DNA from: Pseudooceanicola onchidii
GTDB lineage: Bacteria; Pseudomonadota; Alphaproteobacteria; Rhodobacterales; Rhodobacteraceae
NCBI RefSeq assembly: GCF_004959925.1
Contig: NZ_SPUW01000001.1
Span: 744,001-808,000 of the forward strand
Direction of reading: 5' to 3'
DNA: 64,000 nt
Part shown: piece by piece, positions 1 through 64,000 of the stretch
How positions within the stretch are numbered: position 1 is the stretch's first letter
Layout of the letters: each line of letters begins with the position of its first letter
Program-made: the position numbers and the translations under genes
Notes under the pieces: model-generated
Database searches by the model: none
The model's input: the letters and a program-made list of their open reading frames with translations, nothing else
What the model was told of the DNA's origin: nothing

Positions 1-175
1 CCCCTTCCAGAAAGAACCTCCGATCCGTCGTGTCCGGGTTGGGCGTGAACCGCACCTTCGATGTCACGCGGGTCGCGGTCGGGGCGAGCCGGAAGGCCAA
101 ATGCACGTCTTCGACCAGCCAGGCGGGGGGCGTGTAATCCTTGAGATAGATGGTCGGGTTTGCCGCGTCCGTCAT
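1..175 (-). CDS. pepN: Aminopeptidase N, N-terminal fragment (partial)
   Basis: Only the first 58 codons lie in the window; the gene runs off the left edge. The translation (MTDAANPTIYLKDYTPPAW, then LVEDVHLAFRLAPTATRVTS) matches the start of bacterial PepN, an M1-family zinc aminopeptidase that trims N-terminal residues from peptides in the cytoplasm. The KDY(T/K)PP motif and the following beta-saddle strand are typical. The ATG is preceded by GAAGGAG at a good distance, which fixes the start. The catalytic HExxH region is outside the window, so activity cannot be judged. Confidence 0.85.
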   Translation of the reverse strand, partial: MTDAANPTIYLKDYTPPAWLVEDVHLAFRLAPTATRVTSKVRFTPNPDTTDRRFFLEG

Positions 176-344
176 GGCCTGCGCTCCTTCATGGCTGGGT
201 CACGCCGTTGTTCCAGCCGCGACGGAGGAGTGCAAGGGGGGCAGGGCGGATGCGGAAGCGCGGCGGGCAACGCTGCGGCCTGTTTGAACCCGCGGTCCGG
301 CGCTGCGTGACCATGCAGGTGGTGTCGGGCATGCCCACATCCGG

Positions 345-1706
345 TCAGGACACCATGCGCAGCCCCACGTTGTCGCGGCCTTCGTCGCCCGTGCGGAACC
401 GGCTGACCTCGTGCATCAGCCCGTCGGCCTCGCCCTTCAGCGTGCGGCTCATGTCGGCGGCCGAACGGATGTTGGCGGCGTTGCGTTCGGTGTCGGTGCT
501 CAGCTTGGTGGTCGCCATGTTGATCTCGGAAATCGTCATGGCCTGTTCGTCCAGGGTGGTCATGTTCGACGCGACGTTCTGGGAGATCGTGCCGATTTCC
601 TCGAAAATGCGTTGCAGCACCTCGTCGGCGCGCGCCACGAGCTTTGATCCGTTCTTCACCCGCTCGTCGCTGGATTTCACCAGCAGCTTGATCTCGGTCG
701 CGGCGTCAGAGGCCCTCTGGGCAAGAGAGCGGACTTCGGAGGCGACGACGGCGAAGCCGCGACCCGCATCGCCGGCGCGGGCGGCTTCGACCCCGGCATT
801 CAGGGCCAGCAGGTTGGTCTGGAAGGCGATTTCATCGATGCTCGATAGGATGTGGCCGATCTGGGTCGAGGACGCCTCGATCTCGTTCATGGCCCCCTTG
901 ACCGAATCCACCACCTTGCGGCCGTCTTCGGCGCTTTCCTGCGACGACTTGGCCAGATCGTGGCTTTCGCGCGCGCGCTGGACAGAACTTTCGGCGCTGG
1001 CCGACAGTTCGTTGATGGCAGCCGCGACCTGTTCCAGCGACGCGGCCTGGCTTTCGCCGCGCTGGGCAAGGTCGTCGGTGGCCGCATCCAATTGGCTGGC
1101 GATGCCATGCGCCGACGTCGAGGTCATCCGCACCTTGCGGACGAAATCCGCCATCGACGTCACCATCTCGTTGAACCGCAGCCCCAGTTTGCGCACCACG
1201 TCATACCTGTCGTCGAACGTCGCAGGCGTCAGGTCCCCGTCACGCAGATTGTCGAGGCCCTGGAACAGAAGGCTGTTCATCAGGTGCCTGTCGGTGATGT
1301 CGCGGGCGACCTTGATCACGCGCGCGACCTTGCCGCTGGCATCGAAGACCGGGGCATAGGTCGCGTCGATCCAGATTTCGCTGCCATCCCTGCGCAGGCG
1401 CTTGAAGACATCCGTGTGGGGCTGGCCGTTTCGCAGAAGGTCCCAGAAGGTGGCGTATTCGGCAGACTCGGCAAAGTCGGGTTCCACGAAGATCGCGTGT
1501 TTCTGCCCCTGGATTTCGCTGACGTCGGAAAACCCCATGGCGCCGAGGAAGTTGTCGTTGGCAAACAGGATGGTCGCATCGGGGGCGAAATGAATCACCG
1601 CCTGGGTCGACATGACCATCTGGACCAGAGCGTCGTTGCGTTTCTGTTCTTCTTCGGAAGCCTTGTGCGCACCGCGTCTGGTGTCGCGAGAAAGAGAGCG
1701 AAGCAT
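345..1706 (-). CDS. Soluble PAS-domain methyl-accepting chemotaxis protein
   Basis: A 453-residue chemoreceptor that would control CheA in response to a cytoplasmic signal. An N-terminal PAS domain (about residues 35-145, with the FLGAMGF and [16 protein letters not shown] segments) is followed by a short HAMP-like linker and a long coiled-coil signalling domain. Its hairpin tip reads [20 protein letters not shown], the highly conserved MCP signature. No transmembrane segment or signal peptide is visible, so it should be cytoplasmic like other PAS-MCPs of alphaproteobacteria. The start is the ATG behind AGGACA, not the longer upstream reading, which has no ribosome site. The PAS ligand (heme, FAD or a small molecule) is unknown. 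Confidence 0.9.
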
Positions 1707-1860
1707 CGGGTGTCCTATGTTTACTGACCCGACCTGTCTACGGCGCAAAGGTTACGAAAACCTCTAACGGTCCCCTGATACTTTCGTGACCGGACAAGAA
1801 GCGGATTGAACCCGATCCGCCCGTCCTGCGTTCATCCTTTGGAAACCCGAAGGAGCTATC

Positions 1861-2052
1861 ATGTCCGCACCGACAACGAACATCGAGAAACAGGCACACC
1901 GTCACAGCACACCGATCTGGGGGATCCTGGCAGCCGTCATCTTCGGCGGGCTGATGGGCGCCGCGATCACCTGGACCGCGACCAGTGGCGATGCCCCCGA
2001 AGGCGCAGCCGCCCAGGTCGACGGCCGCACGGGCGACGTCGCCACCGAGTAA
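1861..2052 (+). CDS. Small single-pass membrane protein
   Basis: A 63-residue protein with a hydrophilic, basic N-terminus, one transmembrane helix (about residues 18-40, IWGILAAVIFGGLMGAAITW) and an acidic tail. The ribosome site AAGGAG lies 7-8 bases upstream of the ATG, which argues for a real gene. It is divergent from the chemoreceptor and shares its 154-bp upstream region. I do not recognise a family. A cytoplasm-facing N-terminus fits the charge distribution. Confidence 0.6.
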   Translation: MSAPTTNIEKQAHRHSTPIWGILAAVIFGGLMGAAITWTATSGDAPEGAAAQVDGRTGDVATE

Positions 2053-2640
2053 TGACGCATCCGCGGGCGACGTGGGGCGCCGTTGTCGTGCCTCGTCAGC
2101 CACGCGGCGCGGCGTTGCAGTGAAGCGCGGACCAATGTGGTGCGGATCAATGTGGTCACGTAAGACCTCCGCTCAACAGCAGGGGTGCACTGGGTTTGAC
2201 GCCTAGACGTGTGCTGGTGGGCGAATGCTGCGCTATAGGTAGGCCGTTGGTAGGCCGTGGTCTGATGTCCTTTGGCGGCCATAATTCAACCATGCATTGG
2301 CTGACAGCATCGGTCGAACAGAATGGCTTTACCGAGGCAAGTCAATTGTACCGACGCCACGTCGGCGGTGCGCGTTGGACATTGGTCGTCGGCTGTCGAA
2401 GGGCCATCGACCTCGGAAGCTCAGCATCGGACGTTCAAGTTCGGACATTCAATATCGGCAGCCAATCACAGGCGGCTGACAGACGCATCAGTGTCGGCCC
2501 ATGCCCGGCGGCCCGCCACGGAGCCCATTGCACAATTGTCAGGCTCGGCGCCCTGTCTCTGCGTCCGTGCACAGTGCGCGTTGTTTCATTGCCTCGGTCC
2601 CCCGGTTATATCTGGTGCAGGCAAAAGGACCCGACACCAC
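2053..2640. other. Long intergenic stretch without a recognisable gene
   Basis: 588 bases between the small membrane protein gene and the peptidase C26 gene. Overlapping reading frames here do not resemble proteins and have no good ribosome sites. The part from about 2280 to 2600 is less GC-rich than its neighbours and contains a near-perfect direct repeat TCGGAC(G/A)TTCAA at 2427-2438 and 2441-2452. It may be promoter DNA, a decayed gene or an unannotated RNA; nothing specific can be supported. Confidence 0.4.
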
Positions 2641-3420
2641 ATGGCACGCCCCCGCATCGGCATCATCACCAACCTTCATATCGTCAACGACAGCTACCGC
2701 ACCCACGCGGGCGGTGTGATGAACTCCGAAGCGGTGGCCGAAGCGGCCGGGGGGCTGCCCCTGCTGATCCCCGCCGATCCGCGTATGGCCTCGGTCGAGG
2801 AACTGCTTGAGACCTTCGACGGCTTTGTCCTGACCGGCGGGCGCCCGAACGTACACCCCGAAGAATACGGCGAATGCGAAACGCCCGCCCATGGCACCTT
2901 TGACCGGGCCCGCGACGCGATCACCCTGCCTCTGGTGCGGGCCTGCGTCGAACGTGGCCAGCCGTTTCTTGGGATCTGCCGGGGATTTCAGGAGGTTGCC
3001 GTGGCCATGGGGTCCTGCCTGCACCCGGAAATTCGCGATCTGCCGGGCCGGATGAACCACCGGATGCCCCCCGAGGGCACGCTGGAGGAACGGTTCGCGC
3101 TGCGCCACAAGGTGACGGTCAGCGATGGCGGTCCCTTCCACAAGATCTTTGGCGCGACCGAGGTGATGACCAACACGCTGCACGGCCAGGCGGTGATCCG
3201 CGCGGGCGAGCGGTTCGTGATCGACGGCACCGCGCCGGACGGCACCGCCGAGGCGGCCTATGTCAAGGACGCGCCCGGGTTTACCCTGTCGGTTCAATGG
3301 CATCCCGAATTCAACGCCGCCGCCGACCCGGTGTCGCGCCCGCTGTTCGCCGCCTTTGGCGAAGCCGCGTGCGCCTGGATGACGCGGCGCGAGCCGTTGC
3401 AACTGGTAAAATCCGCCTGA
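2641..3420 (+). CDS. Gamma-glutamyl-gamma-aminobutyrate hydrolase family (peptidase C26)
   Basis: A 259-residue class I glutamine-amidotransferase-like hydrolase of the PuuD/peptidase C26 family, which cleaves gamma-glutamyl amides such as gamma-glutamyl-GABA in polyamine breakdown. The nucleophile elbow FLGICRGFQE supplies the catalytic Cys and the C-terminal QWHPEF supplies the His-Glu pair. The FVLTGGRPNVHPEEYG substrate loop is also typical. The ATG was chosen because the fold begins at once with RIGIITN; longer upstream reading is not family-like. No other puu genes are adjacent, so the substrate is an inference. Confidence 0.88.
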   Translation: MARPRIGIITNLHIVNDSYRTHAGGVMNSEAVAEAAGGLPLLIPADPRMASVEELLETFDGFVLTGGRPNVHPEEYGECETPAHGTFDRARDAITLPLVRACVERGQPFLGICRGFQEVAVAMGSCLHPEIRDLPGRMNHRMPPEGTLEERFALRHKVTVSDGGPFHKIFGATEVMTNTLHGQAVIRAGERFVIDGTAPDGTAEAAYVKDAPGFTLSVQWHPEFNAAADPVSRPLFAAFGEAACAWMTRREPLQLVKSA

Positions 3421-3430
3421 TCCGCAGGGG

Positions 3431-3853
3431 TTAGGCCACAGCCACCCGCACCCAGTCCAGATAGGCGACGCCAAGCCGCCCGGGAAACGCCGGAAAGGTG
3501 GTTTCCGAGGTCGCGATGACCAGCCTGTCGTCCGTGATCGTGAAATTGCGGATCTGTTCGGTGCCGACATAGGCGGGCACCCAGGCGACATCGACCAGCG
3601 CGGTGAACTGCCCGTCGCGGATCGTCAAGGCACCGGAATAGCTGAACATCGTGCGGATCATCGCGGCCTCGGGCGTCTCGCCGGGGTGGGGGGAGCGGTC
3701 GCGGGCCGTGATCACCGTGCTCAGCCGATTGTCGCGGGTGATGGTGATGAAGCCCAGGGGATCATCCCCGAAAGGCAGAAACTCCTCGCCGGTGTCGGAA
3801 AAGACATAGCGCACTGCCTCCAGCCGCCAGTTTCCGTAGATCTCGTCGCTCAT
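3431..3853 (-). CDS. Lipocalin-like domain protein
   Basis: A 140-residue soluble protein beginning YGNWRLEAV and carrying GFITITRDNRLS and TRDRSPHP-like segments. This pattern fits the lipocalin-like domain found in small stand-alone bacterial proteins of unknown function. There is no signal peptide. The start codon sits behind a strong GGGAGGA site; upstream in-frame codons lack one and would run into the hairpin that ends iorB. It lies downstream of iorAB in the same direction but is separated by that hairpin, so co-transcription would be partial at most. The ligand is unknown. Confidence 0.65.
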   Translation of the reverse strand: MSDEIYGNWRLEAVRYVFSDTGEEFLPFGDDPLGFITITRDNRLSTVITARDRSPHPGETPEAAMIRTMFSYSGALTIRDGQFTALVDVAWVPAYVGTEQIRNFTITDDRLVIATSETTFPAFPGRLGVAYLDWVRVAVA

Positions 3854-3916
3854 GTCTGTCCTCCCGGGCCGGATCTGGCCACGGGGCGCAGCAGACACCT
3901 TTTGCCCGGATAACGA

Positions 3917-3942
3917 AAGGGGCCGCGCGGTGGCGGCCCCTT
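3917..3942 (-). terminator. Rho-independent-type terminator after iorB
   Basis: A perfect 10-bp stem AAGGGGCCGC / GCGGCCCCTT closes a 6-base loop. On the minus strand it is followed by TTCGTT, a weak U tract. It lies about 20 bases beyond the iorB stop codon and before the lipocalin-like gene. Confidence 0.6.
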
Positions 3943-3962
3943 CGACATGATCTGCCAGGTGA

Positions 3963-6206
3963 TCAGACGGCGAAATCAAACTGCTCGGCCAGCGGCAGCC
4001 TGCGCGCCCGCGTGCCTGTCAGATCGAACAGCGCATTGGCCAGCGCCGCCGCCGCCGGGGGCGTGCCCGGTTCGCCGATGCCGCTGATGCGATGGCCGTT
4101 TTCCAGGATCCGGATATCCACGACCTGCGGCATCGTATGCATCCGGATCGCGTCGTAATCGTAGAAGTTCGCCTGTTCCGCCGCGCCGTCGGCAAAGGTG
4201 ATCTGCTGGTGCAGCGCTGCCGACAGGCCAAAGGTCATGGCCCCGAACAGCTGTGCCTCGATGTTCTTCGGGTCCAGCGCAATGCCGACGTCCGCCGCGA
4301 TCCAGGCCTTGGCGATCTTGATGCCCGCGTCGGTCTGATGCACCTCGATCACCTCGGCCACGGGGGTGCCGAAGCTGTGGCAGAAGGCCACGCCGCGTCC
4401 CACGCCGTCGGGTGTCTTGCCGGTCCAGCCTGATGCGTCGCGCACGGCCTCGAGCACCGATGCCGACCGTGCGTCCTCATCGCGCATCATGTCCAGCCGG
4501 AAGGCCAGCGGATCGGCGCCAGCCGCATGGGCCAACTCGTCGATGAAGCTGTCGAAGAAGAAGCCGTTGATCGACGCCCCCACGGATCGCCACGGCCCGA
4601 CTGGCAGGTCCATGTCGGCCAGGTATCCGCGAACCCGGGCATTGGGCAGGGCATAGGGTTGGTCAAAGGCGCCTTCGACGGTGATCTTGTCGGGACCCAT
4701 GGGCGCCATGCCCAGCAGGATCGACATCAGCGAGGCCGTGGCGCTTTGCGCAGCGATCTGGCCGTCGACCATCACCGCACGGCCGTCCTTCACCGCACCG
4801 CGGAACCGCGACACAGCGCCGGGGCGGTAGAACCCGTGGCTCATGTCCTCTTCGCGCGACCAGAGCAGCTGCACCGGCACGCCGGGCATCTTCACCGCCA
4901 GCCGCGCGGCGTATTGCGTGAAATCCAGGAACCCGCGCCGCCCGAACCCGCCGCCCATCAGGGTGGTGTGCAGGGTCACGGCCTCGGGGTCCAGCCCGGC
5001 CTCCTTGGCGGCGACATCGCGGCAGTGGATCGGGATCTGGTTGCCCGACCAGACTTCCATAGTCTCGCCGGTGAACAGCGCCGTGGCGCTCAGCGGCTCC
5101 ATCTGCGCATGGCAGAGGTAGGGCACCTGGTAGTCCGCCGTGATCTCGGTCGCGCCGTCGGGCAGGATGTCGACATCCCCGGTCTCGAGCAGTGTCGAAT
5201 TCACGTCGCCGTCAAAGGCCGCGCGCAGGGTTTCGAAGATCATGTCCGATGTTTCAGGATAGGTGCCGGGCGTCCAGTCGAAGACGACGGCCTCGGCCCC
5301 TTGCATCGCGGACCAGGAGTTGTTGGCGATCACCGCCACCCCGTCGCCCAGGTTTATGACATCCTCGACCCCGGCCATGTCGAGTGCCGCCGAGGGATCG
5401 AAGCCCGCCATGCCGCCGCCCTGGTAGGGGTTGCGCTTGAGCGCGGCGAACTTCATCCCCTCAAGCCGCACGTCGAGCGAGAACTGCGCCGTGCCGGTTG
5501 CCTTGGGCATCTGGTCGTGGCGCGGCTGGCTCTTGCCGACGTGTTTCCAGCTGGATTGTGGGCGCAGGTCCGGCACGATCGGCTTGATCTCGGCGGCGGC
5601 CACGGCCAGTTCGGCATAGCTCAGCCGTGTGCCGTCGGGCGCGATCACCGCGCCGCCTTCGGTCTTCAGCGCCGACCGGTTCACGCCCAGCTGCTGCGCG
5701 GCTGCCTCCTTCAGCGTTTCGCGGGCCGAGGCCCCGGCCTGCCGCATCTTTTCGAACCCGTCCGCCGAGGAGGTCGAGCCGCCGGTGATCTGCAGGTTCA
5801 GGAACTTGCCCGCCACCGACATCTGGTTGCCAAGCGCCTCTTGCCAGCCCGACAACCGGTATTCGGCGGTCGGGAACATCTGGGTGCCCATGCCGCGGTT
5901 GTAATAGGCCTTGCCCGGAGGGCCGTGCTGGATCCGCAGGTCGCCCGGGTCCATGTCCAGCTCTTCGGCCGCCAGCGCGGCCCAGGTGGTTTGCACGCCC
6001 TGGCCCATCTCGGCCTTGGGGACGATGACGGTCACGCCGTCGCCGTCGATCACGATGAAGGGGTTCAGCGCGACCTCGCCGTCCTTGGGCGTCAATGGGT
6101 TCGGCGCGGGTTTGCGCGCGGCATAGACGCCGAAGGCGACGCCCCCGGCCACGGCGGCGGTGCCGATCAGAAAGGTGCGGCGGGCGATTTTACCGATACG
6201 GGACAT
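3963..6206 (-). CDS. iorB: Molybdenum hydroxylase large subunit, isoquinoline 1-oxidoreductase beta-type
   Basis: A 747-residue molybdopterin-binding subunit of the xanthine oxidase family, of the IorB branch that acts on N-heteroaromatics or aldehydes. The N-terminus carries a twin-arginine signal (RRTFLIGTAAVAGG), so the assembled enzyme is probably exported folded to the periplasm with its small subunit. The internal segments GGGFGRRGFLDF (molybdopterin loop) and the C-terminal GIGEPGTPPAAAALANALF, with the conserved catalytic-region Glu, are both visible. The small-subunit gene starts immediately upstream with a 3-base gap. No cytochrome subunit is encoded here, so the electron acceptor and substrate are unknown. 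Confidence 0.88.
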   Translation of the reverse strand: MSRIGKIARRTFLIGTAAVAGGVAFGVYAARKPAPNPLTPKDGEVALNPFIVIDGDGVTVIVPKAEMGQGVQTTWAALAAEELDMDPGDLRIQHGPPGKAYYNRGMGTQMFPTAEYRLSGWQEALGNQMSVAGKFLNLQITGGSTSSADGFEKMRQAGASARETLKEAAAQQLGVNRSALKTEGGAVIAPDGTRLSYAELAVAAAEIKPIVPDLRPQSSWKHVGKSQPRHDQMPKATGTAQFSLDVRLEGMKFAALKRNPYQGGGMAGFDPSAALDMAGVEDVINLGDGVAVIANNSWSAMQGAEAVVFDWTPGTYPETSDMIFETLRAAFDGDVNSTLLETGDVDILPDGATEITADYQVPYLCHAQMEPLSATALFTGETMEVWSGNQIPIHCRDVAAKEAGLDPEAVTLHTTLMGGGFGRRGFLDFTQYAARLAVKMPGVPVQLLWSREEDMSHGFYRPGAVSRFRGAVKDGRAVMVDGQIAAQSATASLMSILLGMAPMGPDKITVEGAFDQPYALPNARVRGYLADMDLPVGPWRSVGASINGFFFDSFIDELAHAAGADPLAFRLDMMRDEDARSASVLEAVRDASGWTGKTPDGVGRGVAFCHSFGTPVAEVIEVHQTDAGIKIAKAWIAADVGIALDPKNIEAQLFGAMTFGLSAALHQQITFADGAAEQANFYDYDAIRMHTMPQVVDIRILENGHRISGIGEPGTPPAAAALANALFDLTGTRARRLPLAEQFDFAV

Positions 6207-6209
6207 GGA

Positions 6210-6671
6210 TCAGGCCTCCTGCAGCTTTTGCGCGGCGTCGTGGATCGCGGCGCGGATCCGGGGGTAGGTGCCACAGCGGCAGAGGTTGCCCTGCATCGCC
6301 TCGTCGATATCGGCGTCGGTCGGGTTGGGCACCTCGGCCAGCAGCGCGGCGGCCTGCATGATCTGGCCCGACTGGCAGTAGCCGCATTGCGCCACCTGGT
6401 GATCGACCCAGGCCTGCTGCAGCACGGCAGGCGCATCGGGCGTGCCCAGCCCCTCGATCGTGGTCACCTCGCCCCAGACATCGCCGATGGCGACCTGGCA
6501 GGACCGCACGGCCTCTCCGTCGATATGCACGGTGCAGGCGCCGCAGGCGGCCACCCCGCAGCCGAACTTGGTGCCGGTCATGTTCAGCCCGTCACGCAGC
6601 GCCCACAGCAGGGGCACCTCGTCGGGCAGGTCTACGGTCTGGGCGGTGCCGTTGATGGTCAGTCTGGCCAT
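6210..6671 (-). CDS. iorA: Molybdenum hydroxylase (2Fe-2S) small subunit, isoquinoline 1-oxidoreductase alpha-type
   Basis: A 153-residue iron-sulfur subunit that passes electrons from the molybdenum subunit. The plant-ferredoxin-type motif [13 protein letters not shown] in the first half and [10 protein letters not shown] ... NLCRCGTY in the second half supply the two [2Fe-2S] clusters, as in all IorA/CoxS proteins. It is first in the iorAB operon and is divergent from a TetR regulator, across a region rich in TGTCA half-sites. It has no signal sequence and would travel with the Tat-marked large subunit. Confidence 0.9.
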
Positions 6672-6721
6672 GGAATCACTCCTGCTGAACTTTCTGACAA
6701 AATGCGGCTAAAGTGTCATTG

Positions 6722-6733
6722 TGTCAATTGACA
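6722..6733. promoter_or_regulatory. Candidate TetR operator between iorA and the TetR gene
   Basis: The 92-bp divergent region holds the perfect palindrome TGTCAATTGACA. Further TGTCA or TGACA half-sites occur at about 6695-6699, 6714-6718 and 6748-6752; the last lies in the odd palindrome TCTGTCAGA. The arrangement fits repression of both transcripts by the adjacent TetR protein. The assignment is inferred from position and symmetry. Confidence 0.5.
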
Positions 6734-6763
6734 GATTTCACGATTTCTGTCAGAACGCCGGAC

Positions 6764-7354
6764 ATGAACACGCAAGCCCTTTCGGATACTGATGAAAAAC
6801 GCGCCCGCATCCTGAATGCGGCGCTGTCGGTCTTTTCGCTCTATGGCTACCGTCGCACCTCGATGGAGGACATCGCGAAGGGGGCGGGCATGTCGCGCGC
6901 GGCGCTCTATCAGCACTTCCGCAACAAGGAAGACATCCTGCTGCACGGGGTGGGCGCCTATTTCGACGTGGCCGTTTCGGCACTGCGTGATGCGCTGACA
7001 CCTGGCCGCCCGCTGAAAGAGGCGCTGCAACTGGCCTGCGCCTCGGGCACGGGGGATCTGGCGCGCGCGCTTCTGGACAGCCCGCACGGCGAGGAGCTTC
7101 TGTCGATCAAGTCCGGCGAGGCCGAAGTGCAGACCCGCGAGGGCAATGCCCGCATCGCCGCGATCTGGACCGACTGGCTGGCGACCGAAGCCGCCGCCGG
7201 GCGCATCCGGCTTGAAGGCGACAGCATCCCGCAGATGGCCGAGGCGATCATCGCCGGCCAGCACGGCCAGAAGATGCTGGCGACCAGCTATGCCGACTAT
7301 GTCGCGCGCCTGAAGGTCTATGCCGACCTCGTCGCGCGCGGGCTGGAGCCCTAG
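6764..7354 (+). CDS. TetR/AcrR family transcriptional regulator
   Basis: A 196-residue regulator with the canonical N-terminal helix-turn-helix (RILNAALSVFSLYGYRRTSM, then AKGAGMSRAALYQHFRNKED). The C-terminal helical ligand domain is not family-diagnostic. The ATG starting MNTQALSDTDEKRAR is preferred because a longer reading would extend into the operator region. It is divergent from iorAB and most likely represses that operon until the aromatic or aldehyde substrate appears. Confidence 0.85.
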   Translation: MNTQALSDTDEKRARILNAALSVFSLYGYRRTSMEDIAKGAGMSRAALYQHFRNKEDILLHGVGAYFDVAVSALRDALTPGRPLKEALQLACASGTGDLARALLDSPHGEELLSIKSGEAEVQTREGNARIAAIWTDWLATEAAAGRIRLEGDSIPQMAEAIIAGQHGQKMLATSYADYVARLKVYADLVARGLEP

Positions 7355-7357
7355 GGC

Positions 7358-7729
7358 TCAGATCTCGGCGTAGATTTCCAGGCGGGTGCCCTGCGGGTCG
7401 CGGAAGAACAGGGTCCGGTGGCCAAACGGCTGGTCCGTGACCGGCTGGTCGATCGCGATGCCCTGCCGGTCAAGCTCGGCCGCGCAGGCCGCCACCATGT
7501 CGGGCGGCACCCGGAAGGCCAGCTGCAGGGCAGGGGCCTTGGGCGCCGTATCGACCTGGCACAGGGCAAGGGTCTGCCCGCCGACCGCGAATTCAAGCCA
7601 CCGGGGCGTGAGCGCGCGGACGAACCGGAACCGCAGGACCCCTTCGTAGAACCCGCGCATCGCCTGCAGGTCATCCGTAAAGATCACCGTGTAGTCGATG
7701 CCGCGGATGGCATCGAAGGGGCTGCCCAT
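7358..7729 (-). CDS. VOC (glyoxalase/bleomycin resistance) family protein
   Basis: A 123-residue single vicinal-oxygen-chelate domain: DYTVIFTDDLQAMRGFYEGV at the start and RTLFFRDPQGTRLEIYAE at the end, the usual beta-alpha-beta-beta-beta halves. The terminal Glu is the family metal ligand. It follows the SDR gene with a 1-base gap, so the two are surely co-transcribed. It could be an isomerase, dioxygenase or lyase; the substrate is not deducible. Its 3' end nearly touches that of the convergent TetR gene. Confidence 0.8.
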   Translation of the reverse strand: MGSPFDAIRGIDYTVIFTDDLQAMRGFYEGVLRFRFVRALTPRWLEFAVGGQTLALCQVDTAPKAPALQLAFRVPPDMVAACAAELDRQGIAIDQPVTDQPFGHRTLFFRDPQGTRLEIYAEI

Positions 7730-7730
7730 C

Positions 7731-8483
7731 TCAGACCTGCCCGCCGCCGATCATCACCTCGGTGCCGTTGACGCTTTCGCACAGCGGATTGCACAGCCAG
7801 ACGGCCGCTGCCGCGACCTCTTCGGGGCGGATCAGGCGCTTGTGGCGGTTCAGGTCGACCATCATCGACCGCGCCGCGTCTTCCGACACCCCCGCCCGCT
7901 GAGAGATCGCGTCGGTGTTGCGTGTCACGATCGGCGTGTCGACGTAGCCGGGGCAGATCGAATTGAAGGTATAGGGCGCTTCGAGGAAATCCTCGGCGAA
8001 GGACCGCATCATCCCCAGCACCCCGTGTTTCGACGCCGCATAGGCCCCCGCGCCGGCCGATCCGCGCACGCCCGCGATCGACGACACGGCGATGCAGCGC
8101 CCCCAGTCGGTGGTCAGCATCGACTTGAGGCTTTCGCGTACGGTGTAGAAACAGCCGTCCAGGTTGGTGGTCATGATCTTGCGCCAGAACTCCGACGAGG
8201 TCTTGTGCAGCTTGCGCCCCTCGGCAATCCCGGCATTGGCGACGCAGATCTGGATCGGGCCGCGCGCCTCGACCGCGGCGGCCATGCCGTCGATGATCTG
8301 GCCTTCGTCGGTCACGTCCATGACCATCGGGTGCATGCCGGGCTCTGCCACCTCTTTCAGAACCTCGATCCGGCGGCCGGTGATCGTGACCTGCGCACCT
8401 TCGGCGACCAGCGCACGCGCGATGGCCAGCCCGATCCCGGTGCCACCCCCGGTGACGATCGCATGTTTCCCGTCCAGCATCAT
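7731..8483 (-). CDS. Short-chain dehydrogenase/reductase
   Basis: A 250-residue classical SDR that oxidises an alcohol or 3-hydroxyacyl substrate with NAD(P). Visible motifs are the cofactor loop TGGGTGIG, NAG in CVANAGIAEG, the catalytic Ser in AVSSIAG, the YxxxK pair in GAYAASKHG, and the CPGYVDTPIV loop. The start behind GGGAGGA was chosen; the longer reading overlaps the divergent MBL promoter. It is first of a two-gene unit with the VOC protein. Resemblance to 3-hydroxyacyl-CoA-type SDRs is only general. Confidence 0.87.
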   Translation of the reverse strand: MMLDGKHAIVTGGGTGIGLAIARALVAEGAQVTITGRRIEVLKEVAEPGMHPMVMDVTDEGQIIDGMAAAVEARGPIQICVANAGIAEGRKLHKTSSEFWRKIMTTNLDGCFYTVRESLKSMLTTDWGRCIAVSSIAGVRGSAGAGAYAASKHGVLGMMRSFAEDFLEAPYTFNSICPGYVDTPIVTRNTDAISQRAGVSEDAARSMMVDLNRHKRLIRPEEVAAAAVWLCNPLCESVNGTEVMIGGGQV

Positions 8484-8567
8484 GGCCGCTCCTCCCTTGC
8501 GGAATTGATTTCCGCGAACCATAGGCCGCGCCGGGCAAAGCGCAAGCGGCGTGGTGGATTGCAATTC

Positions 8568-8583
8568 ATTCGTCATCATGAAT
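8568..8583. promoter_or_regulatory. ATTC-N8-GAAT site upstream of the MBL gene (SqrR/BigR-type operator candidate)
   Basis: ATTCGTCATCATGAAT matches the ATTC-N8-GAAT pattern reported for the persulfide-sensing ArsR-family repressors SqrR/BigR. It lies 22 bases before the start codon of a secreted MBL-fold protein. The same pattern precedes the YeeE/YedE gene in this window. The sensor gene itself is not in view. Confidence 0.4.
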
Positions 8584-8604
8584 ATGTTGTGGCAGGAGGA
8601 GCCC

Positions 8605-9555
8605 ATGATCCATTTCAAAACCGCCCTGGCCCTGTGCCTGACCGCCACCGCGGCGCTGGCCAGCGAAGACATCCCCGACCAGTACCCCCAGTCCGAGCTT
8701 TACTCGAAACCGGTCGAGGTGATCCCGCACGTCTTTTCGGCCATCGGAGCCACCGCCCCGCCGACCTATGAGAACGCGGGCCACAACAACAATCTCAGCT
8801 TCATCGTGACCGGCGACGGGGTGATCGTGGTGAATGGTGGGGCCTCCTACCGCCTGGCGCGCGCGCTTCATGACGAGATCCGCGCCGTGACCGATCAGCC
8901 GGTGAAGCTGGTCATCAACGAGAACGGGCAGGGGCATGCGATGCTGGGCAACTCCTACTGGGCCGAGCAGGGGGTCGACATCCTGGCCCACGAAGAGGCG
9001 ATCGCCGAGGTCGAGGCCGAGGGGGATTTCATCCTGCAGGGAATGCGCGCCTATAATCGCGACAAGGCCGAGGGCACGCGCGTGGTGCCTGCGAACCTGT
9101 CGTTTTCCGACAGCTATGCCATCGACATGGGCGGTCTGCAGATCGAGGTGATGCACATGGGCCCGGCCCACGGCCCCGGCGACACGCAGGTCTGGATCCC
9201 CGCATGGGACATCCTGATCGCCGGGGACATCGCCTTTCACGAACGGATGCCGCCGATCTTTGAAGGCGCCTGCACGAAATGCTGGATCGAGACATGGGAG
9301 ACCAAGCTAGAGCCGCTTGCCCCCACCTACATCATCCCCGGTCATGGTCACCCGACGAACCTGGCGCAGGTGCGGCGCTATACCCACGACTACCTTGTCT
9401 ACCTGCGCGACCGGATCGGGCAGCATATCGACGATGGCGGCGACCTGGCCGGCGCCTATTACGTCGACCAGTCGCCCTATGCGCATCTTGATACCTTCGA
9501 GGAACTTGCGACCAAGAATGCCGGGCGCGTCTATGAAGAGATGGAGTGGGAATGA
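8605..9555 (+). CDS. Secreted metallo-beta-lactamase-fold protein with degenerate metal motif (SoxH-like)
   Basis: A 316-residue MBL-fold protein with a cleavable signal peptide (cut near ALA/SED at residue 19), so periplasmic. The fold is clear: NLSFIVTGDGVIVVNGG, GPAHGPGDTQVW (His189), LIAGDIAF (Asp208) and YIIPGHGHP (His247). The first metal motif, normally THxHxDH, instead reads NENGQGHAMLGN, so two His and the Asp-His pair at that site are replaced. Such a protein may bind one metal differently or act non-hydrolytically. SoxH-like sulfur-metabolism proteins are the nearest group I recall, and the operator upstream supports a sulfur link. The start follows GGAGGAG. Confidence 0.8.
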   Translation: MIHFKTALALCLTATAALASEDIPDQYPQSELYSKPVEVIPHVFSAIGATAPPTYENAGHNNNLSFIVTGDGVIVVNGGASYRLARALHDEIRAVTDQPVKLVINENGQGHAMLGNSYWAEQGVDILAHEEAIAEVEAEGDFILQGMRAYNRDKAEGTRVVPANLSFSDSYAIDMGGLQIEVMHMGPAHGPGDTQVWIPAWDILIAGDIAFHERMPPIFEGACTKCWIETWETKLEPLAPTYIIPGHGHPTNLAQVRRYTHDYLVYLRDRIGQHIDDGGDLAGAYYVDQSPYAHLDTFEELATKNAGRVYEEMEWE

Positions 9556-9562
9556 CACCGGC

Positions 9563-10015
9563 ATGAGTTCCTGGATCGACATCCCGCCCCTCTGGTTGGG
9601 CCTGGCGCTGGCAACGGCCTGGGCCCAGGCGCGTCATCTCGACATGGGCCTGACGTTCGGCGGGGCGTGGTCGGATTTCGCGGGCGGTCTGCTGGTCGGT
9701 GGCGGGCTGATCCTGATCGCCCTGGCCGCGCACGAGATGTACCGCCAGCGCACGACGATCCTGCCCAACCGCGAGGCCGGCCGACTGGTCACCACCGGGA
9801 TCTTCAGCCGCACGCGCAACCCGATCTACCTGGGCGATGTCATGATCCTTGCCGGTTTCATCCTCAACTGGAACGCTGTTTTATCGCTCCCCCTTGTTCC
9901 GATCTTCCTCTGGTTTATCGAACGGCGATTTATTTTCGCGGAAGAGGATGGACTCAGGCGCAAATTCCGGGCTGACTTCGCGCGCTATTGTCAGAAGACC
10001 CGTCGTTGGATTTGA
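9563..10015 (+). CDS. Isoprenylcysteine carboxyl methyltransferase-like membrane protein
   Basis: A 150-residue integral membrane protein with about four transmembrane segments and the C-terminal signature of the ICMT/phospholipid-methyltransferase superfamily: GIFSRTRNPIYLGDVMILAG followed by RRFIFAEEDGLRRKFRADFARY. The NP(I/M)Y and EE segments contribute to the SAM site in the family. It begins 7 bases after the MBL stop codon and is probably co-transcribed with it. The real methyl acceptor is unknown; many bacterial members are annotated only as methyltransferase family proteins. Confidence 0.78.
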   Translation: MSSWIDIPPLWLGLALATAWAQARHLDMGLTFGGAWSDFAGGLLVGGGLILIALAAHEMYRQRTTILPNREAGRLVTTGIFSRTRNPIYLGDVMILAGFILNWNAVLSLPLVPIFLWFIERRFIFAEEDGLRRKFRADFARYCQKTRRWI

Positions 10016-10050
10016 CTCTGCGCTGCAGAAAGGGCACATCGACAGGGATC

Positions 10051-10062
10051 TGTTGCGCAACA
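10051..10062. promoter_or_regulatory. Perfect palindrome in pntA upstream region
   Basis: TGTTGCGCAACA is a perfect 12-base dyad about 80 bases before the pntA start. A related TTGCGCG follows at once. It has the form of an operator, but I cannot name the regulator. Confidence 0.35.
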
Positions 10063-10087
10063 ATCTTGCGCGACCCAAGGAGGAATT

Positions 10088-10105
10088 GGTCGGAATATTC
10101 CGACC
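10088..10105. promoter_or_regulatory. 18-base perfect palindrome in pntA leader
   Basis: GGTCGGAATATTCCGACC is a perfect 18-base dyad ending 37 bases before the pntA GTG. Chance occurrence of so long a perfect dyad in a 127-base leader is unlikely. It could be an operator or, in RNA, a 9-bp hairpin near the ribosome site. Confidence 0.5.
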
Positions 10106-10142
10106 GTCGGAAAGCCGTTGTTCAAAAAGGGGGACGACACAG

Positions 10143-11717
10143 GTGAAAATCGGAACGCCGAAAGAGGTATTCGAGGGTGAGAACCGGGTCGCGATGACGC
10201 CGGACTCGGCCGCGCAACTCCAGAAGCTTGGCCACGAGTGTTACGTCGAAGCCGGGGCCGGTGCGGCCGCGGGCTTTGCCGACGACATGTACGAGGCAGC
10301 TGGCGTCACGGTGGTCAAGACCGCTGCCGCGCTGTGGAAAGAGGTCGACATCATCGCCAAGGTGCGTCAGCCGAACGAGACCGAGCTGAAGCGCCTGAGT
10401 GCTGACAAGACGTTGATTTCCTTCTTCAACCCAGCCGGAAACGAGCAGGGGATGGAGATCGCGAAATCCAAGGGCGCCACCGTCATCGCGATGGAGATGG
10501 TGCCGCGGATTTCCCGCGCGCAGAAGATGGACGCCCTGTCGTCCATGGCCAATATCGCGGGCTACCGCGCGGTGATCGAGGCCGGCAACAACTTTGGCCG
10601 CTTCTTCACCGGTCAGGTCACGGCTGCGGGCAAGGTGCCCCCCGCCAAGGTCCTGGTCGTCGGCGCCGGCGTGGCCGGTCTGGCCGCCATCGGCACCTCG
10701 ACCTCGCTTGGCGCCGTCACATACGCCTTCGACGTGCGTCCCGAAGTGGCCGAGCAGGTTGAATCCATGGGCGCCGAATTCGTCTACCTCGACTTCGAGG
10801 AAGAACAGGCGGACGGCGCGGCCACGGGTGGCTATGCGGCGGTATCTTCGCCCGAATTCCGCGAGGCGCAGCTGGCCAAGTTCCGCGAACTGGCCCCCGA
10901 GGTCGACATCGTCATCACCACGGCGCTGATCCCGAACCGCGAAGCGCCCGAGCTGTGGACCGAGGACATGGTCAAGGCCATGAAGCCCGGATCGGTCATC
11001 GTCGACCTGGCCGCCGAAAAGGGCGGCAACTGCAAGATGACGGTGATGGACCAGAAGATCGTGACCGACAACGGCGTCACGATCATCGGCTACACCGACT
11101 TCCCGTCGCGCATGGCGACGCAGGCCTCCAGCCTTTATGCCACCAACATCCGTCACATGATGACCGACCTGACGCCCGAAAAGGACGGCGTGGTCGATCA
11201 CAATATGGATGACGACGTGATCCGTGGCGCGACCGTGACCCACAAGGGCGAAATCACCTGGCCGCCGCCACCGCCGAAGGTCGCGGCCATCGCGGCCCAG
11301 AAGCCCAAGGAAAAGGCCAAGGAGCTGACGCCCGAAGAAAAGCGCGCCGCCGAAACGGCCGCCTTCAAGGCACAGACCAAGCAACAGGTGACCCTGCTGG
11401 GTGTCGGTGCCGTTCTGCTGCTGGGTGTCGGCCTTGTTGCGCCGGCCAGCTTCATGCAGCACTTCATCGTGTTTGTCCTGTCGGTCTTCATTGGCTTCCA
11501 GGTCATCTGGGGCGTGGCGCATTCGCTGCACACGCCGCTGATGGCCGTCACGAACGCGATCTCCTCGATCATCATCCTGGGCGCCCTGATGCAGATCGGG
11601 TCCGGGTCCTTCCTGGTGATCCTGCTGGCGGGGCTTTCGGTCTTCATGGCCGGGATCAACATCTTCGGCGGCTTCCTTGTGACACGGCGCATGCTCGCCA
11701 TGTTCCAGAAATCTTAA
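10143..11717 (+). CDS. pntA: NAD(P) transhydrogenase subunit alpha
   Basis: A 524-residue PntA of the proton-translocating transhydrogenase, which makes NADPH from NADH using the proton gradient. It starts KIGTPKEVFEGENRVAMTP, typical of the NAD-binding domain I. The Rossmann loop VVGAGVAGLAAIGT is clear, and three or four transmembrane helices follow a proline-rich, charged linker (PPPPPK near residue 378). It is a single polypeptide, unlike the split PntAA/PntAB of Rhodospirillum. The start is GTG with GGGGGA upstream; the longer open frame runs back into the methyltransferase gene and is rejected. Confidence 0.93.
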   Translation: MKIGTPKEVFEGENRVAMTPDSAAQLQKLGHECYVEAGAGAAAGFADDMYEAAGVTVVKTAAALWKEVDIIAKVRQPNETELKRLSADKTLISFFNPAGNEQGMEIAKSKGATVIAMEMVPRISRAQKMDALSSMANIAGYRAVIEAGNNFGRFFTGQVTAAGKVPPAKVLVVGAGVAGLAAIGTSTSLGAVTYAFDVRPEVAEQVESMGAEFVYLDFEEEQADGAATGGYAAVSSPEFREAQLAKFRELAPEVDIVITTALIPNREAPELWTEDMVKAMKPGSVIVDLAAEKGGNCKMTVMDQKIVTDNGVTIIGYTDFPSRMATQASSLYATNIRHMMTDLTPEKDGVVDHNMDDDVIRGATVTHKGEITWPPPPPKVAAIAAQKPKEKAKELTPEEKRAAETAAFKAQTKQQVTLLGVGAVLLLGVGLVAPASFMQHFIVFVLSVFIGFQVIWGVAHSLHTPLMAVTNAISSIIILGALMQIGSGSFLVILLAGLSVFMAGINIFGGFLVTRRMLAMFQKS

Positions 11718-11732
11718 GGAAAGGCGGGGATC

Positions 11733-13166
11733 ATGGATTACGGATTCACCACGGCGGCCTATGTGGTCGCGGCTGTCCTCTTCATCCTGTCTCTCGGGGG
11801 CCTCTCCGGGCAGGAATCTGCAAAACGCGCCGTCTGGTACGGCATCGTGGGCATGGCGCTGGCGGTCTTCGCCACGCTGATCGGGCCGGGATCGGGCCTG
11901 TGGCTGCTGTCGGCTCTGCTCATCGCAGGCGGCGGGGCCATCGGCATGTACGTGGCCAAGAAGGTCGAAATGACCGAGATGCCGCAGCTTGTTGCTGCAA
12001 TGCACAGCCTTGTCGGTCTGGCGGCGGTCTTTGTCGGCTTCAATGCCCATATCGAACTGGCCCGCGTGGCCGCGATGGACGAAACCGCCCGCGAGGCGCT
12101 AAAGGGCTTTGCCGCCCTGATCGCCAAGAAAGACGGGGTCGAGATCGGCATCCTGAAGGTCGAGCTCTTCCTCGGCATCTTCATCGGGGCCGTGACCTTC
12201 ACCGGGTCGGTCATCGCCTATGGCAAACTGGCGGGCAAGGTCACCTCGGCGGCGCAGAAGCTGCCCGGCGGTCACCTGCTGAACGCCGCCGCCGCCATCC
12301 TGTCGGTCGTCTGCCTGTTCTGGTATGCCTCGACCGGTGGCTTCCTGCCGCTGGCCCTGATGACGCTGGCCGCGCTCTTCATCGGCTATCACCTGATCAT
12401 GGGCATCGGCGGCGCGGATATGCCTGTCGTCGTGTCGATGCTGAACAGCTATTCGGGCTGGGCAGCGGCCGCGATCGGCTTCTCGCTTGGCAACGACCTG
12501 CTGATCGTTGTGGGCGCGCTGGTCGGCTCGTCGGGTGCGATCCTGTCCTACATCATGTGCAAGGCGATGAACCGGTCCTTCGTGTCGGTGATCCTGGGCG
12601 GCTTCGGCGGCACCAGCGGCCCGGCGATGGAAGTCGAGGGCGAACAGAAGCCCATTGACGTCGACGGCGTGGCACAGGCGCTGGACGAGGCCGACAGCGT
12701 GGTCATCGTGCCGGGCTACGGCATGGCGGTCGCGCAGGCACAGCAGAACGTCGCCGAACTGACCCGCAAGCTGCGCGCCAAGGGCAAGGAAGTGCGTTTC
12801 GCGATCCATCCCGTCGCGGGTCGTCTGCCGGGCCACATGAACGTGCTTCTGGCCGAGGCCAAGGTGCCCTACGACATCGTGCTGGAGATGGACGAGATCA
12901 ACGACGACTTCCCCGATACGGACGTGGTCATCGTGATCGGGTCGAACGACATCGTGAACCCGGCGGCGCAGGACGATCCGAACTCTCCGATTGCCGGCAT
13001 GCCGGTTCTGGAAGTCTGGAAGGCCAAGCAGGTGTTTGTCTCGAAGCGCGGTCAGGGCACCGGCTATTCGGGCATCGAGAACCCGCTGTTCTATAAGGAC
13101 AACACCCGCATGTACTATGGCGACGCGAAAGACAGCGTCGGAGCGTTGCTGGCCAAGATCGACTGA
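11733..13166 (+). CDS. pntB: NAD(P) transhydrogenase subunit beta
   Basis: A 477-residue PntB, the membrane domain plus the NADP(H)-binding domain III. About eight transmembrane helices fill the first 270 residues. The C-terminal part has the NADP fingerprint [10 protein letters not shown] and the conserved [13 protein letters not shown] and [14 protein letters not shown] segments. The gene lies 15 bases after pntA and is followed by a strong terminator, so pntAB is a two-gene operon. Confidence 0.94.
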
Positions 13167-13186
13167 TCTGCGGTCAAGCGAATTGG

Positions 13187-13215
13187 AAAGGGCGGTCCTG
13201 CGGGGCCGCCCTTTT
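13187..13215 (+). terminator. Terminator after pntAB
   Basis: A 9-bp stem AAAGGGCGG / CCGCCCTTT with a 10-base loop is followed by TTTCGTTT. It lies 20 bases after the pntB stop codon. Confidence 0.8.
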
Positions 13216-13235
13216 CGTTTGTGTGAGCCGACCGA

Positions 13236-13298
13236 GGGGGGGCTTTGCCCCCCGGCCCGTGCCGGTCCTCCCCCCAAGGTATTTGGAACCAGAAGAAG
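13236..13298. repeat. Intergenic repeat, copy A (double hairpin plus AGGTATTTGG tail)
   Basis: A GC-rich hairpin (GGGGGGC-TTT-GCCCCCC), a second short hairpin (CCGGC/GCCGG) and the tail CCCCCCAAGGTATTTGGAAC, then CAGAAGAAG. The same architecture and tail recur at 45,083-45,150 and, split by an insertion, at 25,313-25,376 plus 28,554 onward. It is placed in intergenic DNA in all cases. Confidence 0.75.
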
Positions 13299-13335
13299 CG
13301 GGCCGGGTTTGGTCATTAGCACGGAGGAGATGCAG

Positions 13336-13545
13336 ATGATCCGCGAAGGTACTCAGGTGAAGTGGAGCTGGGGCAATGGCTCGGCCAGCGGCAAGGTGGA
13401 GGAGCGGTTCACCCGCGAGGTCACCCGCACGCTCAAGGGCGAGGAGGTCACCCGCAAGGGATCTGACGACAACCCCGCGCTGCTGATCGTGCAGGAAGAC
13501 GGCGACAAGGTGCTCAAGCTGCACTCTGAGGTGGAGCGGGCCTGA
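13336..13545 (+). CDS. DUF2945 (hypervirulence-associated TUDOR-like) protein
   Basis: A 69-residue protein reading MIREGTQVKWSWGNGSASGK, then VEERFTREVTRTLKG and the NPALLIVQEDGDKVLKLHSE ending. This is the small beta-barrel family annotated as DUF2945 or hypervirulence-associated protein, with a TUDOR-like fold. There are two possible ATGs; GGAGG lies only 2 bases from the first but 8 bases from the second, so the second is chosen. It ends 2 bases before the topoisomerase gene, with which it must be co-transcribed, suggesting a nucleic-acid-related role. Confidence 0.8.
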   Translation: MIREGTQVKWSWGNGSASGKVEERFTREVTRTLKGEEVTRKGSDDNPALLIVQEDGDKVLKLHSEVERA

Positions 13546-13547
13546 GC

Positions 13548-14507
13548 ATGGCAGAGCTGGTCTATTACCCCGACGACCGGCCCGGCATCACCCGGGCGCG
13601 CCATGGGCGCGGCTTTACCTATCGCGGACCGGACGGCACCACCATCGCCCGCGGGCCCGAGCGGCGGCGGCTGGAGGCCATGGCGGTGCCCCCCGCCTAT
13701 GATCGCGTCTGGATGACGCCGTTGGACAACGGGCACCTGATGGCGACGGGGTTCGACGACCGGTCGCGCAAGCAGTACCGCTATCATCCCGACTGGTCCG
13801 CCGCGCGATCGGCCGAGAAATTCGCGGTGCTGCCCGCCTTTGGCGAGGCGTTGCCGAAGATACGGGGCCGGATTTCCCGCGACCTGAACAACCGCGAGGC
13901 GGGGGAGGCGGAGTTCGCGCTGGCCGCCGCGCTGCTGCTGATCGACGAGACCGCGATGCGCGTCGGCAACCCGGTCTATGCCGCCGAGAACGGCACCTAT
14001 GGCGCGACGACCCTGACCCGCCGCCATCTGCGACTGCGTGACGGCGGGCTGGACCTGAGCTGGATGGCCAAGGGCGGCAAGAAGGTGCGCAGGCGCATCC
14101 GGTCGAAACGCCTGATGCGGGTGCTGCAGGCGGCGCGCGATCTGCCGGGGGCAGAGCTGTTCACCTGGGTCGACGACGCGGGCGCGGCGCACAAGGTCAC
14201 CTCTTCGGCGTTGAACGGATACCTCTCGGAAATCGGCGGGCACGACGGGTTCACGGCCAAGACCTTCCGCACCTGGGCCGGGTCGCTGGCCGCCTTTGAA
14301 TGCCATCTGGCAGAGGGCGAGGGGGCGACCATCAAGTCCATGGCCCAGGCCGCGTCCGAGGCCTTGGCGAATACGCCGACGGTCGCGCGGAATTCCTACA
14401 TCCACCCCAAGGTGATCGATCTTGTTGGCGTGGATGCGGCGGATCTGCCAGAAGGCCGCCGGGGCCTGTCGAAGGCCGAGGCGGGGATGCTGAAGATCCT
14501 GACGTGA
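13548..14507 (+). CDS. DNA topoisomerase IB
   Basis: A 319-residue poxvirus-type bacterial topoisomerase IB, which relaxes supercoils through a 3'-phosphotyrosyl link. The catalytic core is visible: AAALLLIDETAMRVGN, LRLRDGGLDLSWMAKGGKKV, AKTFRTWAGSLAAF and the active-site Tyr284 in ARNSYIHPKVID. The length is normal for the bacterial family. It forms a tight pair with the preceding DUF2945 gene and ends at a bidirectional terminator. Confidence 0.92.
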   Translation: MAELVYYPDDRPGITRARHGRGFTYRGPDGTTIARGPERRRLEAMAVPPAYDRVWMTPLDNGHLMATGFDDRSRKQYRYHPDWSAARSAEKFAVLPAFGEALPKIRGRISRDLNNREAGEAEFALAAALLLIDETAMRVGNPVYAAENGTYGATTLTRRHLRLRDGGLDLSWMAKGGKKVRRRIRSKRLMRVLQAARDLPGAELFTWVDDAGAAHKVTSSALNGYLSEIGGHDGFTAKTFRTWAGSLAAFECHLAEGEGATIKSMAQAASEALANTPTVARNSYIHPKVIDLVGVDAADLPEGRRGLSKAEAGMLKILT

Positions 14508-14518
14508 TCCTCATATGC

Positions 14519-14545
14519 AAAAGGGCCCGGCGAATGCGGGCCCTT
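14519..14545. terminator. Bidirectional terminator between topoisomerase and YeeE genes
   Basis: The stem AAGGGCCCG / CGGGCCCTT has runs of A before it and TCTTTCGTT after it. It lies between two convergent genes and can serve both. Confidence 0.75.
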
Positions 14546-14567
14546 CTTTCGTTCGCGGATGGGTGGA

Positions 14568-15623
14568 TTATTCGGCAGGCTGCGCCAGTGCGGCAGGCAG
14601 CGCGCGGCCCAACAGCAGGCGGTCGGTGGCCACGCCGCCGATGCAGATGAAGCCAAGCGCCAGCAGCGCCGCGACGCCAAGCGTCGGCACCCCGGCCAGG
14701 CCCGCGCCGATGGTGCAGCCGCCCGCAAGCACGCCGCCAAAGCCCATCAGGGTCGCGCCAAGGATGTAGCGGCCGGTCTGTGCCGGGGTCGCGAAGCTTT
14801 GCCATTCGAAGCTACGCAGCGCCAGCGCGGCAATCAGGCCACCCAGAAGCGCGCCACCGATCAGCCCGGTGCCGAAGCCCGCGGGCACGGCCGTCGACGC
14901 GATGGTCCAGAAGAGGCCCTCGGTCATGGGGGCGATGAACGACAGGCTTTCCAGCGTGATCGGGTCAAATTCGTCATAGAGCACATAGCCCGTGCCGACC
15001 CAGCCAAGCGGCACCAGCAGGCCGATGGCGGCGGCCAGCACCAGCCGACTGACCGGATTGCCGGACCGCACCACGAAGACCAGCGCCAGCGCGGCCAGCA
15101 CCACGGACCACAGGGTCAGGCCGCCGGGCAGGGCGGCCAGCGTCCCGAACTCTCCGACGGACCAGGTGACCGACCCGAGCGTGGTGCGCACCGGGGCCAG
15201 CACGCCCTTGAGCGTGGCATGGGCGACGACCGCGAAGACGACCAGCACCAGCGCCGCGCGCAGGTTGCCCGCGCCCGTCAGAACGACCAGCCGCGAGACG
15301 CAGCCGCGTGTCAGGATCATGCCGGCGCCGAACAGAAGCCCGCCTAGCGCAATGGCCAGAACGGGCATGTCGCCGGTGACATAGCGGTGGCCTGCGAAAT
15401 CGATCAGCCCGGCGGCCACGGCGCCCTGCGTGCCCAGGATCGCCACGGCCAGGGCCAACGCCCAGACCCCGCGCGCGGCGCGGCGGTCCTCGCCCACCAG
15501 GGCGCGGCGGAAGCAGAACTTGGTGACCGCTGCCAGCAGGCCGAAGACCAGCCCGAGGCCCAGGGCGAACCAGAGGCTCGCCTGTTGCGGTGTCAGAGTG
15601 TCGAAGCCGAAGGATTCGTACAT
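14568..15623 (-). CDS. YeeE/YedE family sulfur (thiosulfate-type) transporter
   Basis: A 351-residue polytopic membrane protein with about ten helices. The two conserved cysteine loops of the family appear as ILTRGCVSRLVVL and GGVLAGGCTIGAGLAG, the residues that relay thiosulfate through the YeeE channel. This is the full-length fused form, not the split half-size subunits. Upstream lies an ATTC-N8-GAAT site, so induction by sulfide or persulfide is a reasonable inference. The exact cargo (thiosulfate, sulfite or polysulfide) is not fixed by sequence. Confidence 0.87.
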   Translation of the reverse strand: MYESFGFDTLTPQQASLWFALGLGLVFGLLAAVTKFCFRRALVGEDRRAARGVWALALAVAILGTQGAVAAGLIDFAGHRYVTGDMPVLAIALGGLLFGAGMILTRGCVSRLVVLTGAGNLRAALVLVVFAVVAHATLKGVLAPVRTTLGSVTWSVGEFGTLAALPGGLTLWSVVLAALALVFVVRSGNPVSRLVLAAAIGLLVPLGWVGTGYVLYDEFDPITLESLSFIAPMTEGLFWTIASTAVPAGFGTGLIGGALLGGLIAALALRSFEWQSFATPAQTGRYILGATLMGFGGVLAGGCTIGAGLAGVPTLGVAALLALGFICIGGVATDRLLLGRALPAALAQPAE

Positions 15624-15684
15624 AGGTATCTCCTGAGCGCGGAATATTGTCCCGATACGCCTGCAGAGGGGGCCATATCAAGCT

Positions 15685-15700
15685 ATTCATTCATGCGAAT
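15685..15700. promoter_or_regulatory. ATTC-N8-GAAT site upstream of YeeE/YedE gene (SqrR/BigR-type operator candidate)
   Basis: ATTCATTCATGCGAAT, extended to a perfect CTATTC / GAATAG pair, lies 62 bases before the transporter start. SqrR of Rhodobacter and BigR homologues recognise ATTC-N8-GAAT. Two copies of ATT(G/A)TCCCGAT at 15,646-15,656 and 15,719-15,729 flank it. The second lies in a TCGGGA / TCCCGA dyad. Confidence 0.5.
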
Positions 15701-15777
15701 AGGTGGCTTGGTCGGGAAATTATCCCGATCGGCGCGGGCGACAAGAACGCTGTCCCCGCCAGCCCCGGGAAATGGAA

Positions 15778-15805
15778 CACCGGCCCGCATCGCTGCGCGC
15801 CGGTG
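15778..15805 (-). terminator. Possible terminator after oppC
   Basis: A 7-bp stem CACCGGC / GCCGGTG with a 14-base loop lies 22 bases beyond the oppC stop codon. The following minus-strand sequence is only moderately T-rich, so the call is weak. Confidence 0.35.
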
Positions 15806-15826
15806 GAACCCTTGCCTTAATTTGCC

Positions 15827-16795
15827 TCAGCGCCCGCGGATGCGGGGATCAAGCGCGTCGCGCAACCCGTCACCGAGGTAATTGACCGTCAGCACGGTCA
15901 GCGAGATCGCGACGCCGGGCAGGATCACCCTTTCCGGGTTCTGCTGCATGTAGTCGACCGCGTCGAACAGCAGGCGGCCCCAGGTCGGGAAGTCCGGCGG
16001 AAAGCCGAGACCCAGGAACGACAGGGCGGATTCGGTGATGATCGCATTGGCGATGCCCAGGGTTGCCGACACCACGATCGGAGAGATCACGTTCGGCAGG
16101 ATATGCCGCAGGATCATCTTGCTGTCCGTCGTCCCGATCGACCGGGCGGCCAGCACGAATTCACGCTCCTTCAACGCCAGCACGTCGCCGCGCACGATCC
16201 GTGCCGTGGGCATCCACGAGGTCACGCCGATGGCGACCACGATCAGGATGAAGATCCCCGTTTCGGGCCCGAAGGCCGCGTTGAGCGGTTCACGGAACAG
16301 CAGAACCATGACCAGCAGCAGCGGCAGCAGGGGCAGGGCGAGGAACAGGTCCGTCGTCCGCATCAGCAGGTTGTCGAGCCATTTGAAATAGCCCGCCATG
16401 ACCCCCACGAGCGAGCCCAGGAACAGCGCCAGTAGCATCGCGGTGATGCCCACGGAAAGCGAGACCTGCCCGCCGGCCATCATCCGGGCCAGCATGTCGC
16501 GGCCCAGCTGGTCGGTGCCGAAGGGATGCGCCAGCGACGGCCCCTGGTTGCGGGCGCGGATGTCGATGAAGGTCGCCTCGATCGGCCAGAACAGCGGGCC
16601 GGCGAAGACGACCAGGACGATCAGCAGGAAGATGATCCCGCCGGCCATGGCGCCCTTGTGGTGGCGGAACTGGCTCCAGACCTCGGCCCACTGGGACCGG
16701 GGCGGCGTGTTGGGCACCTGCACCTTCATGACGTCTGCGGCCTGGACTTCGCCGGGGCCGGGTTCGATCTGCTGGGGTGTGTTGGGGTCAGTCAT
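15827..16795 (-). CDS. ABC transporter permease, OppC/DppC type
   Basis: A 322-residue inner-membrane permease of the dipeptide/oligopeptide/nickel family. It has an N-terminal cytoplasmic tail, the first helix GGIIFLLIVLVVFAG and the OppC_N segment. The binding-protein-dependent loop VLALKEREFVLAARSIGTTD is the EAA motif that contacts the ATPase. It overlaps oppB by 8 bases, so translation is coupled. The fused ATPase is encoded divergently. Confidence 0.9.
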   Translation of the reverse strand: MTDPNTPQQIEPGPGEVQAADVMKVQVPNTPPRSQWAEVWSQFRHHKGAMAGGIIFLLIVLVVFAGPLFWPIEATFIDIRARNQGPSLAHPFGTDQLGRDMLARMMAGGQVSLSVGITAMLLALFLGSLVGVMAGYFKWLDNLLMRTTDLFLALPLLPLLLVMVLLFREPLNAAFGPETGIFILIVVAIGVTSWMPTARIVRGDVLALKEREFVLAARSIGTTDSKMILRHILPNVISPIVVSATLGIANAIITESALSFLGLGFPPDFPTWGRLLFDAVDYMQQNPERVILPGVAISLTVLTVNYLGDGLRDALDPRIRGR

Positions 16796-17795
16796 AGCGG
16801 ATCCGGGGGTCGAGAATGCCGTAAAGCACGTCGGCGATCAGATTGAACATCACGATCAGCACGGCGAAGATGAAGGTCAGCGTCTGCACCATCGGCAGGT
16901 CGTTCGCCTGGATCGCGGTGATCAGCAGCTGGCCGATCCCGTTCACCTTGAAGACCTGTTCGGTGATGATGGCGCCGCCGAAGATCGACGGAATGCCAAG
17001 CGCGATCACGGTGACCACGGGGATCATCGAGTTGCGCAGAACGTGGCTCAGCACCACGACGCGTTCGCCCAGGCCCTTGGCCCGCGCGGTGCGCACGTAA
17101 TCCTGGTTGAGGTTGTCCAGCATCGAGGCCCGCATGAACCGCGCGATCTGCGCCGTGATCTGCAACGCCAGAACCATCACCGGGAGCACCATCTGGCGCA
17201 GCTGGATCATGAAGCTGTCCCAGTCGGTCACCTTGTGCGTCGTGTCGTAGATCGACGGGAACCAGCCCAGCTGGACCGAGAAGATCACGATCACCAGCAC
17301 GCCCGAGAAGAAGGGTGGCACCGAAAACCCGATCATCGACACGAAGGTGCCGACGTTGTCGAACAGCGAATACTGGCGGTAGGCCGAATAGATGCCGATC
17401 GGCAGGGCGATCAGGACGGCCACGACATAGGCCGTGCCGACCACCCAGAGCGTCTGGGGGATACGCTGCACGACGATGTCCATGATCGGCGACCGGGTCT
17501 GCCAGGACAGCGCCCGCAGTTCTCCGGCTGCGAATTCGGTTCCGAAGATCGCGTCGATCAGCACCCGGGGTTCGACCCAGAAGAACTGCCGCAGCCATTT
17601 CCAGTACTGAACGTACCAGGCGTCACCGAGGCCAAGCGCCTCGCGCATCTTCTGTTTGACTTCCGGCGGCACCGTCAGCGGCACCTGCGCCATCGGGTCG
17701 CCGGGCGCCAGCATCAGCAGGCCGAAGATGACCAGCGAGATGAAGAGAAGCGTGGGCACGGCGAGCACGAGACGCCGGATCGTGAAGGTCAGCAT
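16788..17795 (-). CDS. ABC transporter permease, OppB/DppB type
   Basis: A 335-residue permease with the OppB hallmark start MLTFTIRRLVLAVPTLLFIS and the EAA loop LNQDYVRTARAKGLGERVVV. A large periplasmic loop follows the first helix, as usual. It sits between the binding-protein gene (upstream, with a hairpin in the 162-base gap) and oppC. With those it forms a channel for short peptides or related solutes. Confidence 0.91.
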   Translation of the reverse strand: MLTFTIRRLVLAVPTLLFISLVIFGLLMLAPGDPMAQVPLTVPPEVKQKMREALGLGDAWYVQYWKWLRQFFWVEPRVLIDAIFGTEFAAGELRALSWQTRSPIMDIVVQRIPQTLWVVGTAYVVAVLIALPIGIYSAYRQYSLFDNVGTFVSMIGFSVPPFFSGVLVIVIFSVQLGWFPSIYDTTHKVTDWDSFMIQLRQMVLPVMVLALQITAQIARFMRASMLDNLNQDYVRTARAKGLGERVVVLSHVLRNSMIPVVTVIALGIPSIFGGAIITEQVFKVNGIGQLLITAIQANDLPMVQTLTFIFAVLIVMFNLIADVLYGILDPRIRYD

Positions 17796-17916
17796 GGGGC
17801 GACCTCATGGTCTTTGGGGAGGAGCTTTGAGGGCAAAGGCCATGTCCATCTTTTGGGGCTGCATTGGAAAGCCATCCTGCACCAATGGCTTTCGAATACC
17901 GCCCGAAAAACGGGAT

Positions 17917-17944
17917 ACGCCCCCGCAAGTGGATGCGGGGGCGT
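17917..17944 (-). terminator. Intercistronic hairpin between oppA and oppB
   Basis: An 11-bp perfect stem ACGCCCCCGCA / TGCGGGGGCGT with a 6-base loop lies just after the oppA stop codon. A second small hairpin (CCCG-AAAAA-CGGG) follows. In ABC operons such elements usually protect the binding-protein mRNA and reduce read-through into the permease genes. Confidence 0.6.
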
Positions 17945-17957
17945 AAAGATCAGGCGT

Positions 17958-19661
17958 TTACTTGACGCGGTGCCAGTCGGCGGCGTTCCACAGTTCCGAG
18001 TCCCAGGTGTTCAGGACCACACCACCCAGGGTGTTGGAATGTGCGGACACACGGCCACGGTCGACCAGCGGCACGACGACGTAGCTGTCTTTGGTCAGCA
18101 TGTCGTTGAGCTTCTTGGCGATCTCGGCACGCTTCTCGATTTCGCCGGTCTTGCCCAGCTCGGCGACAAGTGCGTCGTACTCTTCGTCGCAGAAGCGGTT
18201 GATGTTTTCACCCTGCCACTGGCTTTCCGGCTTGGGGGCCTTTTCGCAGGTGTGCTGCGCCAGGTAGGCTTCGGGATCGGTGCCGTCGAAGTTGTTCGCG
18301 TACATTTCCACGTCCGCATAGAACTTCTGGAAGGTGTCGGGCGAACCCGGGTCACCACCGAAGAAGACCGAGCCCGAGATGTTGCGCAGTTCGGTTTCGA
18401 CACCGATCTCGCTCCACCACTGCTTGATCAGCGCCTGGAAGTCCTGACGCACGGCGTTGGTCGAGGTCTGGTAGAGAAGCGCCAGCTTCTTGCCATCCTT
18501 GTCGCGCACGCCGTCGCCATCGCTGTCGGTCCAGCCGGCTTCGTCCAGCAGGGCCTTGGCGCCTTCGATGTCCTGCGCGATGCAGTCGGTGTTGTCGGAG
18601 GCGTAGACCTCCGGTGCGGGCACCAGGTTACAGGTCGGGCGACCGGCCTGGCCGTAGCCGATTTCCACCAGCAGTTCGCGGTCGATGGCCATCGACAGCG
18701 CCTTGCGGACGCGGACGTCGGACAGCGCCCAGTGGGGGTGCTTGGCGGTCGCGCGCTCGCCTTCCGGCAGGGACGGCGACGGGTCGGTCATGTTCATCTC
18801 GATCCGTTCGACCAGCGTGCCGAAGGCCGAAACCGGGGTGCCCTTGCCGCCTTTGGCCATCTCGGCGATGACTTCGGGGGCCAGCTGCAGGTTCCAGGCG
18901 TAATCGTATTCGCCGGTTTCCAGAACCGCACGACCCGCCGCAGCCGCGTCGCCGCCGCCCTTGAAGGTCATGGTCGCGAAGGCGGGTTTCGCCGGATCGC
19001 GGTAGTTCGGGTTTGCGGACAGCGAGATCACGTCGTTCGGGCGGAAATCATCCACGACGAACGGGCCGGTGCCGATCGGGTTGAAGTTCGCTTCGGTGCA
19101 CTCGGGCGCTTTCGGGCCAAGGCAGTTTTCGAACTGGGCTTTCTGCAGGATCGGGGACTGACCGCCCATGAACGCCTGGTAGGGGTTCGGCTTGGGTTCG
19201 GTGAAGTTCACCACGACAGTCAGGTCATCCGGCGTCTCGACCGAGGAGATGCCTTCGAACTTGGCCAGCTGCGCGCAGCCGCCTTCGGGATGCATGCAGT
19301 ATTCGGCGGTGAAGGCCACGTCGGCCGAGGTCACCGGGGTGCCGTCAGACCACAGCAGGCCCTCTTTCAGCTTCCAGGTGATCTGCTTGAGGTCTTCGGT
19401 CACGCCACCGTTTTCGATCGTCGGAATTTCGACGGCCAGGTAGGGGACCATGTTGCCGTCCTGGTCAAAGCGGCCAAGGGGTTCGATGACCAGCGATGCG
19501 GCTTCGATGTCCTTGGTGCCCGAGGACAGGTAGGGGGTCATGATCGACGGCGCCTGCCAGTAGATCACGTTGACATGGCCGTCCGCGCCACGCTCTGCCA
19601 TGGCGGCAGGCGCCATGACCGATGCAGCGGCGGCGCCGAGCAACAGGGTTCTGAGTTTCAT
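17958..19661 (-). CDS. Periplasmic substrate-binding protein, SBP_bac_5 family (peptide-type ABC)
   Basis: A 567-residue solute receptor with a signal peptide (MKLRTLLLGAAAASVMAPAA, cut after AMA). The family 5 core is visible: VTEDLKQITWKLKEGLLWSD, GTGPFVVDDFRPNDVISLSANPNY and VRKALSMAIDRELLVE. The start at MKLRT is supported by GGAG 8 bases upstream and by the signal peptide; longer reading is rejected. Family members bind di- or oligopeptides, opines or other small solutes. The adjacent M20 hydrolases suggest N-acyl amino acids or peptides here. Confidence 0.9.
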   Translation of the reverse strand: MKLRTLLLGAAAASVMAPAAMAERGADGHVNVIYWQAPSIMTPYLSSGTKDIEAASLVIEPLGRFDQDGNMVPYLAVEIPTIENGGVTEDLKQITWKLKEGLLWSDGTPVTSADVAFTAEYCMHPEGGCAQLAKFEGISSVETPDDLTVVVNFTEPKPNPYQAFMGGQSPILQKAQFENCLGPKAPECTEANFNPIGTGPFVVDDFRPNDVISLSANPNYRDPAKPAFATMTFKGGGDAAAAGRAVLETGEYDYAWNLQLAPEVIAEMAKGGKGTPVSAFGTLVERIEMNMTDPSPSLPEGERATAKHPHWALSDVRVRKALSMAIDRELLVEIGYGQAGRPTCNLVPAPEVYASDNTDCIAQDIEGAKALLDEAGWTDSDGDGVRDKDGKKLALLYQTSTNAVRQDFQALIKQWWSEIGVETELRNISGSVFFGGDPGSPDTFQKFYADVEMYANNFDGTDPEAYLAQHTCEKAPKPESQWQGENINRFCDEEYDALVAELGKTGEIEKRAEIAKKLNDMLTKDSYVVVPLVDRGRVSAHSNTLGGVVLNTWDSELWNAADWHRVK

Positions 19662-19848
19662 CACACACTCCATTGTTGGATTTGCCGCGCCACTTCTGCG
19701 GAGGCGCGGGATGGTACGCGCGGTAAGTGCCATCGCACCCCTATCAAGGGTGTGGCCGCCCACCTCACGGATTTGTTCATCGAAAAGCGGTTTCGTTCAA
19801 ATTGCAAGCCCAGTGGTTAGCGGACCTGAGGTAAGCGATGTCACGCGT

Positions 19849-19877
19849 TTGACATTTTGCCCCGTCCGTCGCTAGCG
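19849..19877 (+). promoter_or_regulatory. Possible sigma-70 type promoter of the OppDF-M20 operon
   Basis: TTGACA is followed after 17 bases by CTAGCG, about 30 bases before the OppDF start codon. The -35 box is perfect and the -10 box poor. It lies in the 245-bp divergent region between the binding-protein and ATPase genes. Confidence 0.35.
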
Positions 19878-19906
19878 TCAGGGCGTCAGACAGGACAGGA
19901 CCCCCC

Positions 19907-21754
19907 ATGCTGGATCAGACCCCCGCCGCGGACACCGACCGCGAGGCCATTGCCCGGATCGAAAATCTGAAAGTGTCGTTCCAGACCAAGGACGGAGAAG
20001 TCTTTGGTGTCGAGGACGTGTCCTTCTCGGTCTATCCCGGCGAAACCGTCTGCATCGTCGGCGAATCCGGATCGGGCAAATCGGTGTCGTCCCTGTCGCT
20101 GATGCGGCTGGTCGAATTCGGCGGCGGCAAGATCGCCGGAGGGCATCTGTTCTTCGATCGCTCCGAAGGCGGCCAGATCGATATTGCCAAGACGGATCAA
20201 GGCCTTATGCGCACGATCCGTGGCAACGAAATCGGCATGATCTTCCAGGAGCCGATGACGGCCCTGAACCCTGTCTTCACCATCGGCCGCCAGTTGACCG
20301 AAGGGCTGCGCCTGCATCTGGACCTGTCCAAGTCCGAGGCGCACGCCCGCGCGATCGAATTGCTGCGCGAGGTTCGGATCCCCGAACCTGAACGTCGGAT
20401 GAAGCAGTATCCGCACGAGCTTTCGGGCGGCATGCGCCAGCGTGTCGTGATTGCCATGGCGCTGGCCTGCAAGCCGCGTCTGCTGATCGCGGACGAACCG
20501 ACCACTGCGCTCGACGTGACGATTCAGGCCGAAATCCTGGCCCTGATGGATCGCCTCAAGCGGGAAACCGGCACGGCGGTGATGTTCATCACCCACGACA
20601 TGGCCGTTGTTGCGCAGATGGCGGACCGCGTCGTGGTCATGTTCCGCGGCAACAAGGTCGAAGAGGGCACCGTCGCTGAAATTTTCAACAATCCCAAGCA
20701 CGACTATACGAAAGCATTGCTCGCCGCAGTGCCCAAGCTGGGGGAAATGACCGGCAAGGCCGCGCCCGAGCCGATGAAGCTCGTCGGGGTCGAATCAGGA
20801 GAGGTCCGACCAATTCCCGGCACGCAGGAGACGCTGCTTGAGGTGAAGAACCTGACCACGCGTTTCCCGGTGAAAGGTGGCTTCTTCCGGCGCACGGTGG
20901 CGCAGGTTCACGCGGTCGAAGACGTGTCGTTCACCGTCAACAAGGGCCAGACGCTGAGCCTTGTCGGGGAATCCGGCTGCGGCAAATCCTCGGCCGGGCG
21001 GTCGATCCTGCGGCTGGTCGAACCGAACTCGGGCGAGATCCGACTGGGCGGCAAGGACATCATGGCGTTGAACGATCGCGACCTTCGCGAAGCGCGGCTT
21101 GATATGCAGATGATCTTCCAGGATCCCTTCGCCTCGCTGAACCCGCAGATGATGCTGCGCGACCAGGTTGCCGAACCGATGTGGAACTACGGCACCGTAA
21201 AGGGGCAGGAGATGGAGGACCGCATCGCCATGCTGTTCGACCGCGTCCACCTGCCGCGCGCCTTCATGCGCCGCTACCCGCACGAACTGTCGGGCGGTCA
21301 GCGGCAACGTGTGGCGATTGCCCGCGCGCTGGCCCTGAACCCCAAGCTGATCGTCGCGGACGAAGCGGTGTCGGCGCTGGACGTGTCGGTGCAGGCGCAG
21401 GTGCTGAACCTGATGATGGAGCTTCAGGCCGACCTGGGCCTGTCGTTCCTGTTCATCAGCCACGACATGGCCGTCGTGGAACGCGTCAGCCACCGCGTCG
21501 GCGTCATGTACCTGGGCCGCATCGTCGAAATCGGATCCCGCCAGGCCGTGTTCGAAAACCCGCAGCACCCCTACACCCGCGCGCTGATGAAGGCCGTCCC
21601 GATCGCCGATCCCGACCGCCGCAAATCCGAACGCGAGCTGAACTTCAAACCCATCCCGTCCCCGATCCACGATCTTGATTACGTCGCCGAACCTTCGGTC
21701 TACGACAAGGTCGGCGAGGACCACTTCGTGCTGACAACCGACAGCGGCTACTGA
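19907..21754 (+). CDS. Fused dipeptide/oligopeptide ABC transporter ATPase (OppD-OppF)
   Basis: A 615-residue protein with two complete ABC ATPase domains in one chain. The first has Walker A GESGSGKS (residues 52-59), signature LSGGMRQR and Walker B LLIADEPTTALD. The second has Walker A GESGCGKS (about residue 353), signature LSGGQRQR and LIVADEAVSALD. OppD- and OppF-like C-terminal extensions follow each half. It powers the permeases encoded divergently on the minus strand. The M20 gene follows after 4 bases, joining import to hydrolysis in one operon. Confidence 0.92.
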   Translation: MLDQTPAADTDREAIARIENLKVSFQTKDGEVFGVEDVSFSVYPGETVCIVGESGSGKSVSSLSLMRLVEFGGGKIAGGHLFFDRSEGGQIDIAKTDQGLMRTIRGNEIGMIFQEPMTALNPVFTIGRQLTEGLRLHLDLSKSEAHARAIELLREVRIPEPERRMKQYPHELSGGMRQRVVIAMALACKPRLLIADEPTTALDVTIQAEILALMDRLKRETGTAVMFITHDMAVVAQMADRVVVMFRGNKVEEGTVAEIFNNPKHDYTKALLAAVPKLGEMTGKAAPEPMKLVGVESGEVRPIPGTQETLLEVKNLTTRFPVKGGFFRRTVAQVHAVEDVSFTVNKGQTLSLVGESGCGKSSAGRSILRLVEPNSGEIRLGGKDIMALNDRDLREARLDMQMIFQDPFASLNPQMMLRDQVAEPMWNYGTVKGQEMEDRIAMLFDRVHLPRAFMRRYPHELSGGQRQRVAIARALALNPKLIVADEAVSALDVSVQAQVLNLMMELQADLGLSFLFISHDMAVVERVSHRVGVMYLGRIVEIGSRQAVFENPQHPYTRALMKAVPIADPDRRKSERELNFKPIPSPIHDLDYVAEPSVYDKVGEDHFVLTTDSGY

Positions 21755-21758
21755 GAAA

Positions 21759-22925
21759 ATGCCCGAAAAACTGACGCCCTATCAGATCATGGAGAAGCTG
21801 GTCAGCTTCCCCACGGTCTCTCGCGATTCGAACCTTCCGCTCATCGACTGGGTGCAGGATTACCTTGAAAGCCATGGGGTTGCGGTCAAACGCCACCTGC
21901 ACGCGTCAGAGCCTAAGGCGGGTCTCTGGGCCCATGCCGGCCCGATGGAGGACGGCGGCGTCGTGCTGTCCGGGCACACCGACGTGGTGCCCGTGGACGG
22001 GCAGGCCTGGTCGACCGATCCCTTCACCGTCACCGAAAAGGACGGACGGTACTACGGGCGGGGCTGCTGCGACATGAAAAGCTTCGACGCGCTGGCCGTC
22101 TGGGCCGTGGTCGAGGCGCATCTGAACGGGACCAAGCGGCCCTTGCAGCTGGCCTTCACCTATGACGAGGAAGTCGGTCTGATCGGGGCCGATCCGCTGA
22201 TCGAGGATCTGGGCGACGCCTTCCCGCGCGCCAAGACCGCCATCATCGGCGAGCCGACCACCATGCAGGCCGTCACCGGCCACAAGGGCGGGCTGGCCTG
22301 GAACATGCATTTCCACGGCTACGAGATCCATTCGTCCCTGTCGCATCGCGGCGTGTCCGCGATCATGGAAGGGGCCAAGCTGATCCAGTGGGCGAACGAG
22401 GTGAACGCCGAAAGCGCCGCCGCGACCCCGAATGAGATCAACGCACTGTTCGATCCGCCCTGGTCCAACCTGCATGTCGGCATGATCGAAGGCGGCACCG
22501 CCCACAACATCACCGCCAAGGATTGCGAATTCGTCTTCTCGATCCGCGTGGCCCCGGGGGATGACCCCAAGGTCTGGACCCGTCGCGTCATGGACAAGGT
22601 GGCCGAGATCGAGGCCGGCATGCAGGCGATCCACCCCGATACGCGGATCGAGGTGACCGAGAAATTCGCGGGCCCCGGCCTCTTCTCCGATCCCGGTGGC
22701 CCGGCCGAAACGCTGGCGCGGCAGCTGACGGGCGACAATGCGCGCCATGTCGTCAGCTATGGCACCGAGGCGGGATATTTCCAGAAGCACGGCTTTGACG
22801 CCGTGGTCTGCGGCCCCGGCGACATCCAGCAGGCCCACCAGCCCGACGAATTCATCGAGGTGTCGCAGTTCGAAGCCGGCCATACCTTCATGCGACGACT
22901 TCTGGACCACCTGAACCAGGACTGA
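21759..22925 (+). CDS. argE: Acetylornithine deacetylase-type M20 peptidase
   Basis: A 388-residue M20A metalloenzyme. Metal and catalytic motifs are SGHTDVVPVDG, YGRGCCDMKSF, TYDEEVGLIGA (general-base Glu pair), IIGEPT and the terminal IQQAHQPDEFIEVSQFE. The sequence resembles ArgE, which removes the acetyl group of N-acetylornithine. Being downstream of a peptide-type importer it may instead act on imported N-acyl amino acids, so the arginine role is not certain. The next gene begins 3 bases later. Confidence 0.8.
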   Translation: MPEKLTPYQIMEKLVSFPTVSRDSNLPLIDWVQDYLESHGVAVKRHLHASEPKAGLWAHAGPMEDGGVVLSGHTDVVPVDGQAWSTDPFTVTEKDGRYYGRGCCDMKSFDALAVWAVVEAHLNGTKRPLQLAFTYDEEVGLIGADPLIEDLGDAFPRAKTAIIGEPTTMQAVTGHKGGLAWNMHFHGYEIHSSLSHRGVSAIMEGAKLIQWANEVNAESAAATPNEINALFDPPWSNLHVGMIEGGTAHNITAKDCEFVFSIRVAPGDDPKVWTRRVMDKVAEIEAGMQAIHPDTRIEVTEKFAGPGLFSDPGGPAETLARQLTGDNARHVVSYGTEAGYFQKHGFDAVVCGPGDIQQAHQPDEFIEVSQFEAGHTFMRRLLDHLNQD

Positions 22926-22928
22926 CCC

Positions 22929-24092
22929 ATGCCCATCAAGAACCGCTTTGCCGAACTGCTTCCCGAAATCACCGCCTGGCGGCGCGATTTCCATGAAAAC
23001 CCCGAACTGCTGTACGACATTCCCCGGACCGCCGGGATCGTGGCCGACAAGCTTCGGGACTTCGGATGCGACGAAGTGGTGGAAGGCATCGGCCGCACCG
23101 GCGTGGTCGCGGTGATCCGGGGGCAAAGCGACACCCATGGCCGCGCGATCGGTCTGCGGGCCGACATGGACGCGTTGCCGATGCAGGAAAAGACCGGGCT
23201 GCCCCATGCCTCGAAGACGCCCGGCATGATGCACGCCTGCGGTCATGACGGGCATACCTCGATCCTGCTGGGCGCCGCAAAATACCTGGCCGAGACGCGA
23301 CGCTTCGACGGCACCGTGGTCCTGATCTTCCAGCCCGCCGAAGAGGGCGGGGCCGGCGGCAAGGCCATGATCGACGACGGGCTGTTTGACCGCTGGCATA
23401 TCGACGAGGTCTATGGCCTGCACAACCAGCCGGGCCTGCCCGTGGGCGATTTCGCGATCCGCCCCGGCGCGCTGCTCGGCTCGGCCGACGAATTCGCGAT
23501 CACCGTGACGGGCAAGGGTGGCCATGCCGCGCAGCCCCATACGGTCATCGATCCGGTGGTCGCTGCCGCGCAGATCATCACCGCGCTGCAAACAGTCGCC
23601 AGCCGCAACGCCGACCCGATCAAGTCGATCGTCGTGTCGGTCTGCACGCTGGAATCTGACACCAAGTCGCACAACATCATCCCCGGCGCGGTCTTCCTGC
23701 GCGGCACCGTCCGCACGCTGGACCCCGGCGTGCGCGATATGGCCGAAGACCGCATCCGCACCCTGGTCACCGCGACGGCCCAAGCCTTCGGTGCCACGGC
23801 CGAGATCACCTATGACCGCGGCTATCCGGTGACGATGAACACCCCCGACCAGACCGACTTTGCCGCCGATATCGCCGAACAGGTGGCGGGCCGGGTCGAC
23901 CGCAACGTGCCGCCCGTCATGGCGGCCGAGGACTTTGCCTACATGCTGGAACAGCGCCCGGGCGCCTATATCATGCTGGGCAACGGCGACAGCGCCATGG
24001 TCCATCACCCCGCCTATGACTTCAACGATGAAGCGATCCCGGCCGGCTGCAGCTGGTTCGCGGAGCTCGTCGAAAACAGACTGCCGGCCTGA
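22929..24092 (+). CDS. M20 family amidohydrolase (hippurate hydrolase-like), copy 1
   Basis: A 387-residue M20D amidohydrolase that releases the acyl group from N-acyl amino acids such as hippurate. Motifs visible are LRADMDALPMQEKTGLP, the metal-binding MHACGHDGHTSILLGAA, IFQPAEEGGAGGKAMIDDG and GLHNQPGLPVG. The MAAEDFAYMLEQRPGAY segment completes the active site. There is no signal peptide, so it acts on imported substrate. It is closely similar along its whole length to the next gene; the two arose by duplication. Confidence 0.9.
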   Translation: MPIKNRFAELLPEITAWRRDFHENPELLYDIPRTAGIVADKLRDFGCDEVVEGIGRTGVVAVIRGQSDTHGRAIGLRADMDALPMQEKTGLPHASKTPGMMHACGHDGHTSILLGAAKYLAETRRFDGTVVLIFQPAEEGGAGGKAMIDDGLFDRWHIDEVYGLHNQPGLPVGDFAIRPGALLGSADEFAITVTGKGGHAAQPHTVIDPVVAAAQIITALQTVASRNADPIKSIVVSVCTLESDTKSHNIIPGAVFLRGTVRTLDPGVRDMAEDRIRTLVTATAQAFGATAEITYDRGYPVTMNTPDQTDFAADIAEQVAGRVDRNVPPVMAAEDFAYMLEQRPGAYIMLGNGDSAMVHHPAYDFNDEAIPAGCSWFAELVENRLPA

Positions 24093-24117
24093 CGACCGGA
24101 GCCAGACTGCCGGCCTG
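24077..24117. repeat. 15-bp direct repeat at the junction of the duplicated amidohydrolase genes
   Basis: CAGACTGCCGGCCTG occurs at 24,077-24,091 (the end of copy 1, including its stop codon) and again at 24,103-24,117 in the 49-base gap. It may be a scar of the tandem duplication or of slippage. Confidence 0.6.
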
Positions 24118-24141
24118 CCGCCGGCCGCGAAAGGAAAGACA

Positions 24142-25305
24142 ATGCCCGTCAAGAACCGCTTTGCAGAGCTGCTGCCCGAGATCACCGAATGGCGCCGCGA
24201 CCTGCACGAACACCCCGAGATCCTGTTCGACACCATCCGCACCGCCGGCATCGTCGAGGAAAAGCTGAAGGCCTTCGGCTGTGACGAGGTCGTCACCGGC
24301 CTGGGCCGCACCGGCGTCGTCGGTGTCATCAAGGGCAAGGAAACCGGGTCGGGCAAGGTCATCGGGTTGCGCGCCGACATGGACGCGCTGCCGATCCTGG
24401 AAGAAACCGGGGTCGACTATGCCTCGAAGACGCCCGGCGCGATGCATGCCTGCGGCCACGACGGCCACACCGCGATGCTGCTGGGCGCGGCCAAGTATCT
24501 GTCGGAAACGCGCAACTTCGACGGCACGGTCGTGGTGATCTTCCAGCCCGCCGAAGAGGGCGGCGGTGGCGGACGCGAGATGTGCGCTGACGGCATGATG
24601 GACCGCTTCGGCATCCAGGAGGTCTACGGCATGCACAACTGGCCCGGCATGCCCGTCGGCACCTTTGCGATCCGCCCCGGCCCGACCATGGCCGCCACCG
24701 ATGAATTCACCATCATCGTGAAGGGCAAGGGCGGCCACGGCGCCAAGCCGCACCAGGCGGTGGATTCGGTCGTCACCGCGTCGCAGATCGTCGTTGCCCT
24801 GCAAAGCATCGTCAGCCGCACCGCCGACCCGATCAGTGCGGTCGTCGTGTCGGTCACCAGCTTCGTGACCTCGTCGCAGGCGTTCAACGTCATCCCCGAC
24901 ACGGTCGAACTGCGCGGCACCATCCGCACGCTGACGCCGGAAAACCGCAAGATGACCGAAGAGAAGATCAAATCGATCCCCGTCGCCATCGCCGCCGCCT
25001 ATGGCGCCGAGGCCGAGGTGATCTATCATTCGAACTACCCGCCGACCATCAACGCGCCCGAGCAGACCGAATTTGCCGCCGCCGTTGCGCGGTCGGTGTC
25101 GGGCGACTGCGCCGAGGCCGAGATCACCATGGGCGGCGAGGATTTTTCCTACATGCTGGAAGAACGCCCGGGCGCCTACATCTTCATGGGCAACGGCGAT
25201 AGCGCCGACGTGCACCACCCGAAGTACAACTTCAACGACGAAGCGATCCCGGCGGGTTGTTCGTGGTGGGCGGGCATCGTCGAACAGCGGATGCCTGCGG
25301 CGTGA
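24142..25305 (+). CDS. M20 family amidohydrolase (hippurate hydrolase-like), copy 2
   Basis: A 387-residue paralogue of the preceding gene, same length, both starting MP(I/V)KNRFAELLPEIT. It keeps all active-site motifs: LRADMDALPILEETGVD, MHACGHDGHTAMLLGAA, IFQPAEEGGGGGREMCADG and MGGEDFSYMLEERPGAY. Differences cluster in the substrate-lid segment (for example VYGMHNWPGMPVG), so the pair may divide acyl-chain specificity. The ATG is taken at AAGGAAAGACAATG, because the longer frame overlaps the coding end of copy 1. Confidence 0.9.
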   Translation: MPVKNRFAELLPEITEWRRDLHEHPEILFDTIRTAGIVEEKLKAFGCDEVVTGLGRTGVVGVIKGKETGSGKVIGLRADMDALPILEETGVDYASKTPGAMHACGHDGHTAMLLGAAKYLSETRNFDGTVVVIFQPAEEGGGGGREMCADGMMDRFGIQEVYGMHNWPGMPVGTFAIRPGPTMAATDEFTIIVKGKGGHGAKPHQAVDSVVTASQIVVALQSIVSRTADPISAVVVSVTSFVTSSQAFNVIPDTVELRGTIRTLTPENRKMTEEKIKSIPVAIAAAYGAEAEVIYHSNYPPTINAPEQTEFAAAVARSVSGDCAEAEITMGGEDFSYMLEERPGAYIFMGNGDSADVHHPKYNFNDEAIPAGCSWWAGIVEQRMPAA

Positions 25306-25316
25306 TTTGAACCGGG

Positions 25317-25340
25317 AGAGGGGGCTGTCTGCCCCCTCTT
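25317..25340 (+). terminator. Terminator after the OppDF-M20 operon
   Basis: A 9-bp perfect stem AGAGGGGGC / GCCCCCTCT with loop TGTCT is followed by TTGTCC, 11 bases after the stop codon of the second amidohydrolase. Confidence 0.6.
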
Positions 25341-25366
25341 GTCCCTGCGGGCCAATTCACCCCCGA

Positions 25367-25376
25367 GGATATTTGC
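25367..25376. repeat. Target-site duplication, left
   Basis: GGATATTTGC directly precedes the left terminal inverted repeat and recurs directly after the right one. Confidence 0.8.
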
Positions 25377-25400
25377 GGCCTTATGTATCAAACGCACCAA
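25377..25400 (+). repeat. Left terminal inverted repeat
   Basis: 24 bases starting GGCCTTATGTATC and ending CGCACCAA, perfectly complementary to the right end of the element. Confidence 0.88.
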
Positions 25401-25475
25401 GCGGTGCGCGGCTAGATGAAATGACTCCACTTAGCGTCTGAAGTCGCCTACCTCTTGTTTTAACAGGAGGTCTAC

Positions 25476-26351
25476 ATGTCAGAAACGCCGCTGGTCTTAT
25501 TTATTGATCTGAAGCCAGACACACGCATTGATCTAAAAACGGCGGCTCGTGCCGCGATAGCCTGGGCCGATACGGTCGAGAGTGTTGGAGCGTTCTTCGA
25601 TCCAGCACACCCGCCCACAATTGATCTTGTTGCATCTGAACCCGGAAGCCAAAAGCTGCGGGGTATCATCAAGTCGATTACGGACGATCCGCAGGCGCTT
25701 ATACGAACAGCGATAGTTTCTTCGATCATCTACATTGTAGATACCGGCGGACGCTGGGGGCTTGAGCAAGTTCTTGAATACATGAAAGGGCCAGACGCAC
25801 CGCAGGAAGTTGTTTCTCTATCTGAGGAGGAGCGTACTCAAATCGCCAAGGATGTTGCGGCCGCGCTAGAAGCGCGCCTTGGCGAAGCTCCTGCTAGGAG
25901 GGTGTTTGCTGAGCTTTCCAATGATGATGACGTGACCGGCGTGGGGGTCACTTCTCGAACCGATGGTAATAGGCCTTCCATCGTCGTCAGCAGAGGAGAG
26001 TTTCCGCCGGAGGTGTTCATCATCGACCATGAGGGAACCGAAAAGCGCACGCGGGTAGAGGAGGTTGATCTGGTTCTGTTTCGGCCAGTCTTAACTACCG
26101 AAACTGACAAAAGGTGGGGGTTCACATGGCCGTATGGAAAGATAGGGGCCACCATAAAAGACCATGAGTTCTTAACCAACATGGCCGAAGGGAAGCTTGG
26201 AATTGAGATGGCGCAGGGGATTGTGTTGACGGTTCTGCTCGAAATTTCCGAAGAACGCAGAGAGAGCGTTTGGTCGGTCAAAGAATATTCTGTTCAAAAG
26301 GTTGTCAAAATTCGCCCTCACGAAAAACAGGAGCGGATGGATTTACAGTGA
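25476..26351 (+). CDS. Orphan passenger protein of the IS1595-type element, 291 aa
   Basis: I do not recognise a named family. The start follows a strong AGGAGG. The N-terminal 100 residues look like a mixed alpha/beta unit (PLVLFIDLKPDTRIDLKTAA) ending in a hydrophobic helix (about 75-88, LIRTAIVSSIIYIV). An acidic alpha-helical linker follows. The C-terminal 120 residues look like a beta-rich domain (FRPVLTTETDKRWGFTWPYG ... LGIEMAQGIVLTVLLEI). The base composition is well below the host level. It is convergent with, and overlaps by 9 bases, the small membrane-protein gene. A role in defence, addiction or host modification is possible but only inferred from its place as element cargo. Confidence 0.65.
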   Translation: MSETPLVLFIDLKPDTRIDLKTAARAAIAWADTVESVGAFFDPAHPPTIDLVASEPGSQKLRGIIKSITDDPQALIRTAIVSSIIYIVDTGGRWGLEQVLEYMKGPDAPQEVVSLSEEERTQIAKDVAAALEARLGEAPARRVFAELSNDDDVTGVGVTSRTDGNRPSIVVSRGEFPPEVFIIDHEGTEKRTRVEEVDLVLFRPVLTTETDKRWGFTWPYGKIGATIKDHEFLTNMAEGKLGIEMAQGIVLTVLLEISEERRESVWSVKEYSVQKVVKIRPHEKQERMDLQ

Positions 26352-26522
26352 GGTCAGCAAGATGATGCCGAAAACCACGATGGCTAAGGCGGTCAAGATT
26401 GCCGCAACAGTACTGAGCGTTTGAACCGCAAGCAAAACACCGAAAACCGCAGCAGCCACCACGGTCGGCGCGATCCATTTTCGCACCTTAATCCATTGTT
26501 TTTGCTCTGTTTCCTTGATCAT
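26343..26522 (-). CDS. 59-aa two-helix membrane peptide coupled to DUF6471 gene
   Basis: A small gene reading MIKETEQKQWIKVRKWIAPT followed by two hydrophobic stretches (about residues 18-34 and 38-58) with a short turn, ending LLTSL. The N-terminus is charged and aromatic. Its ATG overlaps the stop codon of the DUF6471 gene in ATGA, a classic sign of translational coupling. The 3' end overlaps the convergent 291-aa gene by 9 bases. It resembles small holin-, toxin- or immunity-like membrane peptides in build only; no family is recognised. Confidence 0.6.
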   Translation of the reverse strand: MIKETEQKQWIKVRKWIAPTVVAAAVFGVLLAVQTLSTVAAILTALAIVVFGIILLTSL

Positions 26523-26731
26523 TCCAAAATCTCAACTCTCTGCACTTTTATAGCAGAAAGGGACTGCAATAGGAACGCCGCAGTGAACTTCCCTCGTGAC
26601 AATTTGTTTCGAATGTTCACCTCTTTGTCTCCAATCAGATCGGCAAGCTGCGCATAGGTCACGCCTTTACGCTTCAGCTCCGCTTTCAGGAGGTTCGCGG
26701 CCATCGTTTCCCATTCTGTTTGCTGCGCCAT
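26519..26731 (-). CDS. DUF6471 helix-turn-helix-like protein
   Basis: A 70-residue protein (TEWETMAANLLKAELKRKGV, then YAQLADLIGDKEVNIRNKLS) with an XRE-like helix-turn-helix pattern that fits the DUF6471 family. Members are small and often carried by mobile DNA. It could bind the dyads in the promoter region between itself and the transposase gene (AAGATA-AACG-TATCTT lies 13 bases upstream of its start), hence be an autoregulator or antitoxin-like partner for the coupled membrane peptide. The regulatory role is inferred. Confidence 0.75.
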   Translation of the reverse strand: MAQQTEWETMAANLLKAELKRKGVTYAQLADLIGDKEVNIRNKLSRGKFTAAFLLQSLSAIKVQRVEILE

Positions 26732-26743
26732 GCGTCACCTTTC

Positions 26744-26759
26744 AAGATAAACGTATCTT
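26744..26759. promoter_or_regulatory. Dyad in the passenger/transposase divergent promoter
   Basis: AAGATA-AACG-TATCTT is a perfect 6+6 inverted repeat just upstream of the DUF6471 start. It overlaps a second one, GTATC-TTTTTT-GATAC. It is a likely operator for a small helix-turn-helix protein. Confidence 0.45.
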
Positions 26760-26806
26760 TTTTGATACCTATGCCCTTGCAAGGGATGCGTCAACGTACC
26801 ATATCT

Positions 26807-26820
26807 GTTACATAGGTAAC
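26807..26820. promoter_or_regulatory. Dyad upstream of the transposase gene
   Basis: GTTAC-ATAG-GTAAC is a perfect 5+5 inverted repeat ending 12 bases before the transposase ATG. It may serve as an operator that limits transposase expression. Confidence 0.4.
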
Positions 26821-26832
26821 GGAAACGATACG

Positions 26833-27795
26833 ATGGCCCAACACTTTCTCCTCTCCGCAGCGTCCCGCACCCTCTCCCTGCGTTCGATCTACAAAGCAGG
26901 CGAGGAAGCAGCTTACGAAACCTTCTGCAAGATGCGCTGGCCCGAGACGGATGGCGAGGCGGTTTGCCCGCGCTGCGGACATGACGAAACCTATTCGATC
27001 AGCACCCGCCGCAAGTTTAAGTGCAAGGCTTGCGCTCACCAGTTTTCGGTTACGTCCGGCACCATCTTTGATTCCCGCAAGATGGCCTTCGTGGACCTGC
27101 TGGCCGCGATCTGCATCATCGTGAACGCATCCAAGGGCGTTTCCATGGTGCAGCTTTCCCGCGACCTGGATTGCCAGTACAAGACCGCCTTTGTACTGGC
27201 CCACAAGCTGCGCGAAGCGATGGCCCTTGAGGTTCAGACTGGCGAAGTGCTGAACGGTCATGTTGAAGTTGATGGCGCGTATTTTGGCGGTCACGTCCGC
27301 CCGGAGAACCGCAAGGAAGACCGGAAGGACCGCCGCCTGAAAGAGAACCAGACCGGCAAGCGCCGCGTGGTTGTGGTCCTGCGTGAGCGTGATGGCCGCA
27401 CTCTGCCGTTTGTTGCCAAGCAGGAAGCGGAAGGCGTGGAACTGGCGAAAGAGAACGTCAGCCGCTCCGCTACCCTGACCGCCGACGAAGCGTCCCATTG
27501 GGATTTGCTCCACGCTGGCTGGTCCGTGGATCGCGTGAACCACTCGCAGGTGTACAGCGATCACGGCAAGCACACCAATATGGCGGAAAACTACTTCTCC
27601 CGCCTGCGCCGCATGGTTGTCGGCCAGCATCACCACGTTTCGCCGCAGTACCTCTACCAGTACGCAAACCACGCCGCATGGCTGGAAGACAACCGCCGCA
27701 CTGACAACGGGACGCTGGCACACATCATGGTTTCGAACGCGATGGACGCGCCGGTTAGCAGGAACTGGAAGGGGTACTGGCAGCGGGCGGCGTGA
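26833..27795 (+). CDS. IS1595 family transposase (ISXO2-like domain)
   Basis: A 320-residue transposase. An N-terminal zinc ribbon (CPRCGHDETYSI ... FKCKACAHQFSVTSGTIF) precedes an ISXO2-type DDE/N catalytic domain with EVDGAYFGG (first Asp), TLTADEASHWD (second Asp) and HTNMAENYFSRLRRM (third residue region). All three acidic/Asn regions are present and no frameshift is seen, so the enzyme looks intact. The start MAQHFLLS is preceded by GGAAACG. Its codon use is closer to the host than that of the passengers. Confidence 0.93.
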   Translation: MAQHFLLSAASRTLSLRSIYKAGEEAAYETFCKMRWPETDGEAVCPRCGHDETYSISTRRKFKCKACAHQFSVTSGTIFDSRKMAFVDLLAAICIIVNASKGVSMVQLSRDLDCQYKTAFVLAHKLREAMALEVQTGEVLNGHVEVDGAYFGGHVRPENRKEDRKDRRLKENQTGKRRVVVVLRERDGRTLPFVAKQEAEGVELAKENVSRSATLTADEASHWDLLHAGWSVDRVNHSQVYSDHGKHTNMAENYFSRLRRMVVGQHHHVSPQYLYQYANHAAWLEDNRRTDNGTLAHIMVSNAMDAPVSRNWKGYWQRAA

Positions 27796-27873
27796 CATAT
27801 TTTGTGTATTGGGGTTGACCAACCCACGACCTGAGGTATTCGCCATGGACTCAGGCAGAACGAATCAAGTATA

Positions 27874-27910
27874 TTCATCCGTGGGGCTGCAATGGGACCC
27901 CACGGATGAA
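27874..27910. repeat. Strong 13-bp inverted repeat downstream of the transposase gene
   Basis: TTCATCCGTGGGG and CCCCACGGATGAA form a perfect 13-bp stem around an 11-base loop. It could end transposase transcription or form a structured RNA, although no U tract follows. A possible 23-codon frame (27,845-27,916) runs through it. A second small hairpin TTGACGG-AAG-CCGTCAA lies at 27,966-27,982. Confidence 0.6.
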
Positions 27911-28015
27911 ACTTGAGCCGTGCGACCGGCCAGTCTTGTCAGTGAACACGACAAGAATCCCATTTTTGACGGAAGCCGTCAAGCCTGTCGCCGCCTCTGA
28001 CCTAAGAGGTGCGCC

Positions 28016-28123
28016 ATGGGACTTTCCCTTGGTCTCGGACTTGGGCTTGGAATGAATCAACCGGTTCCGACCGTTGATGAAAAGGACAAGCCCAAGAAGC
28101 CGAAGAAGGAAAAGGACAAGTAA
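28016..28123 (+). CDS. Small glycine/leucine-lysine ORF in mobile element, 35 aa
   Basis: MGLSLGLGLGLGMNQPVPTV followed by a lysine- and aspartate-rich tail, with AGAGG 6 bases upstream of the ATG. The Gly-Leu repeat plus basic tail is odd. It may be a real micro-protein of the element or chance. No homologue is known to me. Confidence 0.3.
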   Translation: MGLSLGLGLGLGMNQPVPTVDEKDKPKKPKKEKDK

Positions 28124-28140
28124 CGCTTGTCTGGCTGGCC

Positions 28141-28476
28141 CTACGGGGTCAGCCTCCACACCGGCCCACCCTCAATCTTTCCCCTAAGCTTCGACAAAGC
28201 CCCATCCACTCGCCAATAAAGCCGATCCGTGGGCACGTCAGGTCGAAGCGCCCCAATATATTCGACAAGCTGCGCACGGGTCTTGGGGCCATCCCTGAGC
28301 GCATCCAGCACCATCCGCCCCATCTCTCCGCGTCGGGCTGTGGCAATTAACACACGGGGCATATCCACGCCGCGCATGGCCAGCAGCGCCTCCACATGGT
28401 CCAGACCGTCGCCACCTTCCCGGATGATCTGCTTTCGGAGCGCCAGCAGCGCGTTATTGATCGTCTTGTCCTGCAT
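28141..28476 (-). CDS. Winged-helix-like passenger protein, 111 aa
   Basis: The protein has a helical N-terminus (NALLALRKQIIREGGDG), a basic middle and a C-terminal half (MVLDALRDGPKTRAQLVEYI ... VDGALSKLRGKIEGGPVWRL) that reads like a winged helix-turn-helix. It lies just inside the right end of the IS1595-type element, convergent with the transposase. It could be a DNA-binding regulator or transposition accessory; the family is not recognised. Confidence 0.6.
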   Translation of the reverse strand: MQDKTINNALLALRKQIIREGGDGLDHVEALLAMRGVDMPRVLIATARRGEMGRMVLDALRDGPKTRAQLVEYIGALRPDVPTDRLYWRVDGALSKLRGKIEGGPVWRLTP

Positions 28477-28519
28477 GGGGGCAGGGTAGCAATTTCAGCG
28501 CGTCAGGGATTCACAGAAG

Positions 28520-28543
28520 TTGGTGCGTTTGATACATAAGGCC
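28520..28543 (-). repeat. Right terminal inverted repeat
   Basis: The exact 24-base reverse complement of the left end, ending CATAAGGCC. Confidence 0.88.
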
Positions 28544-28553
28544 GGATATTTGC
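28544..28553. repeat. Target-site duplication, right
   Basis: GGATATTTGC follows the right inverted repeat. The sequence then continues AGCAAAAAGAAG, restoring the end of the interrupted intergenic repeat. Confidence 0.8.
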
Positions 28554-28575
28554 AGCAAAAAGAAGCTGCGGTCTG

Positions 28576-29616
28576 TCAGCCGCGCCAGAGCGCCTCGTAG
28601 ACCTCGGCGATGCCTTGGGCTTCGCGGTCGATCGAGAAGAGCCGGGAGGCGTCCTGGCGGGCATGGACGGCCATCTGGGCAAGGCGGGCGGGATCCGACA
28701 GCAGGGTGACCAGCGCCTCGGCGGCCTGAGGTGCGGCCTCGACCGGGACGGTGATGCCATTGGCGCCGCCTTGCGTGAAATGCCGGAAATACCCGGCCTC
28801 GGAGGCGAGGAGCGGCACGCCGGACGCCATCGCCTCGAGCGGGGCCATGCCGTAGCCTTCGTACCGGGGCAGCTGCACGCAGAGATCCAGCGCGGGCAAC
28901 AGGTCGACCATGCGCTCGGGCGCGAGTTCGCCGGGAAAGAGGATGCGGTCGGCCAGACCGGCGGCGGCGATCCTGGCCTTCTGATCTGCCAGGAACTTTT
29001 CGTGTTTGGACGTTGCCTTGCCGATCACCAGCGCGGTGACGCCGGGAAGGTCCGGCAGGGCGGCGATGGCGGCGTCAATGAAGACATCGGTCCCCTTTTC
29101 GGGCCGGATACGCCCGATCGTGGCGATGCCCCTCTGGCCGGGGTATCCGGTGGCGGCCCAGGCGGCGGTGCGGTCCGGCGCCGGTACAAAGAGGCTGGTA
29201 TCGACCCCGTGCGGCACCACGGCGCGGACATGCGGCACGAATTCGGCCGCCTTGTCGGTCGTCGCGATCACCGCGTCCATGCGCGAGATCAGCCAGCGCG
29301 GAAAGGCCGAATGCAGCCGTTGCGCGGCTGAAGTGAAGACGATCCGGATCGGCAGGCGCAGCACGTCGCGGGCCCAGATGGCGGTCTGCATTTCCGGATT
29401 GCGGCGGACGTGCCAGATCGCGAAGGACCGACCTTCGGGGGCGTCGCGCGACAGGCGCCGGGCGTCACGTCGGCTGATCGGATCGGGCGCGCCGGGCAGG
29501 GAATGGCCGACGAGCCGCAGGTCATACTGCGACATCTGCTGGCGGATCACCCCGGCGGCGGTCGAGGAGACGCCGGTGTAGTTGCGGTTGAAGTTGGTGA
29601 CGAAAAGCTCGGGCAT
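28576..29616 (-). CDS. Glycosyltransferase family 4 (LPS core type)
   Basis: A 346-residue GT-B retaining glycosyltransferase. The C-terminal nucleotide-sugar half is clear: TIGRIRPEKGTDVFIDA, LADRILFPGELAPERMVDLL and the E-x7-E-like PRYEGYGMAPLEAMASGVP. The N-terminal acceptor domain starts directly at FVTNFNRNYTGVSSTAAGVI. Location immediately downstream of the Kdo transferase gene (2-base gap) argues for a mannosyl- or other core-oligosaccharide transferase of LPS, as with lpcC of rhizobia. The sugar donor is inferred. Confidence 0.85.
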   Translation of the reverse strand: MPELFVTNFNRNYTGVSSTAAGVIRQQMSQYDLRLVGHSLPGAPDPISRRDARRLSRDAPEGRSFAIWHVRRNPEMQTAIWARDVLRLPIRIVFTSAAQRLHSAFPRWLISRMDAVIATTDKAAEFVPHVRAVVPHGVDTSLFVPAPDRTAAWAATGYPGQRGIATIGRIRPEKGTDVFIDAAIAALPDLPGVTALVIGKATSKHEKFLADQKARIAAAGLADRILFPGELAPERMVDLLPALDLCVQLPRYEGYGMAPLEAMASGVPLLASEAGYFRHFTQGGANGITVPVEAAPQAAEALVTLLSDPARLAQMAVHARQDASRLFSIDREAQGIAEVYEALWRG

Positions 29617-29618
29617 GG

Positions 29619-30899
29619 TCAGCTAAGCAGTTGTTCATCCAGAAGGGCCGCCAGCCCGTCCAGCTGATCCAGCTGCGACTGCGCCAGCGACTGCGCCACG
29701 CTTTTCTGGCCGCGCTGTTCTTCGAGATCGGTGAGCAGGAGGGCGACGGCTTCGGCCAGCTCGCGCGGGGTCTTGATCATGCTGACAGCCCCGGCTTCGG
29801 TAAACTGGTCGTAGACATCGGCAAAGTTCGCGACCCGGCGGCCCGAGATCAGCGCGCAGTTCATCTGTGCCGGTTCATAGGGGTTGTGGCCCCCGGCGCG
29901 CCCCAGGGATCCCCCCATGAAGACGACCGAGGCCAGTTGATACCAGACCCCCATTTCGCCAAGGGTGTCGGCAATATAGACCTCGGAGGCGCCGGGATCG
30001 CGTGAGTGCGATCGGCGGGTGCAGGTCAGCCCCTTGGCTTCGACCATCGCCGCGATCTCGGCGGCGCGTTCGGGATGGCGGGGCACAAGGATCAGACGCG
30101 CCCCGCGCACCATGTCGCGCAGGCGGATCTGGGCTTCGATCACCTTTTCCTCTTCGCCGGGATGCGTCGAGGCCGCGACCCAGAGAAGACCGGAATAGGC
30201 CGCTTCGACCTCCATGTAGGCACGTTCGTCGACTGGCAGCGGATCGGCCATCGCCTTGAGGTTCGGTCCGCGCGCCACGCGGTCGGGATCGGCGCCAAGC
30301 GCGATCAGCCCGTCCAGCGTCCGCTGGTCCTGCGTGCGGATCAGGGTGAACAGCCCCAGCAGGTAGCGGGCGGTGCTGTCGAACCGCTGCCAGTTCTTCA
30401 GGCTCGATTTCGACATCCGCGCATTGACCAGCGCCAGCGGGATCCCGGCGGTATGGGCCGCGACCAGCATCTGCGGCCAAAGCTCGCTTTCCACGAAGAT
30501 CGCGGCGTCGGGTTTCCAATGGTCCAGGAACCGCCGCAGGGCCGAGGGACGGTCAAGGGGCGCGAACTGGTGCCGGCAGCCGGGCGGCATCCGCTTTTCC
30601 AGGATCGCCGCCGAAGATGCGGTGCCCGAGGTGATCAGCACCTCGGCCCCCTCGTCGCGTTCCACCATGCGGCGGGCCAGCGCCAGCACCGACAGGCTTT
30701 CGCCGACGCTGGCCGCGTGGAACCAGATCAGCCGACCGGCGGGCCGGGGCAGGGTCGCATGGCCCAGCCTTTCCCGGCGGCGCGCGGCGCTTACCCCCTG
30801 GCGGGCAAGCTTGCGGGACACGCGGTACCAGACCAGCGGCGCGGCAAGCGCCGCGATTCCACGGTAGAAGTGGAAGAACGCCGTTCCCTGGGGCGCCAT
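29619..30899 (-). CDS. waaA: 3-deoxy-D-manno-octulosonic acid transferase
   Basis: A 426-residue WaaA/KdtA that adds Kdo to lipid A precursors at the inner membrane. It shows an N-terminal hydrophobic anchor, RLIWFHAASVGESLSVLALA with the catalytic Glu, VESELWPQML, NARMSKSSLKNW and the C-terminal VVFMGGSLGRAGGHNPYEPA. Its ATG shares one base with the moaA stop codon (TGATG), so moaA, waaA and the glycosyltransferase form a translationally coupled series. Confidence 0.93.
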   Translation of the reverse strand: MAPQGTAFFHFYRGIAALAAPLVWYRVSRKLARQGVSAARRRERLGHATLPRPAGRLIWFHAASVGESLSVLALARRMVERDEGAEVLITSGTASSAAILEKRMPPGCRHQFAPLDRPSALRRFLDHWKPDAAIFVESELWPQMLVAAHTAGIPLALVNARMSKSSLKNWQRFDSTARYLLGLFTLIRTQDQRTLDGLIALGADPDRVARGPNLKAMADPLPVDERAYMEVEAAYSGLLWVAASTHPGEEEKVIEAQIRLRDMVRGARLILVPRHPERAAEIAAMVEAKGLTCTRRSHSRDPGASEVYIADTLGEMGVWYQLASVVFMGGSLGRAGGHNPYEPAQMNCALISGRRVANFADVYDQFTEAGAVSMIKTPRELAEAVALLLTDLEEQRGQKSVAQSLAQSQLDQLDGLAALLDEQLLS

Positions 30900-31906
30900 C
30901 AGCCGCCCGTGTGGCTCATGTGCCGCGACACCTGGCCATCGGCCCGCTGACGGGAATAGTCGAAGTCGTGCCCCTTGGGCTTGAGCAGGATCGCGGCGCG
31001 GATCGCGTCTTCAAGCGGGGCGTCATCCTGCGGGTGATCGCGCAGGGGCGCGCGCAGGTCAGCGACGTCTTCCTGGCCGAGGCACATGTAGATTTCGCCG
31101 GTGCAGGTCACGCGGACGCGGTTGCAGCTTTCACAGAAGTTATGCGTCAGCGGCGTGATGAACCCGATCTTCTGCCCGGTTTCCTGCAGCTGCACATAGC
31201 GCGCCGGTCCGCCCGAGCGTTCGGCAAGGTCGATCAGCGTATATCGTTCAGCCAGTTGCGCGCGCAGGTCCTTCAGCGACCAGTACTGGCCGATCCGGTT
31301 CTCGTTGCCCAGATCGCCCATGGGCATGACCTCGATCCAGGTCAGGTCCATGTCGCGGGCGGCGCAGAATTCGGCCAGGGTGAACAGCTCGTCTTCGTTG
31401 AAGCCCTTCAGCGCCACGGCATTCAGCTTGACCCGCAGGCCCGCTGCCTGCGCCGCATCAAGCCCGCGCAGCACCTGCGGCAGGCGACCCCAACGGGTCA
31501 CGCGGGCGAATTTGTCTTCGTCCAGCGTGTCGAGCGACACGTTGATCCGGCGCACCCCCGCCGCGTAAAGATCCTTGGCAAAGCGTTCCAGCTGAGAGCC
31601 GTTCGTCGTCAGCGTCAGTTCCTTCAGCGCGCCCGAGTCGAGATGGCGCGACATCGACCGGAAGAAGGTCATGATATCGCGACGCACCAGCGGCTCGCCC
31701 CCGGTGATCCGCAGCTTTTCCACGCCGAGGCCGACGAAGGTCGAACACAGGCGGTCCAGTTCCTCAAGCGTCAGAAGTTCCTTCTTGGGCAGGAAGGTCA
31801 TGTTCTCGGACATGCAGTAGACACAGCGGAAATCGCACCGATCCGTCACCGAGACGCGGAGATAGGTGATCGCACGGGCGAAGGGATCGATCAGCGGAGC
31901 CGTCAT
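30899..31906 (-). CDS. moaA: GTP 3',8-cyclase
   Basis: A 335-residue radical-SAM enzyme for the first step of molybdenum cofactor synthesis. The SAM cluster cysteines are C24, C28 and C31 ([13 protein letters not shown]). A second C-terminal cluster is in [20 protein letters not shown], and the functionally needed C-terminal Gly-Gly is present (SHTGG). Its product supports molybdoenzymes such as the IorAB-type hydroxylase earlier in this window. It leads a coupled unit with waaA, an unusual partner for a cofactor gene. Confidence 0.95.
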
Positions 31907-32021
31907 GCGCAGAACTTAAGGCCCGGGCAGGGGCAGCACAAGCGGGAAGGGGGGCGACTTTTGGCCCAGGCGGCACCGGAAAAAGATTGACCCCGGGCGG
32001 GGGCGGCGCATCATTCCCCAT

Positions 32022-32450
32022 ATGAAAGCCCTTGTCCTGTCCGCGCTTCTGGCCCTGTCCGCCTGTTCGTCCATGCCCGCGTTCCGTGCGCCGGGTCCGC
32101 AGCCCGCGACCGCAGACCCGGTGGCGCAGGGGCCTTACGCGCAGGTCCGGCCGCAGGGCCGGCCCGGCGAGGGCGGCGCGACACCCGTGGCGGCCGCGCC
32201 CCCTGCGTCCGGGCGGCTGGGCACGACCGTGGCCTCGCTTGGCAATGCGGCCGAACCGGGGATCTGGCTGAAGACGCCCTTGGTGCGCACCGAGGGGCCG
32301 GGAACGGTCAGCTATGGCGGAAAATCCGTCACGGCGCGCCTGATCCCGATCGACGGGCCGGCGACGGCGGGATCGCGCGCCTCGCTTCAACTGATGCAGG
32401 GGCTGGGGGCGCCGCTGACCGGCCTGCCGGAATTCACCGTCAGTCGCTAA
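32022..32450 (+). CDS. Small lipoprotein, divergent from moaA
   Basis: A 142-residue protein with a lipoprotein signal (MKALVLSALLALSACSS, lipobox LSAC). A Pro/Ala/Gly-rich linker and a compact C-terminal domain ending LMQGLGAPLTGLPEFTVSR follow. The lipid anchor would place it in the periplasm-facing envelope. I recognise no function. The 3' end overlaps that of the AlkD-like gene by 11 bases. Confidence 0.7.
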   Translation: MKALVLSALLALSACSSMPAFRAPGPQPATADPVAQGPYAQVRPQGRPGEGGATPVAAAPPASGRLGTTVASLGNAAEPGIWLKTPLVRTEGPGTVSYGGKSVTARLIPIDGPATAGSRASLQLMQGLGAPLTGLPEFTVSR

Positions 32451-33132
32451 GGTACTTGCCCGCCTCTTTGCGCGCAAAGGCCTTCATGCCGGACCCGTAT
32501 TCGGCAAGGAAGGCGCGCACCCGGGCGGCGTCGTGCTTGGACAGTTCGCGCAGCCACCAGGCGATGGCCTTCTGGATGAACCAGTCCCGATCCGAGACAT
32601 AGCCGCCCGCCCAGTCCAGCACCCGGTCGCGGGCGGCGGCTTCAGCCTCGGAAGGATGGTTGGACTTGGTCAGAAACAGCGTCGAGACCAGCGCGGCGCG
32701 GCGGGTCCACATGTGATCCGACACCGTCCAGGCTTCCAGATCGTCCAGCCGCGTCAGATCCGCCTGAAGCCGCCGCCCGATGGCGCTGCAGGCGTGATCG
32801 GCAATCGCCCAGGCGTCGAACTGCGGCACCCAGGAGGCCAGCAGATCCCAGACCGGCGCATCGCCCTTGATCCGCGCCTGCGTCAGAAGCTTGGCGGCGG
32901 CGATCCGCGCCTCGTGAATGTCCGTCGCCCACAGACCGTCGGCCAGCGCGACGCGGTCCTCAAGCGACAATTCACGCCGCCATTCGGTCGTGAGGTCGTT
33001 CACCGCCGGGTTGGGCACGCCCAGGTAGGTCCGGTCCACCTTGTGATAGGCGGTACTGCCCTCGGCCCGGCCCGGTTCCTCGTGGGCGCGCAGGGCCTCG
33101 AGCGCGGCCTCGACGGACATGGGTGCGGTCAT
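32440..33132 (-). CDS. DNA alkylation repair protein (AlkD-like HEAT-repeat)
   Basis: A 230-residue all-helical protein of the AlkC/AlkD-like DNA alkylation repair family. Members are glycosylases removing alkylated purines through a HEAT-repeat cradle. Recognisable segments are RTYLGVPNPAVNDLTTEWRR, WVPQFDAWAIADHACSAIGR, MWTRRAALVSTLFL and DRDWFIQKAIAWWLRELSKH, the last being the DNA-contact Trp region. The start was chosen because its ATG overlaps the glmS stop in ATGA, indicating translational coupling to glmS. Confidence 0.85.
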   Translation of the reverse strand: MTAPMSVEAALEALRAHEEPGRAEGSTAYHKVDRTYLGVPNPAVNDLTTEWRRELSLEDRVALADGLWATDIHEARIAAAKLLTQARIKGDAPVWDLLASWVPQFDAWAIADHACSAIGRRLQADLTRLDDLEAWTVSDHMWTRRAALVSTLFLTKSNHPSEAEAAARDRVLDWAGGYVSDRDWFIQKAIAWWLRELSKHDAARVRAFLAEYGSGMKAFARKEAGKYLSD

Positions 33133-34952
33133 TCCACCGTCACGGATTTGGCCAGGTTGCGCGGCTGGTCGACATCGGTGCCCTTGGCGACGGCGGTGTG
33201 ATAGGCCAGTTGCTGCGCCGGGATCGCATAGAGGATCGGGGCCAGCAGGTCCTCGACCTCGGGCATCTCGATGCTGCGCCACAACCCGTCACCGGCGATG
33301 TCCAGCCCGGCCTTGTCGGTGATCAAAAGCACCTTGCCGCCGCGCGCCATGACCTCTTGCATGTTCGACACGGTCTTGTCGAAAAGCGCATCGCGCGGTG
33401 CCATGACCACCACGGGCATATTGCCGTCGATCAACGCGATCGGGCCATGCTTGAGCTCTCCGCTGGCATAGGCCTCGGCGTGGATATAGCTGATTTCCTT
33501 AAGCTTCAGCGCCCCTTCCAGGGCCAGCGGGTACATCTGGCCCCGGCCCAGGAACAGCACGTCGCGCGCCTCGGACAGCTCGGTCGCCAGCGTCTCGACC
33601 ACTGCCTCGTTGTCGAGCGCCATGTTGATCCGCGACGGCAACCCGCGCAGGGCCGAGGTCACGTCGGCCAGCCTGTCGTCCGTGATGGTGCCGCGCTGCC
33701 GGGCGGCCTCGAGCGCGACGACCAGCAAAACGGTCAGCTGGCAGGAGAACGCCTTGGTCGAGGCGACGCCGATTTCGGTCCCGGCAAGGATCGGCAGGGC
33801 CACGTCGGATTCCCGCGCGATCGAGCTTTCGGGCACGTTCACCACAGACACGATCCTGTCGGCCTTGTCCTTGCAATACCGCAGCGCCGCCAGCGTGTCG
33901 GCGGTTTCGCCCGACTGGCTGACGAACAGCGCGATCGTGCCCTTGCCCACGGGCGGTTCACGATAGCGGAATTCCGAGGCCACATCGACCTCGACCGGGA
34001 TACCGGCCAGCTTTTCGATCCAGTATTTCGCGGTCAGGCAGGCATAGAACGCCGTGCCGCAGGCCACCAGGACCATGCGCGAAACCGTCGTGAAATCAAT
34101 GTCGTCCGAGGGGAACCTGATCTGGTGACCGCTGGCGCCGAAGTAATGCCCGATCGCTTCGGAAATCACCTGCGGCTGCTCCGCGATTTCCTTGGCCATG
34201 AAATGCTTGTGCCCGGCCTTGTCGACCCGCACGTTGTCCTGCTTGACCTCGCGCATCTCGCGGTTGGCCAACTGGCCGTCGGCATCGCGGATCTCGACCG
34301 AGGTGCGGGTGAGGACGGCCATGTCACCTTCTTCCAGATAGGTGATCTTGTCGGTCAGCGGAGCCAGCGCGATGGCGTCCGAGCCGATGTAGTTCTCACC
34401 CTCGCCATGCCCGATTGCCAGCGGCGACCCCTTGCGGGCGGCGATCATCAGATCTTCTTCACCCTCGAACAGGAACGCCAGCGCATAGGCCCCTTCAAGC
34501 CGTTTCAGCAGCCGTTCCACCGCCGCGCGCGGGCTGTCGCCGTCGCGCATGTAGGCTTCGACCATGAGCGCGACGGTCTCGGTATCCGTGTCGGTCACGA
34601 AATCCACGCCCATCTCCTTGAGCTCACTGCGGAAATCGCGGTAGTTCTCGATGATCCCGTTGTGCACAACCGCCACCGGTCCGGCCTTGTGGGGGTGGGC
34701 GTTGCGTTCCGAGGGCTCTCCATGGGTGGCCCATCTGGTGTGGCCGATGCCGGACTTCCCGGCCAGCGGCATGTGCACCAGAAGATCGCTCAGGTTGACC
34801 AGCTTGCCGACAGCGCGACGCCGATCAAGCGCGCCCTTGTTGACGGTCGCGATGCCCGCGCTGTCATAGCCGCGATATTCCAGCCGTCGCAGCGCATCCA
34901 CGAGGAAAGGCGCCGCTTCGTGCTGTCCGAGATACCCGATAATTCCACACAT
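33129..34952 (-). CDS. glmS: Glutamine-fructose-6-phosphate aminotransferase (isomerizing)
   Basis: A 607-residue GlmS making glucosamine-6-phosphate for peptidoglycan and LPS. Cys2 at the start (MCGIIGYLG) is the glutaminase nucleophile. RRLEYRGYDSAGIA and two SIS sugar-isomerase domains (FVSQSGETADTLAAL; LGRGQMYPLALEGALKLKEI) follow, and it ends in LAKSVTVE. It lies 3 bases downstream of glmU, so two successive steps to UDP-GlcNAc are made from one transcript. No glmS ribozyme-like sequence is expected or seen. Confidence 0.96.
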   Translation of the reverse strand: MCGIIGYLGQHEAAPFLVDALRRLEYRGYDSAGIATVNKGALDRRRAVGKLVNLSDLLVHMPLAGKSGIGHTRWATHGEPSERNAHPHKAGPVAVVHNGIIENYRDFRSELKEMGVDFVTDTDTETVALMVEAYMRDGDSPRAAVERLLKRLEGAYALAFLFEGEEDLMIAARKGSPLAIGHGEGENYIGSDAIALAPLTDKITYLEEGDMAVLTRTSVEIRDADGQLANREMREVKQDNVRVDKAGHKHFMAKEIAEQPQVISEAIGHYFGASGHQIRFPSDDIDFTTVSRMVLVACGTAFYACLTAKYWIEKLAGIPVEVDVASEFRYREPPVGKGTIALFVSQSGETADTLAALRYCKDKADRIVSVVNVPESSIARESDVALPILAGTEIGVASTKAFSCQLTVLLVVALEAARQRGTITDDRLADVTSALRGLPSRINMALDNEAVVETLATELSEARDVLFLGRGQMYPLALEGALKLKEISYIHAEAYASGELKHGPIALIDGNMPVVVMAPRDALFDKTVSNMQEVMARGGKVLLITDKAGLDIAGDGLWRSIEMPEVEDLLAPILYAIPAQQLAYHTAVAKGTDVDQPRNLAKSVTVE

Positions 34953-34955
34953 TTA

Positions 34956-36308
34956 TTACGCCTCTTGGCTTTTTTTCAATTTCTGTTTCTTCAACATTTC
35001 AAACAATTTCCGCGCAAGCCCGGGTTTCGTCACCTGTCGCGCCCGCCCGATGGCCAGCGCCCCCGGTTCCACGTCCGAGGTGATGACCGAACCCGAGGCC
35101 GTCATCGCATCGTCCCCGACCGACACCGGCGCCACCAGCATGGTGGACGATCCGATGAAGGCCCGTGCGCCGATCCGCGTCTGATGCTTCATCACGCCGT
35201 CGTAGTTGCAGGTCACCGTGCCCGCGCCGATGTTCGCCTCTTCGCCCACCTCGGCGTCGCCGACATAGGTAAGGTGGTTGATCTTGGCGCCGCGATCCAC
35301 GCGAGAGGCCTTGATTTCCACGAAATTCCCGACCTTTACGTCCTCGGCCAGTTCCGCGCCCGGACGCAGGCGGGCATAGGGGCCGACCACCGATCCGCGG
35401 CTGACGTGGCAGCCTTCCAGATGCGAAAAAGCGCGGATGGTGGTGCCGGATTCCACGCTGGCCCCGGGGCCGAAGACCACGTTCGGTTCGATCACTGAAT
35501 CGCGGCCAACCACGGTGTCATAGGCGAAGAAGACCGTCTCGGGCGCGACCAGCGTGACCCCGTCCGACAGCGCCTCGGCCCGCATGCGTGCCTGGAAGAT
35601 CCGTTCCGCCTCGGCCAGCTCCGCGCGGGAATTCACGCCAAGCGTCTCGGCCTCGTCACAGGTGACGGCCCCGGCGGACAGCCCGCGCGCGCCGGCCAGA
35701 CCGATGATGTCGGTCAGGTAAAATTCGCCCGCGGCGTTGTCGTTGCCGACCGCATCCAGAAGTTCCATCAGAACCTTGGCATCCGCCGCCACAACGCCAG
35801 AATTGCAAAGGGTTATGCGGCGTTCTTCATCCGTGGCGTCCTTGAATTCGACGATCCGGTCCAGCCGTTCGCCGTCCATCACCAGCCGCCCGTAGCGCCC
35901 GGGATCGGCCGCTTCGAACCCCAGGACGACCACGTCGTGCGTCGCCCGCGCCGCCTGCATTTTCTCCAGCGTCTCGGGCTGGATGAATGGCGTGTCGCCG
36001 TAAAGTACGATCACGTCACCCTCGAAGCCGTCGAGCGCCGCGCGCGCCTGCAGCACCGCGTGCGCCGTGCCAAGTTGTTCCTCCTGCACGGCAATATCGA
36101 CGAAGGGCGCATAGTCCAGCGCCGCCTGGCCGACCGCTTCGCCACCATGGCCGGTGACCACGACGATCCGCGACGGTTCCAGCGTCGCGCCGGACCGGAT
36201 CGCGTGCACCAGCATCGGCGCGCCGCCGATCGGGTGCAGCACCTTGGGCAGGTCAGAGTTCATGCGCGTCCCTTGGCCGGCGGCCAGAATGACGAGTGCG
36301 ATGGTCAT
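34956..36308 (-). CDS. glmU: Bifunctional GlcN-1-P acetyltransferase / GlcNAc-1-P uridyltransferase
   Basis: A 450-residue GlmU. The N-terminal pyrophosphorylase motif LAAGQGTRMNSDLPKVLHP and YGDTPFI are followed by a left-handed beta-helix acetyltransferase (FGPGASVESGTTIRAFSHLE, NFVEIKASRV, NIGAGTVTCNYDG, FIGSSTMLVAPVSVGD). The start is the ATG of MTIALVILAAG; a longer frame upstream overlaps the divergent phosphatase gene and is spurious. It leads the glmU-glmS-alkD-like unit. Confidence 0.95.
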   Translation of the reverse strand: MTIALVILAAGQGTRMNSDLPKVLHPIGGAPMLVHAIRSGATLEPSRIVVVTGHGGEAVGQAALDYAPFVDIAVQEEQLGTAHAVLQARAALDGFEGDVIVLYGDTPFIQPETLEKMQAARATHDVVVLGFEAADPGRYGRLVMDGERLDRIVEFKDATDEERRITLCNSGVVAADAKVLMELLDAVGNDNAAGEFYLTDIIGLAGARGLSAGAVTCDEAETLGVNSRAELAEAERIFQARMRAEALSDGVTLVAPETVFFAYDTVVGRDSVIEPNVVFGPGASVESGTTIRAFSHLEGCHVSRGSVVGPYARLRPGAELAEDVKVGNFVEIKASRVDRGAKINHLTYVGDAEVGEEANIGAGTVTCNYDGVMKHQTRIGARAFIGSSTMLVAPVSVGDDAMTASGSVITSDVEPGALAIGRARQVTKPGLARKLFEMLKKQKLKKSQEA

Positions 36309-36425
36309 CAGAGCGTTGCCCTTGCATTGTTTTCCTGTCGCGCTCGTTTTATCCGGATGGGGCTGCCGTGCAAGGGCAGGCCAATCAACTTGGGTTTCGA
36401 CCCCGTAACAGGAGCCTTTCCGCCC

Positions 36426-37085
36426 ATGGCCACCATCGTGTTCGACCTTGACGGGACGCTTGCCGATACCAGCCGCGACCTGCTGGCCGCCGCCAACCAC
36501 TGCCTTGGCGATTATGGCGCCGATGCCATGCTGGGCGATGACGATGCGGGCACGGCCTTGCGCGGCGGGCGGGCAATGCTGCGGCTTGGCCTGGGTCGGA
36601 TCGGCCGGGACGACGAGGCGGTGATCGACGCGCTTTATCCCCGCCTTCTGACCGCCTACGCCGATGCGATTTCGGTGCATACGGTGCTTTATCCCGGCGC
36701 CATGCAAAGCATCGAGGTGCTGCGGCGTGAAGGGCATGGCGTGGCGATCTGCACCAACAAGCCCGAAAAACTGGCGCGACAGCTGCTGACCGACCTGGGC
36801 GTGATCGACGAATTCCAGGCGCTTGTCGGCGCAGATACCCTGCCGGTCCGCAAGCCCGATCCCGAACCGCTGCGCGAAGCCGTGCGCCGGGCCGGAGGCG
36901 ACCCGGCGCTGGCCGCACTGGTCGGCGACAGCGATACCGACCGCAACACCGCCCGCGCCGCGAACGTGCCGTCGATCCTCGTGACCTTCGGACCAAGCGG
37001 CGAGGACATGGCGGCGCTTGATCCCGAGGCGCTGATCGACCATTTCGATGACCTGCCGGGCGTGGTCCGGACGCTCTGGGCGTGA
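36426..37085 (+). CDS. HAD hydrolase, phosphoglycolate phosphatase-like
   Basis: A 219-residue HAD superfamily phosphatase. Motif I is FDLDGTLADT, motif II lies in AICTNKPEKLARQ, the Lys of motif III in VRKPDPEPL, and motif IV is VGDSDTDRNTA. The helical cap between motifs I and II is of the Gph/GS-family size. Most such proteins dephosphorylate 2-phosphoglycolate made in DNA repair, but related sugar phosphates cannot be excluded. It is divergent from glmU. Confidence 0.85.
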   Translation: MATIVFDLDGTLADTSRDLLAAANHCLGDYGADAMLGDDDAGTALRGGRAMLRLGLGRIGRDDEAVIDALYPRLLTAYADAISVHTVLYPGAMQSIEVLRREGHGVAICTNKPEKLARQLLTDLGVIDEFQALVGADTLPVRKPDPEPLREAVRRAGGDPALAALVGDSDTDRNTARAANVPSILVTFGPSGEDMAALDPEALIDHFDDLPGVVRTLWA

Positions 37086-37181
37086 CCTGAAGGCCACCCC
37101 GGACCTGTCCCGAACGGCTGTCATGGACCATTCAGTTGACCGCTGCCCGCCCGCGTCCTAGCGGATCGGGCGGAGTATACC

Positions 37182-38417
37182 ATGACACCTGTTTCTACCG
37201 CCTCGGCCCCGGCCCCCCGGTCCGCCGTCGTTTTCGTCTTCGTGACCGTGCTGATCGACATGATCGGCGTCGGGCTGATCTTTCCGGTCATGCCCGCCTT
37301 GCTGCAGGACGTGGGCCACATGGACCTGTCGCAGGCCTCGGTCATCGGCGGCTGGATGTTCGCGGCCTTTTCGCTGGCGCAGTTCCTGGCGGGGCCGCTG
37401 GTGGGGAACCTGTCGGATGCCTATGGCCGCCGGCCGCTGTTGTTGCTGGCCATTGGCGGGCTGGCGCTGGACTACGTGCTGTCCGCCCTTGCGCCGACCA
37501 TCTGGCTTTTGTTCATCGGACGGGCGATCGCGGGGCTGTGCGGGTCGTCCTACATCGTCGCCAATGCCTTCCTGACCGACATCACCGCCCCGCAGGACCG
37601 CGCCCGCGCCTTCGGGCTGGTCGGCGCCGCCTTCGGCATGGGCTTTGTCTTCGGCCCCGCCATCGGTGGCATCCTGGGTGAATTCGGCCCCCGCGTGCCC
37701 TTTTGGGCCGCCGCAGGGCTGGCAGCCGCCAATTTCGTCTTCGGTGCGCTGATCCTGCCGGAATCCCTGCCGCCGGAAAAACGCCGCCCCTTCCGCTGGC
37801 GCCGGGCCAATCCGATAGCCCTTTTCACGGTGTTCAGGGGCTACCCGAGTGTCCTGCCATTGGCCGCCATCCTCACGCTGTATCATTTCGCGGGCAGCGC
37901 GTATCCGACACTCTGGTCCTTCTGGGGCATCGCACAGTTCGGCTGGACCGAACTGACCATCGGCGCGACGCTGGCCCTGTTCGGCACAATGGCCGCAGTG
38001 GTCGAGGGCGGGCTTTCGGGCCCCTTCGTGCGCTGGTTCGGCGAACACCGCCTGATCGTGGCGGGCCTGCTGATCGGCACCGGCAGCGCGCTTGGGTTCG
38101 GCCTGGCAACGACCACGACCGCCGTGATCGTCCTGTTGGTGATCGTGTCGATCGAAGGCCTTGTGAACCCCTGTCTGACGTCGCTGATGACGGCCGAGGT
38201 GCCAGATGATGCGCAGGGCGAATTGCACGGTGGCCTGTCGTCACTGGCCAACCTGGCCATGCTTTTCGGCGCGCTCTTCTTCACCCAGACCTTCGGATGG
38301 TTCATCCGCCCCGAGGCCACGACACCGAGCCCCGGTGCGCCCTTCATGATCTGCGCGGGGCTTTATGCCGTCGCATTCCTGGGCTACCTCTGGGTGTCGC
38401 GGCGTCCGGTGACGTGA
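37182..38417 (+). CDS. MFS transporter, TetA-like drug exporter group
   Basis: A 411-residue twelve-helix major facilitator. Motif A reads GNLSDAYGRRPLLLLA, and the antiporter motif region is GAAFGMGFVFGPAIGGILG. The first helix VTVLIDMIGVGLIFPVMPAL is that of the TetA/DHA1 group, which exports tetracycline or other compounds by proton exchange. Whether this one gives resistance is unknown. The ATG follows GGAG. There is no adjacent TetR-type repressor. Confidence 0.85.
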   Translation: MTPVSTASAPAPRSAVVFVFVTVLIDMIGVGLIFPVMPALLQDVGHMDLSQASVIGGWMFAAFSLAQFLAGPLVGNLSDAYGRRPLLLLAIGGLALDYVLSALAPTIWLLFIGRAIAGLCGSSYIVANAFLTDITAPQDRARAFGLVGAAFGMGFVFGPAIGGILGEFGPRVPFWAAAGLAAANFVFGALILPESLPPEKRRPFRWRRANPIALFTVFRGYPSVLPLAAILTLYHFAGSAYPTLWSFWGIAQFGWTELTIGATLALFGTMAAVVEGGLSGPFVRWFGEHRLIVAGLLIGTGSALGFGLATTTTAVIVLLVIVSIEGLVNPCLTSLMTAEVPDDAQGELHGGLSSLANLAMLFGALFFTQTFGWFIRPEATTPSPGAPFMICAGLYAVAFLGYLWVSRRPVT

Positions 38418-38455
38418 CGCCCCGCGCCGCGCCCATATATCCCGCAGGAGCCCCC

Positions 38456-39667
38456 ATGACCGAAACCTTCACAGGCGCCTTCACGCAGCAGGAACCGATC
38501 CCCGAAGAGGCGATCGAGGCCGCCGTTCGCGTCATGCGGTCGGGTCGGCTGCACCGCTACAACGTGGTCGAGGGCGAGACGGCCGAGGTCGCCCTGCTGG
38601 AACAGGAGTTCGCCGCCGCGATGGAGGTGGATTTTGCCCTGGCCACGGCCTCGGGCGGGGCGGCCATCGCCACGGCGCTGCGGGCCGTCGGCGTGAACCC
38701 GGGTGACCCGGTCCTGACCAATGCCTTCACGCTGGCCCCGGTGCCCGGTGCGATTGCGTCGCTTGGCGCCGTGCCCGTCTACGTCGGCGTGACCGAGGCG
38801 CTGGTTATCGACCTTGATCACCTTGCGGATCTGGCCAAGACCGCGGGCGCCCGTGTCCTGTTGCTCAGCCACATGCGGGGCCATATCTGCGACATGGACC
38901 GTCTGATGGCGATCTGCGACGCCGCCGAGATCACCGTGATCGAGGACTGCGCCCACACCATGGGCGCGCGCTGGAAGGGCGTTCTGTCGGGCAACCATGG
39001 CCGGGTCGCCTGCTATTCGACGCAGACCTACAAGCACCTGAATTCCGGCGAAGGCGGCTTTCTCACGACCTCGGATCCCGAGGTCATGGCCCGTTCGGTG
39101 ATCCTGTCGGGAAGTTACATGCTGTATGGGCGGCATCTGGCCGCGCCGGGGCCCGAGGTGTTCGAAAAGGTCAAATACGTCACCCCGAACGTGTCGTCCC
39201 GCATGGACAATCTGCGCGCCGCGATCCTGCGACCACAGCTGGCGCGGCTCGCCGATCAATGCGCCCGCTGGAACGACCGCTACCGCGTCGTCGAAGACGG
39301 CCTGCGCGACACCCCCGGCCTGACCGTGATCGACCGCCCCGGACACGAGGCCTTTGTCGGCTCGTCGATCCAGTTCCTGCTGCTGGACTGGTCTGAAGCG
39401 GCCATCCAGGACGTCCTGCGCCGCTGCGCCGCCCGCGGGGTCGAATTGAAATGGTTCGGCGGCGCCGAGCCGACGGGCTTTACCTCGCGCTACGATTCCT
39501 GGCGCTACGCCCCGTCAGAGCGGCTGCCGGCCTCGGACCGGGTGTTGAAATCCATCCTCGACATGCGCTTGCCACTGACCTTCACCCTCGACGACTGCGC
39601 GACATTGGCCCGGATCATCCGGGCCGAGGTCGGGGCGGTCTGGCAGCAAAAAGGCGCGACCGGGTAA
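38456..39667 (+). CDS. DegT/DnrJ/EryC1/StrS family PLP aminotransferase
   Basis: A 403-residue sugar-aminotransferase-type enzyme. The PLP Lys is Lys193 in STQTYKHLNSGEGGFL, and the conserved VIEDCAHTMGA, with the Asp that holds the PLP nitrogen, precedes it. It starts with PIPEEAIEAAVRVMRSGRLHRYN, the usual entry helix. Family members aminate nucleotide-sugar ketones in surface polysaccharide or antibiotic pathways. Nearby LPS genes make an envelope role plausible, but no sugar cassette is adjacent. The start follows GCAGGAG. Confidence 0.85.
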   Translation: MTETFTGAFTQQEPIPEEAIEAAVRVMRSGRLHRYNVVEGETAEVALLEQEFAAAMEVDFALATASGGAAIATALRAVGVNPGDPVLTNAFTLAPVPGAIASLGAVPVYVGVTEALVIDLDHLADLAKTAGARVLLLSHMRGHICDMDRLMAICDAAEITVIEDCAHTMGARWKGVLSGNHGRVACYSTQTYKHLNSGEGGFLTTSDPEVMARSVILSGSYMLYGRHLAAPGPEVFEKVKYVTPNVSSRMDNLRAAILRPQLARLADQCARWNDRYRVVEDGLRDTPGLTVIDRPGHEAFVGSSIQFLLLDWSEAAIQDVLRRCAARGVELKWFGGAEPTGFTSRYDSWRYAPSERLPASDRVLKSILDMRLPLTFTLDDCATLARIIRAEVGAVWQQKGATG

Positions 39668-39678
39668 CCGATCGCGCC
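39653..39678 (+). terminator. Possible terminator overlapping the DegT gene end
   Basis: The stem GGCGCGA / TCGCGCC encloses the TAA stop codon of the aminotransferase gene and is preceded by AAAAA. On the plus strand the downstream sequence is not T-rich. On the minus strand the A run would read as TTTTT, so it may better serve transcripts from the convergent PNPOx-like gene. Confidence 0.4.
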
Positions 39679-39711
39679 ATGGGCCGGGTCATCCGGCAGC
39701 GGGGGGCAATG

Positions 39712-40188
39712 TCAGAAGCTGACCTTGCCGTGTTCGCCCATGTCCGGCGTGTCGTCCGTCAGGTTGGCCTTGGCGATCTCGTAAAGGAAGCCTGCACCGC
39801 CATCGGTTGCCCAGACCTCGCCCCGGGTCGGCCGGAAGGCCAGCAGACGGACGTCATCATCGTGGCGATCGTCCTCGAACCAGGCGGCTGCGACGGGTGA
39901 CCAAAGCTCGTCCAGCTTGTCCGGATTGTCGGCCTGCGTCAGGCTGCCTTCGATATCGGCGAACAGCTTGGCCGACATGTCCGAGGCAATCAGCCGGATG
40001 CGGCCGGATCCATGTGCGGCCTTGTGGGCATCGGTGCCCTCGGCGGTGATGAACCAGATGACGCCTTCGCCCGCGTCGGCATAGGGCGACATCGGCAGTG
40101 CGCGGCCGTCGATTTCCATCATCACGGTCTTCAGGTCTTCGGCGCGCTTCCAAAAGGTCTCGGTCAGCGAATGTGCATGGTCTTTCAT
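39712..40188 (-). CDS. Pyridoxamine 5'-phosphate oxidase-like (general stress protein 26 type)
   Basis: A 158-residue split-barrel flavin-binding-fold protein. [36 protein letters not shown] and the acidic ending fit the general-stress GsiB/YzzA-like PNPOx group, which binds FMN or F420 but whose reaction is mostly unknown. Two in-frame ATGs exist; AGGAG abuts the first and is 6 bases from the second, so MKDHAHS is taken as the start. It is monocistronic as far as visible. Confidence 0.8.
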
Positions 40189-40296
40189 CGTCATCTCCTA
40201 TGATTTCGGACGCCTCGCGTCCCTTGCACCTTCAACGCGGGCCGGGCTTCGGGGGTTCCTGCCCATTGACGCGACTCGGTCCCTGTGCTTGGTATA

Positions 40297-40310
40297 TGAA
40301 CGAGTGTTCA
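40297..40310. promoter_or_regulatory. Candidate operator of the leucine catabolic operon
   Basis: TGAAC-GAGT-GTTCA is a 5+5 inverted repeat 20 bases before the ivd start codon and just after a TATAT box. Acyl-CoA-responsive TetR repressors of fatty and branched-chain acid genes often use such dyads. The regulator is not encoded in this window. Confidence 0.45.
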
Positions 40311-40330
40311 ATAAACGGGAGGAGGAGCCC

Positions 40331-41494
40331 ATGTTCACCGCATCCATGGCCTTTGATCTGGGCGAGGACGTGAACGCGCTGCGCGAGATGGTGCACCGCT
40401 TTGCGCAGGAACGGATCAAGCCTCTGGCCGCCGAAATCGACGCGACCAACGAATTTCCCGCGCACCTGTGGAAGGAAATGGGCGATCTGGGCCTTCTGGG
40501 CGTCACCGTGCCCGAAGAATACGGCGGCGCGGGCCTGTCGTATCTGGCCCATGTCATCGCGGTCGAGGAAATCGCCCGCGCCTCGGCCTCCGTCTCGCTG
40601 TCCTACGGCGCGCATTCGAATCTTTGCGTGAACCAGATCAAGCTGAACGGGACCGAGGAGCAGAAGCAGAAATACCTGCCCGGCCTCGTCTCTGGCGATC
40701 ATGTCGGGGCGCTGGCCATGTCCGAACCCTCGGCGGGCTCCGACGTCGTGTCGATGAAGCTGCGCGCCGAAAAGCGCAACGATCACTATCGGTTGAACGG
40801 CGGCAAGTACTGGATCACCAACGGGCCCGACGCCGACACCTTGGTTGTCTATGCCAAAACCGATCCCGACGCCGGGTCCAAGGGCATCACCGCCTTCATC
40901 ATCGAAAAATCCATGACCGGCTTTTCGACCTCTCCACATTTCGACAAGCTTGGAATGCGCGGGTCGAACACGGCCGAGCTGATCTTCGAAGACGTCGAAG
41001 TGCCCTTCGAGAACGTGCTGGGCGAGGAGGGCAAGGGCGTGCGCGTCCTGATGTCCGGTCTTGATTACGAACGCGTCGTTCTATCGGGCATCGGCACCGG
41101 CATCATGGCCGCCTGCCTGGACGAGATCATGCCCTACATGGCCGAGCGCAAGCAGTTCGGCCAGCTGATCGGGAACTTCCAGCTGATGCAGGGCAAGATC
41201 GCGGACATGTACACCAAGATGAACTCGGCCCGCGCCTATGTCTACGAGGTCGCCAAGGCCTGTGATCGCGGTCAGGTCACCCGCCAGGACGCCGCCGCCT
41301 GTGTGCTGTATGCATCCGAGGAAGCGATGGTCGTCGCCCACCAGGCCGTGCAGGCCATGGGCGGCGCGGGCTACCTGAACGACAACCCCGTCGGCCGCAT
41401 CTTCCGCGACGCCAAGCTGATGGAAATCGGGGCCGGCACGTCCGAAATCCGCCGGATGCTGATCGGGCGCGAAATGATGGGCGCGATGTCATGA
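40331..41494 (+). CDS. ivd: Isovaleryl-CoA dehydrogenase
   Basis: A 387-residue acyl-CoA dehydrogenase that oxidises isovaleryl-CoA to 3-methylcrotonyl-CoA in leucine breakdown, using FAD. The base Glu247 lies in [14 protein letters not shown], the position diagnostic for isovaleryl-CoA dehydrogenases rather than straight-chain ACADs. FAD motifs [14 protein letters not shown] and [18 protein letters not shown], and the C-terminal [19 protein letters not shown], are intact. It is first of a ten-gene operon, and the start follows GGAGGAG. Confidence 0.94.
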
Positions 41495-41916
41495 GAACCC
41501 CGGCGGCCGTCCTGACCCTCTGCGCGACGACAGCCGTCGCAGACATGCCGGTCGCGATCACGCGGGATCTCGACCGCTGCATGGTCGCATCCGTTGACCA
41601 ACAGTCGGACATGCGCTGCATGACCACCGCATTCCAGGCCTGCGGAACCTCCGATGCAGCCTGCCTCATCGCACTCGATGCACGTGTCACGGCCGCAGCC
41701 GACGCACTGGTTCAGGACATCGACCCCTCGGCGATGGCCGGAGCGACAAAGAAGGAGGCCCTGAAGCGACGCATGTTCCTGCGCAGGCTCAACCGGGTTT
41801 CCAAGCGCGTGGACCGCACCTGCGGATCGGACCAGACGCCGGAAACCTGCGCCGTTCTGGCATCGACCGTCCGCTGGCTCGAGCTCCGCAGCCTGTCGCG
41901 CGAGGTGGCGGGATAG
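41491..41916 (+). CDS. Small secreted cysteine-containing protein in the leucine operon
   Basis: A 141-residue protein with a short signal peptide ([18 protein letters not shown]) and six cysteines in the mature part, suggesting disulfides in the periplasm. Its ATG overlaps the ivd stop codon in ATGA and it ends 2 bases before the acyl-CoA synthetase gene, so it is embedded in the operon. I do not recognise the family. A periplasmic product among cytosolic leucine enzymes is unexpected. Confidence 0.7.
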
Positions 41917-41918
41917 CC

Positions 41919-43475
41919 ATGCTGGAACGGGTCGGATCATATCAGGACCTCAGGGACCGGTTCGCGTGGAAGATCCCCCCGCGTCTGAACATGGCCGCGC
42001 AGGTTTGTGACGATTGGGCCGGGCGCGATCCGTCGCGCACCGCGATCATCGACATGACAGGCGAGGCGCGGCGCGATGTCTCCTACGCCACGCTGCGCGA
42101 GATGGCCGAGGTGCTGGCGACGGGGTTGTCGGACCGGGGCGTCGCGCGGGGCGACCGGGTGGGGGTGCTGCGGTCGCAGGACCCGTGGTGCGCCGCCGCT
42201 CATGTCGCGATCTGGAAGCTCGGCGCGATTTCCGTCCCGCTTTTCAAGCTCTTCCGCGAAGACGCGCTGCGCAGCAGGGTCGAGGATTCGGGGCTCAGCC
42301 TGTCGGTCACCGACGCCAAAGGGGCCGCCATGCTGGAGGGCATCGGATCGGAGGCGCTGATCCCCGAAGACGGCCTGCCGGACCACATGACCCCGACCGC
42401 CGACACGGGCGCCGAGGATCCGGCGATCCTGATCTATACCTCCGGCACCACGGGCAAGCCCAAGGGCGCGCTGCATGCGCATCGGGTGTTGACCGGCCAC
42501 CTGCCGGGGGTGGAGTTGAGCCATGATTTCCTGGGCCAACCCGGTGACGTCCTGTGGACGCCGGCCGACTGGGCCTGGATTGGTGGCCTGTTCGACGTGC
42601 TGATGCCCGGCCTGGCGCTTGGCGTGCCGGTGGTGGCGGCGCGGATGGTGAAGTTTTCCGTCACAGAGTGCCGTGAACTGATCGCAAGCGCCGGAATTCG
42701 CAACATTTTCTTCCCGCCGACGGCGCTGCGGATGCTCAAGGCCGAAGGCGCCGTGATCCCCGGGCTGCGGTCGGTCGCATCGGGCGGCGAACCGCTCGGG
42801 GCCGAGATGCTTGCCTGGGGGCGCGAGTCCATGGGGCTGACCATCAATGAATTCTACGGCCAGACCGAATGCAACATGGTCGTGTCCTCCTGCTCTGCTG
42901 CCTATCCCGCGCAGCCCGGCTGCGCCGGGCGGGCGGTGCCGGGGCACGAGGTTGCGATCGTCGACGCCGAAGGACGGTTAACAGACGCCGAAGGCGATGT
43001 GGCCGTGAGGCGAGGCTCGGCCTCCATGATGCTGGAATACTGGCAAAAGCCCTACGCGACGGCCGAAAAGTTCCGGGGCGACTGGATGTTGACTGGCGAC
43101 CGGGGCGTGATGGAGGATGGCTACCTGCGCTTTGTCGGGCGCGAGGATGACGTGATCACCTCGGCCGGGTATCGCATCGGACCCGGAGAGGTCGAGGATT
43201 GCCTGCTGACCCATCCGGCGGTCGCAACAGCGGGCGTGGTGGGTAAGCCGGACCCGCTGCGCACAGAAATCGTCAAAGCCTACATCGTGTTGAAGCCGGA
43301 CGCTCAGCCAACGGACGAGACGCGACAAGACATTGTTAACTACGTAAAATCCCGCCTGTCCGGTCACAATTACCCGCGCGAGGTCGAATTCCTCGATGCG
43401 CTGCCGATGACCGTGACCGGCAAAGTCATCCGCAAGGACCTGAAAGCCCGCGCCATGGAGGAGACCAGAGGATGA
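41919..43475 (+). CDS. Acyl-CoA synthetase (AMP-dependent, medium/short-chain type)
   Basis: A 518-residue adenylate-forming enzyme. The P-loop [19 protein letters not shown], the motif [14 protein letters not shown], the hinge [20 protein letters not shown] and the C-terminal catalytic Lys in [12 protein letters not shown] are intact. Within a leucine operon the likely substrates are isovalerate or acetoacetate; the sequence does not decide which. Its end overlaps the mccB start by 4 bases. Confidence 0.9.
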
Positions 43476-45079
43476 AGCTTACCTCGCAAGCCATCGCCAC
43501 CTCGGAAGATTTTCGGAAGAACCGCGAAGGCCACCTGGCCGCGCTGGACATCGTCCGGGCCGCAGCCGAGGCCGCAACACAGGGCGGCGGGCAGAAATCG
43601 CGCGACCGCCACGTCAGCCGGGGCAAGATGCTGCCGCGCGATCGGGTGGCGGGGCTGCTCGACCCCGGGTCGCCCTTCCTCGAACTTGGTGCGACGGCCG
43701 CGCATGGCATGTACGACGATGCCGCGCCCTGCGCCGGCATCATCACCGGGATCGGCCAGGTGCAGGGGCGCGAGGTCATGGTGGTGTGCAACGACGCCAC
43801 CGTGAAGGGCGGCACCTACTATCCGATGACGGTGAAAAAACACCTGCGCGCCCAAGAGGTTGCCGAGGAAAACCATCTGCCTTGCGTCTACCTTGTCGAC
43901 AGCGGCGGTGCCAACCTGCCGCAGCAGGACGAGGTCTTTCCCGACCGCGATCACTTTGGCCGGATCTTCTATAACCAGGCGCGCATGTCGTCCAAGGGGA
44001 TCCCGCAGATCGCGGTGGTCATGGGGTCGTGCACGGCGGGCGGCGCCTATGTGCCCGCCATGTCGGACGTGACGATCATCGTGAAGGAACAGGGAACGAT
44101 CTTCCTGGCCGGTCCGCCGCTGGTCAAGGCCGCGACCGGAGAGGTCGTGACCGCCGAAGACCTGGGCGGCGGCGACGTCCACACGCGCCTCTCGGGCGTC
44201 GCGGACTACCTGGCCGAGGATGACGCGCACGCGCTGGCGCTTGCACGCCGGGCCGTCGGGTCGCTTGGATTTGCGCCCAATGTCAGTGCCTTGCAGATGC
44301 AGTCACCGGAAGATCCGGCCTATGATCCGGACGAGATCATCGGCGTCGTCCCGGCCGATCTGCGCACGCCTTATGACATCCGCGAGGTCATCGCGCGCAC
44401 CGTCGATGGGTCGCGGTTCGACGAGTTCAAGCCGCGCTTCGGCGAAACGTTGGTCACCGGATTTGCGCATGTCATGGGGATCCCGGTCGGCATCATCGCC
44501 AACAACGGGGTGCTGTTTTCCGAGGCCGCCCAGAAGGGCGCGCATTTTGTCGAACTGTGTTCGCAGCGCGGTATCCCGCTGGTGTTCCTGCAGAATATCA
44601 CCGGGTTCATGGTCGGGCGGAAGTATGAAAACGAAGGCATCGCGCGCCACGGGGCCAAGATGGTGACCGCCGTCGCCTCGACCAACGTGCCCAAGATCAC
44701 CATGCTGGTCGGCGGATCCTTTGGCGCGGGCAACTACGGCATGGCGGGGCGGGCCTATTCACCGCGCTTCCTGTGGACCTGGCCGAATTCGCGCATATCG
44801 GTCATGGGCGGCGAACAGGCGGCAGGCGTGCTGGCGACGGTCAAGCGCGACGGGATCGAACGCGCGGGCGGCAGCTGGTCGGCCGAGGAAGAGGCCGAGT
44901 TCAAACGCCCCACAATCGAGATGTTCGAACGGCAGTCGCATCCGCTTTATGCCTCGGCCCGGCTTTGGGACGACGGCATCGTCGACCCGCGCAAGAGTCG
45001 CGAGGTGCTGGCGCTAAGCCTGCGCGCCGCGCTGAACGCCCCGGTGGCGCCCACGAAATTCGGCGTGTTCCGCATGTGA
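43472..45079 (+). CDS. mccB: Methylcrotonyl-CoA carboxylase, carboxyltransferase (beta) subunit
   Basis: A 535-residue biotin-dependent carboxyltransferase that moves CO2 from carboxybiotin to 3-methylcrotonyl-CoA. Conserved segments are [56 protein letters not shown] and [20 protein letters not shown], all MCC-type rather than propionyl-CoA-type. It is coupled to the synthetase gene upstream. An intergenic repeat copy follows it directly. Confidence 0.95.
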
Positions 45080-45082
45080 CCG

Positions 45083-45150
45083 GCGGGGGGAGGGGGCGCT
45101 GCCCCCCGTCCTTCGGACGCCCCCCGAGGTATTTGGACCCAGAAGAAGGA
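45083..45150. repeat. Intergenic repeat, copy B; its tail supplies the next ribosome site
   Basis: Two hairpins (GGGGGC-GCT-GCCCCC and CGTCC-TTC-GGACG) are followed by CCCCCCGAGGTATTTGGACC and CAGAAGAAGGA. The terminal AAGGA lies 8 bases before the GTG of the nitronate monooxygenase gene. The repeat sits inside an operon, so it must be read through. Confidence 0.75.
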
Positions 45151-45158
45151 ACTGTACC

Positions 45159-46121
45159 GTGATCGAGACCAGACTGACCCGGGCCTTCGGATTGGAGCAT
45201 CCGATCGTGTCGGCCCCCATGGCGCTGGCCGCGGGTGGGGCACTGGCGGCGGCGGTGACCGGCGCGGGCGCGCTGGGCCTGATCGGCGGGGGCTATGGCG
45301 ATCCCGACTGGATCGAGACCGCGTTTCGCGATGCGGGCAATGCGCGGGTCGGCTGCGGGTTCATCACCTGGAAGATGGCCGAACGACCCGAGCTGCTGAC
45401 CCGGGCGCTGGAGCATGACCCGGCGGCGCTGTTCCTGTCCTTTGGCGATCCGCGCCCCTTTGCGGGGGAAATCGCGGCGGCGGGTGTGCCGCTGATCTGC
45501 CAGGTGCAGACGCTGGCCCACGCCCGCGAGGCGATCGAGGCCGGAGCGCGGGTGATCGTGGCGCAAGGCGGCGAGGCCGGGGGGCACGGGGCGACCCGTG
45601 CGACGATGACGCTGGTGCCGGAGGTTGCGGACCTGCTGGCGCGCGAGGCGCCCGAGGTGCTGTTGCTGGCCGCCGGCGGGATCGCGGACGGACGCGGGCT
45701 GGCGGCGGCCCTGATGCTGGGGGCGGACGGCGTGCTGGTGGGCACGCGACTTTGGGCCAGTCGCGAGGCGCTGGTGCACGAGGCGACGCAGGCGGCAGCA
45801 GTGGCGGCGGGGGGCGATCAGACGATCCGGTCGTCGCTGCCCGACATCGCGCGGCGGCTCGACTGGCCTGCGCCCTTCACCATTCGCACGGTGGAGAACG
45901 ACTTTACTCGCACCTGGCAGGACGACCCCGAGGGGCTGAGGGCGCGTGGGGATATCCCCGACGCTTATGCGACGGCTTTTGCCAGTGGCGACACCACGGT
46001 GGCGCCGCCGATCGCGGGCGAAGCCGTGGGGTTGATCCACGACATTCCCGGCGCGGGCGAGATCGTCACGCGTATCGCGACCGAGGCCGAGGCGCTGCTG
46101 GGTGGCGGCTGGAACAGATGA
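45159..46121 (+). CDS. Nitronate monooxygenase (2-nitropropane dioxygenase) family
   Basis: A 320-residue FMN TIM-barrel protein. HPIVSAPMALAAGGALAAAV, GCGFITWKM, VIVAQGGEAGGHGATRATM, AAGGIADGRGLAAAL and LGADGVLVGTRLWAS match nitronate monooxygenases and related enoyl reductases. Nitronate detoxification has no obvious place in leucine catabolism, so the true substrate may be different. It starts with GTG behind AAGGA contributed by the intergenic repeat; the family-like sequence begins at once. Confidence 0.88.
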   Translation: MIETRLTRAFGLEHPIVSAPMALAAGGALAAAVTGAGALGLIGGGYGDPDWIETAFRDAGNARVGCGFITWKMAERPELLTRALEHDPAALFLSFGDPRPFAGEIAAAGVPLICQVQTLAHAREAIEAGARVIVAQGGEAGGHGATRATMTLVPEVADLLAREAPEVLLLAAGGIADGRGLAAALMLGADGVLVGTRLWASREALVHEATQAAAVAAGGDQTIRSSLPDIARRLDWPAPFTIRTVENDFTRTWQDDPEGLRARGDIPDAYATAFASGDTTVAPPIAGEAVGLIHDIPGAGEIVTRIATEAEALLGGGWNR

Positions 46122-46167
46122 GATTTGCAAGGAGCTCCATGGGGGACCGCCCCGGAGAGGAGGACAG

Positions 46168-48105
46168 ATGTTCGACAAGATCCTGATCGCGAACCGGGGC
46201 GAGATCGCCTGCCGGGTGATCGACACGGCGCGGGCCCTGGGCGTGCGCACCGTGGCCGTCTATTCCGACGCGGACGCGGGCGCGCGCCATGTCGCCATGG
46301 CGGACGAGGCGGTGCATATCGGGGGCCCGGCTCCGGCGGACAGTTATCTGCGGGGCGATGCGATCATCGCCGCGGCGCAGGCCACGGGGGCGCAGGGGAT
46401 CCATCCGGGCTATGGCTTCCTGTCGGAAAACCCCGATTTCGTGGACGCGGTGGAGGCCGCCGGGCTGACCTTCATCGGCCCCTCGGCCAAGGCGATCCGC
46501 GCCATGGGGCTGAAGGATGCGGCTAAGGCGCTGATGGAAAAGGCGGGCGTGCCGGTGGTGCCCGGCTATCACGGGGCGGACCAGTCGGATGACGTGCTGT
46601 CGAAGGCCGCCGATGACATCGGCTATCCGGTCCTGATCAAGGCCGTGGCGGGTGGCGGCGGCAAGGGGATGCGGCTGGTCGAGGCGCCGGGCGCGTTCGC
46701 CGATGCCCTGGCGAGCGCCCGGTCAGAGGCCAAGACGGCCTTTGGCAACCCGGATGTGCTGGTCGAGAAGTTCGTGGAAAAACCGCGCCATATCGAGGTG
46801 CAGGTCTTCGGCGACGGTACCCGCGCGGTGCATCTGTTCGAACGCGACTGTTCGCTGCAGCGTCGCCACCAGAAGGTGATCGAGGAAGCGCCGGCCCCCG
46901 GGATGACCGAAGAGATGCGCGCCGCCATGGGCGAGGCCGCCGTGCGCGCGGCCGAAGCGATCGGCTACAAGGGCGCGGGCACGATCGAGTTTATCGTGGA
47001 CGGGTCAAACGGCCTGCGCCCCGATGGCTTCTGGTTCATGGAGATGAACACCCGCCTGCAGGTCGAACACCCGGTGACCGAGGCGATCACCGGCGTCGAT
47101 CTGGTGGAATGGCAGCTGCGGGTGGCCAGCGGCGAAGCCCTGCCGAAACAGCAGGACGAGCTGACGATCACCGGCCACGCGTTTGAGGCGCGGCTGTATG
47201 CCGAGGACGTGCCCGCAGGGTTCCTGCCCGCCACGGGTCGGCTGGCCGATCTTGCCTTCCCGTCGGGCGCGCGGTCGGACACGGGCGTGCGGTCGGGCGA
47301 TGTGATCAGCCCGCATTACGACCCGATGATCGCCAAGATCGTGACCCACGGGGCGACCCGGGACATCGCGCTGAAACGGCTGTCCAAGGCGCTGATTGAT
47401 ACGCATGTGGCCGGTACGGTTACGAACCTGGCCTTCCTTGGCGCATTGGCCGCGCATGACGGGTTCGGCAGGGGCGACGTCGACACCGGGCTGATCGGGC
47501 GCGACATCGACGCGCTGTCGGCCGCGCCCTTGGCTGCGCCGCAGACCACCGCCTGGGCGGCCATGGTCGCGCTTGGGCTGGATGCCGCGCCGGGGGATCT
47601 GACGGGTTTCACCATCTGGGGCGAGTTGACCCGCCGCCTGACCCTGCGCCACAGCGGTGAGGAGATCGAGGTGACCATCGCCAGCGCCTCGGGCACCGAC
47701 CACCGGATCACGCTGGCCGATGGCACGACCGTCACCGCGACCCACGCAGGGCAGTGGATGCTCGACGGTCAGCCCGCCCCGGCCCATCACCGCGAGGGCA
47801 ACAAGATCACCGTCTTCGCGGGCTACGGGCAGGGGTATGAGCTGATCGACCCGCTGGATCGCGCGGCCGAGGCAGGCGCAGGCGGCAACCTGATCGAGGC
47901 GCCGATGCCCGGTCTCGTCAAATCGCTTTACGCCAAGGCGGGCGACACGGTCACCGCCGGGACGCGCCTTGCGGTGCTTGAGGCGATGAAGATGGAACAC
48001 GGGCTTCTGGCCCCGCGTGACGGGGTTGTGGCCGAGGTTCTGGTGGACGAAGGTGCGCAGGTCGAGGCCGGAGCGCCTCTCATCAGACTCGAGGAGGAAG
48101 AATGA
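46168..48105 (+). CDS. mccA: Methylcrotonyl-CoA carboxylase, biotin carboxylase/BCCP (alpha) subunit
   Basis: A 645-residue biotinylated subunit. The biotin carboxylase domain covers about 1-450 (FDKILIANRGEIACRVI, GGGGKGMRLV, FWFMEMNTRLQVEHPVTE). A linking domain follows, then the biotin-carrier domain with the biotin-accepting Lys608 in LEAMKMEHG. It forms the holoenzyme with MccB, whose gene lies one gene upstream. The ATG after GAGGACAG is preferred over an upstream frame. It overlaps the next gene in ATGA. Confidence 0.95.
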   Translation: MFDKILIANRGEIACRVIDTARALGVRTVAVYSDADAGARHVAMADEAVHIGGPAPADSYLRGDAIIAAAQATGAQGIHPGYGFLSENPDFVDAVEAAGLTFIGPSAKAIRAMGLKDAAKALMEKAGVPVVPGYHGADQSDDVLSKAADDIGYPVLIKAVAGGGGKGMRLVEAPGAFADALASARSEAKTAFGNPDVLVEKFVEKPRHIEVQVFGDGTRAVHLFERDCSLQRRHQKVIEEAPAPGMTEEMRAAMGEAAVRAAEAIGYKGAGTIEFIVDGSNGLRPDGFWFMEMNTRLQVEHPVTEAITGVDLVEWQLRVASGEALPKQQDELTITGHAFEARLYAEDVPAGFLPATGRLADLAFPSGARSDTGVRSGDVISPHYDPMIAKIVTHGATRDIALKRLSKALIDTHVAGTVTNLAFLGALAAHDGFGRGDVDTGLIGRDIDALSAAPLAAPQTTAWAAMVALGLDAAPGDLTGFTIWGELTRRLTLRHSGEEIEVTIASASGTDHRITLADGTTVTATHAGQWMLDGQPAPAHHREGNKITVFAGYGQGYELIDPLDRAAEAGAGGNLIEAPMPGLVKSLYAKAGDTVTAGTRLAVLEAMKMEHGLLAPRDGVVAEVLVDEGAQVEAGAPLIRLEEEE

Positions 48106-48761
48106 CCCCGATCCTGCACCACATCCCCGGCGCCCGATCATTCCGCATACTCTGGCTGCTGCAAGAGATGGGGATCACCCCGGAGATCAAGGAATGGAAG
48201 ATCCAGGACGGGTCGATGCGCAGCCCGGATTTCCTGTCCAAATCGCCTGCGGGGCGGATCCCCGCGCTCGAGATCGACGGCGAGGTGATCTATGAAAGCG
48301 GCGCGATCACCGAATACCTGTGCGACACCCGCCCCGAACATGGGCTGGGCCGCGCGCCGGGTGATCCCGAACGCATCCCGTTCCTTGAGGCGATGCATTA
48401 TTCGGAAACCATCGGGCACCTGATCGCCGGGCTGAACCTGCAGTGGATCTTCCTGCGCAACCCCGAGGACCGGTCGGACACCGTGGTCAAGATCGAGGCC
48501 AAGCGGCTGGCCGCCACGCTCGCCCCGATCGAAGCGCTTCTGGGCCGACAGGACCACATCCTGGCCAGCGGGTTTTCTGCCGCCGACACGATGTACGGGT
48601 TTTCCCTGACGGCCGCGGGGCGGTACGTGCGGCTGGAGCAGTTTCCAAACATCCAGGCCTATATCGCGCGAATGGCGGATCGCCCGGCCCACAAGGCGGC
48701 CAAGGCAATGGACGGCGAACGCAACTTTCCGGGCAAGGACTTCTACGAGGTGGAGGCGTGA
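48102..48761 (+). CDS. Glutathione S-transferase family protein, copy 1
   Basis: A 219-residue GST with a thioredoxin-like N-terminal half (HHIPGARSFRILWLLQEMG, SPAGRIPALEIDGEVIYESG) holding the glutathione cis-Pro and Glu-Ser contacts, and a helical C-terminal half (SGFSAADTMYGFSL). It is coupled by ATGA to mccA and by GTGA to a second GST gene. The role inside the leucine operon is unknown; detoxification of reactive enoyl-CoA or aldehyde side products is one possibility. Confidence 0.85.
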   Translation: MTPILHHIPGARSFRILWLLQEMGITPEIKEWKIQDGSMRSPDFLSKSPAGRIPALEIDGEVIYESGAITEYLCDTRPEHGLGRAPGDPERIPFLEAMHYSETIGHLIAGLNLQWIFLRNPEDRSDTVVKIEAKRLAATLAPIEALLGRQDHILASGFSAADTMYGFSLTAAGRYVRLEQFPNIQAYIARMADRPAHKAAKAMDGERNFPGKDFYEVEA

Positions 48762-49423
48762 TCACACTCCACCACACGCCGCAGACCCGATCCATGCGCG
48801 TGCTCTGGCTGCTCGAAGAGCTGGGCGTGCCCTATCAGATCGTGCCCCATGCCTTCGACAAGTCCCTGCGTGCGCCGGATTACCTGGTGATCTCGCCCGC
48901 CGGGCGCGTGCCTTCGATCGAGATGGACGGCGACACGTTTTTCGAAAGCGGCGCGTTGATCGAAATCCTGTGCGAACGCTATCCCGAACGCGGGCTGGGG
49001 CGTCTTGCTGGGGATCTGGACCGGCCCGACTGGCTGATCTGGCTGCATTTCGCGGAAACCGTGACCCAGCATTGCGCGGCGCTGACGCAGCAGCACATTG
49101 CGATCTACGATGACGCCATGCGGTCGCCCACGGTGATGAAGCTTGAGGCCGCGCGGCTGTCCAAATGCTATGCCGCCATCGAAGGCCGCCTGTCGACTCC
49201 GGTCGAAAACCGCGACTATCTGCTGACCTCGGGCTTTTCCGCCGCCGACATCGCGGTCGGGCAGGCGGTCTATCTGGGTCGCTTCTTTGCAAAGCTCGAC
49301 GACTACCCCGAAACCGCCAAGTGGTACGACCGCCTGGCCGAACGCCCGGCGTTCCAAGCGTCGCTGCCCGAACCGGGGCAGGGGATCTACAAGCAGGATT
49401 TCTATCCGCCCTGGGAGGGCTGA
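48758..49423 (+). CDS. Glutathione S-transferase family protein, copy 2
   Basis: A 221-residue GST similar to its upstream neighbour (HHTPQTRSMRVLWLLEELGV, SPAGRVPSIEMDGDTFFESG, LTSGFSAADIAVGQAV). It starts at a GTG overlapping the previous stop codon (GTGA); family similarity begins at the second residue. The tandem pair probably arose by duplication and has since diverged in the C-terminal substrate domain. Confidence 0.85.
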   Translation: MITLHHTPQTRSMRVLWLLEELGVPYQIVPHAFDKSLRAPDYLVISPAGRVPSIEMDGDTFFESGALIEILCERYPERGLGRLAGDLDRPDWLIWLHFAETVTQHCAALTQQHIAIYDDAMRSPTVMKLEAARLSKCYAAIEGRLSTPVENRDYLLTSGFSAADIAVGQAVYLGRFFAKLDDYPETAKWYDRLAERPAFQASLPEPGQGIYKQDFYPPWEG

Positions 49424-50284
49424 ATGACCGGACCCGTCGAAATCTTCGAGGTCGGCCCGCGCGACGGGCTGCAAAACGAAAAGCGCGACATCCCCGTGGC
49501 CGAGAAGATCGCGTTGGTCGACACGCTGTCGCGCGCGGGCTTCCGGCGGATCGAATGCGCCTCCTTCGTCAGCCCCAAGTGGGTGCCGCAGATGGCCGGA
49601 TCGGCCGAGGTTCTGGCCGGGATCACCCGGTCGAAAGGCGTCCGTTATGCCGCGTTGACGCCGAACATGCGCGGGTTCGAGGACGCCGTGCGCGCAGGCG
49701 CGGACGAGGTGGCGATCTTTGGCTCGGCCTCCGAAGGGTTCTCTAAGGCCAACATCAACGCCTCGATCGCCGAAAGCCTGGAACGCTTCGCCCCCGTCGC
49801 GCAGGCGGCGATGGAGGAAGGCCTGCCGGTCCGCGGCTATATCTCTTGCGTGACCGACTGCCCCTATGACGGCGCGACGCCGCCGGGCGCCGTGGCGCGG
49901 GTCGCGGCGGCGCTGCGGGACATGGGGTGCTATGAGATCTCTCTCGGGGACACGATCGGGCAGGGCACGCCCGACAGCATCGCCGCCATGCTGGACGCGG
50001 TGCTTGAGGAGATCCCGGCGCCTCGGCTGGCGGGGCATTACCACGATACAAGTGGCCGGGCGCTGGCCAATATCGAGGTGTCGCTGGAAAAGGGCCTGCG
50101 AGTCTTCGACGCGGCGGTCGGTGGTCTGGGGGGATGTCCCTATGCGCCGGGGGCGGCTGGCAACGTCGCGACCGAGGCCGTGCATGACCGCGTGACGACG
50201 CTTGGCTATGACACGGGGCTGGACCGCGACGTGCTGGTGAAAGCCGCTGATATGGCGCGGCGGATGCGCGGGCAGGCGGGGTGA
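49424..50284 (+). CDS. mvaB: Hydroxymethylglutaryl-CoA lyase
   Basis: A 286-residue TIM-barrel lyase that cleaves HMG-CoA to acetyl-CoA and acetoacetate, the last leucine step. Seen are VGPRDGLQNEKRDIPVAEK (metal Asp, catalytic Arg), SFVSPKWVPQMAGSAEV, HYHDTSGRALANIE (metal His) and the signature cysteine loop VGGLGGCPYAPGAAGNVATE. It abuts the upstream GST gene. Confidence 0.95.
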   Translation: MTGPVEIFEVGPRDGLQNEKRDIPVAEKIALVDTLSRAGFRRIECASFVSPKWVPQMAGSAEVLAGITRSKGVRYAALTPNMRGFEDAVRAGADEVAIFGSASEGFSKANINASIAESLERFAPVAQAAMEEGLPVRGYISCVTDCPYDGATPPGAVARVAAALRDMGCYEISLGDTIGQGTPDSIAAMLDAVLEEIPAPRLAGHYHDTSGRALANIEVSLEKGLRVFDAAVGGLGGCPYAPGAAGNVATEAVHDRVTTLGYDTGLDRDVLVKAADMARRMRGQAG

Positions 50285-50387
50285 ACCCCGCCCTACGCCC
50301 GGCCCGACCGCCCTGGCCCCGGACGCGACACTGTAGGGTGGAGTTTCCCCCACCTCCCCACCACCAGAGTAAGAACAGGACAAGCCC

Positions 50388-51173
50388 ATGACCGACACCA
50401 CCGTTTCCATCACCCGCGATGACCGGGGCGTCGCCACGCTCTGGCTGGATCGCGCGGAAAAGCACAACGCCATGAGCGCGCAGATGATCCGCGACATCCA
50501 CGACGCGGCCGAGGCCTTGGGCCGGGACGATACGGTGCGCGTGGTGATCCTGGCGGCGAAGGGCCGGACCTTCTGCGCCGGTGGCGATCTGGGCTGGATG
50601 CGCGACCAGTTCGACGCCACGCCCGAAACCCGCGCGAAAGAGGCCGGGGCGCTTGCCTACATGCTGCAGGCGATCAACCTGATCCCCAAGCCGGTGATCG
50701 GCCGCGTGCAGGGCAATGCCTTTGGCGGCGGGGTTGGCATGGCCGCCGTCTGCGACGTGGCCATCGGCACGACCGAGGTTACCATGGCGCTGACCGAAAC
50801 CAAGCTGGGCCTGATCCCCGCCACCATCGGCCCCTACGTCGCTGCCCGCATGGGCGAGGCCCGCGCCCGCCGCGTCTTCATGTCCGGCCGCCCCTTCAAG
50901 GGCCCGGAGGCGGTCGAGCTGGGTCTGCTGGCCCGCGCCGTCGCCGCGGACGATCTGGACGACGCCATCGAGGCCGAGGTTCTGCCCTACCTGCAGACCG
51001 CCCCCCTCGCCGTTGCGCGCGCCAAGGCGCTTCTGCGCCACCTTGGCCCGCCGATCACGCCCGAGGTCATCGAGCAATCGATCGGAGAACTGGTCGCCTG
51101 CTGGGACGGCCCCGAGGCGAAAGAGGGAATCGGCGCCTTCTTCGACAAGACCAAGCCAAGTTGGCAGAGCTAG
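50388..51173 (+). CDS. Enoyl-CoA hydratase family, probable methylglutaconyl-CoA hydratase
   Basis: A 261-residue crotonase-fold enzyme. GRTFCAGGDLGWM forms one oxyanion-hole segment, and VIGRVQGNAFGGGVGMAAVCD holds the other. ALTETKLGLIPATIGPYVAARMG carries the catalytic Glu and the methylglutaconyl-CoA-type motif. It is separated from the lyase gene by 103 bases that contain an imperfect GTAGGGTGG / CCGCCCTAC inverted repeat, but it completes the pathway and is probably the last gene of the operon. Confidence 0.88.
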   Translation: MTDTTVSITRDDRGVATLWLDRAEKHNAMSAQMIRDIHDAAEALGRDDTVRVVILAAKGRTFCAGGDLGWMRDQFDATPETRAKEAGALAYMLQAINLIPKPVIGRVQGNAFGGGVGMAAVCDVAIGTTEVTMALTETKLGLIPATIGPYVAARMGEARARRVFMSGRPFKGPEAVELGLLARAVAADDLDDAIEAEVLPYLQTAPLAVARAKALLRHLGPPITPEVIEQSIGELVACWDGPEAKEGIGAFFDKTKPSWQS

Positions 51174-51489
51174 GCGGTCGGGCCCGGGCGACCTGCGCGG
51201 TCACGGTTTTCGGCATCGCTGACGACGCCTGACGTCTAGGGATCCCGGGCACGGGCGCCGTCGCGGCACAATGGCCCAGAGGCGGCGCGCCTTAACCTGC
51301 CGCGCCAGACGCGATGATCGGGACTGACCGGTGCCGCATCATGCCGCAGACCGCACTGCCACCGCCACGAAAAAGTCGACAGAAAGAATCGGAATTTCGT
51401 TCGTAACCTCGTGGAAACCCACGAAAGCTTAGGTGGACCGGACGGATCGCGGGCACTACATTCCGCAAAGTGAATATCACCGGGTTTGG

Positions 51490-51518
51490 TTGACCCTGAC
51501 AAGGGGCAGGAGTAAACC
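51490..51518 (+). promoter_or_regulatory. Candidate nuo promoter
   Basis: TTGACC, a 17-base spacer and TAAACC sit about 60 bases before the nuoA start, a fair match to an alphaproteobacterial housekeeping promoter. The predicted transcript would begin just before the leader hairpin. Confidence 0.4.
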
Positions 51519-51529
51519 CCAATCAGCCC

Positions 51530-51552
51530 GGACAGGTCATAAACACCTGTCC
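51530..51552 (+). promoter_or_regulatory. Leader hairpin upstream of nuoA
   Basis: GGACAGGT-CATAAAC-ACCTGTCC is a perfect 8-bp stem with a 7-base loop, ending a few bases before AAGGAG. It could affect mRNA stability or be an operator dyad. Confidence 0.45.
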
Positions 51553-51577
51553 AGCCCTCAGGAAAGGAGCTATCCAC

Positions 51578-51943
51578 GTGGAAGAGATGCTCAGGGAATA
51601 TCTCCCCATTCTCGTTTTCCTTGCCGTCGCCGTTGCCCTGGGCCTTGTTTTCATCTTCGCCGCCATCATCGTTGCGGTCCGCAATCCGGACCCCGAGAAG
51701 GTTTCGGCCTATGAATGCGGGTTCAACGCCTTCGATGACGCGCGGATGAAATTCGACGTCCGGTTCTACCTCGTCTCGATCCTCTTCATCATCTTCGATC
51801 TCGAGATCGCGATGCTCTTTCCCTGGGCCGTGGCCTTCAAGGACATCTCCATGGTCGGCTTCTGGTCGATGATGGTCTTCCTCGGCGTGCTGACGATCGG
51901 CTTCGCCTACGAATGGAAGAAAGGGGCGCTGGAATGGCAATAA
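51578..51943 (+). CDS. nuoA: NADH-quinone oxidoreductase subunit A
   Basis: A 121-residue three-helix subunit of the Complex I membrane arm ([20 protein letters not shown], the [15 protein letters not shown] loop with the conserved Cys at the quinone-site loop, and [12 protein letters not shown]). The start is taken as GTG, because AAGGAG lies 8 bases from it but 17 from the downstream ATG. It overlaps nuoB by 10 bases. Confidence 0.95.
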
Positions 51944-52467
51944 GCACCGCCGTGAACACCGCGGCCGCGGACAAGGACTATGCCACGCAGGCCCTGAACC
52001 GCGAACTGCAGGACAAGGGGTTCCTGCTGACCTCGACCGAGGATCTGATCAACTGGGCGCGCACCGGGTCGCTGCACTGGATGACCTTTGGCCTCGCCTG
52101 CTGCGCGGTCGAGATGATGCACACCTCGATGCCGCGCTACGACGCCGAACGCTTCGGCATCGCGCCGCGGGCCTCTCCGCGCCAGTCCGACGTGATGATC
52201 GTCGCGGGCACGCTGACCAACAAGATGGCCCCCGCGCTGCGCAAGGTCTATGACCAAATGCCGGAGCCGCGCTATGTGATCTCGATGGGATCCTGCGCGA
52301 ACGGCGGCGGCTATTATCACTACAGCTATTCCGTGGTGCGCGGCTGCGACCGGATCGTGCCCGTGGACATCTATGTCCCCGGATGCCCCCCGACCGCCGA
52401 GGCGCTTCTGTACGGGATCATGCAGCTGGCCCGCAAAATCCGCCGCACCGGCACGATCACGAGGTAA
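51934..52467 (+). CDS. nuoB: NADH-quinone oxidoreductase subunit B
   Basis: A 177-residue subunit carrying cluster N2, the last iron-sulfur centre before quinone. The cluster cysteines are in [26 protein letters not shown] and [14 protein letters not shown], including the rare vicinal Cys pair. It starts inside the nuoA gene, so translation is coupled. Confidence 0.96.
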
Positions 52468-52473
52468 CCCGCG

Positions 52474-53076
52474 ATGCCGATGAACGAACTTGGTGCCCAT
52501 ATCGAGCTCAAGCGCCCGGACTGCGTGCTGTCCTGGGACGTGACGCTTGGTGAGCTGACGGTCGATGTGACACCCGCGAACGTCGCGGGCTTTGTCGAAT
52601 TCCTGAAGACCGACGCGACCTGCCGCTTCTCGACTCTGGTCGACATCACGGGGGTGGACTATCCCGAACGGGCCAAGCGCTTCGACGTGATCTACCATTT
52701 CCTGTCGATGTACCAGAACCACCGCATCCGCCTGCGCGTCTCGGTCCGCGAGGACGAGATGGTGCCATCGATCACCGAGGTCCACCCAAGCGCCAACTGG
52801 TACGAGCGCGAGGTCTTCGACATGTTCGGGATCATCTTCTCGGGCCACCCGGACCTGCGCCGTCTTCTGACCGACTACGGCTTCCGCGGCTACCCGCTGC
52901 GCAAGGATTTCCCGACGACCGGCTACACCGAGGTGCGCTATGACGAAACCGCCAAGCGCGTCGTCTATGAGCCGGTGAAGCTGACGCAGGAATACCGCCA
53001 GTTCGATTTCATGTCCCCCTGGGAAGGCGCGAAATACGTGCTGCCGGGGGATGAGAAGAAGGAAGCCCAGAAATGA
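52474..53076 (+). CDS. nuoC: NADH-quinone oxidoreductase subunit C
   Basis: A 200-residue hydrophilic subunit bridging NuoB and NuoD. The signature [20 protein letters not shown], then [19 protein letters not shown], is intact. It is separate from NuoD, as in most alphaproteobacteria and mitochondria and unlike the fused NuoCD of enterics. It overlaps the next gene by 4 bases. Confidence 0.96.
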
Positions 53077-53468
53077 TGGACGGGCCAATTCGCATTGCAG
53101 ATCCGGCGCTTGACCAGGCGATCACGGACTATTGCCACGCGCTGCACTTTGGCGACGGCGCAGCGGTTGATACCCTGTGCCACGACCGGTTCCTGATGCA
53201 GTGGGTCGGCCAGGACGGCGGCGCGCGCTGCATCGACAAGGCGGCCTTCGTCGCCCGGATCGGCGGACGCGATGCCTTTCCCGGTGAGCCCCGCTTTGAT
53301 GTCCATTCGGTCGATCTGTCGGGCCCCGACATGGCGCAGGTCAAGCTGGACGTGACGGTGCCGCCGCGCGTCTACACCGACCAGCTGGGCTTTCTGCGCG
53401 TCGACGGCGCATGGCGCCTGATGACCAAGCTTTTCCGCGTGGCCGACGGCCCGGCGCTGGAGGACTGA
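53073..53468 (+). CDS. NTF2/SnoaL-like protein inside the nuo operon
   Basis: A 131-residue soluble protein with a cone-shaped NTF2-like pattern: [29 protein letters not shown] and [17 protein letters not shown] at the end. It has no signal peptide. It starts within the nuoC stop (ATGA) and sits before nuoD, at a place where Paracoccus-type nuo clusters carry extra reading frames. It might be an assembly or binding protein; no function is established from sequence. Confidence 0.75.
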
Positions 53469-53499
53469 GGATGCAACTTCGCTTCGGAGGCGACAAGAC

Positions 53500-54723
53500 A
53501 TGATGGACGGCTCCAACCAGTTCGGCGACGCCCAGACGGGCGAGCAGAAGATCCGCAACTTCAATCTCAACTTCGGTCCGCAGCACCCTGCGGCCCACGG
53601 CGTTCTGCGCCTGGTGCTTGAGCTGGACGGCGAGGTGGTCGAACGTTGCGACCCGCATGTCGGCCTGCTGCACCGTGGCACCGAAAAGCTGATGGAAAGC
53701 CGGACCTACCTGCAGAACCTGCCCTATCTCGACCGGCTCGATTACGTGGCGCCGATGAACCAGGAACACGCCTGGTGCCTGGCCATCGAGAAGCTGACGG
53801 GCGTCGAAGTGCCCCGCCGCGCCTCGCTGATCCGGGTGCTGTTCTGCGAAATCGGCCGTATCCTGAACCACCTCATGAACGTCACCACGCAGGCGATGGA
53901 CGTGGGTGCGCTGACGCCGCCGCTCTGGGGGTTCGAACAGCGTGAAGACCTGATGATCTTCTACGAACGGGCCTGTGGCGCGCGTCTGCACGCCGCCTAT
54001 TTCCGCCCCGGTGGCGTGCATCAGGATCTCCCGCCCGAGCTGATCGACGACATCGAGGCCTGGATCCCGCCGTTCCTCAGCTTCATCGACGATCTCGGCA
54101 ACCTGCTGACCGAAAACCGCATCTTCAAGCAGCGCAACGTCGACATCGGCGTCGTCACCGAAGACGACATCCAGATGTACGGCTTTTCAGGCGTGATGGT
54201 GCGCGGGTCGGGTCTGGCCTGGGATCTGCGCCGTGCGCAACCCTATGAATGCTATGACGAATTCGACTTCCAGATCCCGGTCGGCAAGAACGGCGATTGC
54301 TACGACCGGTACCTGTGCCGGGTCGAGGAAATGCGCCAGTCCGCCGCGATCATGCAGCAGTGCATCGACAAGCTGCGCGCGCCGGAAGGGCAGGGCGACG
54401 TGCTGGCCCGGGGCAAGATCACGCCGCCGAAACGGGGTGAGATGAAGACCTCGATGGAGGCGCTGATCCACCACTTCAAGCTCTACACCGAAGGCTTCAA
54501 GGTGCCCGAAGGTCAGGTCTATGCGGCGGTCGAGGCCCCCAAGGGCGAATTCGGCGTCTACATCGTGTCCGACGGCACCAACAAACCCTACCGCGCCAAG
54601 CTGCGCGCGCCGGGCTATCCGCACCTTGCGGCGATGGACTACATCGCCACCGGCCACCAGCTGGCCGATGTCGCCGCCATCATCGGCACCATGGATATCG
54701 TGTTCGGAGAGATCGACCGGTGA
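53500..54723 (+). CDS. nuoD: NADH-quinone oxidoreductase subunit D
   Basis: A 407-residue 49-kDa-type subunit that forms the quinone pocket with Nuo[21 protein letters not shown], the [20 protein letters not shown] loop and the C-terminal [21 protein letters not shown]-type ending are intact; its Tyr/His quinone ligands belong to these loops. It starts after CGGAGG. It overlaps the following lipoprotein gene in GTGA. Confidence 0.96.
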
Positions 54724-54995
54724 AGACATTCTTTCTGTTGCCCGTCCTTGGCCTGACCGCCGCCTGCGCCATGCCGCCCCAGGGTGTGCCGGGCGATGCC
54801 GTGACCGCCTATGATGCCGCCGTCGCGTCAATCGGCTGCAACCTGCGGTCCGAAAAGGATTATCTTCCCGTGGAACTGCAGACGGGCATGACCCGTGAGC
54901 AGGTGCTGGAAATGACCGCCTTCAAGATTGCCAACAAGCAGGCCAAGAAGCTGCCTGATGGCACCGTCCAACTGATGACCGGAGCCTGTGCCTGA
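54720..54995 (+). CDS. Small lipoprotein between nuoD and nuoE
   Basis: A 91-residue protein with a lipoprotein signal ([19 protein letters not shown], lipobox TAAC) and two further cysteines (IGCNL, TGACA) in the mature part. GTG start and TGATG end overlap the flanking nuo genes, so expression is tied to Complex I. The lipid anchor places it on the periplasmic face, where it could touch the membrane arm. Family unknown to me. Confidence 0.72.
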
Positions 54996-56302
54996 TGCTG
55001 CGTCGCCTGCACCCAGAGCAACCCGATAGCTTTGCCTTCACGCCCGCCAACCAGGCCTGGGCCGAAGCGCAGATGACCAAGTACCCCGAAGGCCGCCAGG
55101 CCAGCGCGATCATCCCGCTGCTGTGGCGCGCGCAGGAACAGGAAGGCTGGCTGACCCGCCCCGCGATCGAACATATCGCGGACATGCTGGGCATGGCCTA
55201 TATCCGCGCGCTCGAGGTGGCGACTTTCTACTTCATGTTCCAGCTGCAACCTGTTGGATCCGTTGCGCATATCCAGATCTGCGGCACCCTGTCGTGCATG
55301 ATCTGCGGCGCCGAGGACCTGGTGGGCGTCTGCAAGGAGATGATCCACGAAAAGCCCCACGCCCTGTCGGCGGACGGCAAGTTTTCGTGGGAAGAGGTCG
55401 AATGCCTGGGCGCCTGCGCCAACGCGCCGATGGCCCAGATCGGCAAGGATTACTACGAAGACCTGACGGTCGACCGGCTGAAGGAAATCCTGTCGGAACT
55501 GGCCGAGGGCAAGGTGCCGGTTCCGGGCCCGCAGAACGGCCGGTTCGCGGCCGAACCGCTCAAGGGGCTGACGTCCCTGACCGAATACGAAAGCGGCCGG
55601 ACGCAATACAACGCCTCGGCCGCGCTGGCGGTCGACATTGGGGATACGGTCAAGCGCATCGATGGCACCGAGGTGCCGCTGCTGACGCCCTGGCAGGGCA
55701 AGCCCAAGGCCGACAAAGCGTCGGGCAGCACCAGGGTGAGCGAGGCCGTCGCGGCGAAGAAGGCCAAATCCGAACCGCGCCCGGCAGAATCCGAACCCGC
55801 AGACGCCACCGGAACGACCGAACAGGAAGCGCAGGCCTCGAGCCAGGCCAAGCCCGTGTCCAAGGACGAACCGGCCAAGGCTGGCAAGGCGGCGAAACCC
55901 GCCAAGTCCGGCAAGACCGCCTATGCCGAAGCGCCTTCGGCTGACACGCTGGATGCCGCCGCCGCCGCGATGGACGCCCCGGCCAGCGTCACCGCCGCCG
56001 CAGGAGAGGGCACCAAGCCGCGCGGGCTGAAGGCCCCGCTTGACGGCGGTGCAGACGACCTGAAGCTGATCAAGGGCATCGGTCCGTCGCTGGAACAGCT
56101 GTGCCATAGCCTGGGCGTCTATCATTTTGGCCAGATCGCCGAATGGGGCGGGGCCGAGCTTGCCTGGATCGACCAGAACCTGAAAGGCTTCAAGGGCCGC
56201 GCCAGCCGCGACCAGTGGATCGATCAGGCCAAGGTTCTCTCGGCTGGTGGCACGACGGATTTTGCCGAACGCGTCAAGCAGGGCGGCGTTTACGACGATT
56301 GA
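54995..56302 (+). CDS. nuoE: NADH-quinone oxidoreductase subunit E with long C-terminal extension
   Basis: A 435-residue protein, about 2.5 times the normal NuoE length. Residues 1-172 are a standard NuoE with the [2Fe-2S] N1a ligands C96, C101, C137 and C141. Residues about 220-345 are a low-complexity Ala/Lys/Glu/Pro linker. Residues 351-435 form an extra domain with a helix-hairpin-helix-like [16 protein letters not shown] and then [18 protein letters not shown]. The same domain ends the next protein. The extension is not part of the known NuoE core and may dock partner proteins. Confidence 0.93.
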
Positions 56303-56324
56303 TGTGACACCAAGGGGATAGAGA

Positions 56325-57107
56325 ATGGGACAGGACTGCAAACGTAACAGCTGGATTGCCGCGGCGGCGCTTGGCGCTCTCGTGTTCCTTGTCATTCTCA
56401 TCTTCGGCACCGTCGAATTCTTCGGCTCCATCGTCATCGGCGTGGCCGTTGCCATCGTGCTCGGGTTCTTCTTCACGATGTTCCTGTGCCCCGGTGAGGG
56501 CACCGACACGAAAGCAGACACGAAAGCCGACACGGAAGCCTCCGATCACGCCCCGACGGCAACGCCCGCGGCCTCGGCATCTGCCAGCGCAACCGCAGCG
56601 GTGACACCGGCAGACGTGGCCCCCGCAAAGGCGACACCGGCCCCCGCCGAGACGCCCGCCGCACCGGCCCCCGTGGATACGCCGTCGGAGCCCGAAGTCG
56701 TCGCGGCACCCGCGCCCAAGCCCGAACCGGCCCCTGCGCCCAAGCCCGAACCGGCCCCTGCGCCCATGCCCGAACCGGCGCCCGTCGCCGCGCCGACCCC
56801 GGCAGCGACCGACGGCGCGGGCAGCCGCCCGGCAGCATTGGACGCGGCGCGGGATGGCAAGGCGGATGACCTGAAGAAAATCAAGGGCGTCGGCCCCAAA
56901 CTTGAAGTGATGTTGAACGAGATGGGCTATTACCACTTTGACCAGATCGCCGCCTGGAGCGGAGAGGAAGTGGCCTGGGTCGATCAGAACCTCAAGGGCT
57001 TCAAGGGCCGCGTCAGCCGAGACAACTGGGTCGATCAGGCCGCGCAGCTTGCCGCAGGCGGCGAAACCGAATTTTCCAAGCGCGTCGGCAAGGGCGACGT
57101 GTACTGA
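56325..57107 (+). CDS. Membrane-anchored protein sharing NuoE's C-terminal domain
   Basis: A 260-residue protein. Two N-terminal transmembrane helices (about residues 9-31 and 33-55) precede a long Pro/Ala-rich linker with tandem PAPKPEPA repeats. A C-terminal domain (about 178-260) begins DDLKKIKGVGPKLEVMLNEM and continues [18 protein letters not shown]. This domain is clearly homologous to residues 351-435 of the adjacent NuoE. The helices would hold it at the membrane with the domain in the cytoplasm, near the Complex I peripheral arm. An assembly or tethering role is an inference. Confidence 0.8.
   Translation: MGQDCKRNSWIAAAALGALVFLVILIFGTVEFFGSIVIGVAVAIVLGFFFTMFLCPGEGTDTKADTKADTEASDHAPTATPAASASASATAAVTPADVAPAKATPAPAETPAAPAPVDTPSEPEVVAAPAPKPEPAPAPKPEPAPAPMPEPAPVAAPTPAATDGAGSRPAALDAARDGKADDLKKIKGVGPKLEVMLNEMGYYHFDQIAAWSGEEVAWVDQNLKGFKGRVSRDNWVDQAAQLAAGGETEFSKRVGKGDVY
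56712..56783. repeat. Tandem 24-bp repeat encoding PAPKPEPA linker
   Basis: Three in-frame copies of a 24-base unit starting GCGCCCAAGCCCGAACC. The first two are identical and the third is diverged. They code for the proline-rich linker of the membrane-anchored protein. Copy number could vary by slippage. Confidence 0.75.
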
Positions 57108-57115
57108 GTGACGTG

Positions 57116-57343
57116 ATGCAGGACCGAGACGCAATCATAGCCAGGAAGAGCAGGGTGGTCGCCCTGGTCATCGCCGGTGCCATGGTCTTCTGGATCGCGG
57201 GGCAATTCCTGCGTGAACAGCTGGGTGTCCCGCTGCGCTTCGCGTTTCTCATCGATCTCATGGCCATCGCCGCCTTTGTCTGGGCGCTGGTGGTCATCTT
57301 GCAAATCTGGCGCGCCCGTCAGGGCGACAGCGGCCAAGACTGA
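57116..57343 (+). CDS. DUF5337 small membrane protein
   Basis: A 75-residue two-helix membrane protein (VVALVIAGAMVFWIAGQFL and FAFLIDLMAIAAFVWALVVI) with charged ends. It resembles the DUF5337 family that I associate with Rhodobacteraceae nuo clusters. An in-frame GTG lies one codon earlier; ATG is preferred. It lies between the anchored HhH-like protein gene and nuoF. It may be a small accessory piece of Complex I or of its assembly. Confidence 0.72.
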   Translation: MQDRDAIIARKSRVVALVIAGAMVFWIAGQFLREQLGVPLRFAFLIDLMAIAAFVWALVVILQIWRARQGDSGQD

Positions 57344-57366
57344 AGGCCAAGGATAAAGGGTAGAGC

Positions 57367-58653
57367 ATGCTCAAGGACGAAGATCGCATCTTCACCAACA
57401 TCTACGGGATGCATGACCGGACGCTGAAGGGCGCCCAGGCCCGTGGTCATTGGGATGGCACCGCCGGCATCATCAAGAAGGGCCGCGACTGGATCATCGA
57501 CACGATGAAGGCCTCCGGTCTGCGGGGGCGTGGTGGTGCGGGCTTCCCGACCGGCCTCAAGTGGTCCTTCATGCCCAAGGAATCCGATGGTCGCCCGGCC
57601 TATCTGGTTGTGAACGCGGATGAATCCGAACCCGGCACCTGCAAGGACCGGGAAATCATGCGCCACGATCCGCACACGCTGATCGAGGGCTGCCTGATCG
57701 CATCCTTCGCGATGAACGCGCATGCCTGCTATATCTACCTGCGCGGCGAATACATCCGCGAGCGCGAGGCGCTGCAGGCCGCCATCGACGAATGCTATGA
57801 CGCGGGCCTTCTGGGCAAGAACGCCGCCAAGTCCGGCTGGGACTTCGACCTCTACCTGCACCACGGGGCCGGCGCCTATATCTGTGGTGAAGAAACCGCG
57901 CTGCTGGAAAGCCTTGAAGGCAAGAAGGGCATGCCCCGGATGAAGCCGCCGTTCCCGGCAGGTGCCGGCCTTTATGGCTGCCCGACCACGGTGAACAACG
58001 TGGAATCCATCGCCGTCGCACCCACCATCCTGCGTCGTGGCGCCGACTGGTTCGCGGGTTTTGGCCGTGAAAACAACGCGGGCACCAAGCTGTTCGCAAT
58101 CTCGGGCCACGTCAACAACCCCTGCGTCGTCGAAGAGGCGATGTCGATCACCTTTGAAGAGCTGATCGACAAGCATTGCGGCGGCATCCGGGGCGGCTGG
58201 GACAACCTGCTGGCCGTGATCCCCGGCGGATCGTCCGTTCCCTGCGTGCGCGGGGAAAAGATGAAAGACGCCATCATGGACTTCGACTACCTGCGCGGCG
58301 AACTGGGCTCGGGCCTGGGCACGGCGGCGGTGATCGTGATGGACAAGCAGACCGACATCATCAAGGCGATCTGGCGGCTGGCCAAGTTTTACAAGCACGA
58401 AAGCTGCGGCCAGTGCACGCCCTGCCGCGAAGGTACCGGCTGGATGATGCGCGTGATGGAACGCCTGGTGAAGGGCGAGGCGAGCGTGGAAGAAATCGAC
58501 ATGCTCTGGGACGTGACCAAACAGGTCGAAGGCCACACGATCTGTGCCCTTGGCGACGCGGCCGCATGGCCCATCCAGGGCCTGATCCGCAACTTCCGTG
58601 ACGTGATCGAAGACCGGGTGAAGACCAAACGCCCGGCGGTGGCAGCCAAGTGA
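57367..58653 (+). CDS. nuoF: NADH-quinone oxidoreductase subunit F
   Basis: A 428-residue flavoprotein subunit where NADH binds and FMN is reduced. [20 protein letters not shown] (NADH loop), [16 protein letters not shown] and [19 protein letters not shown] (FMN) are intact, and the N3 cluster motif [20 protein letters not shown] is clear. It directly follows the DUF5337 gene and is overlapped at its end by a lipoprotein gene. Confidence 0.96.
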
Positions 58654-59120
58654 TCCGTCGCACCCGCATATCCCTGCTTGTCGGTGCCGCGCTGGCCGTG
58701 GCGCTGGCAGGCTGTTCCGCGCAGACCATGCGCGAGAACTGGCAGAACCGCGTGTCCGGCGAGACCGAGGTGCATATCACCGAAGGCGCCTATCGCGTCG
58801 CCTTCCTGCCGCTGGCCTCGCCCCCCGGCGCGGCGGCGGATGCCTGGGTCTATGGCCCCGGCGTGTCGGCTCCGTTCACCATCCCCGATGGTGGTGTGCC
58901 GGGCCTGCGGATCAGCCGTCTGGACGGCCAGCCGATGCTGCGCGCCGATTACGAAAACGCCCGCGCCGCCGCCTCGGCCGGTTGCGCGGATCGCCCCGGC
59001 TGGACCCCGGCCAAGGCCGCGGCCATTGCCCGCACAACCGCGCGTACGGAATCGACCGCCTACTACGGGACGGGTTATCTGACGGGCGGTGCCTGGGTGC
59101 TGCTGGGGGTTTGCAAATGA
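58650..59120 (+). CDS. Lipoprotein between nuoF and nuoG, 156 aa
   Basis: It starts at a GTG overlapping the nuoF stop codon (GTGA). The signal [20 protein letters not shown] ends in lipobox LAGC. The mature part has a beta-rich middle ([15 protein letters not shown]) and two further Cys residues. Periplasm-facing, family not recognised, translationally coupled to nuoF. Confidence 0.7.
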
Positions 59121-59184
59121 CCCGCTTTGCAGACTTTGCAATACGTTTCGCGGCCCCGGTCGCCGACCTTGAAGGAGGAGCCGC

Positions 59185-59541
59185 ATGATCCGTGCGCTGG
59201 TTCTGATGCTGATCACCACGACCACCCTGTCGGCCTGCGGAAACTGGGGGGGCAAGGGCAATCCCTGGGGCAATCGCGTCGCCTATGACGGGGCATACTT
59301 TCGCGTGAAGGCCTCGAGCGACAAGGACAACCGTCAGAATTTCACCGTCGATGTCCGCGATGCAGGCAAGACGCTGGTCGGCGCGCGCCAGGCGGCGAGC
59401 GCCAAGGCGGCGGAATACTGCATCCGTCAGTACGGCCGGTCCGACATGACCTGGGAGGTATCGCCCGAGGTCGAGGATGCCATGCTGCCGATCGTCGAGG
59501 GCGACCTGATCCTGAGGGGGACCTGCGACGGATGGCGTTAA
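59185..59541 (+). CDS. Lipoprotein between nuoF and nuoG, 118 aa
   Basis: The signal IRALVLMLITTTTLSACGNW has lipobox LSAC, and the mature domain reads FRVKASSDKDNRQNFTVDV with two more cysteines (AEYCIRQYG, LRGTCDGW). The start follows AAGGAGG. It is the third lipoprotein in the operon. No function is recognised. Confidence 0.72.
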   Translation: MIRALVLMLITTTTLSACGNWGGKGNPWGNRVAYDGAYFRVKASSDKDNRQNFTVDVRDAGKTLVGARQAASAKAAEYCIRQYGRSDMTWEVSPEVEDAMLPIVEGDLILRGTCDGWR

Positions 59542-59704
59542 GCCGCGCATATCATCCGGACCGGACCCGCGCGGGCGGCAAAACCCCGCGTGTTTCAACC
59601 GGTTATGGGGCGCGTTATTGCATAACACGCACCCTGTATCCCATCTGCGCAGCAGATGGGGTCGCCGTGATGGCGACCCTGCGCCGCAACGAAGGGAGAC
59701 ATCC

Positions 59705-60109
59705 ATGCGTCTGACCACCACCGCCCCGATGCTGGGCCTGATCCTCGCGCTTGGCGCGACAGCCGCGACCGCCAAGGTGCCGCTGCGCGACGTGCCCGAG
59801 ATCGACAACCAGATGTTCTCGGTCGCGATGGCGATCGAGATCAGCGACAAGTGCGACAGCATCAGCCCGCGCACGCTCAAGGGTCTGAACTTCCTGTTCG
59901 GACTGGCCAGCCAGGCAAAGGGCATGGGCTATACCAAGGCCGAAATCGACGCCTATCGCAAAAGCGATGCGGAAAAGGCCCGGATCCGCGCCAAGGGCGA
60001 AGCCTATGTGCGCGAAAAAGGGCTGGACCCGGCGAAACCCGCTGACCTGTGCAAGCTGGGTCAGATGGAGATGGCGGCGAACAGCCAGATCGGATCCTTC
60101 CTGAAGTAG
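59705..60109 (+). CDS. DUF5333 secreted protein
   Basis: A 134-residue protein with a cleavable signal peptide (MRLTTTAPMLGLILALGATA, cut after ATA). A helical mature part follows, with paired cysteines (SDKCDSIS, ADLCKLG) and the segment LKGLNFLFGLASQAKGMGYT of the DUF5333 family seen next to nuo genes in Rhodobacteraceae. It is periplasmic by prediction. The ATG after GGGAGACATCC is preferred. Confidence 0.78.
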   Translation: MRLTTTAPMLGLILALGATAATAKVPLRDVPEIDNQMFSVAMAIEISDKCDSISPRTLKGLNFLFGLASQAKGMGYTKAEIDAYRKSDAEKARIRAKGEAYVREKGLDPAKPADLCKLGQMEMAANSQIGSFLK

Positions 60110-60230
60110 ATCGGGACGGATCCACGCGGGCCCCGCCCGCACCCGAACAACCGCCCCGGCGCCGCGTGCGCCCGGGCACCGAAAGAACCCCGGTCCGAGG
60201 ATCGGAAGGCGAGTAGCAAAGTGAGAGACC

Positions 60231-62255
60231 ATGTCTGACCTGCGCAAGATCATCATCGACGGCCACGAGGTCGAGGTCGATCCGGCCCTGACCCTTATCC
60301 AGGCCTGTGAACAGGCCGGGATCGAGGTGCCGCGCTTCTGCTATCACGAACGCCTGTCGATCGCGGGCAACTGCCGCATGTGCCTGGTCGAAGTCGTGGG
60401 CGGCCCGCCGAAGCCCGCCGCCTCCTGCGCGATGCAGGTGCGTGACCTGCGCCCGGGGCCGGAAGGCCAGCCGCCGGTGGTGAAGACCAACTCGCCCATG
60501 GTCAAGAAGGCCCGCGAAGGGGTGATGGAGTTCCTGCTGATCAACCATCCGCTGGATTGCCCGATCTGCGACCAGGGTGGCGAATGCGACCTTCAGGACC
60601 AGGCGATGGCCTATGGCGTCGACTTCTCGCGCTATCGCGAGCCCAAGCGCGCGTCGGACGATCTGGATCTCGGCCCGCTGGTCGAGACGCATATGACCCG
60701 CTGCATTTCCTGCACCCGCTGCGTCCGCTTCACCTCCGAGGTCGCTGGCATCATGCAGATGGGTCAGACCGGCCGGGGCGAGGATGCCGAGATCACATCC
60801 TACCTGAACCAGACGCTGGATTCGAACCTGCAGGGCAACATCATCGACCTCTGCCCGGTTGGCGCGCTGGTGTCGAAACCCTATGCCTTCACCGCGCGGC
60901 CGTGGGAGCTGACCAAGACCGAAACCATCGACGTGATGGATGCGCTTGGGTCCAACATCCGGGTGGACACCAAGGGCCGCGAAGTCATGCGCATCCTGCC
61001 GCGCAACCATGACGGCGTGAACGAGGAATGGATCGCGGACAAGACGCGCTTTGTCTGGGACGGGCTGCGCCGCCAGCGGCTTGACCGCCCCTACATCCGC
61101 GAAAACGGCAAGTTGCGCCCGGCCTCCTGGCCCGAGGCGCTGTCTGCCGCGGCGACCGCGATGAAGGGCAAGAAGGTCGCGGGCCTCGTCGGGGATCTCG
61201 CACCGGTCGAAGCCGCCTTTGCGCTGAAGCAGATGATCGAAGGTCTGGGCGGCACCGTCGAATGCCGCACCGATGGCGCCAAGCTGCCCGTGGGCAACCG
61301 GTCCGGCTATGTCGGCACCGCGACGATCGAGGATATCGACAGCGCCAATGGCATCCTGCTGATCGGCTCCAACCCACGCGTCGAGGCGCCGGTGCTGAAC
61401 GCCCGCATCCGCAAGGCCTGGATCAATGGCGCGCAGGTCGGCGTGATCGGCGCGGCCGAGGATCTGACCTACGACTACCACCACTTCGGCGCCGACCGCG
61501 CCGCGCTGGCCGACCATGTGAAGACCGCCAAGTCCGAACCCGTGGGTGACGACGAACGTGGCATCGTGATCGTGGGGCAGGGCGCCCTGCGCGAAGCGGA
61601 CGGTGACGCCGTCCTGGCCGCCGCGATGGAAATTGCCGAAGCCCGGGGCGCCAAGCTGATGATCCTGCACACCGCCGCCGCGCGCGTTGGCGCGATGGAC
61701 GTGGGCGCGGTGACCGACGGGGGCCTCAAGGCCGCCATCGACGGGGCCGAGGTGATCTACAACCTGGGCGCGGACGAGGTCGAAATCGCCGACGGTGCCT
61801 TCGTGATCTACCAGGGTTCGCACGGGGATCGCGGCGCACACCGCGCCGACGTGATCCTGCCGGGCGCCGCCTATACGGAAGAAAACGGGCTCTTCGTGAA
61901 CACCGAAGGCCGTCCGCAGCTGGCATTGCGCGCCGGGTTCGCCCCGGGCGAGGCCAAGGAGAACTGGGCCATCCTGCGCGCGCTGAGCGCCGAGGTCGGA
62001 GAGGCGCTGCCCTTCGACAGCCTCGCGCAGCTGCGCAAGGCGCTGATCGCCGCCGTGCCGCACCTGAAGAAGATCGACCAGGTGCCCGCGAACGACTGGT
62101 CCGCCCTGCCAAGCGCCAAGCTGGGCGAGGCAAGCTTCGTGAACGCGGTCAAGGATCACTACCTGTCCAACCCGATCGCGCGCGCCAGCCAGGTGATGGC
62201 CGAACTGTCGTCCAACGCCGCCGCCCGCGCCAACCCGAAGGTCGCGGCCGAGTGA
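60231..62255 (+). CDS. nuoG: NADH-quinone oxidoreductase subunit G
   Basis: A 674-residue 75-kDa-type subunit carrying several iron-sulfur clusters. The N-terminal ferredoxin domain has [19 protein letters not shown], then [18 protein letters not shown] (including the unusual His/Cys region) and [18 protein letters not shown]. The rest is the catalytically silent molybdopterin-oxidoreductase-like domain. It starts 121 bases after the DUF5333 gene, the longest gap in the operon, and overlaps the next lipoprotein gene by 4 bases. Confidence 0.96.
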
Positions 62256-62656
62256 TCCGTTTCGCCCTCATAACTGCGGTCGGCCTTATGGCGGCCTGCA
62301 CCGCGCAGGAGGTATCCCGCGCGGCGCCCCGGGCCCTTGCGCCCGCAGGGGCGAGTTACGGGGCAATCGAGACGCGGCTTCTGGACAACGACTTGGTCGC
62401 CTTCCACGTCAAGATGCGTGGCGCGCGTGACGGCCAGGACGTGGCCGATTATGCCGAATGCGCGGCCGCGCAGTACACGCTGATCCGCGGTTTCGGATTT
62501 GCGCGACATCTGCGCACGAAAACCGCCGAAGTTTCTGGCGTCTGGCAGGCAGATGCGATTTATACCATCTCGCCGGCGATCCCCGCCGGCCTGCGCACGA
62601 TCGACGCCGAAGTGACGGTCGAGAACTGCAAATCCAACGGAATACCCACGGTGTGA
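62252..62656 (+). CDS. Lipoprotein between nuoG and nuoH, 134 aa
   Basis: GTG start overlaps the nuoG stop codon (GTGA). The signal [19 protein letters not shown] has lipobox MAAC. The mature part ([20 protein letters not shown] ... [16 protein letters not shown]) is mostly beta and has two cysteines. It is the fourth lipoprotein in the cluster; family not recognised. Confidence 0.72.
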
Positions 62657-62662
62657 GGACCT

Positions 62663-63697
62663 ATGGCTGACTTCTTTACAACTCACCCCCTAGGCATCCT
62701 CCTTCTGACGGTCGGTCAGGTCTTGCTGGTGGTCGTGCCGCTTCTGGTGGCGCTGGCCTTCCTGCTTTACGCCGACCGCAAGGTCTGGGCCGCCGTGCAG
62801 TTGCGCAAGGGGCCGAACGTCGTGGGTGTCTTCGGGCTGTTGCAGTCCTTCGCGGACTTCCTGAAGTACATCACCAAGGAAGTGGTGGTGCCGGCCGGCG
62901 CGGACAAGTTCGTCTTCTTCCTTGCGCCGATGCTGTCGTTTGTCCTGGCCATGATCGCCTGGGCCGTGATCCCCTTCAACGACGGCTGGGTCCTGTCGGA
63001 CATCAACGTCGCGATCCTCTATGTCTTCGCGGTCTCCTCGCTCGAGGTCTACGGCGTGATCATGGGCGGCTGGGCGTCGAACTCCAAATATCCCTTCCTC
63101 GGCTCGCTGCGGTCCGCCGCGCAGATGATCTCTTACGAGGTCTCTCTCGGACTGATTATCATCGGCGTCATCATCTCGACCGGGTCGATGAACTTCGGCG
63201 ATATCGTCGCCGCGCAGGATGGCCGCTACGGGATCTTCAGCTGGTACTGGCTGCCGCACTTCCCGATGCTGTTCCTCTTCATCATCTCGGCCATGGCGGA
63301 AACCAACCGCCCGCCCTTCGACCTGCCCGAGGCGGAATCCGAACTTGTCGCGGGCTACCAGGTCGAATATTCGTCCACGCCCTTCCTGCTGTTCATGATC
63401 GGCGAATACGTGGCGATCGTGCTGATGTGCGCGCTGGTGTCGCTGCTGTTCCTCGGCGGCTGGCTGTCGCCGATCCCGGGCCTGCCGGACGGCGTGCTGT
63501 GGTTCGTGCTGAAGCTGATCTTCGTCTTCTTCATCTTCGCCCTGACCAAGGCCGTGGTGCCGCGCTATCGCTATGACCAGCTGATGCGGATCGGCTGGAA
63601 GGTCTTCCTTCCGCTGTCGCTTGCCTGGGTGGTGATCGTCGCCTTCCTTGCCAAATTCGAACTCTTCGGCGGGGCCTATGCCCGCTGGCTGATGTGA
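62663..63697 (+). CDS. nuoH: NADH-quinone oxidoreductase subunit H
   Basis: A 344-residue eight-helix ND1-type subunit linking the quinone pocket to the proton-pumping arm. [20 protein letters not shown], the amphipathic [30 protein letters not shown] with the functionally important loop acids, and [19 protein letters not shown] are intact. Confidence 0.96.
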
Positions 63698-63704
63698 GGA
63701 CGCA

Positions 63705-64000
63705 ATGACCCAGATCGACTACAACCGAGCCGCGAAATACTTCCTGCTCTGGGATGTGTGGCAGGGCTTCAAGATGGGGCTGAAGTACTTCTTCAAACCC
63801 AAGGCCACGCTGAACTATCCGCATGAGAAGGGCCCGCTTAGCCCGCGTTTCCGTGGCGAACATGCGCTGCGCCGCTATCCGAACGGCGAAGAACGCTGCA
63901 TCGCCTGCAAGCTCTGCGAGGCGATCTGCCCCGCGCAGGCCATCACCATCGACGCCGAACCGCGCGAGGACGGATCCCGCCGGACCACGCGCTATGACAT
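63705..64000 (+). CDS. nuoI: NADH-quinone oxidoreductase subunit I (5' part)
   Basis: The first 98 codons are present and the window ends inside the gene. The first 4Fe-4S motif [16 protein letters not shown] is visible after an amphipathic helix ([20 protein letters not shown]). The second motif lies beyond the edge. It follows nuoH by 7 bases. Confidence 0.95.

Follow-up and report, generated by a model that had tools for sequence, protein, structure and literature searches.

Structure of the element

The window, a stretch of 64,000 nucleotides from the Pseudooceanicola onchidii contig NZ_SPUW01000001.1 (positions 744,001 to 808,000), contains a complete IS1595-type element, probably mobile, in which a transposase, five further reading frames and a strongly folded stretch lie between inverted repeats (Table 1). 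The inverted ends are perfect over 24 bp (25377–25400 and 28520–28543), as a sequence-only reading of this DNA had noted, and comparison with relatives lengthens them: in 82 of the 83 elements with flanks, the window element included, the 24-bp repeats are bordered on the outside by a C at the left end and a G at the right end. The adjoining 8-bp duplication matches in at least seven of eight positions in 76 of the 83. Based on the outer C/G and the duplication in relatives, the window element spans 25376–28544 and has ends of 25 bp. The 10-bp flanking direct repeat described in the sequence-only reading is present but is not itself the target duplication, being composed of the 8-bp duplication GATATTTG, exact in 74 of 83 elements, and two additional matching bases. 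GC content is lower within the element than outside it, in agreement with the earlier description.

Table 1. Features of the element and its insertion site, in positions of the window
Feature	Position	Strand	Basis
Landing site, copy of dispersed intergenic sequence	25313–25376	+	Repeats in own and congeneric genomes; insertion-site cluster
Left 8-bp target duplication GATATTTG	25368–25375		Same end definition gives exact 8 bp in 74/83 elements
Left terminal inverted repeat, 25 bp	25376–25400	+	End comparison across relatives
LAPAL-family/PDC-S42-like protein, 291 aa	25476–26351	+	NF053583 and PDC-S42 matches; homologues in relatives
Membrane peptide, 59 aa	26343–26522	−	Start overlaps DUF6471 stop, offset −1
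DUF6471 Cro-like helix-turn-helix protein, 70 aa	26519–26731	−	Core, divergent from transposase; PF20075
IS1595/ISXO2-type DDE transposase, 320 aa, N-terminal zinc ribbon	26833–27795	+	Core; profile matches
Strongly folded stretch, perhaps RNA or leader	27796–28015	+ (predicted)	Folding z; hairpin 27874–27910
Micro-ORF, 35 aa	28016–28123	+	Related frames in L034 and L110, socket B
Winged-helix DNA-binding protein, 111 aa	28141–28476	−	Core; adjoins right end; 84/86 elements
Right terminal inverted repeat, 25 bp	28520–28544	−	End comparison across relatives
Right 8-bp target duplication GATATTTG	28545–28552		End comparison across relatives

The intact ISXO2-type transposase recognised earlier is confirmed by its catalytic domain (DDE_Tnp_IS1595, PF12762; E 5.8e-37), by NF033547 (143 bits against a cut-off of 75) and by a zinc ribbon (PF12760; E 1.2e-15), and together with the 8-bp target duplication these are features of the IS1595 family. 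In the 84 transposases aligned after two with stop codons were left out, the columns taken as the catalytic D-D-E (D147, D218, E252) are invariant and the four cysteine columns of the ribbon are kept in 83–84. The DUF6471 profile (PF20075) matches at 81 bits against a curated cut-off of 26.8. The AlphaFold2 model of the winged-helix protein has a pLDDT of 88.4, and PadR, Fur/Zur and LmrR-type folds top a weak list of matches, none at E ≤ 0.001. From fold and position, the DUF6471 and winged-helix proteins most likely control the transposase and perhaps cargo expression. The six scanned element proteins gave no integrase match and no resolvase match, the transposase being of IS1595 and not of Tn3 type, and a scan for sigma-70 promoters and terminators stayed near chance level.

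A family with a constant core and two cargo positions

The loci compared were the best 80 of 212 (L numbers denote loci). Both ends are of the same type in 105 of 130 transposase loci, counted on both strands, while one or both are missing in the other 25, several of which sit at contig ends. Removal of 11 exact copies from 97 elements, the window element included, gave the 86 distinct elements used for counts, a set that leaves out 15 minus-strand transposase loci and loci with no recognisable end. The minus-strand loci contribute a further three distinct elements (L020, L036 and L039), each of which has both DUF6471 and the winged-helix gene; the remainder are exact copies or loci lacking an end.

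Of the 86 elements, 82 have DUF6471 and 84 have the 111-aa winged-helix protein, the latter count including four elements in which the picked frame is only 62–72 aa. Conservation falls to zero at the left end and at the stop codons of DUF6471, the transposase and the winged-helix gene. The core of this large family is composed of the ends, the transposase, DUF6471 and the winged-helix gene, and small cargo changes in two fixed positions, from the left end to DUF6471 (socket A) and from the transposase to the winged-helix gene (socket B). Winged-helix identity has no link to the cargo of either socket.

The proposal of one mobile IS1595-type unit with passengers is supported, with matching ends found at separate loci across many species. 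Its further description of the five extra frames as a single passenger set does not hold, because two of them (DUF6471 and the winged-helix protein) are core genes and the other three frames are exchangeable cargo; likewise, DUF6471 had been paired with the membrane peptide as a passenger, and it is the 291-aa protein that this peptide accompanies. Each of the five frames has relatives elsewhere in the family (in two further elements for the 291-aa and 59-aa proteins, and likewise in two for the micro-ORF). The cargoes of sockets A and B are exchanged independently.

Insertion sites

The element is present in one copy in its own genome. Empty sites, which had been suggested as a check in relatives, were found in six of 21 congeneric genomes, in which the same neighbour genes are clearly present and the element is absent, an indirect sign of possible transposition activity. 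The landing sequence (positions 814–877 of the search query) has many matches in the own and congeneric genomes, and 28 of the 83 insertion sites, roughly one in three, fall in a single cluster that carries this dispersed sequence. In the own genome the landing pattern occurs at nine places within one mismatch, the window site included, and in the control at none; longer landing-site patterns gave two and zero matches. The landing places would be harmless, though this may not hold for every site, since 61 of 83 junctions lie inside an open frame of at least 120 codons in any of the six frames, a count that is weak evidence in GC-rich DNA.

Turnover and content of the cargo

The cargoes of the two sockets turn over independently of each other. 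Among 3655 element pairs, 103 share cargo in socket A (99 when BLAST is read in one direction), 46 in socket B, and one in both, against 1.3 expected from independence. In the seven pairs with 90–96% identical transposase DNA, neither socket shows any DNA similarity, and at the protein level six of the seven share neither cargo, L056/L057 sharing a B protein at 48%. Homologous cargo in opposite sockets was seen in 14 pairs, drawn from about three protein families. Mosaics such as L021/L053 and L062/L110 have transposase bins of 84–100% identity, DUF6471 bins of 39–84% and winged-helix bins of 29–67%, with gaps scored as mismatches; some close pairs (L056/L057, L124/L125) are not mosaic in DUF6471.

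Socket ORFs were picked mechanically. Among 125 socket-B ORFs, six match the BstA model (best E 3.1e-122) and eight SocA/Panacea (Panacea antitoxins), with HicA in two, RelE in one, PemK in one and MqsA-type matches in one to three; further socket-B matches include NYN/HEC-09 and M78/CapP, and some relatives possess tRNA-like genes there. In socket A, eight Pfam families occur, each in one to four of 106 ORFs, and most ORFs have no match, so that a defence or addiction role is unsupported for those ORFs. The suggested roles in defence, addiction or regulation would be consistent with how some of the cargo in relatives is annotated. The idea that all socket-A proteins form one superfamily was dropped, as the alignment gives it no support (mean column identity 6%).

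An ordinary passenger-carrying insertion sequence, or 'transporter IS', would catch host DNA by chance and let it drift away with no selected role. IS1595 elements with passengers are already known (PMC11891212), and the cargo has a lower GC content (0.513 in socket A and 0.498 in socket B, against 0.597 for the transposase; 84 elements) and is mostly of no known family. Chance capture is nevertheless unlikely to be the explanation: long open frames are kept (at least 150 aa in A in 76 of 86 elements, at least 100 aa in B in 64 of 86), cargo is common to at least one other element in 55 of 86 cases for A and 45 of 86 for B, and families of defence and toxin-antitoxin genes recur.

Selection could also act for the element and not the host, with addiction modules in both sockets punishing loss of the insertion. 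The Panacea, HicA, RelE, PemK and MqsA-type genes of socket B and the membrane peptide and micropeptide of the window element are consistent with such a role, and there is a precedent in the Tn3 family, where toxin-antitoxin pairs are part of the transposition module (PMC7157771). The BstA-type and HEC-09-type relatives and the tRNA-like genes are, however, no obvious addiction modules, and we consider this account somewhat doubtful.

Cargo of the window element

In socket A, the 291-aa protein matches LAPAL_fam (NF053583) at 68.4 bits against a curated cut-off of 60, and the PADLOC candidate defence family PDC-S42 over residues 16–289 at E 4.7e-10, in a library that has no cut-off. Homologues are present in socket A of L060 (39%) and in an element half in L184/L198 (53%); in 295 family genomes, 14 of 16 LAPAL loci lack such an element end in the flanks that were retrieved. 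The protein also gave short matches to DrmD, over 39 residues at E 1e-4, which were set aside. Among the 82 DUF6471 elements, only the window element and L060 have a frame above the hydrophobicity threshold at the place of the membrane peptide, that of L100 sitting right at the threshold (1.60), and L198 provides a third case, such that the peptide lies alongside the LAPAL protein in all three carriers. Toxin-antitoxin families gave no match at E ≤ 0.001 to this pair or to the micro-ORF.

Capture of a phage structural gene of no use to element or host is a further possibility, given that NCBIfam names the family 'putative phage structural protein' and that the three viral structural matches at E ≤ 0.001 are all uncharacterised phage proteins (the best from Myoviridae sp. 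ctLIM9, E 1.6e-6). There was no PDB relative at E ≤ 0.001, and no occurrence of the protein in viral contigs was confirmed. The listing of a matching family in PADLOC as candidate defence and the intact LAPAL gene in three elements, each with a membrane peptide, make such a capture improbable. The LAPAL protein and membrane peptide most likely represent an abortive-infection-like or toxin-like pair, a candidate for defence.

Socket B of the window element holds a perfect 13-bp hairpin (27874–27910) and a 35-aa micro-ORF with a Gly-Leu-rich start and a Lys-rich end, whose ribosome site AGAGGTG can pair with an upstream CCTCT. Folding is strong over 27852–28001 (z −5.65; opposite strand −6.66). 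Both the window element and L110 fold strongly and L034 does not (best z −1.6); a z of −5 or lower occurs somewhere in socket B in 14 of 84 elements, and strong folding is therefore not peculiar to the window cargo. Among the 86 elements, the DNA of the folded stretch is matched only by L034 and weakly by L110. Rfam gave no match at the gathering threshold in the window and none at E ≤ 1 in the element, and no tRNA was found in the window. Plasmid records hold two 24–25-bp matches to the folded stretch and none to the micropeptide, and a profile of the three micropeptides recovered only two of 295 family genomes, that of the window and a second one, both of which had contributed to the profile. 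Eleven weak matches to the stretch besides its own in 394 family genomes were not counted as relatives, ten because they cover query positions 285–325, a simple Lys-codon part, and the remaining one (165–196) because it falls in unrelated sequence on reading.

The stretch could be only a transcription stop or remnant between convergent genes and no RNA gene, for which the chance falls only a little short of even. Of 84 elements (two with a socket B below 150 nt were left out), 13 have perfect hairpins of at least 9 bp at most 150 nt past the end of the transposase gene, against 0.25 expected. The hairpin sequences are mostly unrelated, both strands of the stretch fold about equally strongly, and other elements fold strongly at further places in socket B. 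Against this stand the folding of the full 345-nt stretch (27796–28140) at z −7.26 and the retention of the micro-ORF in three elements. Socket B of the window element is most likely an RNA/micropeptide module.

Proposed mechanism and comparison with known systems

Taken as a whole, the element is likely to be a mobile chassis with two independently exchanged cargo sockets, the cargo being kept as useful. The transposase would insert the unit at 8-bp targets rich in AT, many of them within one dispersed intergenic sequence, a step for which the ends, the duplications and the recurrence of sites are observed. Cargo in A is bounded by the left end and the stop codon of DUF6471, and cargo in B by the stop codons of the transposase and winged-helix genes, which converge there, so that no core gene is broken. 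Arms would most likely be exchanged by crossovers in the shared core of two elements, so that the cargo of one socket could change while the transposase and the opposite socket stay as they are; the independence and the mosaic identity are observed, and this route is the most likely one to account for them. Cargo would be retained for a benefit to the host or to the element, in many cases as small modules for immunity or addiction, as the homology of some of it suggests.

More tentatively, these elements may constitute an undescribed class of very small transposons, an integrase-free two-socket exchanger in which core recombination trades arms and reshuffles a pool of small immunity, addiction and RNA genes among alphaproteobacteria, these genes coming to rest in a dispersed landing sequence where they do no harm; socket B of the window element would then be a new RNA-plus-micropeptide module, perhaps type I-like toxin-antitoxin, and socket A a new LAPAL/membrane-peptide defence pair. 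If the two-socket picture is right, each copy would act as a trap standing ready for small genes of immunity or addiction, and the sockets would be easy to find computationally from the ends and the two regulators that stay constant; most socket-A proteins found have no Pfam match. Cargo would also be seen to turn over in a 3-kb element lacking an integrase, and the purpose of insertion-sequence passenger genes would become directly testable.

Integron gene cassettes are also small exchangeable cargo on a fixed platform; unlike integrons, exchange here resembles recombination in a shared core, with no integrase match among the six element proteins. Phage-satellite and Tn7-like defence hotspots carry variable immune cargo on a conserved mobile chassis, whereas this element is 3 kb long with a single DDE transposase and no guide or helper system was seen in it. 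ISNwi1 and ISNha5 are long, passenger-carrying groups of the IS1595 family. ISNha5 has been reported with transcription regulators (PMC11891212, PMC8101967). With the passenger-carrying IS1595 elements the family shares an IS1595-type transposase with a zinc ribbon, the 8-bp duplication and genes not involved in transposition, and its two constant regulators and two independently changing sockets may set it apart. It resembles the Tn3 toxin-antitoxin transposons (PMC7157771) in small addiction-type cargo, a fixed place by the transposition genes and exchange between transposons; the Tn3 elements have a Tn3-type transposase, a resolvase, a res site and one usual cargo place, not two.

The whole element matches 11 plasmid records, over no more than 28% of its length, and has no relative as a whole in phage records. 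Viral contigs hold 20 relatives of the transposase.

Element boundaries and landing sites

A single complete IS1595-type element lies in the window, and the genome has no other copy of it. The 24-bp ends and the 10-bp flanking repeat described in the sequence-only reading are both present in the window sequence. Among the 83 elements with flanks, 82 have C immediately outside the left 24-bp end and G immediately outside the right one, and in 74 an exact 8-bp duplication lies beyond these bases, so the ends are set at 25 bp and the element is delimited accordingly (see table). Empty sites, which the same reading had proposed looking for in close relatives, are found in six of the 21 further congeneric genomes (L153, L155, L156, L163, L164, and L167), in which both genes that flank the element in the window have long matches and are close to each other, with no element between them. 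The remaining 15 are undecided because, within the ~1.5 kb of flank compared, they offer only short right-hand matches (8 genomes) or no match (7 genomes).

One sequence is common to 28 of the 83 insertion sites (window counted), with a consensus of approximately CnCCnnCGGG-GATATTTn-nGGnCAnAAGAAG, and is occupied in one orientation at 16 sites and in the other at 12. Seven more sites have another common sequence, and there are further groups of two to three sites. The window's genome contains nine places with at most one mismatch from CCCCCGAGGATATTT, its own site counted, compared with none for the reversed control. This dispersed intergenic sequence, approximately CnCCnnCGGGGATATTTnnGGnCAnAAGAAG, is the favoured landing place of the element family. 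When all six frames are considered, a majority of junctions (61 of 83) fall inside an open frame of ≥120 codons, which has little meaning in GC-rich DNA. L048 and L082 are inserted in the same motif (LFLDELPEF) of one gene, which we take to be comM/yifB-like, and L096, L118, L123, and L124 are all inserted in one frame (PLGGT..VGAWD..NVT), presumably resembling a glycosyltransferase. Seven elements (L051, L060, L073, L077, L080, L112, and L117) have one common target sequence, with the duplication CAGATCTG or near it, that by eye looks like an HNH-type gene.

Coordinates of features in the window and in compared loci (L-numbers)
Feature	Location	Coordinates	Remarks
IS1595-type element	Window	25376-28544	3169 bp; 25-bp ends; duplication GATATTTG
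Landing sequence	Window	25313-25376	Dispersed intergenic, ~CnCCnnCGGGGATATTTnnGGnCAnAAGAAG
Concentrated folding	Window, socket B	27852-28001	
Perfect hairpin	Window, socket B	27874-27910	Within 150 nt after transposase stop
tRNA-like gene	L026, socket B	2567-2639	
tRNA-like gene	L068, socket B	6058-6130	
tRNA-like gene	L083, socket B	6062-6135	
tRNA-like genes (two)	L077, socket B	6069-6145, 6614-6701	
486-aa frame	L081, socket A	2841-4298	

A conserved core with two sockets

Matches to the transposase at E ≤ 1e-40 occur in 26 of 394 family genomes, the window's own counted. One-per-species genomes gave 212 matching loci, and the best 80 were retained; 20 viral contigs also match. Ends are recognisable on both sides in 105 of the 130 loci read. 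The analysed set comprises 86 distinct elements (window counted; 2.3–4.6 kb) and omits 15 minus-strand loci; these include three additional distinct elements (L020, L036, and L039), which possess both the DUF6471 and winged-helix genes.

The DUF6471 gene (Cro-like HTH) is on the minus strand ahead of the transposase in 82 of the 86 elements. The winged-helix gene is present in 84, and in all of these but L134 it lies on the minus strand ahead of the right end; the best match in L134 is on the opposite side. In four elements the call is a short frame only (62–72 aa). Among 75 near relatives, base conservation breaks off near base 26 of the left end and at the stops of DUF6471, the transposase, and the winged helix. 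The variable regions are socket A, between the left end and DUF6471 (median length, counted from the left end, 900 bp), and socket B, between the transposase and the winged-helix gene (median 837 bp; <50 bp in L028 and L125). Of the 22 DUF6471 loci in 289 genomes of the class, 12 (the window's among them) adjoin such a transposase; the other ten have stop codons (4), are partial or near contig ends (4), or are neither (L210 and L220). The AlphaFold2 model of the 111-aa winged-helix protein (pLDDT 88.4) has structural matches topped by PadR, Fur/Zur, and LmrR-type winged helices, none with E ≤ 0.001, and sequence searches return weak matches to PadR and other winged helices.

Passenger-carrying IS1595 elements, and ISNha5 with regulators, are already described (PMC8101967 and PMC11891212); passages in PMC12561309, PMC7371123, PMC9296519, and PMC3942029 add nothing on the two-socket layout. 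Full-text literature searches returned no description of this layout, and the word DUF6471 is absent from the 5.39 million papers searched; part of the chassis may already have been described.

Exchange of cargo between elements

Based on protein comparison (E < 1e-8) of 3655 element pairs, cargo is common to 103 pairs in socket A and 46 in socket B, with both sockets in common for one pair only (L112/L117; 1.3 expected under independence). Seven pairs with 90–96% transposase DNA identity have no similar DNA in either socket, and at the protein level six of these share neither socket while L056/L057 share a socket B protein (48%). Homologous cargo occupies opposite sockets in 14 pairs, representing about three families. 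Several pairs are mosaic, with identities in 75-base bins (gaps scored as mismatches) of 84–100% in the transposase, 39–84% in DUF6471, and 29–67% in most of the winged helix, climbing again at the right end; one such pair (L062/L110) comes from a single assembled metagenome genome. L056/L057 and L124/L125 are not mosaic in DUF6471, where they retain high identity. Pairs sharing socket A cargo have higher DUF6471 identity (median 73.5 vs 66.2) and slightly higher transposase identity (82.5 vs 81.2), and winged-helix identity has no link to the cargo of either socket in the pairwise comparison, though element pairs are not independent and the p-values of these links are thus a guide only. We infer recombination in the shared core as the simplest route of exchange.

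Cargo of related elements

Socket B cargo (125 ORFs ≥60 aa, picked by length) includes matches to SocA/Panacea (8), the BstA model (6), KilA-N, M78 peptidase, and NYN (3 each), HicA (2), HicB-like, RelE, and PemK (1 each), and MqsA-type proteins (1 by Pfam, 3 by NCBIfam). Individual cases include HEC-09 in L112 (E 5.8e-48), Panacea in L035, and BstA in L050 (E 3.5e-123), the last represented by the right half of an element only and outside the set of 86. Amongst 106 socket A ORFs, M78 is present in four and seven other Pfam families in one to two each, with four matches to the CapP model and up to six to RmrA models. BstA and CapP are members of anti-phage systems. One socket A ORF matches an IS5-type transposase and is probably the 486-aa frame of L081, i.e., a later insertion. 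One linked group of socket A proteins is found in L065, L097, L112, and L120, its orientation reversed between elements. Five elements (L026, L068, L083, L133, and L077, which has two) have tRNA-like genes in socket B, and L134 on its left side; one such gene, with anticodon TTA, is labelled a stop-codon tRNA by ARAGORN.

Cargo of the window element

The 291-aa protein in socket A exceeds the cut-off of LAPAL_fam (NCBIfam NF053583) and also matches PDC-S42, a PADLOC candidate defence family. The LAPAL family is present in 14 of 295 family genomes, and at 14 of its 16 loci there the fetched flanks contain no such element end. LAPAL proteins lie inside three elements (window, L060, and L184/L198), all of which have a 59–60-aa membrane peptide directly after DUF6471; in the other 80 DUF6471 elements examined, nothing after DUF6471 is above the hydrophobicity threshold, with L100 at the threshold. 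The AlphaFold2 model of the 291-aa protein (pLDDT 82.6, pTM 0.58) has no PDB structural match at E ≤ 0.001 and three matches at that threshold to uncharacterised phage proteins.

Socket B of the window element (345 nt) has a folding z of -7.26, concentrated in 27852-28001 and about equally strong on the opposite strand, and matches no Rfam family. Relatives of the 35-aa micro-ORF occur in the same socket of L034 (63%) and L110 (39%), and in the window the ribosome site of the micro-ORF, AGAGGTG, is able to pair with CCTCT immediately upstream. For the best 150-nt socket B stretch, z is -6.0 in the window element, against -5.45 for L110 and -1.6 for L034. Values of -5 or lower occur somewhere in socket B of 14 of 84 elements, indicating that strong folding accompanies other cargo too. 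We read the window's socket B as cargo that combines a micropeptide with a structured RNA or leader, possibly a putative type I-like toxin-antitoxin. In 13 of 84 elements (0.25 expected), the first 150 nt past the transposase stop contain perfect 9–14-bp hairpins, whose sequences are mostly unrelated.
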